Shown here: positions 1 to 64,000 of the stretch, piece by piece
How the letters are laid out: every line of letters begins with the position of its first letter
How positions within the stretch are numbered: the stretch's first letter is position 1
DNA from: Antilocapra americana
Taxonomy: Eukaryota > Chordata > Mammalia > Artiodactyla > Antilocapridae
Assembly: GCA_007570785.1 (NCBI GenBank)
Contig: ML661900.1
Span: 6,121,800 to 6,185,799, forward strand
Direction of reading: 5' to 3'
DNA length: 64,000 nucleotides
Position numbers and translations under genes: made by a program
The notes under the pieces: generated by a model
What the model saw: only the letters and a program-made list of their open reading frames with translations
Database searches by the model: none
Told to the model about the DNA's origin: nothing

Positions 1-60
1 CAAAAATCTCCCTGGCAAAATAAGGATAATAATAGGAGTATTAGGCGGATTAGATGTGTT

Positions 61-79
61 GTGTATATATATATATATA
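61..79. repeat. (TA)n microsatellite
   Basis: GTGTATATATATATATATAA, about nine TA units. Confidence 0.9.
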
Positions 80-517
80 AGGTTAGAACAGTGACCAGCA
101 TATACTGTATTCAATTATGGTGATGTATATTTTAAATAAATCAAGATGTGGAAGTGTATATATAGGATGCTACCCTTTGTATACAAATGGAGACAAATAA
201 GAATATATTCATATTTGATTGCATTTGAATAAAGAAACCTTAGAAGGTTACAAATTATTAGTTATGAGATGAAGCAGGGCAGAGGTGGAGTAAGACATTT
301 CACTGTACACCTTTCAGTTTGCTCTCCTGGTTGAACTGTGTGAATGTATTACCTATGTTTTTAATTAAAGAACAGAATTCTATTAGATGTGGGCAATTAG
401 ATAGGCTATCGATATAAGGGGAGAACTAGAACCAGCTGTCATTTTCCCAGCTTTGGGTCCATGGAAAAGGGGCTGAGTCTGTGGTGAGTGTCCCTTTCTC
501 AGAAAAGGTGCTCCACA

Positions 518-709
518 GGGATTTCCCCAGTGGTTAAGACTTCATTTCCAATGCAGGGAGTATAGGTTCAATCCCTGGTCTGGGAGCTAAGATCCCACAT
601 GCCTCTTGGCCAAAAAACCAAAACATAAAACAAAAACAATATTGTAACAAATTCAGTGAAGACTTTAAAAAGTAGTCCACATTAAAAAAAAAAGAAAAAA
701 ACAACTTAG
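518..709 (+). mobile_element. CHR-type tRNA-derived SINE
   Basis: AGGGATTTCCCCAGTGGTTA through GGGAGCTAAGATCCCACATG and the family tail ATTGTAACAAATTCAGTG, then A-rich. Confidence 0.88.
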
Positions 710-860
710 AAAACGAGAAGAGTGCTCCAGGCTGGGAAGGGGACCCCTAGAGTAGCCTGGCTGGAGGGAGGACAAGACTTGCTGGGTGGACCACAGTCTC
801 TGCTGAGTCCTCTTCTTTGGTCCCTTCCACCCCAAGTGTGGTCTCCCAAGGGAAACCAGC

Positions 861-924
861 CACCACTCCCCCTCTGCAGTCAAATGCTCTACCGCTGAGC
901 CATCCCTTCACCACTCCCCCTCTG
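861..924 (-). pseudogene. tRNA-Cys 5'-half retropseudogene with 16-bp TSD
   Basis: The 32-bp insert 877-908 reads on the minus strand GGGATGGCTCAGCGGTAGAG then CATTTGACTG. This matches the 5' half of tRNA-Cys(GCA), including the D arm and 5' anticodon stem, and stops at the anticodon loop. It is bracketed by identical CACCACTCCCCCTCTG at 861-876 and 909-924, consistent with retroposition of a tRNA fragment without an A-tail. Confidence 0.7.
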
Positions 925-1259
925 GATGGAAGGAGACAATTAGCTTCAGGTCTCTCTCTGTTTCGGGCCCTACAAGAGACACCCTGGGGCCCAAAGCCCC
1001 CAACTTTCTGCTAAGGCTGAGGTGCAGACCCTGAATCAGAATGACCCTTCATGGGGCTGCCACCCAAGACCACGAATGACTTCCGTGGCATAGGGTTCCT
1101 CATTCAAAAGATACTTACTGAGCACCTCCTGTGTGCTTGGCATTTTTAGGGGTAACAGAGGTGTGGTGGGCACTTGCCCACAGGAGCTCCATGATAAGGA
1201 TCCGGACTTAATGCAAAGAGGTATAGCTCTGAAGAGTATAAGGGCACTTATTTACTTCT

Positions 1260-2460
1260 GGAATACTCAAAAGAGTGAACTAAAACACCATAGAATCAAA
1301 ATGCCAGAATTAAAACAGCTTAATTCTATTCCAGCAAAGCAAACAAAAAAAACCATGGTAAATATTTTCCAGTTCCCATTCACAACAGCAATTTTTAAAA
1401 TGCTAAATAAAAAACCCCACAAAAACCTGGACATAATCCTAACAAGAAACATATAGAACTTACATAGACTAAAGGACAAAAAGCCCACTAAGAGATAAAG
1501 TCTAAAAAATAAAAGAGTGTATCAAGGTCCCAACTACAAAGACTATTATTATATTAATTTTTCTGAAGTTAATATAAAGGTTTGAAGAAATTTTAGCCAA
1601 ACTATGAATGAGATTTTAAAGCAATTTAAAAAAATTATTATTTTTTTTGGCTGTGCTGGGTCTTCGTTGTGGTGTGTGGGATTTCTCTAATTGCAGCGTG
1701 GGGGGCTTCTCCAGTTTTGGAGCATGGGCTCTAAAATGCAAGGGCTCTCTAGTTGTGGCACGTGGGTTTAGCTGTCACTCAGCTTGTGGAATCTTATTTT
1801 CCTGACCAGGGATCGAACCTGCATGCCCTGCACTGGAAGGCAGATTCTTAACCACTGGACGAGGGAAGTCCCAAGAATGATTTTAAAACTTAACCAACTG
1901 ATTCTGAAACTTCACATGAAGGAGTAAACAGATCAAACAAACAAGAAATTTTTTGAAAACTCCGTGTAGGGATGGGGATTTTCAGTGCCACTGACAACAT
2001 TATAGAACTACCGTTATTAATGTACTGGTCTAATAGCCAAGAGAAAGATCAGCAAAACAGATAATCCTGAAAGAGTCCCTGGCATCTCTCAGAATACAGC
2101 ATTTTATATAATGAAAAAGAGCATCCCAAACTAATGGACATTAAAGGGTTTTTCAACAATTTTATCAGGAAAACTGGTTACGGCGGAGTGGGGGGAGATA
2201 AATCAAGTTAGAGCTTTGCTTCATACACTACAAGATATATTTTTGATGAATCAGAGTTAAATATGAAAAATAACACCACGGGGATGTAATAGTTGGCTAT
2301 TTACTCTCATGATTATAAAGACCTTATAACCAAGGAAGAAATGGAAGAAATCATACAATCAACAGATGGAGTTGCCTGAAAATTCAAAATCGTCTATTTT
2401 TTGAAAAGACATGCACGAGCTCCTAGTTTAAGGAAATCATTTTGTGACTCAGGGATGTTC
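1260..2460 (+). mobile_element. Old L1 ORF2 remnant
   Basis: AT-rich sequence with L1 ORF2-like phrases (ATGCCAGAATTAAAACAGC, GAATGATTTTAAAACTTAACC), interrupted by an antisense SINE at 1636-1873. The level of divergence limits confidence. Confidence 0.4.
1636..1873 (-). mobile_element. CHR-type SINE, antisense
   Basis: Poly-T then GGCTGTGCTGGGTCTTCGTT, through GACCAGGGATCGAACCTGCA to TTCTTAACCACTGGACGAGG. Confidence 0.92.
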
Positions 2461-4690
2461 ATTCTGTTTTAGATAGTTATAGAGACAGTAGGAAGGAAAG
2501 GAAAAATTCTATACTGATAGTAGTTACCTCTTTCTCTTCCTCCCTCCCCCTTTTTATGTACTGAGATTTTCCAAAAGTTACCATAATCAATTCTAAACAA
2601 AGGCGTTTGGACTTTAAATAGGAACCAGTGGGGAACCAACAGAGAACATTCCAACTGGGAATTACAACAAAGGTCTATCGCTTCTGTTTTGTGACACGTT
2701 GTTCAGTTTATTCCTTTATGACTGTGCAGTGAATTGACTGCACTATGAATGTTTTAACAGAAGCTCCAATAAATTCCCTGGGTTCTCAGTCTTCCCATTC
2801 CTAAGCTGCCTGTGTCTAAACATCCATGCCAGAGGCCATCTGACGGTGGAAAAGGTGTCGGGAGCTCTTCCATGATTCCTGCCTATGAGATAGTGAGTGG
2901 AATTACGTTCTTTCTCTGAGTCTTTATTTCCCCATCTATACAATAGGGATAAAGATTTTGTCTCACAGATGGTTACAAAGATGAGGGGCTGGTGTATGGG
3001 AAGCGATCGGCACGGGGCCAGGTACACAGTGGATATTCTGGAGCTGTGAAAGAAGAGAGGGCATTAAGCACATAGCAGGGCTGTCGGTGGGTGCGGGGGC
3101 TAGCCCTGCTGCTGGTGGGCGAGCCTCTCAACCTCGGGCAGTTGGGAACATCACCTGCTGAGTGTGTTCTCAGCAGGGACATGCCACCCTAAACCAGCCT
3201 CACCTCCCACGAGGACCACAGCAGCATGCCACTTATGCTGCCCTAGGAAACAAGGTAACTAAGAATACAAGAAGCAAAAATCAGATGAAAACAGGACCTG
3301 TGGAGGAAAGCTGGCACCAGAGCAAAATTCCAGGGCAGGGCCTGGCTTGGTGAATGGTGACAGAAAAACCGTCCACGTCACACCCCCATCTCAACAAGGG
3401 GACTGGTGAAAGGAACGGCCTCTTTGGAAATTCAAATAATTAGCTAGAGGATAATTAAAGGGATCCATTAGTCATTTACACAGCAGTATGAATGCATTTA
3501 ATCCATTTAATGGGTTTCATGCTATCTCCAGGGTGACACAGTTGAGGAAATATGATTTCTGAAGCCAGGAGAGGAGACGCATAGTTGGAGATGCCAAGAT
3601 GCTCAAAGAGAGTGAAAGCATTATCCATAACTAGTCATTGGCTGAGAAGGTGGTGGCAGAGATGGGGAAACCTGAGGTCTTAGGAAGATAAGAGAAGTTA
3701 GGAAAGAGGAGAGAAGGAAGCCTTGTCTATTTCACACTATCTCCTTATACTGGCCCCAAAACAAGAAAGAGGAGGAGAAAATCTGTACTTTTCCTTCCCC
3801 ACTCTTTTCTGTGTAGGTCTCTGCTTTCAAGACAGGGTGGTCAGTGTTCTCTTGGGCCACATCACTCATTCAGCAGGTGCACTGCTGCATGGGGTCCCTG
3901 CCTCCCCTTCCCTCTTTATGGCAGTGAAGGGAACTACCATCCAAAGGCCACTCAAGCCAAAGATCAAGGGGAATTCCAGACTCCTCCCCTCCTAGACTGC
4001 TTCAGCAATTACTCATCGTTAAGTCTTGTTAAATTCTATCTTCATGTACTTAAATATAATGACTGAATACCAACTATATTGCAGGTATGGGGCTAGAATG
4101 TAGAGATGATTAAGGCAGAAATCTAGTTCCTAAATCTGTCATACCAATTCCTGACAATACTGCCTTTGTTCTTGCCCCAGTTATGACTCAGATGCCTTTA
4201 AGCCTGTCCCTTAGTAGGCCTCCTTGCCCCTGGTCTCTCCAGTTAACCCTTCCTAGTACCTTCACATAGTTATTTCTAAAATGTGATTACCATCATGGCT
4301 TAAGCGACTGCAATGATGCCCCTTGGAAGTACTGCCAAATAGTTATCAAGTGCAGGAAATATTTTAAGTAACGTGTAAGTTACATGTTAGTGAAGGAGAT
4401 TCAAGTATTGAGCAAAGTTAGATCACTTCGGCAAATTCATGAGTTGTATAATAATACACTCTAATTACATAGTATTGAATACTAGTCAACATGAACACGA
4501 TTTGGACTTACGTCAGTAAATCTTACAAGACAACAAGACCAAGTTTATCACTTCGATTGTGATTATCAAGCTATTTTATTTAAATCAACCTAATTTCAAT
4601 AAATAAAATGGCAAAACAGATGGAAATGGCTTAAACAATCAATTAACTAAAGCCATGAATAAGAAAAATGGCATTTGATGGTCAAGATAG
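2461..4690. other. Intronic, little recognisable content
   Basis: A MIR-like stretch occurs at about 2925-3045 (CCCCATCTATACAATAGGGA). Otherwise unique AT-rich DNA with frames under 95 codons. Confidence 0.5.
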
Positions 4691-5100
4691 CAATAACCTG
4701 TGGCTCAGCTGGTAAAGAATTTGTCTGCAATGCAGAAGACCTGGGTTCGATCCCTGGGTTGGGAAGATCCCCTGGAAAAGGGGAAGGCTACCCACTCCAG
4801 TATTGTGGCCTGGAGAATTCCATGGAGTCCATGGGGTCGCAAAGAGTCAGGCTCAGCTGAGTGACTTTCACTTTCACTTTATGGGAGCTTCCCAGATGGT
4901 GCTAGTGGGTAAGGAAGTCTCCTGCCAGTGCAGGAGCTGCAGGAGACTCAGGCTCAATCCCTGGGTCTGGAAGATCCCCTGGAGTAGGAAATGGCAACCC
5001 ACTCAAGTATTCTTGCCCGGATAATCCTTTGGATAGAGGAAACTGGCAGACTACAGTCCATGGGGTGGCAGACTCAGACACAACTGAGCATGCACGCACG
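4691..5100 (+). mobile_element. Two Bov-tA SINEs in tandem
   Basis: The first copy runs about 4691-4882 (TGTGGCTCAGCTGGTAAAGA to GGCTCAGCTGAGTGACTTTC). The second runs about 4884-5100 (GGGAGCTTCCCAGATGGTGC to GACACAACTGAGCATGCACG). Both are in the same orientation and separated only by TTCACTTTCACTTTA-type sequence. Confidence 0.9.
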
Positions 5101-5362
5101 TATGTAACTTAATACTTTATTAGTTAAGTAACATATGATATAAAGAGGCAGGTCTTCTATTTAATTATACCAATCTCAAAATACCTCTCCAACTCTAACA
5201 GCTTTGACAGAACAAATCCAAATTGTAAAATATGCCAAAGCAGGTATTTGTTATGCAATTCAATGACTGTAAAGTTAACCATTAAATGTAAATAGAATCT
5301 GGGGACATAGAAAACAAGTAGTAACTCCTTATGTGACACAAACAATTTTGATATTCTCAAGC

Positions 5363-5460
5363 ACTTTTATAAAAATGGGTATATAATGATTTTATGTAGT
5401 TTTGAGTGTCTACTGTGGTTCTGATCTTCGTTATTCATTCAATACTCATTAAACATATAC
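5363..5460 (+). repeat. Direct repeat, left copy
   Basis: ACTTTTATAAAAATGGGTAT to CAATACTCATTAAACATATAC, about 90% identical to 5576-5672. Confidence 0.9.
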
Positions 5461-5575
5461 AACCAACTCCAGTATTCCTGCTTAGGAAATCTCATGGACG
5501 GAGGAGCCTAGCAGATTACAGTCCATGGGGTTGAAGAGTTGGACATAATTTAGCAACAAAAGTACCACCACAGAT
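5461..5575 (+). mobile_element. Bov-tA 3' fragment between direct repeats
   Basis: AACCAACTCCAGTATTCCTG to GAGTTGGACATAATTTAGCA, lacking the tRNA-like head. It lies between a pair of about 97-bp repeats (5363-5460 and 5576-5672). Confidence 0.85.
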
Positions 5576-5672
5576 ACTTTTATAAAAAAGATAATAAAAT
5601 GATTTTATGTAGCTTTGAGGGTCTACTATGGTTCTGATCTTTGTTTTTCATTCAATACTCATTAAACATACA
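5576..5672 (+). repeat. Direct repeat, right copy
   Basis: ACTTTTATAAAAAAGATAAT to CAATACTCATTAAACATACA, matching 5363-5460. Confidence 0.9.
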
Positions 5673-5740
5673 CATTTCCCCAAAACTGTAGTAATACTGT
5701 TAAGATTATTAATCTAAAAAACAATAAGACCATAAATTAT

Positions 5741-5843
5741 TTTTTTTTTAAGAATTTTTTTTTTCTTGGTTTTGCCATACAATGACATGATATCGCCATG
5801 GGTGTACATATGCTCCCCCTCCAGAACCCCCCTCCCTCCTCCC
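5741..5843 (-). mobile_element. Very short L1 3'-end insertion with 14-bp TSD, antisense
   Basis: Poly-T, then GGTTTTGCCATACAATGACA and CCCCCTCCAGAACCCCCCTC, the ruminant L1 3' terminus. Perfect AAGACCATAAATTA at 5727-5740 and 5844-5857. Confidence 0.93.
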
Positions 5844-6149
5844 AAGACCATAAATTAAAAACTGTAATAATAAAGGTAATAGAGCAAGAGGAAAATAAGT
5901 TATAGGAAGAAAGAGGAGGAGGGGTAACATAAGAAATTTTCACTGGAATAGGACTTTCAGACTAAAGGAGCAAGTCAGGTTCTGGAATAATTTGATACAA
6001 AATGCTCAACACTAAGACAGCTCGGTTAAATTAATAAACCTCAGGAATGAAAAGTATCTTTAGGCATCAAGACAGAAAAAGCAAATGAATCTGTCCTCAG
6101 GACTCTCCTGGTGAACACCTGATGCTGAACGATAATTCAGCAAAGTCTA

Positions 6150-8332
6150 TAAAGCTCTAAAGAAATGACATCTGGACATCACCAGATGGTCAATACCAAA
6201 ATCAGATTGATTATATTCTTTGCAGTCAAAGAAAGAGATGCTGTAGTCATCAGAAAAACAAGACCAGGAGCTGACTGTGGCTCAGATCATGAACTCAGTA
6301 TTGCAAAATTCAGACTTAAATTGAAGAAAGTAGGGAAAACTATTAGGGCATTGAGGCATGACCTAAATCAAATCCCTTATGATTATACAGTGGAAGTGAC
6401 GAATAGATCAAGGGATTAGATCTGAAAGATAGAGTGCCTGAAGAACTATGGACAGAGGTTTGTGGCACTGTACAAGAGGCAGTGATCAAGAACATCCCCA
6501 AGAAAAAGAAATGCAAAAAAGGCTAAATGACTGTCTGAGGAGGCCTTACAAATAGCTGAGAAAAGAAGAGAAGTGAAAAGCAAAGGAGAAAAGGAAAGAT
6601 ACAGCCACCTGAATGCAGAGTTTCAAAGAAAAGCAAGGAGAGATAAGAAAGCCTTCCTAAGTGAACAATGAAAGCAATAGAATGGGAAAGACTACAGATC
6701 TTTTCAAGAAAATCAGAGATACTGAGGGAATTTTTCATGCAAAGATGGGCACAATAAAGGACAGAAATGCTATGGACCTAACAGAAGCAGAAGATATTAA
6801 GAAGAGGTGGCAAGAATACACAAAAGGACTACTCTAAAAAGATTTTAATGATCCAGATAATCATGATGGTGTAATCACTCACCTAGAGCCAGACATTCTG
6901 GAGTGCAAAGCCAAGTGGGCCTTAGGAAGCATCACTACAAACAAAGCTAGTGGAGGTGATAGAATTCTAGTTGAGCTATTTCAAATCCTAAAAGATGACG
7001 CTGTTCAAGTGCCACATTCAATATGCCAGCAGATATGGAAAACTCAGCAGTGGCCACAGGACTGGAAAAAATGTTTTCATTCCAATCCCAAAGAAGGGCA
7101 ATGCCAAAGAATGTTCAAATTATTGCACAATTGCACTCATTTCACATGTTAGCAAAGTAACGCTCTAAATTCTCCAAGCAAGGCTTCAATAGTACATGAA
7201 CTGAGAACGTCCAGATGTTCAAGCTGGATTTAGAAAAGGCAAAGGAACAAGAGCTCGAACTGCCAATATCTGCTGGATCATAGAAAAAAATAGAGAATTC
7301 CAGAAAAACATCTACTTTTGCTTCATTTACTATGCTAAAGCCTTTGACTGTGTGGATCACAACAAATTGTGGAAAATCCTTAAGCAGATGGGAATACCAG
7401 ATCACCTTACCTGCCTCCAGCAAAACCTGTATGCAGGTCAAGAAGCAACAGGTAGAACTGGACATGGAAAAATGGACTGGTTCAAAATTGGGAAAGGAGT
7501 ACGGTAAGGCTGTATATTGTCACCTTGCCTATTTAACTTATATACAGAGTAATCATGCAAAATGCTGGGCTGAATGAAGCACAGCTGGAGTCAAGATTGC
7601 TGGGAGAAATATCAATAACCTCAGATATACAGATGACATCACTCTTATGGCAAAAAGTGAAGAGGAACTAAAGAGCCTCTTGATGAAGGTGAAAGAGGAG
7701 TGTTAAAAAGCTGGCTTAAAATTCAACATTGAAAAAACGAAGATCATGACATCCAGCCCCATCACTTCATGGCAGATGGGGAAATAAGGGAAATAGTGAG
7801 AAACTTTATTTTCTTGGGCTCCAAAATTACTGCAGATGGTGACTGCAGCCATGAAATTAAGACGGTTGCTCCTTGGAAGAAAAGCTATGACAAACCTAGA
7901 CAGTGTATTAAAAAGCAGAGACATTACTTTACCAACAAAAGTCTGTCTAGTCAAAGCTATGGTTTTTCCAGTAGTTGTGTATGGATGTGAGAGCTGGACC
8001 ATAAAGAAGGCTGAATGCTGAAGAACTGATGCTTTTGAATTGTGGTGTTGGAGAAGATTCAGGAGAGTCCCTTGGACAGCAAGGAGATCAATTCAGTCAA
8101 TACTAAAGGAAATCAACTCTGAATACTCATTGGAAGGACTGTTGCTGAAGTTGAAGCTCACTGGAAAAGACTCTGGAGGCTGGGAAACATTGAAGGCAAA
8201 AGGAGAAGCGGGCAGTAGAGGATGCGATGGTTAGATAACACCGACATGAATCTGAGCAAACTTCAGGAGACAGTGGAGGACAGAGGAGCCAGGCACACTG
8301 CAATCAGACATGACTTAGCAACTGAACAAGTC
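6150..8332 (+). mobile_element. BovB LINE, 5'-truncated, inactivated
   Basis: About 2.2 kb of RTE-clade BovB. The 3' end of the endonuclease region (CATCACCAGATGGTCAATAC) comes first, then RT (FAYYAKAFDCVDH-like at 7322-7365, degraded YADD region at 7622-7640) and the C-terminal region YGCESWTIKKAEC. Frameshifts and stops break the frame into pieces of about 60-100 codons, so it cannot be active. Confidence 0.93.
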
Positions 8333-8684
8333 TAATTTTACTTTACTATCTTTTTTTTTTCGTCAAAGTTAATGAAAATTAAATGTAACATTGCTTAAAT
8401 AGCAAGCTTCCTTTGAATAATCTAGTTCTAAGGGAAAAAATAATCTCAGCTCTAAACAAGCAACTTGTAGAATTCTTTTTTTGCAGCTCAGCCTGGTTGT
8501 TAGTTGAAGACGGCCTGCATGTGGAGGCCGGGAGGACCAGGACAGGCTCTGCGCAGACAGAGTCTGCAGTCAGGAAATCCTGTGTCCTGTCCTCGTCCTT
8601 GCTTGGATAAGACCTCCTACTTGGGAATGAGCTCCCATTAGTGTTCTGGCCACTTGCAACAATTCTTTCTTTCTCAATAATCTT

Positions 8685-9480
8685 AAAGGAGGATGTGGAA
8701 TAGAACTATCCTATGACCTGGCAATCCCACACCTGGGCATATACCCCGGAAAACCATAAATCAAAAAGCAACATGCATCCCAATGCTCAATGCAGCCCTA
8801 TTTATAATAGCCAAGACATGGAAGCAACCTAAATGTCTACTGACAGAGGAATGGATAAAGAAGATGTGGTACAGACACACAATAGAATATTACTCAGCCA
8901 GAAAAAGGAATGAAACCATGCCATTTGCAGAGCTGTGGATGGACCCAGAAACTGTCATACACGAAGAAGTAAGTCAGAGAGAGATAAACAAATATCATAT
9001 AACATCACTTATATGTGGAATCTAGAAAAATGGTATAGATAATCTTATTTGCTGAGCAGAAATAGACATAGATGTAGAGAACAGAAGTATGGATACCAAG
9101 GGGGGAAGAAAGAGTGGGCTGAACTGGGAGATTGTGATTGGCATATATACACTACTATGTATAAAACAGATAACTAGTGATAACCTATTAAACAGCCCAG
9201 GGAACTCTACTCAGAGCTCTGTGCTGACGTAAATGGGAAGGAAATCCAAAAAAGAGAGATATATGTATATGCATAGGAAAAGGCAACTCACTTCAGTATT
9301 CTTGCCTGGAAAATCCCATGGGCAGAGGAGCCCTACAGTCCATGGGGTCACAAAATGTTGGACACGACCGAGTGACTGAGCACGTATATGTACAGTTGAT
9401 CTACTCTGTGTACAGGAGAAACCAACACAACGCTGTATAGCAACTATACGCCAACAGAAATTAATTTTCAAAAGAAGAGG
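8685..9480 (+). mobile_element. L1 3' end with nested Bov-tA fragment
   Basis: TACTGACAGAGGAATGGATA, GCAGAGCTGTGGATGGACCC and CAACTATACGCCAACAGAAA are the ruminant L1 3' region. A Bov-tA 3' fragment (about 9278-9386, GTATTCTTGCCTGGAAAATC) interrupts it. Confidence 0.88.
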
Positions 9481-9771
9481 TCAGATCCAACCAGAAGAGC
9501 TCACTCTCTGACCACAGTGGAAAAGGCAAAGTTTCCTACTTGAAAAGCACTGCCCTGGTACCAAGGAGTCGAAGCGCACCACTCAAGGCTGGCTTCATAC
9601 CTGTCCCCTGCACTCTGCTTTCTGCGGCCACTGCATGATGTTGCCTCCACCCTGAACCTTTTCCTGGGCTGTCCAGGGTGTCTCTCCCCACCTGCTGCAA
9701 ATCATCCCAACTTCTGGTCTTGGGAATGCTTTTCCCAGTTTATCATCCATCATACTTCTCAAACTTGATTA

Positions 9772-10260
9772 TTTTTTGTTTGTTCAGTCAGTCATGTCCA
9801 GCTCTCTGCGACCCCACGGACTGCTGCATACCAGGCTTCCCTGTCCTTCACCATCTCCCGGAGCTTGCTTAAACTCATGTCCATTGAATCGGTAATGCCA
9901 TCCAACTACCTTGTCCTCTGTCATCCCCTTCTCCTCTTTCCTTCAATCTTTCCCAGCATCAGGGCCTTTTCCAATGAATCAGCTTTTCACATCAGGTGGC
10001 CAAAGTATTGGAGCTTCAGCTTCAGCATCAGTCCTTCCAATGAACGTTCAGGATTGATTTCCTTTAAGATGGACTGGTTTGATCTCCTTGCTGTCCAAGG
10101 GACTCTCAAGATTCTTCTTCAATACCACAGTTCAAAAGCATCAATTCTTTGGCACTCAGGCTTCTTTATGGTCCAACTCTCACATCCGTACATGACTACT
10201 GGCAAAACCATAGCTTTTACTCTACGGACCTTTGTAGGCAATGTCTCTGCTAACAGGTCT
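9772..10260 (-). mobile_element. BovB 3' fragment, antisense
   Basis: TTGTTCAGTCAGTCATGTCC through CAGCTTTTCACATCAGGTGG to ACGGACCTTTGTAGGCAATG. Confidence 0.93.
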
Positions 10261-10599
10261 TTCATTTTCCCCACTCAACTATAACTAAAGTTCTTCCTGC
10301 CTACAAATTTTAATGGTCTTGGATTAATTCTCCTACCCTATCCAGCCAAGCTTTGGGATCTGACACCCTAACATGGGTCTCAGTTCCACTGAAGTCCAAA
10401 ACCTAAATTACCCTTAGTTGCAAGGCACTTCCGAGCACACATGATGATAAGGCTGGCATCTCTGCATTCCTGTAAGCCCCACCTGCACTATGGCCTCAGC
10501 CTCCTAAGGCGGCTCCTTTTTCCCCATGTCCAGATTCTTTGCTTCAGTTTCAGGTTGGGTCATATACCCAACAATAAATTGGTAAATCTCAAATTCTTT

Positions 10600-10725
10600 A
10601 TGGAAGAGGAATGGCAACCCAGTCCAATATTCTTGCTTGGAGAATCCCATGGACAGAGGAGCCTGGTGGACTACAGTCCATGGGCTTGCAAAGAGTCGGA
10701 CATGGCTGACTAACACTTTCATTTT
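10600..10725 (+). mobile_element. Bov-tA 3' fragment
   Basis: GGAATGGCAACCCAGTCCAA to GTCGGACATGGCTGACTAAC, lacking the tRNA-derived head. Confidence 0.9.
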
Positions 10726-11021
10726 CAAAATGTAAATAAGCATGTAGCCAAGAAAAAAAAAAAAACAATCCTGGTCTCCCTGTTCCCAAACTTGCTCATT
10801 TCAATCAAATACCAGAGTGCAGAGAGAGGATCCGAACACTCTCCCACTCTCTGTCTTAACCTCTAGGGGGTTTCCAACAGAGTGCCCTGTAGATCCACTC
10901 ACATTGTATTCGTCAGGATATTCAGTGGTATAAGAGCCAACTGCAGGGAAATGGGGAAAACTGAGAACTTTCTTTGTCCTGGAAATTAAAGGACAGAGTC
11001 ATAACTCTTCCAATTCCTCCA

Positions 11022-11370
11022 TGTTTTTTCTTTCTTTCTTTTTTTAATAATTGCATTTATTTATTTTTGACTGTGCTGAGTCTCTGTTCCTGCATGAGCT
11101 TTTCTCTAGTTATGGAGAGCCAGGGCTACTCTCTAGTTGCGATGCGAGGGCTTCCCATTGAGTTGGTTTCTCCTGCTGCGGAGTACAGGCTCGAGGGTGC
11201 AGAGGCTTCAGTAGCTGTGGCGCATGGGTTCTGTACTTGCAGCTCCCCAGCTCTGGTGCACAGGCTCAGTTGTTCTGAAGTACGTGGGATCTTCCCAGAC
11301 CAGGGATTGAACCCATGTCTCCAGCACCGGCAGGCAGATTCTTATTCACTGAGACACCAGGGAAGCCCTC
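11022..11370 (-). mobile_element. CHR-type SINE, antisense
   Basis: T-rich lead, then GACTGTGCTGAGTCTCTGTT, GATGCGAGGGCTTCCCATTG, GACCAGGGATTGAACCCATG and ACTGAGACACCAGGGAAGCC. Confidence 0.9.
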
Positions 11371-11374
11371 TCCC

Positions 11375-12870
11375 CCATGTTTGAGCCTAGCTCACCCTTC
11401 TAGCCCCTGCTGTCCTGCACAGCCTTTACCTGGAGTTCCTAAAACGCAGCAGACTTGCTGGAGCCTCTCCGTTTGCACACGCTCCCTCCCCTTTCTGCTC
11501 CCTTGCCTATCAGCCTAAGCATGACACTCCCTTGGAAGCTGCAGTCCCCAACCAGCGGCCAATCCAGGCTGGGCAGGGGGCCTTTCTAGAGCTCACTTGC
11601 CCGTGTCTGCCTTCCTTCTTCCTCCTGCCCTTAAATAACTGACTGAGCACACATGGGACGTTGGCCCTCTGGCAAGGGAAAACCTGAGGGAGGAGGAGGA
11701 GGACAGTGTCTTATCATGCTGTCCTAAGGGCAACTAGGGGCACAGAGCGAAGCAGGTGAGCAGGCTTCCTCAAAGCCCTTTGCAGCCTTGATTGTTAACT
11801 GCAGATCTGGTTCCTTCACCAGACTGTGACCTCAGAGGTCGAGGACTGTATCTGTTTATATTTACACCCTAGCACCTAGCAGAGGGCCTGCTATATAGTA
11901 GGAAGGTGGGCTGGAAGAATGGACTCCAGAGGCATGGTGACCAAATGCCAAGGGCCCCAGGGAGGACCTTCCCAGGCTGGGTTTAAGTTTAAAGCCATTT
12001 CCGATGCTGCCTCCTAGTGTGAACCGAAAGTCAGCTCAATGTCAAAGGATGGAAAGGTTTATTATTGACTTGTAAGCTGAAGGAAGTTGTGGGTTATTTA
12101 TGACACTGAGGTTTCGTGCAGAAGAAACAGGTTGAGCTTTTCTAGTAATCGCTGGTAAAATGTAAAACAATGTGAACTGTGACTGTGTATGTATGACTTT
12201 TAAATAACATAGTCAGCTTTTTGAAGCCATCTACCGTGCTCAAAGGAAAAGAATCCTGTCCTTTTTTTCTGGAAGGACCTCCTTGCCCATTGTACCTGGG
12301 GAGAAATCCACACTCACCCCCACACTAAAGGTGAAGCACCCCGTAGGCTACCACCATCCTGGGGCTCTGGCGGAGCTCCTGTCCTTATTGCAGGGTGGGA
12401 GATATAAACTGTGGTTCATACAACTGCTGCCTATCAGCTACTAAAACTGTGCAATCTAGATGGTCACATTTACACGTGAGCAGACAACACAGAACCACAG
12501 GGTTTATAAAGAGAATTAGCAGCCCAAATGGGGACCAAACTGATTTCTGGCTCACATTGAAAAAAGGGTGATATAGGAAATATAAAACTTCCAAAACTTC
12601 TAAGCTTGTTAGTTAGGGAGATTTAAGAATACACATCGAGAAAATAAGAACAGGCTGACAAGAAAAAGCATCCTGAGAACACTGACCTTATTTGGCAATT
12701 AAAAAAATAAACCATGATTACTAGGGGAAAAACCTAAAAAAACTCAACATAGGTAGTAAAGAGTAGAAAGAAGTCTCAAAAAAAAAAAAAAAGAGCTGGT
12801 GGATTAGAAAATCAATTCAAGTACCTATGAGAATCTGGAAGAAAAAAGGCAAAGTAATGGAATTAATGGA
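11375..12870. other. Intronic, no gene recognised
   Basis: Mostly unique sequence between SINE copies, with no frame over 75 codons and no recognisable domain. Confidence 0.5.
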
Positions 12871-12922
12871 ATTCCTGGTGGGCTACAGTCCATGGGGTTG
12901 TAACTGGACACGACTGAGCGTA

Positions 12923-13330
12923 GAGAGTGCCATACCGAGTGACATTCAGTCAGACAGAGAAACACAAATTTCATATGATATCACTCATGTGGATTCTAAA
13001 AAAAAAATGATACAAATGGACTTATTTACAAAACTAGAGTTACAGATGTAAAAAACAAACTTATGGTCACCAGGGGGAACACGGGTGAGGGATAAACTGG
13101 GAGATTTGGATTGACATAAACACACTACTATACATAAAATAGAAACGAATAAGAACCTTCAGTTTAGAACAGAGAACTCTACTCATTACTCTGTAATGAC
13201 CTATTTGGGAAAAGAATTTAAAACAGAGTGGATATATGTGTACGTATAACTGATTCACTCTGTTATACAGCAGAAACTAATATCACATTGTAAATTAACT
13301 ATATGCCAATAAAAAATTAATTTAAAAAAA
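12923..13330 (+). mobile_element. L1 3' end
   Basis: GACATTCAGTCAGACAGAGA, CTTATGGTCACCAGGGGGAA and AACTATATGCCAATAAAAAA, followed by an (AC)n tract. A short Bov-tA piece precedes it at about 12870-12922. Confidence 0.88.
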
Positions 13331-13333
13331 GCC

Positions 13334-13352
13334 ACACACACACACACACACA
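13334..13352. repeat. (CA)n microsatellite
   Basis: About nine CA units in the A-rich tail of the preceding L1. Confidence 0.9.
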
Positions 13353-13551
13353 AATACTTGTAAAAAGAAAAACATAAGCAAATGAACAGAGATCAATACA
13401 TAAAAAGGTAGAAGACAATTTCTTGGAGCTGAAGAGAGACTTGAATTTTCAGTTCAACAATGTCAGAGAGGATTATTGAAAAAAGAAAAGACCTATAGCT
13501 TGAAGAATCATTTTCAAGAATAAGGAAAAATTACATAAAAGCCATTAGCAG

Positions 13552-13835
13552 GGGCTTCCCTGGTGGTCAAGTAGTTAAGAATCCACCTGCCAATGCAGGG
13601 GACACAGGTTGGCTTCCTGGTCTGGGAAGATTCCACATGCCTCGGGTGAGGGGGGGGGGCAACAAAGCCTCTGTGCCAAAGCTACTAAAGCCCGCCCGCC
13701 TAGAGCCTGTGCGCACTAGAAGGAACCGCTGCGAGAGACGCCCTCGCACCGAGAGTAGCCCCCCCTCTTTGCAACTAGAGAAAGGCTGCACGCAGCAACA
13801 AAGACCCATCACAGAAAAATAAAATAAAAATCCTT
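13552..13835 (+). mobile_element. CHR-type SINE, full length
   Basis: GGGGCTTCCCTGGTGGTCAA through GCGCACTAGAAGGAACCGCT to ACAAAGACCCATCACAGAAA with an A-rich tail. Contains a run of nine G near 13650. Confidence 0.9.
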
Positions 13836-14006
13836 AGCAAACAAAACAGATTACCCAGAGAGGAAAAACAGACAACAATTGACTTTCTCACCTGCAACTC
13901 TGAAGGCCACAAATTTACAAAGCAATGTTTATATATTCCAAGATCAAAGATTTGTGACTGTGACCTCAGAATCTTGCAATGAGCTAAACTTGCCTTTAAA
14001 TGTGAC

Positions 14007-14105
14007 TCCATGGTCTCACTGCCTAGGGCCTGGGTTTGATTCCTAGTCAGGGAATTAAAAATCCCACAAGCTGCATGGCACAACCAAAAAATTTTATAAA
14101 TACAT
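14007..14105 (+). mobile_element. CHR-type SINE fragment with 9-bp flanks
   Basis: GCCTGGGTTTGATTCCTAGTC through ATCCCACAAGCTGCATGGCA. AAATGTGAC flanks it at 13998-14006 and 14106-14114. Confidence 0.8.
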
Positions 14106-14502
14106 AAATGTGACAGCAAAAGAACATGCAAGTTAAGATACTCAAGGTTCTGGAAAGTAAGCTCCAAAAATCAACCAAAAAATTTACTTGAAGTATTCCA
14201 GTCAACTGGGAAATGAATAACATTAAATAACTGAAGAAAGAGGAAGATATAGAAAAAATTACTGTGGGCAGCAACACCCATTAGAATCTAAGATTATAAA
14301 TAACAAGTGGGTTATAATGTGATAATTAACTGTCAATAAAAGATGCTTAGAATAGAAGAGACAGAAAATTTGGTAATAATCTAGAGATAAAATTTCATGT
14401 TAATCCAACTATATCTGAATGTGGGAATGGAAGGAGAGAAGAAAAAGTATGCTATAAGTTTTATCCTATCTGGAAGAACAGTTGTAATCTACTCTTGATG
14501 GT

Positions 14503-14703
14503 TCAGTTGGAAAAGAATCTGCCTGCAATGCAGGAGACCTGGATTTGACCCCTGGGTCGGGATGATCCCCTGGAGAAGGGAATGTCAACCTAGTATTCTT
14601 TCCTGGAGAATTCCATTGACAGAGGAATCTGGGTGTCTACAATCCATAAGGTTGCAAAGAATCAGACATGAGTGAGCAACCAATGACACACACACACATA
14701 CTC
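14503..14703 (+). mobile_element. Bov-tA SINE with 12-bp TSD
   Basis: GAATCTGCCTGCAATGCAGG to ATCAGACATGAGTGAGCAAC, then (AC)n. Perfect ACTCTTGATGGT at 14491-14502 and 14704-14715. Confidence 0.95.
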
Positions 14704-15340
14704 ACTCTTGATGGTGAGAGAGAGATATACATACACACATATGTTCTAAAATGTTTGTTAAAAATTTAAACAAAAGTAGAAAGAGGAGATACAGATACAT
14801 CTCTACAAAGAATACACATTAAAAAAAAGTCCGAGGAATATGCTAGTCATATGGTAGGCCCCAAAGAAAACCTGAACATAGTCACAGATACAACTCTTAA
14901 ATACTAGTTGACCATATTGTAGAAATTAACATCAAATATTTAAATCAAACAACACAAGCTACTTGAAAATTTTAGAAAACATTCTCCCCCAAACTCTTCT
15001 ATCAAAGAGAAAATGTTTAAAAAGAGAAAAGACTGAAATTAGAGATATTTGAGAGATGATTGACTATGATTATATTACTTGTCAAAGTTATGGGAGGCAG
15101 GCAATGTTATACTCAGAGAAGAATACAGTTAACAATGAGAATAGCAAGTAGATGAATTAGATAGATGTTCAGTTAGATGAATAATGAGAGAAGAGTACAA
15201 CAAAGAAAATAATGATGCTAAAAATAAAATGATTAATTAGAAAAAAGGAAAACATTAATATCAGCAAGCAATAAAAAGACCCTCCAAAATAGCTAGTGCT
15301 TTGAAAAGATCACTAAAATAAGCACAAATATACAACATTA

Positions 15341-15536
15341 GGAGACTTCCCTGGTGGCTCCTGCCTGCAGTGCAGGAGACTCGGGTTTGATCCCTGGGTC
15401 AGGAAGATCCCCTGGAGAAGGGAATGGCAACCCACTCCAGTATTCTTGCCTAGAGAATCCCATGGACAGAGGAGTCTGGTGGGCTACAGTTCACGGGACT
15501 GCAAAGAGTCGGACGTGACTAACACTTTAACTTTCA
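15341..15536 (+). mobile_element. Bov-tA SINE with 10-bp TSD
   Basis: GGAGACTTCCCTGGTGGCTC to GTCGGACGTGACTAACACTT. TACAACATTA at 15331-15340 and 15537-15546. The head is shortened after GGCTC. Confidence 0.95.
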
Positions 15537-16535
15537 TACAACATTAGAAATGAGAAAGGGGACATAATTACAGGTATAGAGGAGATATTTAAATTGTAAG
15601 ATATTTCTAACTCAAGATGAATTAGAAAACATTCCAGAAAATGATTCATGACCCTCCCCAAAAAGGGGAAAAAAATCTACTCTCCAAAAAAGGTACCTGT
15701 CTCAGAGAGCTTTTCAAGAAACTTCTATAAGCTTGAATTGCTTATGTCCTTTATTCGACAACAGAGAAATTATAAGAATAGTATTTTAACATTTATTGAG
15801 TATTTAATATGTGCCAGGCACTATGCTAAAGCAATTTATATATACAATCATATTCAAAAAAGCTTACAAACTCATTGAAAAAGATTAGAATCAAATGGAC
15901 ATGAAAACTTGACAAGGAAATCATATATGTGCATAAAAATTGACCACATTTATAAATATAGATAATAGCCTAGATAAAATAGTACTAAATGGAATCGAGC
16001 TAGAAATTAAAATAATAGTATGCCATGACCAAATAGTTTTTCCTCCTGGGAATTAAAATAATGGTTCAACATAAAGAAACCCAGTGATATCATTCATCAT
16101 ACTAAAAAGTGAAAGGACACCTTCAGAGTCCAAAGAACACCTATCCCTGAGTTAAAACAAGACAACAGCAACAACAAAACTCTTAGTAAACCAGAAGCAA
16201 AAGGCAACTTTCTTAATGTGATTTTTAGAAGTCACCTAAGGAAGTCAACAATAAACATACTGAACAAGAAAACATAAGAAACTTTTTCATGAAAGATAGG
16301 TACAAAGCAAAGGTGTCTTTTCTAACCACTTCACATTATACAATGTTGCCCTGGCAGTTCTGGCCAATTCAGTGAAACAAAGCTACAAAAAGGTAATACG
16401 TATAAATTCTGGAATGAAAAAAGTTTTTATTATTTCTAGATGATATGACTATTTACCTATAAAATCTAAAAAAAAAAAAAAATCAATAGAAAAACTTACA
16501 AGAATAAAAGAGCCCAATAGGACGGCTAGATATAG

Positions 16536-16571
<36 letters not shown>
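16536..16571. repeat. (TG)n microsatellite
   Basis: About 16 TG units abutting an antisense Bov-tA. Confidence 0.95.
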
Positions 16572-16572
<1 letters not shown>

Positions 16573-16686
16573 GTCGCTCAGTTGTGTCCAACTCTGTGAC
16601 CTAATGGACTGCAGCCAGCCAGGCTCCTCTGCCCATGGAATTTTCCAGGCAAGAATACTGGAGTGGGTTGCCATCTCCTTCTCCAA
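16571..16686 (-). mobile_element. Bov-tA 3' fragment, antisense
   Basis: TAGTCGCTCAGTTGTGTCCA to TGGGTTGCCATCTCCTTCTC. Confidence 0.92.
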
Positions 16687-16794
16687 TATATATATATACA
16701 CATACATATTAGTGAATGTTAATGATAATCAGTTAAAAACTATAATGGAAAAGATTCCATTCGTATTATTACATACTATCCCATAGGCAGTACG

Positions 16795-16988
16795 TGTTCA
16801 GTCGTGACCAACTCTTTAAAACCTCATGGACTGTAGCCTGCCACGCTCTTCCCGTCCATGCGATTTCCCAGGCAAGAATAATGGAGTGGGTTGCCATTTC
16901 CAGATCTTCCTGACCCAGGGAGCTAACAGATGTCTCCTGAGTCTCCTGCACTGCAGGCAGATTCTTTACTGCTGAGCCACCAGGGACC
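16795..16988 (-). mobile_element. Bov-tA SINE, antisense
   Basis: GTGTTCAGTCGTGACCAACT to TTTACTGCTGAGCCACCAGG. Confidence 0.93.
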
Positions 16989-17040
16989 TTCACTACAGAT
17001 TGTAAATTTAACTATAATTTAAAAGTTCAAAATATTGTGA

Positions 17041-17235
17041 GAGCGTTAAAAGTTCACACAGTTATGCTATCTTTTTGCTAAAAAAGAGAAAAATAAGTCC
17101 TATAAGACTATACACTTATATCTGTGTGTATATTCATAAACTCTGGAAACTTTTAAAACTGGTGAAAGTGAAAGTCACTCAGTCATGACAGACTCTTTGT
17201 GACCCCATCGACTATGCAGCCCATGGAATACTCTT
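17041..17235 (+). repeat. Local duplication copy A including start of a SINE
   Basis: GAGCGTTAAAAGTTCACACA to CTCTGGAAACTTTTAAAACTGG, then GTGAAAGTGAAAGTCACTCAG (antisense Bov-tA start). Matches 18422-18600. Confidence 0.85.
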
Positions 17236-18421
17236 TCAAACCCAAAAGATGTAACCAGAGATGAGGTCAATTCGTCCAAGATTTAATTCCATCTCAATCA
17301 AAATCGCAAAGAACATGTGAATTCTGAAGCTTCCTGAAGTGTAAGAGCAAAAGAAGCTGCACAAATTGTAAAAGCAAAATTATTTCTGAAGACTGGCAAT
17401 TCACCCTACCAAATATAAAGCTACTGAATTCCTTATAGCAGTAAGGATTAACGTAGGAATTGTGTTCTGCACTCTGGTGGTGCAGAACAGAGATTTACAA
17501 ACATATTCATGACTATGTGGACATGTAGTACAAGATTAAAAGGGTATTTCAGATCAAAGCCAAGAGCACATTATTCATAAGCTAGAGGGATATATTGTAC
17601 AACATGGGACATATAGCCAATGTTTTATAATAACTATAAGTGAAGTATAACCTTTAAAATTGTGAATCACTATGCTGTACACCTGTAACTTATAGAATAT
17701 TGTACAACAACTATGCTTCAATTTAAAAAAATAGGAAAAATCAAACAAAAAGTAGATTATTCAATGGAAATTGTTAAGAGAACTGGCTTTCTATCTGGAG
17801 AGAAATGAGAAGTGAGTGTTCCTATCTTACATCACACACAAAGATAAGTTCCATGGGAATTAAGATTTAACGATAAAAATAAACTATTAAAATAGAGTAT
17901 AAGTAAATATTTTCAATACTGGCATAGGCAAAATCTTTCCCAGGATGACCAAAGCCAGATACCATAAAGGAAGAGATTAATGGCTTAGACTATATAGAAC
18001 TAAAAACTTGAACACAATGCCTTGTATTAAATGAATGACAAAGGTCAACAAAGGAAAAATGTCTGCACTATAACAAGCTCTTACAATTAAAGAGTAATTC
18101 CTAACAGTAAACAAACAAACAAGTAAACAAAAAGGACCTCAGTAAGCAATTCACAAATGAAGCTCAATGACCAATAAACACATGAAAAGCCACTGGACAA
18201 CCTCAATAATAAATAAAGAAATTCAAACTCAAACAACAATATCAGCCCTTGTGTCATCTGGTAGTACAGGTGGTAAACCTCCTAGCAGGAAGCAAGAAAG
18301 TTATAGTTTAGCAGGAATGGAGCTCTGTCTGAGTGTGTCCCTTATGGGCAAAGAATACCCTCACTTTGTAAGCTGATCCCCAAGAATTTTATACAGCTAC
18401 CTATTGTAGGTGGGTGAGAGG

Positions 18422-18545
18422 AGAGCGTTAAAATTTTACACAGGTATGCTACCTTTTTGCTAAAACAGGGAAAAATAAGTCCTATAAGACTATATACTTG
18501 TATCTGTGTGTATATTCATAAACTCTGGAAACTTTTAAAGCTGGT
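18422..18545 (+). repeat. Local duplication copy B (flank of a Bov-tA)
   Basis: GAGCGTTAAAATTTTACACA to CTCTGGAAACTTTTAAAGCTGG. About 90% identical to 17041-17165. Confidence 0.85.
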
Positions 18546-18733
18546 GAAAGTGAAAGTCGCTCAGTCATGACTGAGCATAGTCATGGAATTCTCTTTCTGC
18601 ATAGTCCATGGAATTCTCTAGGCCAGAATACTGGAGTGGGTAGCCTTTCCCATCTCCAGGGGATCTTCCCAATCCAGGGATCAAACCCACATTGCAGGCT
18701 GACTCTTTACCAGCTGAGCCACAAGGGAAGCCC
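18546..18733 (-). mobile_element. Bov-tA SINE with 12-bp TSD, antisense
   Basis: GAAAGTGAAAGTCGCTCAGT to AGCTGAGCCACAAGGGAAGC. TTTAAAGCTGGT at 18534-18545 and 18734-18745. Confidence 0.95.
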
Positions 18734-19192
18734 TTTAAAGCTGGTAACAATGGTTAACCTTGGACTGGGGAGGGAGAAGGGATAGGTATTAGGCAGATGT
18801 GGAACAAAGTGGAATGGAGACTTTGTTCTCTCTATACATTTTTTAGCAAATTTTTGAACCATATTAATGTATTTTATCTGTCTAAAAAAACCTGAATTTA
18901 AATTCCTGTGCTGCTTGGTAAAAATAATTAAAATGAGACTTGACTTTCTTCATACAGACCCTCCCAGGAAGCTCGGGAGTGCTTTTGAGCCAGAAACTAA
19001 CTACCCACATCTCATTCTACAACAGCTACAGGGAGACTGAGTTGCAGTGCTTATGGAAAATTCCACTCTTTAAGAGTTTCTATAGGGCAGATTGGTAACA
19101 TGTATCGAAATATAAAACTTTCATATCCCTTCACTGAGTCATGGCATTTAAAAAAATTTATCCTAAATAAATGACTGGATATGGGCGAAAAG

Positions 19193-19921
19193 CCTCTTGA
19201 AAGTGAAAGAAGAGAGTGAAAAAGCTGGCTTAAAGCTCAACATTCAGAAAACCAAGATCATGGCATCTGGTCCCATCACTGCATGGCAAACAGATGGGGA
19301 AACAGTGTCAGACTTTATTTTTTTGGCCTCCAAAATCACTGCAGATGGTGAGTGCAGCCATAAAATTAAAAGACACTTACTCCTTGGAAGAAAAGTTATG
19401 ACCAACCTAGACAGCATATTGAAAAGCAGAGACATTACTTTGCCAACAAAGGTCCATCTAGTCAAGGCTATGGTTTTTCCAGTAGTCATGTATGGATGTG
19501 AGAGTTGGACTGTGAAGAAAGCTGAGTGCCAAAGAATTGGTGCTTTTGAACTGTGGTGCTGGAGAAGACTCTTGAGAGTCCCTTGGACTGCAAGGAGATC
19601 CAACCAGTCCATCCTAAAGGAGATCAGTCGTGGGTGTTCATTGAAAGAACTGATGTTGAAGCTGAAACTCCAATATTTTGGCCACCTCATGCGAAGAGTT
19701 GACTCATTGGAAAAGACCCTAATGCTGGGAAGGTTTGGGGGCAGGAGGAGAAGGGGACGACAGAGGATGAGATGCTTGGATGGCATCACCGACTCGATGG
19801 ACATGGGTTTGGGTGGACTCCAGAAGTTGGTGATGGACAGGGAAGCCTGGCGTGCTGCGATTCGTGGGGTCGCAAAGAGTCAGACATGACTGAGTGACAG
19901 AACTGAACTGAACTGAACTGA
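19193..19921 (+). mobile_element. BovB LINE 3' end, young, with intact C-terminal frame
   Basis: An uninterrupted 230-codon frame (19197-19889) covers the BovB ORF2 C-terminus ([43 protein letters not shown]). It ends in a GAACTGAACTGAACTGAACT tail. Target duplication ATGGGCGAAAAG / ATGGGTGAAAAG at 19181-19192 and 19922-19933. It is 5'-truncated and has no RT core, so it is not autonomous. Confidence 0.93.
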
Positions 19922-20179
19922 ATGGGTGAAAAGATGATTCTGCAGCATTATTTCTTGTGAGGGGAAATCGGGAAGTATTACTATCAATCCATTCACACGG
20001 GAGAGCATAAACTGTGGTCATTGCTACTGATGCTGCTGGTGTATGGACCACATTGTGAGTTGTAAGACCTCAGAAGTTCCTTGACCCACGCCCCTGGCTG
20101 TGAGGCTCTGGATCTCTGCTCCCCACACCCTCTACCTGGCTCTTAGATGTGCCACCCCACCTTCGGGCGGCCTGCTCAC

Positions 20180-20646
20180 CTGGTCAGCATAGGGCTGCGG
20201 TGGTTGGGGTTGGAGCAGAAGATGTTGTTGGACTTGCGGGTGCTGTCCAGAAACTCACGCACTGACTGGCTGCGGAGCTCCACCAGCGGCCGGGCCTCGT
20301 GCTTGAGGAACCACTGGTGCGCCTCGAAGCACTTGGCGCAGATGAGCTGCTCACACTCGAAGCACCAGTAGTGGGCCAGCTCTTTGCAGCGGGTGCAAAA
20401 CGCCTGCTCATGTGCGATCTGCTGGTACACCGACAGCCGCCGCTGCAGGCTCTCGAAGAAGACGTTGTCCAGGGCCTGCGTGCTGGCTCCTGAGGGCCAG
20501 GGAGCCTGGCAGACAGGGCACTGTGTGCCGGGCTGCTCCAAGCATCCTGAGCACAGCGTGTGCAGACAAGGCAACAGCTTGGGGCACTTAGCTTCTGCCC
20601 GGCAGCCCTGGCAGCGCAAGAACTGGAACTCTTCCTCCATGGCTTG
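20180..20646 (-). CDS. PML: PML coding exon 2 (RING finger, B-box 1, start of B-box 2)
   Basis: The acceptor is a pyrimidine tract ending CCCCAG at 20647-20652 and the donor is GTGAGC just below 20180. The exon encodes the RING beginning EEEFQFLRCQGCRAEAKCPK, then the linker with FFESLQRRLSVYQQI, B-box 1 (CTRC, CFEC, CAKC) and the FLKHE motif with K160. It ends at NIFCSNPNHR, the start of B-box 2, interrupted by the phase-2 exon boundary. Its length is two codons shorter than human exon 2 as I recall it (473 bp), the difference falling at the exon start. There is no stop or frameshift, so it appears functional. Confidence 0.95.
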
Positions 20647-22697
20647 CTGGGGAATCAGAGAGGGAGGTGAGATGTGAAGTCCCAGGAACCCCCACCCAAA
20701 CGGACACCCACCCTGTGGCTGCACGCTGAGTGGTACTTCCTGTTTCATACTAAGCTGTCACTGGATGACAAAAACCCAGGCTTATCAGTATCCCAATCCT
20801 TCATTGACGTAGACCCTCCCACACTCACTCCATGATTTACTGAGCATCCGCTTCTCATAAGACACAGTACCAAGCCCTAAGATACACAGATGTCTAGCAG
20901 CAGTCTCCAACCCTTTGGGGACCAGGTTACGGTTTCCTGAAAGACAGTTTTTCTACAGGTGGGGTGATGTGGGGATGATTTAAATGCATTACATTTATTG
21001 TGCACTTTATTTGTTTCCACTGTGATAATTCGGTAGTGCAAGCGATGAGAGTGGCTGTAAATACAGATGAAGTTTTGCTCTCTTGCTGGCTGCTTGCCAC
21101 TGTGAGCCCGGTTCCTAGTACGCCAGAACAAGTGCCACTCCGTGGCCTAGAATTTGGGGACCCTGGATTCCAGGACAAACCCCTGCCTTCAAGGGACTTT
21201 AAAAAAGGAGATTCATTAAATGTGTGTCATATAACCTCACACAAAATGCTTACTGCACTTTGCTGGTTCCTCAGACACTTAAACATAGAACTACCATAGG
21301 ATCCAGCAATTCTACACCTAGCTATATACTCAAAAGAACAGAAAACAAGGGTTCAGATGCTTCTATATCCATTATTCTGTACAGCATTACTCACAGTAGC
21401 CAAAAGGTGGAAACAACTCAAGTGTCCATCAACAGATGAACGGGTAAACAAAATGTAGTATATACATACAATGAAATATTATTTAGCCTTAAAAAGGACA
21501 TTCGGATACATGCTACAACATGAATATACCTTGAAGACATAATGTAAGTAAAACCAGTCAAACACAGAGACAAATACTGTAGGATTCCACTTAAATAAAA
21601 TATCTAGACTAGGCAAATTCACAGAGACATAAAGTAGATTAGAGTTTACCAGCAACTAGGGGGAAGAGGAGAATGAGGAAGTTAAAGGGTACAGATTTTG
21701 TTTCAATGAAAAAATTCTGAAAATAGACAGTGGTGATGGTTCTAAACATTGTGGAATGCATTTAATGCCACTAAATTGTACACTTAGAAACAGATAAAAC
21801 ATACGGAACATAATACAGTACCTGGCATGTGAGAAATACTCAAACATGTTAACTAGTATTATAAATATGATTCCTAGGTGTTATAATGCAACTAATAAAA
21901 GTTAAATGCAGTATGGTGTTATGGTATTCATGAAGGAGAGTAAAAAGGGCCTGGAAGAAAACAGAGCAAGTGATCTAAGCACTTCCTTTGGGGGTGGGGA
22001 GTTTGTGCAGCAAAAAAACCAGTAACCCCCTGAAAAACCCCTTGGGATAGGGGTTGAGGGAGCTCGGTGCTCCAGGAAAGGGATCCAAGAAGCTTTCTAG
22101 AGGAGAAACCACAGGAACCCTGAGCCTTAGCCAAGACACCTCTCTCCCACTTTCTGATCTGGGAACAAGGGTTCTGGCTTTTCCACACCTGGCACAGGTC
22201 CGGGGTTGCCAGGCGGGTGCGATAAGACTACTACCTCCATTTTCCTTAACAGGTGTTCCTTCATCTGAAGTAGGGGATAAGAGGCATGTCGCCAGCTTGG
22301 GCAGAAGAGTCTGGTCGGAAGTGCCACTCACCCTCAGCATCACCCTGCTGCTCGAGGAGAATCGCAACACAGAGAGACCCCTCCCCTCAAACTCATGCTG
22401 GTCCCCTTTTCTACTTTCCACGACCCCTAACCCAGCCGAGAAGGTCAGGACCCTCGCACCTGGTCTCCCTACTTTGCGTCATTTCTCAAGGTACTTGGTC
22501 AAGTCCCCCCATTCCACCTAATTAACAAAGCCCGAACCCCATCTCCCCAAACGCAGTAGTACCTCTGTGGGGCTGCTGCTGTGGCTGGACTGGTGGCCTT
22601 CGGAGAGGGACTCCGGGGGAGGCATGCTGGGGGAGTGGGGCAGCGCGGGGTCCTGGCGGGGCCCCGGAGATCCGGCAGGTTCCGGATCCTGCTGCAT
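20180..22697 (-). CDS. PML: PML (promyelocytic leukaemia protein, TRIM19), 5' part: coding exons 1-2
   Basis: PML is the scaffold of nuclear bodies. It is a TRIM-family protein that is SUMOylated and coordinates apoptosis, DNA-damage and interferon responses. Two minus-strand coding exons are visible: exon 1 at 22697-22563 (45 codons) and exon 2 at 20646-20180 (467 bp, phase 0 entry, ending two bases into codon 201). Joined, they encode about 200 residues: a Pro/Ser-rich N-terminus, a complete C3HC4 RING (C57, C60, C72, H74, C77, C80, C88, C91), B-box 1 from C129, and the first residues of B-box 2. These positions match the human numbering I know, including SUMO-acceptor lysines K65 and K160. 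Exon 3 onward (rest of B-box 2, coiled coil, isoform-specific tails) is not found. It should lie beyond base 1 across a large intron 2, as in human. The gene is divergent from STOML1, conserved synteny that supports the assignment. Confidence 0.95.
20895..21175. mobile_element. Old non-autonomous DNA transposon (hAT-like)
   Basis: The left end reads CAGTCTCCAACCCTTTGGGG and the right end TTTGGGGACCCTGG, which are imperfect terminal inverted repeats of the CAGNNGTCCCCAACC kind. The internal stretch (GCATTACATTTATTGTGCAC) is a familiar mammalian DNA-transposon body. No clear 8-bp target duplication survives, so the family name is not certain. Confidence 0.5.
21262..21800 (+). mobile_element. 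Old L1 3' end
   Basis: The sequence runs through the characteristic L1 3' region: ACTACCATAGGATCCAGCAA, then the phrases about counting cycles of repeats typical of L1 tails (TGGAAACAACTCAAGTGTCC, AATGAAATATTATTTAGCC), ending near CTAAATTGTACACTTAGAAA. It is heavily diverged, with no open reading frame. Confidence 0.7.
22563..22697 (-). CDS. PML: PML coding exon 1 (start codon, Pro/Ser-rich N-terminus)
   Basis: The ATG on the minus strand is at 22697-22695, in a CpG-rich context, followed by 45 codons beginning MQQDPEPAGSPGPRQD and containing the PML-typical SMPPPE stretch before ending in SSSPTE. The reading frame passes cleanly into exon 2 (codon 46 is Gln). The donor is GTACTA, a weak match to the GTRAGT consensus. 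An interferon-response-like element lies 13 bp upstream of the ATG. The start was chosen because it is the first ATG after that element and the exon length (135 bp) is close to the human first coding exon. Confidence 0.9.
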
Positions 22698-22709
22698 GGA
22701 GTCCCGCGC

Positions 22710-22722
22710 AGTTTCGATTCTC
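22710..22722 (-). promoter_or_regulatory. ISRE-like interferon response element in PML 5' leader
   Basis: The minus strand reads GAGAATCGAAACT, ending 13 bp before the PML ATG. I recall this exact 13-mer as the reported ISRE of the human PML promoter that makes it interferon-inducible through ISGF3/IRFs. A second IRF-type sequence, GAAAAACTGAAAC, lies on the plus strand at 22743-22755. Functional status is inferred from identity and position. Confidence 0.8.
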
Positions 22723-23096
22723 AGATTTGCTCTTCGAGAGCGGAAAAACTGAAACAGAGGCAGGCGCCAGAACGCTGAGCTCCAGGAGCAGCCCTAAAGG
22801 GGAGGTGCCAGCTCAGGGCCCGCCTCCCAGAGGAAGTGAGACACTAGCTACCGGCGGTCCTGGGGCGGAGAGGCTGGCCCAGGGTCCTGAAGACACGCCC
22901 AGAGCGGTGAGGAGGGAGAGAAGATGTGTCGCACGCAGGATAGTGGCAAAAGTGATGTTTCTGCAGGATGGAGGCCGTCCCTGCCCTCGGCTTGGAATCT
23001 TTCCTTCAGCTCACAATGGCACAGCTTCATGCCAGCCCTCAGCTGGGAGCAAAAGCCACACAGCCGGGCCACGCGCTCCTCCTACTTTGGAAAAAA

Positions 23097-23295
23097 ATTG
23101 AAAGTGTTAGTCTTCTAGTCGTGTCCGACTCTTTGCGACCTCATAGACTGTCGTCTTCTAGGCTCCTCTGTCCATGGGGATTCTCCAGGCAAGAATACTG
23201 GAGAGGGTAGCCATTCCCTTCTCCAGGGGACCTTCCCAACCCAGGGATGGAACCCAGGTCTGCTGCAGGCAGATTCTTTATCCTCTGAACCACCC
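23097..23295 (-). mobile_element. Bov-tA SINE, antisense
   Basis: Reverse-oriented Bov-tA: TAGTCTTCTAGTCGTGTCCG at the left (BovB-derived 3' part), through CAGGCAAGAATACTGGAG, to the tRNA-derived head TCTTTATCCTCTGAACCACC at the right. Confidence 0.9.
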
Positions 23296-24690
23296 CAGAT
23301 CTAATGGAGGAGCAGGCCCCGAAACGGAGATTTCCACAGTGTTGAGACTGGCTGGAAAGGAGATTACTCGGCTGGGATTTAAAGTGATGGTGGGAATTTG
23401 CCAGGGATTCAGTGGCTGGAGGGGTGGGCGACACTTTAAATGGAAAGAACAGCACATGCAGAGTCATGGAGGTTTGAAATAAGGCCTGTTTAGAAACTAG
23501 TTTTGAAAAGCAACTTGTTTTGGTTATTTTCAGATTTAAGAGGGGACCCATGAATGATGTCAGACCAGGATGGGCTGGGCAAGATGCTAGCCAAGGAGAT
23601 GGACCAGGGCTGAGGACAACAGAGAGTTGGTGAAGGGTTTGAAAACAAGGAACCATGTCCATTGTGTACATTGGGACAGTCTCTCTGACAGCCTAGGGCC
23701 AGGTGGTCTGGGACAGTGGCTGTGGGATGAGAGGAGGGACCCGAGTCAGACACTGGGAGGACACTGAGTGCAGATGAGGGCAACAGGATGAGGCCTGGTG
23801 TGACAGCTGGAAGGGCTAGTGGATCTGAGGCAGCGAAGGGGGAGGGAATGGGGAGAGCTGGTGGGCAGGTATGAGAAAAGTGAGGAGACAGCAAGTTAGC
23901 AATGGGTCAAAGGAGAAGCCCTAGCTCTCAGCTGCTGAGGGGAGAAGGCACAGCTCCAGGTGGCATCACTGGGCCAGTGCTCCTGGCTTCAAACCTCAAT
24001 GCATTCCAATCATTGTGATGACTCCTGTGTACCCATTTTGTGCTCAGTTCCAGCTTGGGACAGACTAGGATGGTGACAGGACCTTGCTCTTGTAAAACTT
24101 TAATAGTTGGGGGTGGGGTGAACTTATAATTCAGGGTGGTGGTGGGAGAATAGGGGAGAACTAACTTCCTAGGGACAGTGCAAAAACCTCAAGAGCCTAC
24201 TGCACCCTGCTGCTTGATCAGTGCCCCTAGAGCTTTAGAACCAGGCCATGAAGCTAGGAAAAGCCAAAGACGGCAAGCAGTCATTTGCAGAAAGGACCTG
24301 GAAGTGGACTGTGGCTGGACCAGCATGTGTGGCACAAGAAAAGCTTTATTAATTTTATACAGAGTAAATTCACCTTTTGCGTTTGGCTTTCTCAAGCTTT
24401 CAGAAGCAAGTTACCTCTGGGTACCTGGATTGTGGGGTGTGCTATTTTAGTATCTGCAAGACTGCGAGTCTTGCCTCTGTGATGCTCGAGAGGGCCATCT
24501 TGGGATAGCATTGTGCAGTCCCCTTCTTTTCTCTGTCATGCTCCCTGAGGTCTGCACACAGAATTTCTTTCTTTTTGTGCCCAAGCTCAGGCCCTCCTGC
24601 CCTAGGTTGACCCACAATGACCTGGTTACCCCTTCATTGAACAGATAAGCACTGACATCCTCTCTGTGCCAGGCCCTGCTTGCTGGGCTT

Positions 24691-24939
24691 TTCTGTTGTT
24701 CAGTCGCTCAGTCATGTCCGACTCTATGGACTGCAGCACACCAGGCTTCCCTGGCCTTCACCATCTCCCAGAGTCTCCTGGAGCTTGCTTCAACTCATGT
24801 CCATCGAGTCTGTGATGCCATTCAACCATCTCGTCCTCTGTCGTCCCCTTCTCCTCCTACCTTCAATCTTTCCCAGCATCAGGATCTTTTCTAATGAGTT
24901 GGCTCTTCACATCAGGTGGCCAAAGTAATGCAGCTTCAG
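24691..24939 (-). mobile_element. BovB LINE 3' fragment, antisense
   Basis: GTTGTTCAGTCGCTCAGTCA through CATCTCCCAGAGTC and CTTTCCCAGCATCAGG to GGTGGCCAAAGTAATGCAGC is the antisense 3' end of BovB. It is strongly 5'-truncated. Confidence 0.9.
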
Positions 24940-25189
24940 GGATATGAACAGGAATAATTTGATCATATCCTTGGAGAAACCCTAAAGGCAGCCTTCCCCC
25001 AAATCCCGTCCAGAGTGTGTTAGTTTGTGCTGAGAGGGTTCGTAGCATTTCTTTGCTTCTGGAGAAGATTCAGCTCCTGAAAACTCCCTTACAAAGCTCA
25101 TCTTCTCTTCCTGCTCCTTTTCTAAGACCTAGTGGGAAAAGGTGTTGGAAGAGCCGACCGCTGCGGGCTTCCAGGAACACACTACCTTT

Positions 25190-25560
25190 CGTCCCAGCCC
25201 CGCGGTGGTAGTTCGGTCCTCCCAGTGCAGGGGGCGCTTTGCGACGATGCGAGCCGGGCGCGGTCGGCCTCCTTCTGCACTCGGGCCGCCGCCCTTGGCA
25301 GCGCCGGCGAAACCGGAAGCGGGGCCCGGCGGGGGCGGGGCAGTGTAACGGCCTGCTGGTCGAGCCTCGCGCCGCCCTGGGGCTCGGGGCTTCCCCTGTG
25401 TTGGCAGCCATGCTTGGCAGGTCTGGGTACCAGGCGCTGCCTTTGGGGGACTTTGACCGTTTCCAGCAGTCGAGCTTCAGCTTCCTGGGCTCGCAGAAGG
25501 GCTATTTGTCCCCGGAGCAGGGCGGCGTGGGGCCGGGGGCCGGTGAGTGGCCGCCCAGCG
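25190..25560 (+). promoter_or_regulatory. STOML1 CpG-island promoter
   Basis: The region is dense in CpG and GC, with a GC box GGGGGCGGGGC at 25331-25341, about 70 bp above the STOML1 ATG, and no obvious TATA box. It covers the 5' leader and exon 1. Several long frames here (up to 272 codons) are GC-driven shadows. Confidence 0.7.
25410..25542 (+). CDS. STOML1: STOML1 exon 1 (N-terminal endosomal signal)
   Basis: ATG at 25410 opens MLGRSGYQALPLGDFDRFQQ. GYQAL fits the GYxx-phi lysosome/late-endosome sorting motif described for this protein. The exon ends GPGA plus one base (phase 1) at a GTGAGT donor. Confidence 0.95.
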
Positions 25561-28500
25561 CCGCGGATCCAAGGGAGATCAGCAGGCACCCCCGAACTCT
25601 CTGCCTCTCGGGAGTCAGTGTGTCTTGCGTCCTCGCAGCCTAAGAGGAGGGACCGAAAGGGGTTTTCCACGATGTGGAGAAGGGCTTGGATCAGGCGCTG
25701 GGACGCTACCGCCCATTCGCCCTTCTTAGAGACAGGGGGCCGCAGCTCTAGAGCTCTCTCATCTTCCAAGAAGCCTCGCCCCACTTCGTTTCTTCTTGGC
25801 ATTTATCAGCCCAAGTTTCAGGTTTCCATTTTGCCTAGAAAGAACCTAAGGTCGAGGCATAGGAGGTCAAGGCATAGGAGGTCACCAGCATGCCAAGAGC
25901 ACTTGGCTGCCAAGAAGTGGCAGAATCTTCACCTCAGGGGACACCTTTAGATTCCTCAAGCTTGAGTATCTCCCGGTTTCGTGGAAGAGATGCGCAGGCC
26001 AAAAAGGCAGGCCATTAGATGCCTGTCGTGTCCTCCCAGGCCCTGTTTTTCTCCAAAGCCTTGAGTAATTCCCTTGACCCAGAGGTCAGATCCCACATGC
26101 TTCAGCCTGACAACCAAACCCCAGAGAATTCAGCCCTTCTGTGACCCCCTCCTCTAATGACAGCTGCCCCTATCCAAGAGTTCTTTTCCTGCTGGGGCCA
26201 CTTGGGTCAGAAAGAAGCAGGAAAGGAGATTAAGTATGCTGATGCTCAGGGAGCCCAAAGGGTATGGTGTTCCTGGAAGGGTGGAGCAGAGGATTCTGTC
26301 TGCTTCCAGTTCAGGGTTGAGAGAGGATTCCCAAGATCTTGGGGTTTTCTCAGCTTTCAATCCCATCCTGGGGTTCTCATTTGCCAGGGGCAGGGACCTA
26401 CCCTTCAGCCAAGTCTTTTCTTCCTAATCCCCCTCCCCCACCTCCCTTCTGAAGCTGCTTTAAGTGAAGCCTGCATTTTGATGGTCATTAGGACATTAAA
26501 GTGTGGTGAAGAATTGTGAGCTAAGAAAGAACATCTTAGCCCTCATCTCTGGCATCTGCTGAAGAGCCATTGATGCTTTATCCCTTTTGGTTAAGGCCTT
26601 ACCTCCAAATTGAAAGCACGCTTCAGGGGCGGACAGTGGAGGAAGTGTTAGCCCAGCAGCATTCAGTTCAACCCAGCGTGTGTTTACAGATGCTGAGTTC
26701 CTCCTGGCTTTACCAGAGTGGAAGGCGGTTTAAATCAGACAATAGGATTGACTCCTGCTCAGCCCAGTAAGGAGAGCCGTTGTGTAATTAACTTCTTAGT
26801 TCCAGTGACTGCTGCCTAGCAGAGAATGGGCCTTGTGAGGTTGGGACTTGGAACAAATTGATTTTGATATGTGGGAGGAAGGAACCGTCCTTAACTAGCT
26901 CCTGCCCACAGATATGGGGTTAGTATTAGGCAAGGCAAGTATTTAATGGTCTTTAGGGCACTCCAGTGAAATGAAACACTGAGTTAGGAAAGAGCATCTT
27001 AGCTCTGAGAAGGAAGGAACCACTGAAAGAGGAGGTAGGTCAAAGGTGCACTTGACCAAGTTCACGCATCCTGCAGCTGTCATGCCAGACCCAGTTGGCA
27101 TTTCTTGACTGTCTCTGCTCTCTTGTCCCCAGATGCACCTCAGAGCTGGCCCTCCTGCTTCTGCCATGGCCTCATCAGTTTCCTGGGGTTCTTGCTGCTG
27201 CTGATCACCTTCCCCATTTCTGGTTGGTTTGCCCTGAAGGTAAGGCTGGCTGGGTCAGTCCCCAGAGTAGTTGGGCCACACTGAGAGCTTTAACATTGGT
27301 GCATAAATTTCCCATCCTCTGCCTGCTTCCTCTTAAGTATTATCACACCTCTGTGAAATGGGTGCAGACGGTAAAGAGTCTGTCTACAATGCAGGAGCCC
27401 TGGGTTCAGCTTCTGGGGTGGGAAGATCCCTTGGAGAAGGGACTGGCACTCCACTCTAGTATTCTTGCCTGGAAAATTCCATAGACAGAGGATCTTGGTG
27501 GGCTACAGTCCATGGGGTCGCAAAGAGTCGGACATGACTGAGCAACTAACACTGTGAAATGGGCTGGACAAGAATTATTCATTCTCACCTTTCAGAAACT
27601 GAGGCTCAACTTTACTAGGCACCAATAAGTGGCAGAAACAAGTCTTCCCAAATGCCCAAGTTTAGCGATCTGAACACTGGTGTTAAGGTGCACACACATA
27701 TCTTCTTCCCTTTGGGTTAGGCTAGGTTAGAAATGAAAAACACTCAACCTGGCCCAGCAAGTGATGAGTAATAGGAATTTCAGCCTCATTTTCAGCAAGG
27801 GATGGGGCAGAAGGGAAAGGATGAACTAGAGTTGATGCTCGCATCTGAGAGCTGCAGTGGAGGTGGAAGCTGACCCTAATGCAGCCCCAGACAACAGTCA
27901 CTGTCTCTGGAAAGTTTAGGGTTTGGGGTGGTCTGGAAGGGAGTCCTTAGAAGGCCCTAAGTCCTAATCCTAAAACTGCCACTGAAACAAATATCATGTG
28001 ACCTTGGGCAAGTCACTGCCTCTCTGAGCCTTCATTTTCCTTCCTGGAGGCCTCTAGGAATCTGAAGCTGGCAAAGCCCTTCCCTCAGGGTTGCTATTAG
28101 AGCAGCCCAGCTTGTCCCTTGACTAAGACAAGGGCAGACAGTTTCCTGGTTTGAGTCATGTTTAGCTTTAGATCACACAGGTAAAATGTTTCACAGAGAA
28201 TCAAGTCAGTGCACTATGGCAGCTGAGAGCATGGCTTTTGGAGTCACTCAGAACTGCCTTCAGATCTTGCCCGTTTCACTTGGGGGCTTTGTGGTTTTTG
28301 ACCAAGTCAGTTAACCTCTCAGAGCTTGGTTTTTTCCATCTGGAAACAGCTAAGGATCCCTCTTGCTGAACCTGAGGGAGAGAGGTGAGGGAAAGACCTG
28401 GGCAGACATAGTTGTCAGCATCAGCTCAGTGCTTTTGACCCTTTCCCTTGCTATTACGAGCAGATCGTGCCCACCTATGAGCGCATAATCGTGTTTCGAC

Positions 28501-31500
28501 TGGGCCGGATCCGCACCCCTCAAGGACCTGGCATGGTTCTGCTCCTGCCCTTCATCGACTCTTTTCAGAGGGTAGATCTGAGGACACGAGCCTTCAATGT
28601 TCCTCCCTGCAAGGTGAGGGGCTTCTCAGCTCCCCCAGACAGAGGGAGTGGGGAGCTTGTACTGGGTGTGTTGTGGATGTCCGTACCTTGGCCTGTGAGT
28701 AGCCATCAGGACTGAGAGGTGGGGAAGACACCAGAAAAGGGAGGCGGGAGGCTGGGAGGACATCCTTGTTCTGTGTATCTAACCTCCTGCACTTGGGGTT
28801 ACCATTTTGCTCTCGAGGAGCCAGTGGCCAGGCAAGTGGGCCTGGCCTCCCTGCATCCCCTGCCCATCTTTCCTGGCCTCTCCTAACAGTTGGCCTCTAA
28901 GGATGGGGCTGTGCTGTCCGTGGGGGCCGATGTCCAGTTCCGCATCTGGGACCCGGTACTGTCGGTGATGATGGTGAAGGACCTGAACGCACTCACACGC
29001 ATGACAGCCCAGAATGCCATGACCAAGGCCCTGCTCAAGAGGCCCCTGCAAGAGATCCAGATGGAGAAGCTCAGGATCAGCGACCAACTTCTGGTAGGCA
29101 GCTCTGCACCGGGCAGAGTTCCGTGGCTGGCACATGGGCCCGGCTCTGCCTGCTGGGACACTTCAGCAAAGCACCAGATCGCTCTGGGCCTGTTTACCTT
29201 GTGTCCCAAGAGGGTAACAACTTGTGAAGAGTCAGTGGTCTTGCTGGGACTGTGAGCTGAGGAATGGAAGATGGGCACAGACCATAGCGATCTTGGGCAC
29301 ACCAGGCCTAAGAGGTGAAGGGGCTGGGCCAGGGGAGTGGCCTGACAGGAATTCTTGAGTCTTGTCCCTGTCTGCCTGGGGTTTCACTCTTCACTGCCCT
29401 GCAGGCGTTGCCATGACAATGCTGGGCCTCAGGGGCACTGAGCAGCCTCCTGGGCGGGCAGGTGGGTGAAAGGAGCAGGGGCCTTCCTGGCCCAGTCCCC
29501 TTCTGGGGAATACCATGCTCCCCAAGGCAGCATGTACATTTTTGTGGTTTTGTGTTCTTTGTTCTGGATCTTTTTCCTGCCTCTTCTCTGAGTGTGAGCA
29601 GTTACACTGGAATTCACCTCCGATCCCTCCTGTGACAAGAAAGGTTGAAATATACAAGTGAGGGCATGTCACCCACTTGTCATGCTCACCTCAGGCTTTC
29701 TCCCATGTCCTGGCAGGGGGCCGTGGGGGAAGTTTATCCTTGTTCTCCTAGGCTCTGCCTTCCCCAGGGTTAGAGGACAGGGAAGGGAGTGGGTAATGCC
29801 AGTCCTGGAGGTTCCAGTCCCTTCAGGAAATAAATCAACTGGCTGAAATTGCCAAAAAATTCTATTTGTGATAGTAACAATACTTCTCACACGCATAGCA
29901 TTTTGCCTGCCTCAGTGTATCTCAGCTTTGCATTTTGCTGCACAAAGGCTAGTATCACTCTTATTTTGGAGGAAGGAAATTAAGATTCAAAAGTTATTTG
30001 ACTTGCCCAGAGCTGTGGTCAAGGGCAGAGCTGGGCCAGAGCCAGATCACCTGCCCCTGCCCTCTAGTCCACTGCTTAGTCTTACACAAATCAAATTTTG
30101 TTCTTGGCCTTTGTTTTTGGCCTTGCTGCACATTACTTTGGTGCAACAAAGCCAAGAGAGGCCATTTGGGGATGTGAGTCCCCTACCAGGGTATTAGAGT
30201 CTTTTAGGGCCATTACCCAGACTGACTGAGCTCCTGGCAAAGTGGGTTCAGTGCCTGGATAAAATGAAATCTCAGGAAATCCAGCCCACCTTCGGCAAGG
30301 CCTGGGTCAGACAGGCATCTCTCATTTTCACTCCTCCATCTGCCTCCTTTGCACCTGGAGGGATCGCACACTTCCTGCCTCTCTCTTGCTGGGCCCTCTT
30401 AGCTGCTTACCCTTTCATGCTCCAGGGCCCTCTCTGCCCCGCCCAGCCACCCCCACCCATCCCTCTGTGGTAGGCCTTCCCTCTTAATCCTCAGGAGAAA
30501 GCTCTCCAGGGTGAGAACTCTTCCAGCCTCCTCCATTGTCACCCCTTGAAGCTCATCTCCCTCTTTGCTGTTTCCCTGCCTCCCTGGAAGCATCTAGTTC
30601 CTCTGCACTGCCCAGTGCTTGGGGCCCAGGCCTCGGCTCCCTCCCTCCCCTCATCCTCTTCTTGCCTTTCTCCATGCTCTCCCTTTGCCCCCTACCCCTT
30701 CTAGCTCTTCACCGCTCTCTTCCCTTTCCTTCCTCCCTTCCTGTTGTTACTCTAGACTCCCCTAGGCTCCTGAGACTGATGTCACTGCGGACCCCACAAT
30801 GACCTCCCTCTTGCCAGCACAAGAGCGCTTCTCATGCTTGCCTCACTTCACCTGGAGGCAGCCTTGGACTCCATGGGCGCTTCCTTCTTTTATTATTGGA
30901 TCCCCTGTTTCCTCTGAATTCCCTTATTCCACACTCCTGGTTACTCCCTGTCCTCCTGCCCTTCTGTTTCCGGGTTTCCCTTAGTGGTCTCTTCTCACCT
31001 GTGTTCCACCTGGGGCTTTTCATTACTTCTGGACACTAATGATTCATGACACTCTGATCCAGTCCCACTCTGTCCTACTTCCCGGACCTACTTACCCTGT
31101 TGTGGTTGGCTGTTCCATAGACACCTCAAGCTTAATGTATTTAAAAGTACATTATTCCTTCCCTAATGGAATACTCATCATTCCTTCCCTACCCACCCCC
31201 ATATCTGTGTCTTCCTCTGTGTGTGTTTCCCGGGTGAATGCCCACACTCATGAGCTGTGCAGAAACCCATACCAGAAACCTGGCTCCCCCAGCTCCTCAC
31301 CATCCCTCCTCTTCTTGCACACTCAGGTACCAAGAAGCCCAGGGGTTCTGTTTCTCTAGTGTCCTTCAGTAGCTTAGAGTGTGCAGAGTTGTGCCCCTCT
31401 CCCATGTGTCTCGGCTCAAAACCGCCTCTCTGCCTGACCCTACATCTGCATCACTTTTGCCTGCAGTTTGAAACACCGTCCCACCTGATGTCCTGCCTCC

Positions 31501-33645
31501 ACCCTGAACCCCTCCAGTCCAGCAACCACATAGCAGCCAAGAGAATCTTTGTAACAAGGAAGACTGCTTTGTCACTTTGCTGCTAAACTCCTCTCAGGGG
31601 CCCTGTGTGCCCCAGAATAATTCCAAATGAGAGAGAGCAGCTACCTCTGCCCCCATGGCTGTCTCCAGTGTCCCAGCCCACACTTGAGGGTCCAGCTAAA
31701 TGGAACTGTGGTCACTCGCAGTTCCCCAAACGTTCAAGGTGCTCCTCTCTGGGCTTTGCCACATGCTGTTCCTGTTGTCTGGAAGGGTCCTCCTCTTATG
31801 CCCTTTACCTTGGTAGCTTCTCCTTCTCCTCCTAGCATCACCCCCTCCTCCCTGCCCCACACCCTCTCCTGGTGCACGCTACAACTTCCCACAGCTGCAT
31901 TGTAATTGCCTTCTGCCTCCATCAAGGCTGGGCACTTCTCAAGGGCTGGCCTGGTACCTCATGTGTCACCGTGGCCAGCCCAGCCTTCCTAAAGAAGGTG
32001 CTTTGGATGGGACCTTTGTGGACTGAGTGCCATTTCTCCCCACACTTCCTCCAGCTAGAGATCAACGATATGACCAGGGCCTGGGGGCTGGAGGTGGACC
32101 GCGTGGAGCTGGCAGTGGAGGCCGTGCTCCAGCCGCCCCAGGACAGCCCATCAGGGTCCAGCCTGGACAGCACCGTGCAGCAGCTGGCGCTCCACTTCCT
32201 GGGAGGCAGTGTGCCTTCAGTGTCAGGAGGTACCTCGCTCCTTGAACCAGGTGAGGAGCCTCAGGGAAAGGGTGGTGTGCACCTCAGGGCCTTCATTCAG
32301 CTTGGTGTCCAGCACAGACTGAGCTCTGCTTCTTGTTCCTTTAACCAAGCACCTTGTGCAGGGCACACCCTGCCTAGCTGTTCCAGCCACCCCGATTATG
32401 GCGCTGACCGGAACTAAGGCAGTGAGAAGAGTTAGAGTGTGCGGAGGCCTTTGGGAGCCTCCGTGGGAGGAAGCAACAGCATCCAGAAGGGAGTTTAAGA
32501 CTCAAGGCTGGAGTGGTTTAGAAATGGGGGTTGGGATTATGGCTGAAAACTCAAGGGCAGTCTCTTAGCAGAGGAGGAAACTGCGCACAGGCCTGCAGGG
32601 AATGTAAGAGAGCTCTGCTGTGAAGGTCAGAGGCCACCACCATCCTGACTTGGCAGCGCACTGACTTTCTTCTCTCTGCCTCCCTCCCCAACCCCTTTGG
32701 CCACCACCAGCAGATACCTTGGAGATGGTGAGCGAGACTGAGCCGTCTGCCCCTCCTGGGGGTGCTGGGTCCAGCCCTAGGCAGTCTGTGGCCGAGGGGC
32801 TACTGACGGCTCTGAAGCCCCTCCTTTCAGAGGCCCTGGTCGGCCAGGTCGGGGCCTGCTACCAGCTCAACGTTGCCCTGCCCAGCGGCCCCCGGAGCAC
32901 CTATTTCCTGGATCTCGCAGCAGGTGCCGCTGCCCTCCCAGCCCTCTCCTTCCCCGCCAGGGTTTCTCGTGGCCCCACCGCCTGTGGTCCTTTTCAGACC
33001 AGACCCTGCTCCTGCCAGCAGGTTAGGGCAAGCCCATAGCTGTCAGGAGCTCACATGCCATTTACAGGCAGTGACGGCCTGGGCTGTGGGCTCCCTGTCC
33101 CGTCCCCATGAGCAGGACAGCCCGGATGGCCCAGCTGCCTGGACCAAGAGCCCCGCACACGTTGCAGGCCTGTTTGTGCCAGGCTCTGAGCATGTTTTGC
33201 ACGTCCTGTCACCTACTTCTCATCATGAACCCGTGACTTAGTGATTATTATCATCCTCATCTCACCAGTTTGGAAACTGAGGCTCTGAGTGGTCACACAG
33301 TCAGTAGGAGTTGAACCCCGGGTATTAGCGCCTGAGCTCTTAGCCACTCTTCCCATCCCTCCCAGTGGGACGTACTGACTACTTCTACCCACTGTAGCAT
33401 AGCTGTTCCCCTACTAATTCTCAGTTTTCTTTCTCCCCACAGGGCAAGGGAGGGTGGGATGCGGAGTGCCTGATGTCATCCCCGACGTGGTGGTGGAGCT
33501 GTCCGAGGAGGACCTGCGGGCCCTACTGTGCAGGGAACTGCGGCCCCTGGGGGCCTACATGAGTGGGCGGTTGAAGGTGAAGGGCGACCTGGCCGTGGCC
33601 ATGAAGCTGGAGGCTGTCCTCAAGGCCTTGAAGTTGGAGGTTTAG
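25410..33645 (+). CDS. STOML1: STOML1 (stomatin-like protein 1, SLP-1), complete, 7 coding exons
   Basis: STOML1 is a late-endosomal membrane protein combining a stomatin (SPFH) domain with a sterol carrier protein-2 domain. The family is linked to cholesterol handling and modulation of acid-sensing channels. Coding exons: 25410-25542, 27133-27239, 28464-28613, 28890-29093, 32055-32250, 32711-32923, 33443-33645. All join in frame through AG/GT sites to 1206 bp (401 residues plus TAG); the human protein is 398 residues as I recall. The N-terminal GYQAL (6-10) fits the GYxx-phi endosomal signal. Residues about 57-80 form the hydrophobic hairpin, about 81-235 the SPFH domain, and about 290-400 the SCP2 domain. 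No disabling mutation is seen. A Bov-tA sits in intron 2 and a MIR in intron 6. The gene is divergent from PML and convergent with LOXL1. Confidence 0.97.
25849..25884 (+). repeat. Short tandem 15-bp repeat with AGGTCA half-sites
   Basis: Two and a half copies of AGGTCAAGGCATAGG lie in STOML1 intron 1, giving AGGTCG/AGGTCA hexamers at 25849, 25864 and 25879 with 15-bp periodicity. Confidence 0.8.
27133..27239 (+). CDS. STOML1: STOML1 exon 2 (membrane hairpin)
   Basis: The acceptor is CCCCAG at 27127-27132. The exon encodes DAPQSWPSCFCHG, then the hydrophobic segment LISFLGFLLLLITFPISGW (58-76), which inserts as a monotopic hairpin in stomatins. The proline near its centre is the family hallmark. 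Donor AAG|GTAAGG. Confidence 0.95.
27363..27551 (+). mobile_element. Bov-tA SINE in STOML1 intron 2
   Basis: The tRNA-like head GGTAAAGAGTCTGTCTACAATGC through GACATGACTGAGCAACTAAC is flanked by a perfect 12-bp target duplication CTGTGAAATGGG at 27351-27362 and 27552-27563. Confidence 0.95.
27965..28060 (+). mobile_element. MIR fragment
   Basis: GTGACCTTGGGCAAGTCACT followed by CTCTGAGCCTTCATTTTCC is the diagnostic MIR core, diverged, in STOML1 intron 2. Confidence 0.8.
28215..28350 (+). mobile_element. MIR fragment
   Basis: AGCATGGCTTTTGGAGTCA through GACCAAGTCAGTTAACCTCT and CATCTGGAAACAG is a MIR in STOML1 intron 2, ending about 110 bp before exon 3. Confidence 0.75.
28464..28613 (+). 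CDS. STOML1: STOML1 exon 3 (start of SPFH domain)
   Basis: The exon encodes residues 81-130 with stomatin signatures IVPTYERIIVFRLGRI, GPGMVLLLPFIDSFQRVDLR and TRAFNVPPCK. The SPFH core strand pattern is intact. Donor AAG|GTGAGG. Confidence 0.96.
28890..29093 (+). CDS. STOML1: STOML1 exon 4 (SPFH core)
   Basis: The 204-bp phase-0 exon encodes residues 131-198. It includes SKDGAVLSVGADVQFRIWDP and TRMTAQNAMTKALLKRPLQE, the central SPFH strands and helix. The acceptor is TCCTAACAG and the donor CTG|GTAGGC is a weaker match. Confidence 0.96.
29094..32054 (+). other. STOML1: STOML1 intron 4
   Basis: The longest STOML1 intron after intron 1. It contains a MIR-like segment (about 29880-30060, ending ACTTGCCCAGAGCTG) and a long C/T-rich tract (about 30600-30770). 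No additional exon or young SINE is recognisable. Confidence 0.7.
32055..32250 (+). CDS. STOML1: STOML1 exon 5 (end of SPFH domain, linker)
   Basis: The exon encodes LEINDMTRAWGLEVDRVELA and AVLQPPQDSPSG, then QQLALHFLGG and a Ser/Gly linker ending at SLLEP plus one base. AWGLEV.RVEL is the stomatin-family C-terminal SPFH signature. Donor CCAG|GTGAGG. Confidence 0.95.
32711..32923 (+). CDS. STOML1: STOML1 exon 6 (linker and first half of SCP2 domain)
   Basis: The exon encodes ADTLEMVSETEPSAPPGGAG, then the SCP2 start EGLLTALKPLLSEALVGQVG and CYQLNVALPSG. The acceptor is a tandem CAGCAG (32708-32713). The upstream AG was chosen because it gives the Ala-Asp pair seen in human. Donor GCAG|GTGCCG is weak. 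Confidence 0.93.
33165..33350 (+). mobile_element. MIR in STOML1 intron 6
   Basis: ATCATCCTCATCTCACCAGT then TTGGAAACTGAGGCTCTGAG, GTCACACAGTCAGTAGGAG and TTAGCCACT form a nearly complete MIR, ending about 90 bp before exon 7. Confidence 0.9.
33443..33645 (+). CDS. STOML1: STOML1 exon 7 (SCP2 domain, stop)
   Basis: The exon encodes IPDVVVELSEEDLRALLCRE, LRPLGAYMSGRLKVKGDLAV and AMKLEAVLKALKLEV followed by TAG at 33643. GRLKVKGDL.-AMKL is the SCP2 lipid-cavity closing signature. The C-terminus appears three residues longer than the human sequence I remember. Confidence 0.95.
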
Positions 33646-34175
33646 CTGCCTGTCGGTAGCCTGGCCCCAAGCCGGGCACCAAGCCAGGGAGACAGCTTGG
33701 AGGAGGAGGCCCTGGCACTGCGCCTTGGATTGTTGAAGCCCTGAGGAGTGTCAGGCCCAGCGGGAGACAGTGGAGGCTGGGAGACACTGGAGCTAGGAGA
33801 GGCTGAGTCAGGCAGCCCTGCCCTTCTTACCCACAGCGGTTCTCTCAGCAAGCATTTGCTGATCCTGGTCCCCTGCCAAGTGCCCTACCTGAGCTGGGTA
33901 CACAGGCAATAACAGGAGAGCCAGGCCTGCTCTGCTCCTCTGGCGACCTGGCTGGAGAGGCAGGGCTGACAGAAACAGCCCAACAGCAGCTGGTTTGGTC
34001 CTGGTGTAAGGGAGCTCTGCATGTGACTCAGGCTCCAAGTTCCAGAAGAGGGAGTCAGAGAGGGGGGTCAGAGCAGCTCAGGGAGGGAGAAAGGGGCCAA
34101 GAAGAGGTCCCTGCGTTGGGAGGGATCTGAGGTTGGGCTGGATCTGCCTTGCTCATTGCAGTCCAGGCCCAGACT

Positions 34176-34212
34176 GGGGGGAGGGGAGGGGAGGGAGACG
34201 GGGGGCAGGGCG
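34176..34212 (+). other. G-quadruplex-prone run in STOML1 3' UTR
   Basis: Successive G-runs of 6, 4, 4, 3 and 6 separated by one to four bases. Confidence 0.8.
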
Positions 34213-34353
34213 GCTTCTCCCTGGCTGTGCTCCTGAGGGTGTCTTGACTCATCTGCCAGCCTCAGTCTTGCATGCCCGACGGGCTGGGGCCAGGGCAGCA
34301 TGACAGAGAGCCCTGCTATTCCTGTGCTGCTTACCGGAGATTTGAAAACCTCA

Positions 34354-34359
34354 AATAAA
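34354..34359 (+). terminator. STOML1 poly(A) signal AATAAA
   Basis: AATAAA lies 709 bp after the stop codon and is followed within 25 bp by a GT/T-rich stretch (GTTCTGTTCACAATGTCTTT). It is the first canonical signal downstream of the gene. Confidence 0.85.
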
Positions 34360-34376
34360 TGTTCTGTTCACAATGT

Positions 34377-36112
34377 CTTTGGAGAGAAATAGGGATCATG
34401 GGGGTGGAAAAGAGGGCTCCGAGGTGATGTCCCTGCTGCCAGCCTGGGACCCAGGCCCTGAAGGGTGACACGAGCCCCAGCAGTGCTCTGGAATCACTCA
34501 GTTCCCCTTCCTGAGAAGGGTCTGAAAGCGGGCAGGAGCAGGCACTCTGTTCCTCTTTATAGTCTGGGTAGGGGTTCGCAGGAAGGATGTGGGTGTGACA
34601 GAGCTGGTTGGCAAACCATTGATCTAACGAAAGACGGGGCTCCTGTCACCCTCATGGAGTCGGAGCTGCTATCACCTGCCCCTCCTGCTGCACGCCTGGT
34701 CACCGTTTGCTCACTGGTCTGGCCCAAACCCCAGGGCCCCAGAGAAGGAGGGCCTTAGACATCTTGAGTTCTAAGGAATGAATCTCACATCTCAGTGAGG
34801 CTTGTGAAAAAAAACCCCATGGAAGTTTGAGGCTCCTCTTTGAGGAACAGCCTCTGGCTTGTCCTCTGGCACCAAGCCTTCCCCCACAGGGCCCTGAGCA
34901 GCTGCCTTGGCACCAGGCTCCATCCAGTTTACCCTTTTGTTCCTGCCAGTGCCCGCCTTGGCCCTCCTCTTGTAAGTCCTCCTGGAGTAGACCAAACTGC
35001 CCTTGGGTTCAGGCTTCAGCCCCAGGGCCCCTCCCTGAAGGGCCAGAGCCCCAGGCTGCTGACCCTAGCCTGTCCCTCTCTCCACTGTTCTGGAGGCCGC
35101 CCAGCCAGGCCGCCTGTCCAGAAGCCTTCCCTCCAATCCCCACCACCCATGCACCCTACTGGGGCCTGGGCTCCCCCACTGCTTTGGGGCTGCCTTTGTG
35201 CCTGTTCCCCACTGTTTCTGTCACTGTTCTTGAGTGAGGGTCCACCCTCTCTGCTGGACCTTGAGCTTCATGCCTGAGCCGTTCATCGCTCTGCCGCTGC
35301 TGCACATGGTGTCCCATGGGTGAGAGGGGAAGCCCCAGGCGCCTTCCTCCTGAGAGCTTGAGGGAAGCTGAAACTCAGATTTTCTTTGTGGGTGTCAGAG
35401 GAGCAGCATCACCAGGGGGAAACTGAAACTTAACAGATGTCTGTGTGGGTGGAGAGCAGAATCTGCTGCCAGCCGTTAATGCCCTCATACCATCGAGGGG
35501 AACTCAAGTGTTGGCGAGGCCAGCGCTCCAGGACAGGAAGCCCACAGGCTCGAGGACCCAGCAGGCTCTGCGGCCCCGGGGGATGGGGGTGCAACGAGGG
35601 GCGCCTACCGGGGCCAGGGTGTGAGAGGGCGGGGGAGGAAAGGGTGTCCGTCAGAGAAAGCTTTCTGAGGAGTTGATGCCCGAGAGGAAAGAAGAAATGG
35701 GGGAGACACTCCGCAGAGGGGAGAGTTCCTGTGAGGCCACAGGAAGGGGTAGCGGGCACCTCTGATTTGGGGAACTGGGTCCTAAAGTCTGAGGAGGGGT
35801 GTGTGCAGGGATTTTGTAGTAGTAACTGGTGCTGTGCCAGTTATGCGCCTGTACTGCACTAGATGCTTCCTGTATTTGTGTCACCAAGGTAACCCGATGA
35901 ATAATGATAACTAAAATAGTTACGTTATGCTTTATCTATACATAATGTATTATTCTGATACTATCTTTTAAATAGGTATTTAACTTTGAATAGAGAAGTT
36001 TAAAAAGGCAAGCTATGAAAATTGTTCCTCATACTCTTGACTCCATCCACGTAGTTTCAAACACATATCCTCTGGTCTTAGTTTCCAAGTTAATCTTCCA
36101 GAAGTTGGGGTT
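34377..36112. other. Intergenic DNA after STOML1, no gene recognised
   Basis: GC-rich, non-repetitive sequence immediately downstream of the STOML1 poly(A) site. Frames of up to 145 codons have no recognisable domains and no repeats were identified. Confidence 0.5.
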
Positions 36113-36236
36113 TGGGGATTTCCCTGGTAGTCCAGTGGTTAAGACTCTCTGCTTCCACTACAGAGGGTACAGGCTCAATCTCTGGCCAGGGAGCTAAGAC
36201 CCCACATGCTGTGTTGCACAGCCAAAAAAAAAAAAA
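36113..36236 (+). mobile_element. CHR-type tRNA-derived SINE
   Basis: GGGATTTCCCTGGTAGTCCA through CAGGGAGCTAAGACCCCACA, then an A13 tail. It is flanked by an imperfect duplication GAAGTTGGGGTTT / GAAGTTGGAGTTT. Confidence 0.85.
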
Positions 36237-36459
36237 TGAAGTTGGAGTTTTTAAAAGTATATTTGCAAGAAAATCCAAATATATTATTCTCCGGGATTTA
36301 TTTTTTTTACAGAAATGGCAGCATAGCAAATACAATGTTAATTTGTGCACTTAACATTGTGCTTGAGACTTTCCATATTCGCACACCTAGACTCCCTGTT
36401 CAGTTTTATATTAGCAGTTACATAGGATTCAATTGTATGGGTGTATCATAGTTTATTTT

Positions 36460-39200
36460 ACCTGATTTGGATTGATAGCCATTCAGATTATTTTTTTATG
36501 TTTTGCTATTTCAAACAATCGTGCAGTAATAACCTTTCACATATGCTATTGTGGTTGAAGTTCATCTGTGGGATAAAGTCCTAGAAAGAGAATGGCTCAG
36601 TCAAAGCATTTATAATTTAATATTGTCCCGATGCCTTCTTTAGGGATTATTCTAATTTACACTTCCATCATCAGTAAGTGAAAGTCTGTTTTTCCTCACA
36701 GCCATGCCCACACAATGTGATACTAAAATCTGGAATTTTTTGACAGTCCAGTAAATGAAAAAGCTCATCTCAGTGAAAAAGTAAATTAAAAAGTTCAACT
36801 TTTAAAAAAGTTGTTCAATTGTTTATTGCTTTTTAAGGTTTGGGCTTTCCATCCCAGCAAAAGCACAGGGTTTCTTCTCAGTCCCAGGTAAAAAGCACAG
36901 AATTTACCTTTATAACAGATAATAGGATAAAATGCACTCATTTTTTAATAGTAAAAGATGTTTATCATTTTTCACACTAAGCCACCAGATAAATGATAAT
37001 TGCAAGCCATATGGAGACATGATTAACCTAACACTATAAAATACAGTTTGGGGGGTATACATGCATATGTTTTCATCCACCTAGCCAGTCCGTGTCTTCC
37101 GGTTGGTGCATAAAATTCACCCATTTTAAATGTACTTTGACAAATGGAACACCAGGTAACCACTACCCACCAGAATCAACTTATAGAACGTTTCCATCAA
37201 CTCATGTAGTTCCCTGTATCCCTTCCCATTCAATCTTCAATCTCCCCACCCCCACCCCCAGGCCCAGGTCACCACTGATCTGCTTTCTAATAATGATTAA
37301 ATTTCACGTCTCTAGAATTTCATACAAGTGAAACCATGCCATGTGTATCCTTTAGTGTCTAGCTTCTTTCTGTAGTGTTTTTGAATCATCTATGTTATTA
37401 TGTGTACCAATAGTTTGTTCTATTTTATTGTTAGTAATACTCTGTTGTATGGATAGAGGTACAGTTTACATATTCACCTGTTGATGGACACTTGAGTAGT
37501 TTTCAGTTTTGATTATCGAAGCTTCTCTGGACATCTATCTGGGTTCGAGTCTTTGTGTGGATATGTGTTTTCATTGGTAAATACTAAGGAGGAAAACTTC
37601 TGGTTCTAGAAGCTGCCAAACGAATTCCAGGATGGTTGTGCCAACACTTGGTGTTGTCAGTCATTTCCAGTGGGTCTGCCTGGTGACTTTGAGCCCCTTT
37701 GTGGGTGCTCATTTGGGTATATGTCTTCTTTTGTGAGGTATCTGTCAATTTTTTTTCTCGCTTTAAAATCTGGCTTTATCTTATTGGTATAATGTTCATA
37801 TCAGTTCTAAGAGTTCTTAGTAAATCCTGGATACATGTCTTTTGGCAGGTATTTGAAATATTTTCTCCCAGACTGTAGTTTGGCTTTCTAATTTCTTAAT
37901 GATTTATTTTTAAAAGCAATAGACTTTAATCTTTTTTTTTTAGTATTTTTTTTTAATTTTCTTTACTTTATTGTGTTAGTTTTGTCATACATTGACATGA
38001 ATCCGCCATGGGTATACATATGTTCCCCCTTCAGAACCCCCCTCCCTCCTCCCTCCTGATTCCCTCCCCCTGGGACATCTCAGTGCACCAGCCCTGAGCA
38101 TCAACCCTGGGCTGGCGATTGATTTCACATATGATAATTAACATGTTTCAATGCCATTTTCCCATATCATCCCACCCTTGCCCTCTTCCACAGAGTCCAC
38201 GAGACTGTTCTATACATCTGCGTTTCTTTTGCTGACTCGCATGCAGGGTTCTCGTTATCATCTTTCTAAATTCCATATATATGCATTAGTATTAGACTTT
38301 AATCTTGATGAAGTTAGTCTATAGCTTTTTAAGCATTTGTCTGTTTATTCATATGTTTGTGTCGGGTCTCAGTTGGGACATGACCAAAACACTAGAAAAC
38401 TAGGCACAGTGCCTTAAAGTACTAGCCAAATCTATAAACTTTCAGAAGTACTTTTAGTACTTTTAGGCCTGATCCACTTTGAGTTACTTTTTGTATACGG
38501 TATGAGAGAAAAGGCTGAGATGTTTCCCCTGGCCCCGCCCATGTGGGTATCCAGCACTTCTTGTTGAAAAGGTATATTTTCTCCATTGAATTACCTCAGA
38601 ACTTGAAATTTTTCATGTCTCTTATTTTGTGTTAAGTTGGAATTTTGTAATATGTTTAAGAGCTATTGTGTTTCTTTTTCTGTGAAATATTATTTCATGC
38701 ATTTTTTTTAGTGTTGGTTTCTATTTTTGTTTTGACATCTGGAACTCTTTATACTAGAGGGATTAGTTCTTTTTGATATAACTTGTAAAAATTTTTAACC
38801 CAATTTGTTGTTTGTAGTTTGACTTTGCTTGTGGTATTTTCCCATGAAATTTGACAGGTGTATTTGAAATGATATATATTTTACTTTGTGGCTTTTAAGT
38901 TTTAAGTTATAAGAAAAACTTCCATTCTAAGATGATAAAGGAATTCCATGTACTTCCATTATTTTATTTTTTACATGTAATTGTTTGACAAACCCCTTGG
39001 GATTTAAATGAGCATAAAACACATAGAACCACATTTTTTTCAGTGCTATGTATTTGTTTGTCTTGAGATCGATATCTGGGTTTTCTGTTCTGTTCCATTC
39101 GTCTATGCACTAAGGCCACATGGTTTTAATTATTGAGGCTTCATAAAATGATGAATATCTATAAGATTAATTCTTTTTAATGCTTCTTCAGAAATTCTTC
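36460..39200 (-). mobile_element. Ancient L1 remnant, antisense
   Basis: A long run of antisense L1 3' UTR and ORF2-derived sequence (TTCACCTGTTGATGGACACTT, TTTGGCAGGTATTTGAAATATTTTC, then TCTATGCACTAAGGCCACATGG). It is full of stops and is interrupted by a younger L1 insertion at 37934-38292. Confidence 0.65.
37934..38292 (-). mobile_element. 5'-truncated ruminant L1 with 14-bp TSD, antisense
   Basis: Poly-T at the left (the A-tail of a minus-strand copy), then TTTGTCATACATTGACATGA and CCCCCCTCCCTCCTCCCTCC, the ruminant L1 3' end. It is flanked by perfect duplication TAGACTTTAATCTT at 37920-37933 and 38293-38306, within an older L1. Confidence 0.93.
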
Positions 39201-39204
39201 CTGG

Positions 39205-39335
39205 AAATTTCCTGGCAGTCAATGTTTAATCACGCAGCACTTTCACTGCCGAGGATGTGGATTGAATCCCTGGTCCGAGAACTAAGATTCTAGAAGCCAC
39301 GCAGTGTAGCCAAATTAAAAAAAAAAAATTAATTC
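39205..39335 (+). mobile_element. Degenerate CHR-type SINE
   Basis: TTTAATCACGCAGCACTTTC, then TTGAATCCCTGGTCCGAGAACTAAG and an A-rich tail after GTAGCCAAATT. Diverged and lacking a clear target duplication. Confidence 0.65.
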
Positions 39336-39361
39336 TTCCTGCCTATTCTTGTTGCTGTTTT

Positions 39362-39383
39362 AAAATAAACTTTAGAGCTACCC
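39362..39383 (+). repeat. Target-site duplication, left copy
   Basis: The 22 bases AAAATAAACTTTAGAGCTAC plus CC follow TTTT, an L1 endonuclease TTTT/AA site. The right copy at 40899-40920 has A for G at one position. Confidence 0.92.
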
Positions 39384-40898
39384 GCCCCCATCCTCCCCAC
39401 CGGGCCCTTTGTACGTGCTCGGCGGCGTGCGAGCGCGCCCGGCACGTGACCCCGCCGAACGTGGCATTGTGTTATCACGTGACCCAGGTGCGTACGCGAC
39501 GGAGCGGGGTGTGAAGATGGCGGACGAAGAGGCCTAGCGGGAGAGGTTGAGTCGCGGCGGAGGCGGCTGCGCCGCGGAGCTGCAGCTCCTAGGCGAGCGG
39601 CTCCAGGAGCTGCAGTGGCAGTTGCGGGAGAGCCGGGTGCCGGCAGTGGAGGCGGCCACGGAGTACTGTCAGCAGCTGTGCCAGAGTACATCATGTGAAA
39701 TGCCGGGCTGGATGAAGCACAAGCTGGAATCAAGATTGCCGGGAGAAATATCAGTAGCCTCCTATATACTGATGACATCACCCTAATGGCAGAAAGCGAA
39801 GAGGAACTAAAGAGCTTCTTGTTGAAGGTGAACGAGGAGAGTGAAAAAGCTGGCTTAAAACTCAGCATTCAAAAAATAAAAGATCATGGTATCTGGTCCC
39901 ATCACTTCATGGGAAATAGATGGGGAAACAATAGAAACAGAGACTTTATTTTCTTGGACTCCAAAATCACTGCAGATGGTGACTTCAGCTATGAAATTAA
40001 AAGATGTTGCTCCTTGGAAGAAAAGCTATGACCAACCTAGACAGTATATTAAAAAGCAGAGACTTTACTTTGCTAGCAAAGATCTGTCTAGTCAAAGCTG
40101 TGGTTTTTCCAGTAGTCATGTATGGATGTAAGAGCTGGACCATAAAGAAGGCTGAGTACTGAAGAATTGATACTTTGGAACTGTGCTGTTGGAGGAGTCT
40201 CTTGAGAATTCATTGGGCTGCAAGGAGATCAAACCAGTCAATCCTAAAGGAAATCAATCCTGAATATTCATTGGAAGGACTGATGCTGAAGCTGAGGCTC
40301 CAATACTTTGGGCATGTGATGTGAAGAGCTGACTCATTGGAAAAGACCCTGATGCTGGGAAAGATTGAAGGCAGGAAGAGAAGGGGATGACAGAGAACGA
40401 GATGGTTGAATGGCATCACTGTCTCAGTGGACACAAGTTTGAGCAACCTCTGGAAGACTGTGAAGGACCGGGAAGCCTGACGTGCTGCAGTCCTTGTGGT
40501 CTCTCAACAACAATTTATAGGTCTTTTAAGGGTATAATCAATACATATTTATAAATTACAATGAGGGCAACTTGTTGAAATCTGTTTCTAATGTCCTAAT
40601 ATAACTAAGATCAATTCTTTATCAGAGTTTAAAAAAAAAAACTGCATTTGTGTTGTGTTTGGCCTCTGTATGGTGCAAAGAAGTACCTGAAGTTCATGGG
40701 GAAAAGTAGGTCATCAGTGGTCTTTAAAGCTGCTTTTAGTTGGATATCCCATAAACATTTGAATATGAAACCTCAGTATAGGGATGTCTCATAAACTTCA
40801 CACATGTGAATGCGTATTACTTCAGCTTATATTGCTATTTGAATCTGTCTATTAAGTAATAAAGTTTGTATTTTAGATAGAAAAATAAATAAATAAAT
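39384..40898 (+). pseudogene. Retrocopy of a chimeric mRNA: ZNF292-like exon 1 spliced to BovB, with poly(A) tail
   Basis: The insert begins with a GC-rich leader. At 39517 an ATG opens MADEEA followed by an in-frame TAG (39535-39537), then RERLSRGGGGCAAELQLL through RVPAVEAATEYCQQLCQ, ending at 39684. I recognise this 56-codon block as the first coding exon of ZNF292, a large zinc-finger transcription factor on another chromosome in human. At 39685 the sequence switches to internal BovB (AGTACATCATGTGAAATGCC) running to about 40497, then about 360 bp of other sequence with AATAAA at 40858-40863 and an A-rich tail (40880-40898). Flanking direct repeats at 39362-39383 and 40899-40920 differ at one base of 22. 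Intronless join, tail and TSD show L1-type retroposition of a processed transcript. It is disabled by the stop codon. ZNF292 identity is from memory. Confidence 0.85.
39685..40497 (+). mobile_element. BovB segment carried inside the retrocopy
   Basis: The 3' third of BovB RT-containing ORF2 (GCAGAAAGCGAAGAGGAACT, ATGTATGGATGTAAGAGCTG) to GACCGGGAAGCCTGACGTGC. It has multiple frameshifts and lacks the ACTGA-type BovB tail, consistent with being part of an exon rather than an independent insertion. Confidence 0.9.
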
Positions 40899-40920
40899 AA
40901 AATAAACTTTAGAACTACCC
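40899..40920 (+). repeat. Target-site duplication, right copy
   Basis: AAAATAAACTTTAGAACTAC plus CC directly follows the A-rich tail of the retrocopy and matches 39362-39383 at 21 of 22 bases. Confidence 0.92.
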
Positions 40921-40934
40921 TAGTAATCGTTTAG

Positions 40935-41030
40935 GGGACTTTTGTTAGTGGTCCAGTGGTTAAGACTCTTTGCTCCCAATGCAGGGAACTTGGGTTCCAT
41001 TTATGATTGGGGAACTAAGATCCTGCATGT
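40935..41030 (+). mobile_element. CHR-type SINE fragment
   Basis: GTGGTCCAGTGGTTAAGACTC and GGGGAACTAAGATCCTGCAT mark the tRNA-like head. The element lacks most of its body and tail. Confidence 0.8.
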
Positions 41031-41370
41031 TTTTATGCATTTTGGTTTTTTTCCCTCTTAGTGTTCTCAGAAGTTTTACAGTGTTCATATAGTCTTGAAC
41101 ATTTTTGTTTAAGTTTATTCCCAGGTACTGTATCTTTTCTGATGCTACTGTAAACGGGATCTTTCCTTTCATTATATTATCAGATCAGAGTGCTATTTAC
41201 TGCTCTGTAGGAGTTCTGTACCTTACTAACTTAATTCTTTCCTTACTAACTCTATTTTTATTCATAGTACTTCGTAGTTCTTCATCTTCAATATACAGTC
41301 AGATGTTGACAACGTCACCTCCTCATATCAGTGCATTAAAAGGCTTTCCCTTTTGTAATTGCTTTGGCTA
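41030..41370 (-). mobile_element. L1 ORF2 fragment, antisense
   Basis: The minus-strand translation contains EKIQYLGINLNKNVQDYMN, the conserved motif of L1 ORF2 after the RT core. Short, interrupted and non-functional. Confidence 0.8.
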
Positions 41371-41379
41371 GCATGGAGG

Positions 41380-42396
41380 TGGGTATTTTTAAGGTGAAAG
41401 AGAGAGGATATTATGCGGAAAGATCCAGTATAGAGAGAGGCAGAGGGAGACTGTAGAGGAAGAGAAGGGAATGGGATCCTGAGCCCTGATAGGATTAGCT
41501 CTGAACAAAGATTGACACCTCACCCTGGAGAAAGAAGGGAGGAAATAAGGCTGGGGGCAGGATTCTGGCACTCCTGTGCACATGGGGGTGGGTTGGGGTA
41601 GGCTGCAGCTCTGGTGTGTTTATTAACTGAACAGTTTTCAAGGAAGAGACGTGCCATTGGTAAATCATGGTCACTGTGTCACTCACACAGGCCGCACTGG
41701 GTTAGCCTTTTGCTGGGGCCTCCAAGCCCAAAACCATGAAATTGAGAGTGCTGAGGGGGTGGGGACTTGGGGAGGTTTGTGTATCGCAGGGGTGGAGGCT
41801 GGGAGAAATTTTCTGGTTCCTCCTGGTGAGTTGTTCTTGATTCCCATCCTAAGCCAAGTGGAGTACAGCTCCCCCAACCAGGACAGCAAGAGATGATTGG
41901 TCCACAGGTGGGATGACCGAGGATCAGCAGGCCCCCAGAAAGCCTCCCCGGAGGGATTTGTGGCAGGACTGGGCCCACAACCTGTGTCTCGTGGCTCCAG
42001 TCCATGACTTCCTCTTCTGTCAGTGGGGACTGTGGGGCAGTGGGATTGGCTTGGAATAAAGAGGGTCTTAAGATTCTGGCTTTGTGTTGCTCCACTTAGC
42101 CTGACTCCACTGTGTGGGGTGGGTGTGGAGTGTGTAGGGGTGGGCAGAGGGGGGCATATTCCCCATCTGCTGCCCTAGATCCTCTGCTACTCAGCCAGGA
42201 GAGAGGCTGGAGAGAGAGGAAAGGAGTGAAGAGGGGAGAAGAGGAGAGGGAGAAGACCGAGGATCAAAGGGACTTGCCCACCACAGTCCTCAGCTGGGAG
42301 CTTCTTCCCCTGGGCTGGGACTCCAGCGTGCTTCCACTGACTTTCCAGAGATTGGCAATGTCCACCATATAACGGGCACCAGCCACTGGTTTTTAA
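41380..42396. other. Intergenic, no gene recognised
   Basis: Non-repetitive sequence with a purine-rich tract at about 42195-42270. Open frames under 140 codons show no domain. Confidence 0.5.
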
Positions 42397-42411
42397 AATG
42401 GACTTGTTGCA

Positions 42412-42564
42412 GGAATTCCCTGGTGGTCCAGTCCAAGCTCCCTATGCAAGGAGCGAGAGTTCAACCTCTAGTTAGGGAACTAGATACCACATGCCACAAT
42501 GAAGAGTTGGCGTGCTGCAACTAAGACCCAGTGCAGCCAAATAAATACACATTAATTTTTTTTT
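42412..42564 (+). mobile_element. CHR-type SINE with 15-bp TSD
   Basis: GGAATTCCCTGGTGGTCCAG through CTAAGACCCAGTGCAGCC with an AT-rich tail. Perfect duplication AATGGACTTGTTGCA at 42397-42411 and 42565-42579. Confidence 0.93.
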
Positions 42565-42579
42565 AATGGACTTGTTGCA

Positions 42580-43855
42580 TAAGATGAAGCAGCATTAGAT
42601 TTGCTGAGGAAGATGAAGACAGACAGAGCACAGGTGAAGATAGGAAGAAAGGAGAGACCGAGGGAGACAGAGAGAGGAAGAGACATACAGATGGAGAGGG
42701 AATGCTGGAAGATGAACAAGGAGGGACAAAGCAACCGAGAGACAGACAGCAAGAGGAGGTAGGAGCCAAACTGTGGTACCTGCCACGGGCAAAAACAGGG
42801 CCCTGAGGGTCACCCTGGAGGGGCAAGAGTCACACCTGAGGAGCAGAAGATGCTTGGCGGGGGGTGAGGGGGGTTGAGGGGGGTTGAAGGGGTGGCACCC
42901 AGCCATCTCCTGGGGCACCTTTGTCCTGCGTTTCTTCTTGAAGGAGCCGGCAGAAGCCCAGTCGTGAGCTTGTGGTACCACCTTGTGGCAGTTTGGGGGA
43001 CAGCTGGTTTTCTCCTCTAGGTGCTTTCAAAGGCTGGAAAGGATCTTGGGGGCAAAGGAGCTGCCACTGTGGAGAGAAAGTGAAGAGTAGAACCAGAGCC
43101 TGGGGCGCAGGCCCAGGAGATGCCCGCCTTGCCCGACTATTTCTATACACGTTCACACACCCATTTCTGTGTACACCCAGGCCCAGGGTTGGCAAAGCAG
43201 TGATGAGGGATTGGGAGGGAAGTGGGAGGCCGGATAATGTGAGGATTTGACCAGGAGAACTGGGAGAGATTGACCAAAGAGAGGAACCAGGAAACTGCAG
43301 ATCATGGAGCTAAATCTGCAAAATGAAGCCAATTATATCAAAGGATATTTTAAGACCTTTCTAGGATGAGGTGTCTTCCCCAAACCAATTATTGAAATGC
43401 CCAGAATTGCCAAATATAACATATTACCATAAAATAACAAAAAGTGATTTTTATAAGTTTGTCTTGGAAATTGTTTGACTAAGAGTAATTCATTCACGGT
43501 GTAATTATCTGCACATTCTCAGCACTCCATGGGCATTCATTTACATTCTGGAAGTACTTGCGGAGTTAAAAAAAAATTTACAAATTATTTCCAAATAGAA
43601 TGAGATTCTTATGAATACTACACATTTAATAATTAAAGAAGCTGACACAGAATTAATGATATAATTTAACAGTTGATGACATTTTTTAGACATTTGATTA
43701 AACATTTATTAATTTTGGGCTGTTCTGTAGTTTTTGCATTTTAGAGCCAGATTTTCAGGTTTTAAACATTTAATGTAGGTTCTTGAGAAGTTCTGGGACT
43801 CTGGTCACTGTGTCCCCTGGGATTACCTTACCTGAACAGTAAGTGGCTCTGGTAA
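42580..43855. other. Intergenic, purine-rich and G-rich, no gene recognised
   Basis: 42599-42745 is a GA-rich tract and 42859-42892 holds four G-runs. The remainder up to 43855 is unique AT-rich sequence. Confidence 0.5.
42859..42892 (+). other. G-quadruplex-prone run
   Basis: Runs of 6, 6, 6 and 4 G with loops TGA, TTGA and TTGAA. Confidence 0.85.
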
Positions 43856-43938
43856 TATTGAGTTGGTGAAAAAATTCATTTAAGTTTTTCTATATGATCT
43901 CATGGAAAAACCCAAATGAACTTTTTGGCCAACCCAAT
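43856..43938. mobile_element. Mariner-type MITE (palindromic)
   Basis: TATTGAGTTGGTGAAAAAAT at the left is complementary to GAACTTTTTGGCCAACCCAA at the right, leaving a near-perfect 80-bp hairpin with TA at each end. This matches the ruminant mariner short elements. Confidence 0.88.
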
Positions 43939-44169
43939 ACCCTATCAGAGAGCTATGAAGAGTAAAATTGGGGGTAATATATGAAAGCATTTAGCACAAT
44001 GTCCAGTAAACTCCAAGCACCCAATAAGCAGGAGATGTCATTAAATATACCTGCATACACACATAATCCCATATTCATTCATTTATTCATTCTAAAAAAT
44101 TGTATTGGGCACTCACTTACATTAGACCAAGCAAAGTCTTAGGTGCTGGGATAGGGTTGATTTATGTTA

Positions 44170-44290
44170 GGAATGACTGGTTTGGTCTCCTCGCAGTCCA
44201 AGGGATTCTCAAGAGTCTTCCACAGCACCGAAATTTGAAAGCATCCATTGTACAGCTCCCGCACCACAATTTGAAAGCTGGAGACTGCCA
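44170..44290 (-). mobile_element. BovB fragment, antisense, rearranged
   Basis: GACTGGTTTGGTCTCCTCGC, CAAGGGATTCTCAAGAGTCT and GAAATTTGAAAGCATCCATT are antisense BovB. A short internal segment around AATTTGAAAGC is repeated. Confidence 0.8.
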
Positions 44291-44639
44291 GTAGCCTTAA
44301 TCAGGGCACACTTGAAGCTTTCCGTCCATTTTTCACTATAGAGCTTTCCAGTCCTCTGCTTGTCATTGAGTCTCTGCCAGGACAAAGTGATGGTGGCTGA
44401 CTCCCTTGCTCTATAGCAAGTTCAAAAACTAACCTTAGCTTTTCCCATTTGGCTGGTCTTCATTTATTTACATTATAAAAGCTGCTCTATTGAAAATAAA
44501 CTGTATGTAAAAGTATGGCGACCCTTTAAGAGGCCATTGTAATAATCGAGGCGAGAGAGGATAGTGGCTTGGACCATGCTGATAGCAGGGCAGGCGATTA
44601 GAAGGAATTGGATTAAGTTCTGTGTATTGTATTTTGTTT

Positions 44640-45350
44640 TTTTATTCTGAAATTATAGATTCACTGGCAGCTGCAAAGAAATGGATAGAGAAGTCCCATG
44701 TCTGCCTCCCTGAGCCAACCCAGCATCTCATGTAACCACCAAACTGTATAAAAACCAAGGAATTGACATTGGGATAATCAAATCAGATTTATTCAAATTT
44801 CACTGGCTATATATGCACTTCTTTATGTGTATGTGTGTCTGTTTGTGTAGCTCTACACAACTTTGTCACGTGTAGCCTGGGGCAACCACCACAACAATCA
44901 AGATGGTCTGTGGTACTCTCCTTGGCATCATCCCTTTATACTCACACCCCTCCTTCCTGTTGCTCACCCTGACAGCCACTAATCTATACTCTTGTCTCCG
45001 TGATTATGTTACTCAGGATTGCCAGATAAATGGAATTCTGCAGTATGTATCCTTTTGAGGTTGGCTTTTTCACTCAGCTTAACTCCCTAGAGATGCACCC
45101 GAGGGGTTGCGTGTGTTAGCAGTTCACCCTCTTTCCTGTCGACTGTTATACTGTGGTGTGGATGCGCCGCAGTTGGTTTCACCCTTCCCCCTCTGAAGGA
45201 CGTCTGAGTAGTTTCCAGGTCTGGGCTATGGCAAGTAAAGCTGTTATGCACTTTTGTGTACAAGTTCTTCTGTGAATGTAAGTCTTAGTTTCTCTGGGAT
45301 AAATGCAACAGCTGGGCCCTTGTTAGCTCTGTTTTTAGTTCTGAACTGGT
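44640..45350 (-). mobile_element. Old L1 3' region, antisense
   Basis: Antisense L1 tail phrases (TTACTCAGGATTGCCAGATAA, GGCTTTTTCACTCAGCTTAA, TATGGCAAGTAAAGCTGTTAT). Heavily diverged, with no open frame. Confidence 0.65.
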
Positions 45351-45364
45351 TATGTTGATATTTT

Positions 45365-46361
45365 TCAGTCTGTCTGCCCTCTGATGGAGAAGGGTAAGAG
45401 GCTTATGGAAGCTTCCTGATGGGAGAGGCTGACACACTCCTTTTCCTATTAGGAACCAGTCTGTTGTTCCATATCCAGTTCTAACTGTTGCTTCCTGACC
45501 TGCATACAGGTTTCTCAGGAGACAGGCCAGATGGTCTGGTATTCCCATCTCTTTCAAAATTTTCCACAGTTTATTGTGATCCACACAGTCAAAGGCTTTG
45601 GCATAGTCAATAAAGCAGAAATAGATGATTTTCTGGAACTCTCTTGATTTTTCGATGATCCAGCAGATGTTGGCAATTTGATCTCTGGTTCCTCTGCCTT
45701 TTCTAAAACCAGCTTGAACATCTGGATGTTCATGGTTCATGTATTGCTGAAGCCTGGCTTGGAGAATTTTGAGCATTACTTTACTAGCGTGTGAGACGAG
45801 TGCAATTGTGTGGTAGTTCGAGCATTCTTTGGCGTTGCCTTTCTTTGGGATTGGGATGAAAAACAGCATGTTAAAAAGCAGAGACATTACTTTACCAACA
45901 AGGTCCATCTAGTCAAAGCTATGGTTTTTCCAGTAGTCATGTATGGATGTGAGAGTTGGACTATAAAGAAAGCTAAGTGCCGAAGAATTGATGCTTTTGA
46001 ACTGTGGTGTTGGAGAAGACTCTTGAGAGTCCCTTGGATGGCAAGGAGATCCAACCAGTCAATCCTAAAGGAAATCAGTCCTGAGTATTCATTGGAAAGA
46101 CTGATGCTGAAGCTGAAACTCCAGTACTTGGGCCACCTGTTGTGAAGAACTGACTCAGTGGAAAAGACCCTGATGCTGGGAAAGATTGAAGGCAGGAGGA
46201 GAAGGGGACAACAGAGGATGAGGTGGTTGGATGGCATCACCAACTCAATGAGCATGAGTTTGAGTAAACTCTGGGATTTGGCAATGGACAGGGAGGCCTG
46301 GTGTGTTGCAGTTCATGGGGTCGCAAAGAGTCAGACATAACTGAGCAACTGAACTGAACTG
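45365..46361 (+). mobile_element. BovB insertion with 5' inversion (twin priming)
   Basis: From 45365 to about 45861 the BovB sequence is antisense (RT region, translating on the minus strand to FIPIPKKGNAKECSNYHT and FIDYAKAFDCVDH). From about 45862 to 46361 it is sense ([16 protein letters not shown] region to the GAACTGAACTGA tail). The whole is flanked by ATGTTGATATTTT (45352-45364) and ATGTTGGTATTTT (46362-46374). This is the signature of a single insertion with twin-primed inversion and internal deletion. Confidence 0.85.
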
Positions 46362-46691
46362 ATGTTGGTATTTTATAGATAGAGCCAAAGGATCGATCTC
46401 CTGATAGAGTGGATGTGGCTGTGAGAGAAAAGGAGAGGAATCAAGGTTCAAAGTGGGCCAAGGCAATTAGTGCCGGAACATTGTAGGGGCTCTGTAAATG
46501 CCAGCTATTCAAGTGACAGCAAACACAACTAAGCTATGGGGAAATGGAGAAAATCTGTGAAACACAAGTCACAAAACGTTGCCTGGCAAATGATTAGGAA
46601 TGAGTTAGAGGGTATTTAGTGTCTGGAAACCCCTTTGATTATTTGCATGTAAAAATTAAAAAGAGAGGTTTCACTTCCTCTTAGGATATAG

Positions 46692-47550
46692 AAAGTTTTC
46701 ACTAGACGGACCTTTGTCAGCAAAACAATGTCTCTGCTTTTTAATATGCTGTCTAGGTTTGTCATAGCTTTTCTTCCAAGGAGCAAGTGTGTTTTAATTT
46801 CATGACTGCACTTACCATCTGCAGTGATTTCGGAGCCCCCCAAAATAAAGTCTGTCACTGTTTCCATAGTTTCCCCATCTATTTGCCATGAAGTGATGGG
46901 ACCAGATGCCATGATCTTAGTTTTCAGAATGTTGAGTTTTAAGCCAACTTTTACACTGTCCTCTTTCACTTTCATCAAGAGGCTCTTTAGTTCTTCTCTA
47001 CTTTCTGCCATAAGGGTGGGGTCATCTGCATATCTGAGATTATTGATATTTCTTCCCATAACCTTGATTCCAGCTTGTACTTCATCCAGCCCGGCATTTT
47101 GCATGATGTACTCTTCATATAAGTTAAATAAGCAGGGTGACAATATACAGCCTTGACATACGCCTTTCCTGATTTGGAACCAGTCTGTTGTTCCATGTCC
47201 AGTTCTAATTGTTGCTTCTTGACCTGCATACAGATTCCTCAGGAGGCAGGTAAGGTGGTCTGGTATTCTCATCTCTTTAAGAGTTTTCCACAGTGTGCTG
47301 TGATCCACACAGTCAAAAGCTTTGGCATAGCCAATAAAGCAGAAATAGATGTTTTTCTGGAACTCTCTTGCTTTTTTGATGATCCAGTGGATGTTGGCAA
47401 TTTGATCTCTGATTCCTCTGCCTTTTCTAAATCCAGCTTGAACATCTGGAAGTTTATGGTTCATATACTGTTGAAGCCTGGCTTGGAGAATTTTGAGCAT
47501 TACTTTGCTAGTGTGTGAGATGAGTGCAATTGTGTGGTAGTTTGAACATT
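46692..47550 (-). mobile_element. BovB RT fragment, antisense, with long open frame
   Basis: The minus strand encodes an open stretch of 294 codons (47500-46616). It includes CFIGYAKAFDCVDH, KGVCQGCILSPCLF and the catalytic motif LRYADDPTLMAES (YADD box), all RTE-clade reverse transcriptase. It lacks both the endonuclease and the 3' tail, and the frame runs out into flanking DNA, so it is a fragment. Not a host gene. Confidence 0.9.
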
Positions 47551-47579
47551 ATTAACATGAGACAAACTAGATTAGGAAA

Positions 47580-49265
47580 CAATACTTCCAGGAATAAAAA
47601 GGGACAATTCATAATGAAAAAGAGGTCAAGTTCATCAAGAATAAAAAGAACCTCAAAGTGATGACCTGAAGAACAGATCATCAGGATACATACAAGTACG
47701 ACTGATAGACTTGAAAGGAGAAATAGGCAAGTCTCAATACTTGATAGAATGAGTGACTAAACAGAAAATCCACTTGGATATGGATAAACTGAATAACACT
47801 GTTAACCAGTTTAATCTGAATGACATTTATAGGGTTGACTCCACCCAACAACAGCAGGATACATATTCTTTTAAAGGCGTATGGAACTGCACCAAGTTAG
47901 ACCATATGCTAAGCCATAAAACAAGTCTCAACAAATTAAAAATAATTAAACTCATACAAGTATGTTCTCTCATCATAATAAAATTAAGCTATAAATCAAT
48001 AACCAAAAGATATCTGGAAAATCCCCAAACAGTTGGAAATTAAACAATACATTTTTAAATAACTATTCAAAGAAAAAATGAAAATAACTATAAACATTTT
48101 TATTAAATGAAAGTGAAAACATAACTTATCAAAACTTAAAGCAGAACTTGGAAGTTATAGCACTATGTATTTATATTAGAAAATAGAGGAGAAAATGATT
48201 TTGTTTAGGTAGAGATTTCTTAGATAAAATAAATAGTACAATCCATAAAAGAAAAAAAGTCTTGATTATATTGACTTTTACCAAAATTAAAAACTTCTGT
48301 GCTTCCAAAATTACTAGTAAGAAAATGAAAATACAAACCACAGATTGGGAAAAAATATTTCCAAAACATTTAACTGATAAAGTATTTGTATCCAGAATAG
48401 ATAACTCTTCCAACTCTGTAATAAGATAGACAATTAAAAATGGGCAAGGATTTGAACAGAAACTTCATCAGACATGAGATATGATGGAAAATATGTATGT
48501 GAACAGATGCTTAACATTATTAGTCATTTGGGAAATGAAAATTGAAACCACAATGAAATAACAGAACTTACTTACTAGAATGGTTTAAAAACAGCCACAC
48601 ACACGATATGAAGTGCTGGCAGTAGTTACTTTGTGGAGCAATAGCCACTTTGGAAAACAGTTTGGCAGTTTCTTGTACAGTTAAACAAACACTTATATGA
48701 CTGAGAGCCTCATTCCTAGGTATTTACCCAAGAAAAAGAAGGTATGCCCACTCGAAGACCTGTATGTGAGTACTGACAGCGGTTTTTTATTTTTGTTTTT
48801 TGTAATGGCCCCAAACCAGAAACAACCCAAATACATAATTTCTGGTATAAATAGAAAAACAAACTGTGGTCCACACAATGGAATACTTCTCAGCAATGAA
48901 AAGGCGCAAGCTGTTGATACAACATGGATGAGTTTCAAAAGCATTATGTCAAGTGGAGGAAGACATACAAAAGGCCACATACTGAATCATTCCATTTATA
49001 TGAGATTCTGGAAAAGACAAAACTATAGGGACAGAATGCAGATTAATAGTTGCCAGGAGAAGTGGGTGGAGGTAGAAAATTGACTACAAAGACGCATGAG
49101 AAAACTTAAGGGTCATGGAAGTATTTTACATCCTGATTGGGGTGGGAGGTTTCTACAACTACACATACTTGTTAAAACTCATCAAAATGTATGCCTAAAA
49201 TGGGTGAATTTTACTGTAGGCGGATTATTCTTCAATATATCTGAATTATATTTTAAAAGTGAAAG
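47580..49265 (+). mobile_element. Old L1, internally deleted
   Basis: 47753-48040 translates to KLNNTVNQFNLNDIYRVDS and DHMLSHKTSLNKLKIIKL, the L1 ORF2 endonuclease C-terminus. From about 48280 the sequence jumps to the ORF2 3' end and L1 tail (CAGTTTCTTGTACAGTTAAAC, GGTCCACACAATGGAATAC). Diverged and inactive. Confidence 0.8.
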
Positions 49266-49327
49266 AGGTAATAATAGCTGTGAATCAGAAATGAAATGGA
49301 CTTTGATATCACATATCCTGGAAATGG

Positions 49328-49533
49328 GGCTTCCCTGATGGCTCAGATGGTAAAGAATCTGCCTGCAATGTGGGAGACCCGGATTTGATCCCTGGGTCGG
49401 GAAGATCCCCTGGAGAAGGAAATGGCTACCCACTCCAGTATTCTTGCCTGGAGAATTCCATGAACAGAGGAACCTGGCGGGCTGCAGTCCATGGGGTCGC
49501 AAAGAGTTGGACGTGACTGAAGCGACTTAGCAC
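49328..49533 (+). mobile_element. Bov-tA SINE
   Basis: GGGCTTCCCTGATGGCTCAG through GAAGATCCCCTGGAGAAGG to GACGTGACTGAAGCGACTTA. The duplicated flank ATCCTGGAAAT occurs on both sides. Confidence 0.95.
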
Positions 49534-49539
49534 GTCACA

Positions 49540-50984
49540 TCCTGGAAATAGAGTCCTGCGCCATCTAGTGGTTTCCTAGGGCAGTGACAGTTCTGTTTGC
49601 TGGCGGAGAAGCTCCTAGCCTTCCGGAACCCCAGAGGCCAAGGCATCCCTTCTCTTGTCTGCCATGGGTACCCTGCCACTTGGATCAAGTACCTTGAATC
49701 CAGGATTCTGTTGCCCTGGTCACCATAGGCACTGTCCCCCAGTTTTTGGGGGTGTCCATATTGATACAGGAAAGAAGAGATTCCAACCAGGACTTGACTA
49801 TTTAATCAGATGTGGCCAAGCCCAGCAGGGAGAAAACAAGAAAATAACTTATTTAAAAACAAACACTTGAGAACTTCTCAAAAAGGAAAATAAGTGACAA
49901 ATTATCAACCTAATGTGATATTTCAGCTGGCTGCAAGGTTCTAGCAAGCAGCAATTATTCAAGCTGTAACCTTCTTGTATTTTTTGCAAGCTTTGCTCAC
50001 CTGCTCCATTTTATTCTCTCTGCTTCCTGAGAGGAGCACTTAGGACTGTACCAAGGGAATGTTGGGTCCAAACTGTCTGGATCCAGATATCGGGTCCAGT
50101 TTTGCCCCAGCACAAGTCTGGGGCCCAGGAAAGCATACCAAGCACTGGGTGTTGGACAGTTGTGGGCAATTCTGACCTCTTTAGGCAACACCATAACAAG
50201 ATTTCATTTGCCGACCTTTTATCCAGGGTTTTGTATACACTACCGAAGTAAAACTTGTCTGTGGTTATCATTGTGACAGTCGGGAGGACACTTATCTTTG
50301 TCAGATTTGAGTGTCAGGAGTACATGAACTTTATAAAATCAATTTGGATGCATAAAACCCACCCATCATTTCCCCCATATGCTCTGGAAAACTTTAAATA
50401 GAGAAATAGAAATGACCTGTTTTTCTGATTTGGGAGAACTCATAAGAATACTCTCTACATCTTGTATCTTTTTTGGAGAAAATTTGTAAAATTTCTTCTG
50501 TAGTTATAGGTCTTTCACTCATTGAGTCCATTTTGGCAATTTACAAATATATTCCTAGAATATTGTTTTTAATGTTCAAGCACTCATTAATAAGCTTGGA
50601 AAATGCATGTACTATTCTCTTAAATTTCAAAAGTCATTTCCTTAGCTGTGTCTGTGTTATTACTTCCTTTCTAACCTCATATTTGGTATTATTTTCTTGA
50701 CTAGACCAGTTGATGCGTTGTCTATTTTGTCTCTGCCTTCCCCTTCCCATAAAGAACAATCTAGACATGAATTCCTCTACTTCCAAGAGGAATTAGGCTT
50801 CTCCCTGCCCAACCACTTTTTGAGCTGCTGTCTCTAGGAGTCATGAATCTAAAGAGCTGTGGAGGAAGGAGGTGAAGGTTTGCACAGTGCCCTGGCTCTG
50901 CTTCAAAGCACAAGCATATGGTTTTCTGTCTGGTCTCAGATGCCTTGAGGATCTGATGGAAGCCACACGCCTGTCTCCAGAAAT
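49540..50984. other. Intergenic, no gene recognised
   Basis: AT-rich sequence with no clear open frame over 103 codons, no young SINE and no recognisable domain. Confidence 0.5.
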
Positions 50985-51172
50985 TTGCCTGAATTTGAAT
51001 CTTGGCTCTCCTGTTTATTAGCTGAGGGAACTGGGGCAAGTCATATGATTCTCTAGGCCTCAGTTTCCCCATCTCCTAAATGGGAATAATAACAGTGCTT
51101 TCCTCATAGGGTCATTGTGAGGATTAAACAGGATAACTTTTGTAGAGCATTTATGGCATAGCCTGGTGCATG
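50985..51172 (+). mobile_element. MIR element
   Basis: TGAATCTTGGCTCTCCTG, GGGGCAAGTCATATGATTCT, CCTCAGTTTCCCCATCTCCT and GGGTCATTGTGAGGATTAAA form a nearly full-length MIR. Confidence 0.92.
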
Positions 51173-51176
51173 GCTG

Positions 51177-51387
51177 GGCTTCCCTGGTGGCTCAGATGGT
51201 AAAGAATCTGCCTGCAATGCAGGAGACCTGGGTTCGATCCCTAGGTCAGGAAGATCCCCTGGAGAAGGGAATGGCTACCCACTCCAGTATTCTGGCCTGG
51301 AGAATTCCATGGAGAGAGGAGCCTTGTGGGCTACAGTCCTTGAGGTGGCGAAGAATTTGACATGACTGAGTGACTAACACTCTCACG
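51177..51387 (+). mobile_element. Bov-tA SINE
   Basis: GGGCTTCCCTGGTGGCTCAG to GACATGACTGAGTGACTAAC, complete and little diverged. Confidence 0.95.
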
Positions 51388-51561
51388 CTTCAGCTGGCAC
51401 TGTTGTCAATGGCTAACAGTTCAGTAAGTTAAATGTCATCACCATCATCATTAGTGGTCTTTTCCTGCTGGGTCCTTTTCTCTCTCCACCCTGGGAGGTA
51501 CTTGTGCTTCCCCCACCTCAGGGGGCTTCTGTGAGCCAAGGCACACTGTGGGGTGATGGAA

Positions 51562-51777
51562 AGAAAGAAAGTGAAGTTGCTCAGTCATGTCTGACTCTTT
51601 GTGACCCCATGGACTGTAGCCTGCCAGGATCCTCTGACCATGGGATTTTCCAGGCAAGAGTACTGGAGTGGGTTGCCATTTCCTTCTCCAGGTTATCTTC
51701 CCCACCCAGGGATCGAACACCCAGTTCTCCCCCATTGTAGGCAGACACTTTACTGTCTGAGCCATCAGGGAAGTCCA
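51562..51777 (-). mobile_element. Bov-tA SINE, antisense
   Basis: AGTTGCTCAGTCATGTCTGA to TGTCTGAGCCATCAGGGAAG, between perfect duplications GGGGTGATGGAA at 51550-51561 and 51778-51789. Confidence 0.95.
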
Positions 51778-51789
51778 GGGGTGATGGAA

Positions 51790-53799
51790 GGTTGTCCTAA
51801 ATGGGAAGAGGAAAGAAGGGAGGAGTTAGGGAGGTTGTGGTGGAAGCAGGCAGAGGAGAAAAGGCAAGACAGTTTCCCCTAGACTCGGGAGAAGGGGGCC
51901 TGTGGCTCTGCTAGTAGCAAGGACATTTCCTGCTCCTGGTGATGCCCTGAGGATGTATGAACCTCAAGGGACATGCTGTGTGGTGTCCTTGTGCCTAGGC
52001 TTTGCAGGAAGCAGAGACACCTGCCCTCGAGGGTTCATCATCAAGCCTGCATGCAATGACTAGAGAGGACTGAAGACCTCAGGGCCCCTCTCTGATGTTC
52101 TGAGCCTTTTGAGGCTTCTAGGATGAGAGTAAAATGACTTGGGACATTGAATTTCCCACCTGGTAACCAGGGGCTCAAAGTGGATTAAATTAATTTTTTT
52201 TTTTTTTAAAGAATGATTTCATTTTAGCTAGGGCAAATGGGAACCAAAATTCATACCTGCTTCCCCTGTCTTCCATACCTTGAGTTTCTCTGTTGAAACT
52301 TTTTTAGGGCTTTCTCACTCTTAGAAAGTTCTGCTGCAATTTCCAGGGTGACGTGTGTCAGGTGCACCCTTGGGTCCTGAGTCTTGGCTGCTCTCTTGAC
52401 CTGAATCCTTGTGATTCCCCAGTGAAGTTTCCAGGGTGTGGGCAGTGCCTTTCATTCTCCTTAGCTGGCTGGTGCCTGCCCTGCCCATGGGCACTGCCTG
52501 TAGGACTCAATCTGGGGGACAGCAAGGAGTTTGTGGGGAGGTGGGTCTTCCCAACAAAGGCTGTAGTTGGGTGTGTACCCAACTTGGCCATAGTGAGGAG
52601 AAGCTGTGTTGGGACCATCCATGGGCGTGATCAGCAGGGCTTAGAGGTCTTGGAGGGTGGCCAAGGGGACCTTGGTATCTTGACCATGACGGAGAGATGC
52701 TTGGTGGGAGCTGGGAGTGACCCCCCTGCCCCACGCTGGAAGGGCAGGTGTTGTTGACCTCACTCAGTCTGAAGCAGCAGGGCAAGCAGGACCCTTCCTC
52801 AGGAGGCTGGCCCCAGGGGCAGGCATCAGGTGTGGGCCAGTGCAGATGCAGAGGGGAGGGGCTTGGCACACAGGCATTGCCATGGACCAAGAGGGAACCT
52901 GTTTGGCACCCAGCCCCTCACCACCCAGCAAGCCCCACACTGTTTTCTTGGAAGGTGGCTTCCAAGGAATAATCTTTTTTGGTTCAGGCTTGAAGGTGGT
53001 TTGTGCCTCCTCCCCTTCCGCTCCTCCTGCCGCAGACTCGCTCATCCCACCCTCTAGCCCCCACAGCCCCCCAGCACCCCATGGGCACTGCGCCTCCCCA
53101 GGAGCCTCCCTTGAGCATCGGCTGAAGCCTGAGGCCTCAGTCTCCTCGTCTAGGCTTCACCTTTCTGACCTGACAACTGGGGACTCTTGACTGTACCTCT
53201 TGGGACCTTGTGACAGTCTGGAATTTGGTGACCTTGTCCGAACCCTCCTTGCCTTCCTGGGGGCACCTAGGAAGGAGAGGGGTGGGGTTGGAATCAGGAC
53301 AGAGTCTCTGAGGTACACAGGGGTACAGGTTGTGGCCGAGCGGGACCCCTGGAAGGCAGGCTTCTGCCTGCACCCCTTCTCTGTCCTGCCGTCCAGCCCT
53401 AGATGGAGAGCAGCAAGGACACAGCCCTCACCCCTAGTTGGGAGAGAGTCAAACCCTAGCAAGACTTAGTGAGGGAAGGCGAGAGGGGCTGCAGCCGCGT
53501 TCCACTCCATCCTCTGCCTGGGCTAGTGAATGGCTCAAGGGCTCTAGTGGGCTGGGACCAGGGCCTTCTGGAAGCACAGCATGGCTCCCAGAAGACCGCC
53601 CTCTCCACCCTGTCGGGGCGCCTACTTGCTCCGGGTGTCCTGAGGCATGACCAGTGTGAGAGCCAAAAGGGGAGACCCTCTTCTCCTTGGAGGACTGAGT
53701 GCAGCAGGCGGGGGAGACCACAATGACCTGGCGTGGTCTAACACCCTGCGGCTGACCTGCAGGAGTAGCTCACCAGCTCTCCCTGCCACATACGGGCCA
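51790..53799. other. Intergenic, no gene recognised
   Basis: Two kilobases of fairly GC-rich unique DNA. Frames of up to 157 codons at 52353-53190 have composition like their surroundings and no domain. Confidence 0.5.
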
Positions 53800-53925
53800 G
53801 GCAGGAGAGCATTCCCATTTTACTGACGGGGAAACTGAGGCCCAGAGGTGTTGCAGGCCTTGCCCAAAGTCACACAGCCAGTGAGCAGGCCCTGGAACTC
53901 ACAGCCCCTGGTTCTTGGACCAAGT
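53800..53925 (+). mobile_element. MIR element
   Basis: CATTTTACTGACGGGGAAAC, TGAGGCCCAGAGG and AAAGTCACACAGCCAGTGAG mark a MIR downstream of LOXL1. Confidence 0.9.
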
Positions 53926-54639
53926 TTCTTTCCCTTTGTCACTGCTGTCACCGCCCTGGGAAGGAAGGGGGCTGGCAGGAGGCAGGTGGGTGCAAAGGTG
54001 TTCTGAGGGCTTGTGGGAGGAGAAGGAACAGGGGAAGTGCCTTCTGCTTCTTCTGGCCCAGATCCAGGGCCCAGGAGCTCAGGGTGCCGCTGCCAGGACA
54101 GGAGCGAAAGAGCCGCTGCCTCCATCAGCCTCTGCCAAGTAGATTCTTCTCTCTTCCCTTCCTGAGCTCCACCACTGCCCCCAGAGGCTCTCTCATTAGG
54201 TAGGGAATGTTTTCACGTTGTGAGGTGCGCCCCCTCCAGCCCCTGTGAGCAGGAACTGTCTGACTGTAATGTGCTCTCAGTTCCACCACAGGCTGGGCAT
54301 TCAGTAGGCGCTCAATATGCATGAAGGGGGCAGGTGGCTGGTGGAGGGGGTGACTGTGTGAGAGCAAGGGGCGGGTGGGTGGTGGTGGAGGATGGGATGC
54401 CTGGGGCCCGTCCTGCAGCGTGTCATGGGCCTCCCCCCACGCAGCAGGCTTGGCGCCGAGAGAGACCCTATGGGGCTTCCACCGGGGGCTCGAGGCCCTC
54501 TCAGTCAAGCTGTGGTCCTGACAGGGTGGTGGCTTGCCCTTTCCACATTCTGCCACGAAGGATGGAGCCCGAGCATGTCCCCTGAGCCCAACCTAGTTCT
54601 GGTCATCCCGGCCAGCAGGCCACATGCAGAAAACCACGG
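53926..54639. other. Downstream flank of LOXL1, no gene recognised
   Basis: Unique GC-rich DNA immediately past the LOXL1 poly(A) site, with a short antisense MIR-like segment near 54290-54325. Confidence 0.5.
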
Positions 54640-54962
54640 AGTAGAAAAACCTTGTTTTATTCAGCCCAGGCCTGGGCAATCTTACTCTGTGGTATGGCCA
54701 AAATATAAAAAATAAAAACCAACAACCAACAAAATAACGTGGTAGGGAAGAGTTAAGTACACAGTGGGGCCTGGCATCCGGAGTCCCTGTGGTTTCGGTC
54801 CCCATTCGCTCCCTGAGGCGGGCAGGGAAGGATGCTCCTGCGTCCAGCTGTGAGTGGGGGCTGGGCCCCTCTGGCCGGCTCGTCCTGGTGGGAGGCTGCC
54901 TGGGGAGCAGGGCCTGCTTTGGGAGGTGGGGAGGTGGGCCAGCTGTACACACCTCCCCCAGA

Positions 54963-54969
<7 letters not shown>
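54640..54969 (-). CDS. LOXL1: LOXL1 exon 7 (last two codons, stop and 3' UTR)
   Basis: The acceptor is TTCCTTAG just above 54969. The exon opens ATCCTGA: with CA from exon 6 this reads Gln-Ser-stop (stop at 54965-54963). The rest is a 3' UTR of about 320 bp ending after the AATAAA at 54661-54656. Confidence 0.93.
54656..54661 (-). terminator. LOXL1 poly(A) signal AATAAA
   Basis: The minus strand reads GGGCTGAATAAAACAAGG about 300 bp beyond the LOXL1 stop codon. It is the first canonical signal. Confidence 0.9.
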
Positions 54970-63560
<8,591 letters not shown>

Positions 63561-64000
63561 CTGGAGTGAGGAATGGGAAAGAGAGAGAGGAGGGAGCAAT
63601 AGCTTGGCATTGAGGAGGGTCAGGGTTAAAGCCCAGAGACCTCCCCAACCCTAAATGTCCTTGGTCGTTCTCAGTTCTCTACACTGGCTGTCACCTCCTC
63701 CTGGAAGCCTCCTAATATGTGTGTGAGTGAGGTATGTGACATGAACCACTCTCTCTAGGCTCACGTGTGGGGTCAGGGAGCAGGGGCTCAGCCCTGGAAC
63801 CCCATGCTGTGGGGACCACTGAGCCTCCTGGGAGACTGGGGGGGATTTGGAAAACCACATTAGACACAAGAGTGCTCTTGGCGGGGGTGTAGCTTGAACA
63901 AGGGCCTGGGGGCAGGACCGAGTGAACCAAGCAATTTCCTGATGCAGACATTCCCCTTGGTGTCCTTATTTCCCAGGGCACCAGCCCCCAGACACTCTCT
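63561..64000 (-). other. LOXL1: LOXL1 intron 1 (partial)
   Basis: Bases above the exon 2 acceptor continue to the window edge with no exon 1 features such as a signal peptide or proline-rich propeptide. Confidence 0.7.

Follow-up and report, generated by a model that had tools for sequence, protein, structure and literature searches.

Architecture of the insert

The window (the whole stretch of 64,000 nucleotides that was analysed) corresponds to C968:6121800-6185799 of the searched assembly (2.44 Gb). An insert lies here between an exon of a stomatin-like gene (PDB match to a stomatin homologue, weak at E 0.0052), which we take to be STOML1, and one of a lysyl oxidase gene (Pfam E 6.8e-23), presumably LOXL1. 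Further to the left in the window is a PML exon (PDB E 2.7e-88), and the window holds repeats that we take to be BovB copies and Bov-tA-like ends, indicating a ruminant source. The insert itself (39384-40880) consists of a CpG-rich leader, a first exon, an internal piece of BovB (an RTE-type LINE) and 376 bp of intron sequence, and is flanked as follows:

39362..39383, + strand: left target-site duplication, with TTTT before it (21/22 identical to the right copy; TTTT/AAAA nick site)
39384..39516, + strand: CpG-rich 5′ leader of ZNF292 (39385-39431 against C1278:58287849-58287803, 97.9% of 47)
39517..39684, + strand: coding part of ZNF292 exon 1, 56 codons with a TAG at codon 7 (from protein search; ends at the donor boundary CAG/)
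39685..40504, + strand: internal BovB piece, sense (97.2% to C1278:58270214-58269397; starts at the acceptor CAG/AGTACATC)
40505..40880, + strand: ZNF292 intron sequence directly after the BovB (97.6% to C1278:58269396-58269023, contiguous with the BovB block)
40858..40863, + strand: AATAAA poly(A) signal (17 nt upstream of the tail; AGTAAA at the matching place in the parent)
40881..40898, + strand: A-rich tail AAAAATAAATAAATAAAT, remnant of a poly(A) tail (absent from the parent, where other sequence including a T-rich run continues)
40899..40920, + strand: right target-site duplication (21/22 identical to the left copy)

The initial annotation had described a 22-bp duplication with 21/22 identical bases at a TTTT/AA site, and an A-rich tail with an AATAAA about 17 bp before it. 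Both are present: the duplication, AAAATAAACTTTAGA(G/A)CTACCC, occupies 39362-39383 and 40899-40920 at a TTTT/AAAA site, which is an L1-type nick site, and the signal at 40858-40863 is separated by 17 nt from the tail that starts at 40881. A pair of 22-mers matching at 21/22 or better was found in 0/60 dinucleotide shuffles of 39200-41100, the five best shuffles reaching 18 each. At the 5′ junction there is a microhomology of 6 nt, as CTACCC, the last six bases of the duplication, also stands just upstream of the copied start in the parent; such 5′ microhomology is frequent in L1 insertions. The duplication, the nick site, the A-rich tail and the microhomology fit L1 retroposition, and judged by these insertion marks the copying was likely performed by L1 rather than by another enzyme.

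The exon had been assigned to ZNF292 by its N-terminus, and the protein search bears this out. The 60 N-terminal residues gave 47 matches at E up to 1, and 47/47 are named ZNF292 (for one of them, a source gives 'hypothetical' and a second source gives ZNF292), the best being the alpaca protein (E 8.2e-22, 91% identity). The predicted 56-codon reading frame with its TAG at codon 7 is also found, starting from an ATG at 39517. Codon 7 encodes E or D in 64/64 fetched proteins with MADEEA, and with a stop at this codon the copy itself is most likely inert. No Pfam domains were found in the exon 1 frame, and a PDB match to exon 1 (E 0.81) was set aside as chance.

Codon 56 is the end of exon 1 in alpaca and human isoforms as well as in the read-through ORFs P0049-P0056. 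After ...CQQLCQ, the alpaca protein (P0002) continues with TEGAGL and the human one (P0061) with ISEVDC. In the ORFs P0049-P0056 the next residues are VRA, consistent with reading on into an intron that begins with GT. Upstream, the translated leader is identical at 35/36 residues to ORF P0056, which runs on into ZNF292 exon 1. In an antisense frame, 78/92 residues are identical to P0169 over residues 63-154, with a break within 3 nt of the exon–BovB junction.

Leader and exon together (39384-39684, 301 bp) have 70% G+C and 36 CpG, giving a CpG observed/expected ratio of 0.99 versus 0.25 for the window, in agreement with the CpG-rich leader first noted. The antisense residues over 39407-39520, a stretch with 18 CpGs in the copy, are 38/38 identical to P0169. 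A CpG island is thus kept in the retroposed leader, which is perhaps unmethylated, or simply young.

A direct join of the exon to internal BovB had been proposed as well, and comparison with other BovB copies in the window places it accordingly: in the two copies long enough to reach the join, homology begins at 39682/39683, and its other end is near 40501. The same two copies continue upstream of this point with TTATTTAACTTATAT...AG or a close variant. Among the best 120 ORFs of the sense search, 100 contain the BovB motif, and in 100/100 of these a Q directly precedes the junction residues. At 40487-40510, close to its 3′ end and ahead of a CAA-type tail, the BovB lacks an estimated 30 or so bases. 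This gap is common to the copy and the parent described below, so the loss is older than the retroposition.

The parental locus in ZNF292

With leader and exon as query, two loci matched among the best candidates scored: the window and C1278:58287550-58287849 (minus strand), on another contig. For comparison, 120 kb of C1278 around ZNF292 were fetched, with the gene on the minus strand. As the parental data are masked over part of the leader, the stretches compared are 39385-39431 and 39553-39684. The latter is identical to C1278:58287681-58287550 (minus) at 126/132 positions, after which the parent continues with gtgagg. The stretch 39384-39684 therefore maps to ZNF292 exon 1 and its 5′ leader, as expected by the initial annotation. 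The remainder of the insert (39685-40880) aligns with C1278:58270214-58269023 as a single colinear block (1164 matches, 28 substitutions in 1192 compared bases, 4 gap columns), so that the last part falls within ZNF292, immediately 3′ of a sense BovB and 17.3 kb past exon 1.

In the parent, exon 1 and the BovB are separated by 17,335 nt that start at CAG/gtgagg and end at ttatttaacttatgtacag/AGTACATC. This stretch is missing from the copy, exact to the base between donor and acceptor: the junction in the copy reads ...CAGCAGCTGTGCCAG/AGTACATCATGTGAAATGCC..., and the parental acceptor is TTATTTAACTTATGTACAG/AGTACATC, with ttatttaacttatgtacag as the end of the intron. Such a junction could also have arisen by template switching of a reverse transcriptase, joining two RNAs that carry ZNF292 exon 1 and the intronic BovB. 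Template switching is known for L1, and since exon 1 ends in CAG and CAG also precedes the BovB piece, 3 nt of homology would be available. However, the join coincides to the base with a donor and an acceptor that belong to one gene and stand in their proper order, and a switching enzyme has no reason to choose these sites. We consider this route very improbable.

Exon 2 (residues 57-108) was not located in the fetched ZNF292 locus, also in a relaxed search. From exon 1 to the BovB, a gene-strand search with residues 57-260 at E up to 10 gave only one chance match (27% identity, E 0.11), and the next confident coding match, to residues 109-135, comes about 30 kb past the BovB. With no match to residues 57 onward at E <0.1 between exon 1 and the BovB, and residues 109-135 some 30 kb beyond it, the BovB is placed in intron 1. 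The 376 bp after the BovB occur in two places in the assembly, the window and ZNF292. Until the parental locus was found, trans-splicing, or splicing into a BovB-holding terminal exon of another gene, could have explained the chimera. But ZNF292 itself contains both BovB and tail, in cis after exon 1 and in sense orientation, and the tail is otherwise found only in the window; this origin now has a very slight chance of being correct. Trans-splicing between two ZNF292 pre-mRNAs gives the same product and is not distinguishable from splicing in cis.

An unspliced, contiguous leader–BovB–tail arrangement, which would have argued against a spliced source, was not found elsewhere: exon part and tail each match the window and the parent among the best candidates scored. 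Nor did the exon map to a gene without a nearby BovB, as ZNF292 has one. The BovB of the copy is about 97% identical to this intronic parent, versus 76–85% for the other BovB matches exceeding 300 bases, in window and ZNF292 locus alike; two short BovB pieces in the ZNF292 locus, of 67 and 37 bases, match at 91% and 86%. These values also bear on a purely genomic origin, by duplication of ZNF292 followed by deletion of the intron, or by insertion of a BovB into an older exon 1 pseudogene. Nothing was found in favour of either. A BovB that entered a pseudogene independently is at odds with 97% identity to the ZNF292 one when others (stretches >300 bases) show 76–85%, a deletion would need both end points to fall on splice sites, and the target duplication, the TTTT/AAAA site and the A-rich tail bracket the whole unit. 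A genomic origin is the least probable of the alternatives, with hardly any weight left to it. Searches for the host-like pieces in viral and prokaryotic contigs, phages (tail only) and plasmids gave no match.

The parental BovB is 5′-truncated and begins 72 nt upstream of the acceptor. All acceptor scores given here come from a rough weight matrix. By this matrix, the used acceptor ranks 1/105 among the AGs at gene-strand 19400-20604 (the BovB and about 300 nt upstream), and 79/1284 among those from exon 1 to the cleavage site, which counts against its use. The homologous site in the window BovB copies ranks 3/97 in one copy (A) and, as AAG, 14/68 in the other (B), by the same rough matrix. 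Three sense BovB acceptors with CAG/AGTA were found in the 120-kb locus, the used one having the highest rough score (2.28).

At its 3′ end, the copied block ends in the parent with ...TTTTAGATAG, followed by ACTTAATAGGAAAAGTTTTTTTCCCTCTTCTG, which is T-rich, like the sequence that normally follows a cleavage site. Where the copy has AATAAA, the parent has AGTAAA, and this present state of the parent counts against the reading proposed below. The intronic poly(A) site of the parent may have become weaker after copying, or AATAAA may have arisen in the copy by chance.

A probable retroposed, prematurely terminated mRNA

We are highly confident that the insert consists of ZNF292 exon 1, BovB and 376 further bases, joined base-exactly at donor and acceptor, and that it is likely an L1 copy of a spliced, prematurely polyadenylated mRNA. 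The initial annotation had interpreted the insert in the same way (exon 1 spliced to an intronic BovB, a nearby poly(A) site, and copying by L1), and at the DNA level the parental locus supports this. The proposed series of events begins with the 5′-truncated sense BovB after exon 1, which carries the acceptor TTATTTAACTTATGTACAG/AGTACATC in the parental sequence. Judging from the exact junction, the pre-mRNA would then have been spliced from the donor CAG/GTGAGG into this BovB acceptor instead of exon 2. Cleavage and polyadenylation presumably followed about 1.19 kb further on, after A(A/G)TAAA and before the T-rich run, where signal and end are present in the sequence. The cDNA was then likely primed from the poly(A) tail at a TTTT/AAAA nick and inserted by L1 proteins, leaving the marks described above. 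Finally, the copy would have drifted to its present 28 substitutions per 1192 bases relative to the parent. At mammalian substitution rates of 1.2-2.2e-9 per year, a Jukes–Cantor (JC) divergence of 2.39% corresponds to a very rough age of about 5–10 My (5.4–9.9).

Because the copy had to be inherited, splicing and polyadenylation of its source RNA would have taken place in cells of the germline or the early embryo. Read from its sequence, this RNA would encode 89 residues, of which 56 derive from ZNF292 and 33 from BovB, the latter read in a different frame from the reverse-transcriptase match. As the stop lies in the last exon, the RNA would likely escape nonsense-mediated decay. Protein searches were performed in sense and antisense (8000 candidates scored each), and under a strict split test the chimeric ORF was found in 0 of the best 120 of 7819 sense matches and 0 of the best 120 of 7848 antisense matches, which counts against the proposed source RNA. 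Under a loose test, 38 matches had seemed to hold both parts; none was left by the stricter one. A more far-reaching proposal would be that living ruminants still use the exon 1–BovB isoform as a standing switch expressed in the germline. The intronic BovB acceptor and the poly(A) site near it would then channel some ZNF292 transcription into a truncated 89-residue product and thereby lower full-length ZNF292, and the intact CpG-island leader of the copy would serve as promoter in the interval from STOML1 to LOXL1. We regard this as doubtful.

Relation to known chimeric retrocopies

The closest systems in mechanism are MAST2-SVA_F1 and STK40-pt_SVA_D6, which up to the first retroposition would work in the same manner. 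SVA_F1 in human arose from the MAST2 first exon spliced onto an SVA and pt_SVA_D6 in chimpanzee from the STK40 first exon, giving families of 84 and 94 elements, respectively (PMC6139936). There, as in the insert described here, a GC-rich host first exon is cut at its 3′ end and joined to an acceptor of the element, and the chimera is inserted as a retrocopy (PMC6139936). Unlike these two, there is no family here: exon part and tail each match the parent and a single copy among the best candidates scored, and an SVA_F1-like amplified family was rejected on this ground. Furthermore, the element is a BovB instead of an SVA, and the transcript ends in the host intron, 376 bp beyond the BovB, while SVA RNA ends at the element's own 3′ end, although 3′ transductions are also known.

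With ordinary, L1-made processed retrocopies, the insert shares the removal of an intron at splice sites, the A-rich tail, the target duplication and the L1-type site. It differs in its source, an early-terminating isoform whose last exon is BovB and intron sequence. The unit holds these instead of exon 2 onward, in keeping with the earlier statement that it is not a standard processed pseudogene. That it is not a BovB insertion either, as had also been stated, follows from the position of the BovB inside the unit, with the tail coming after non-BovB sequence. An insertion made by BovB's own machinery ends at the BovB 3′ end and has no poly(A) tail, whereas this insert continues past that end and has an A-rich tail. 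Another retrocopy of a chimeric transcript is PIPSL, a retroposed PIP5K1A-PSMD4 readthrough RNA; there, two genes are joined, here one gene and its intronic transposable element.

The insert also resembles transposable-element exonization in livestock genes, as the BovB would supply the splice acceptor. Few exonization events are reported for livestock and poultry in the accessible part of a review of the subject, and that part includes no retroposed record of one (PMC10362595). In titles and abstract openings of the open-access literature, we found no report of a ZNF292–BovB retrocopy.

RNA events seldom leave a mark in DNA, and here a chimeric mRNA has likely been preserved as a retrocopy. 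Because the same assembly still contains the donor, the acceptor and the poly(A) region of the parent, both the transposon-driven splice and the premature termination can be dated and put to a direct test. Capture of host first exons by transposable elements, as in the SVA families of apes, would thereby extend to BovB in a likely ruminant. This suggests that a screen of retrocopies could bring to light past exonization in genes that are expressed in the germline. Since donor, acceptor and variant poly(A) signal are still in ZNF292, the isoform itself can be sought now.

Two further sense BovBs in the locus keep CAG/AGTA, one at C1278:58249017 (L009, minus; rough score 2.13) and one at C1278:58279757 (L006, minus; BovB near gene-strand 10250; rough score 0.46), so that more than one BovB could be trapped. 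A short cercopithecid ZNF292 protein (P0062) continues after ...CQQLCQ with GLTVTQAGMQ, which looks Alu-derived to us. With exon 1 joined at the same codon to this sequence, ZNF292 intron 1 may trap transposable-element exons repeatedly.
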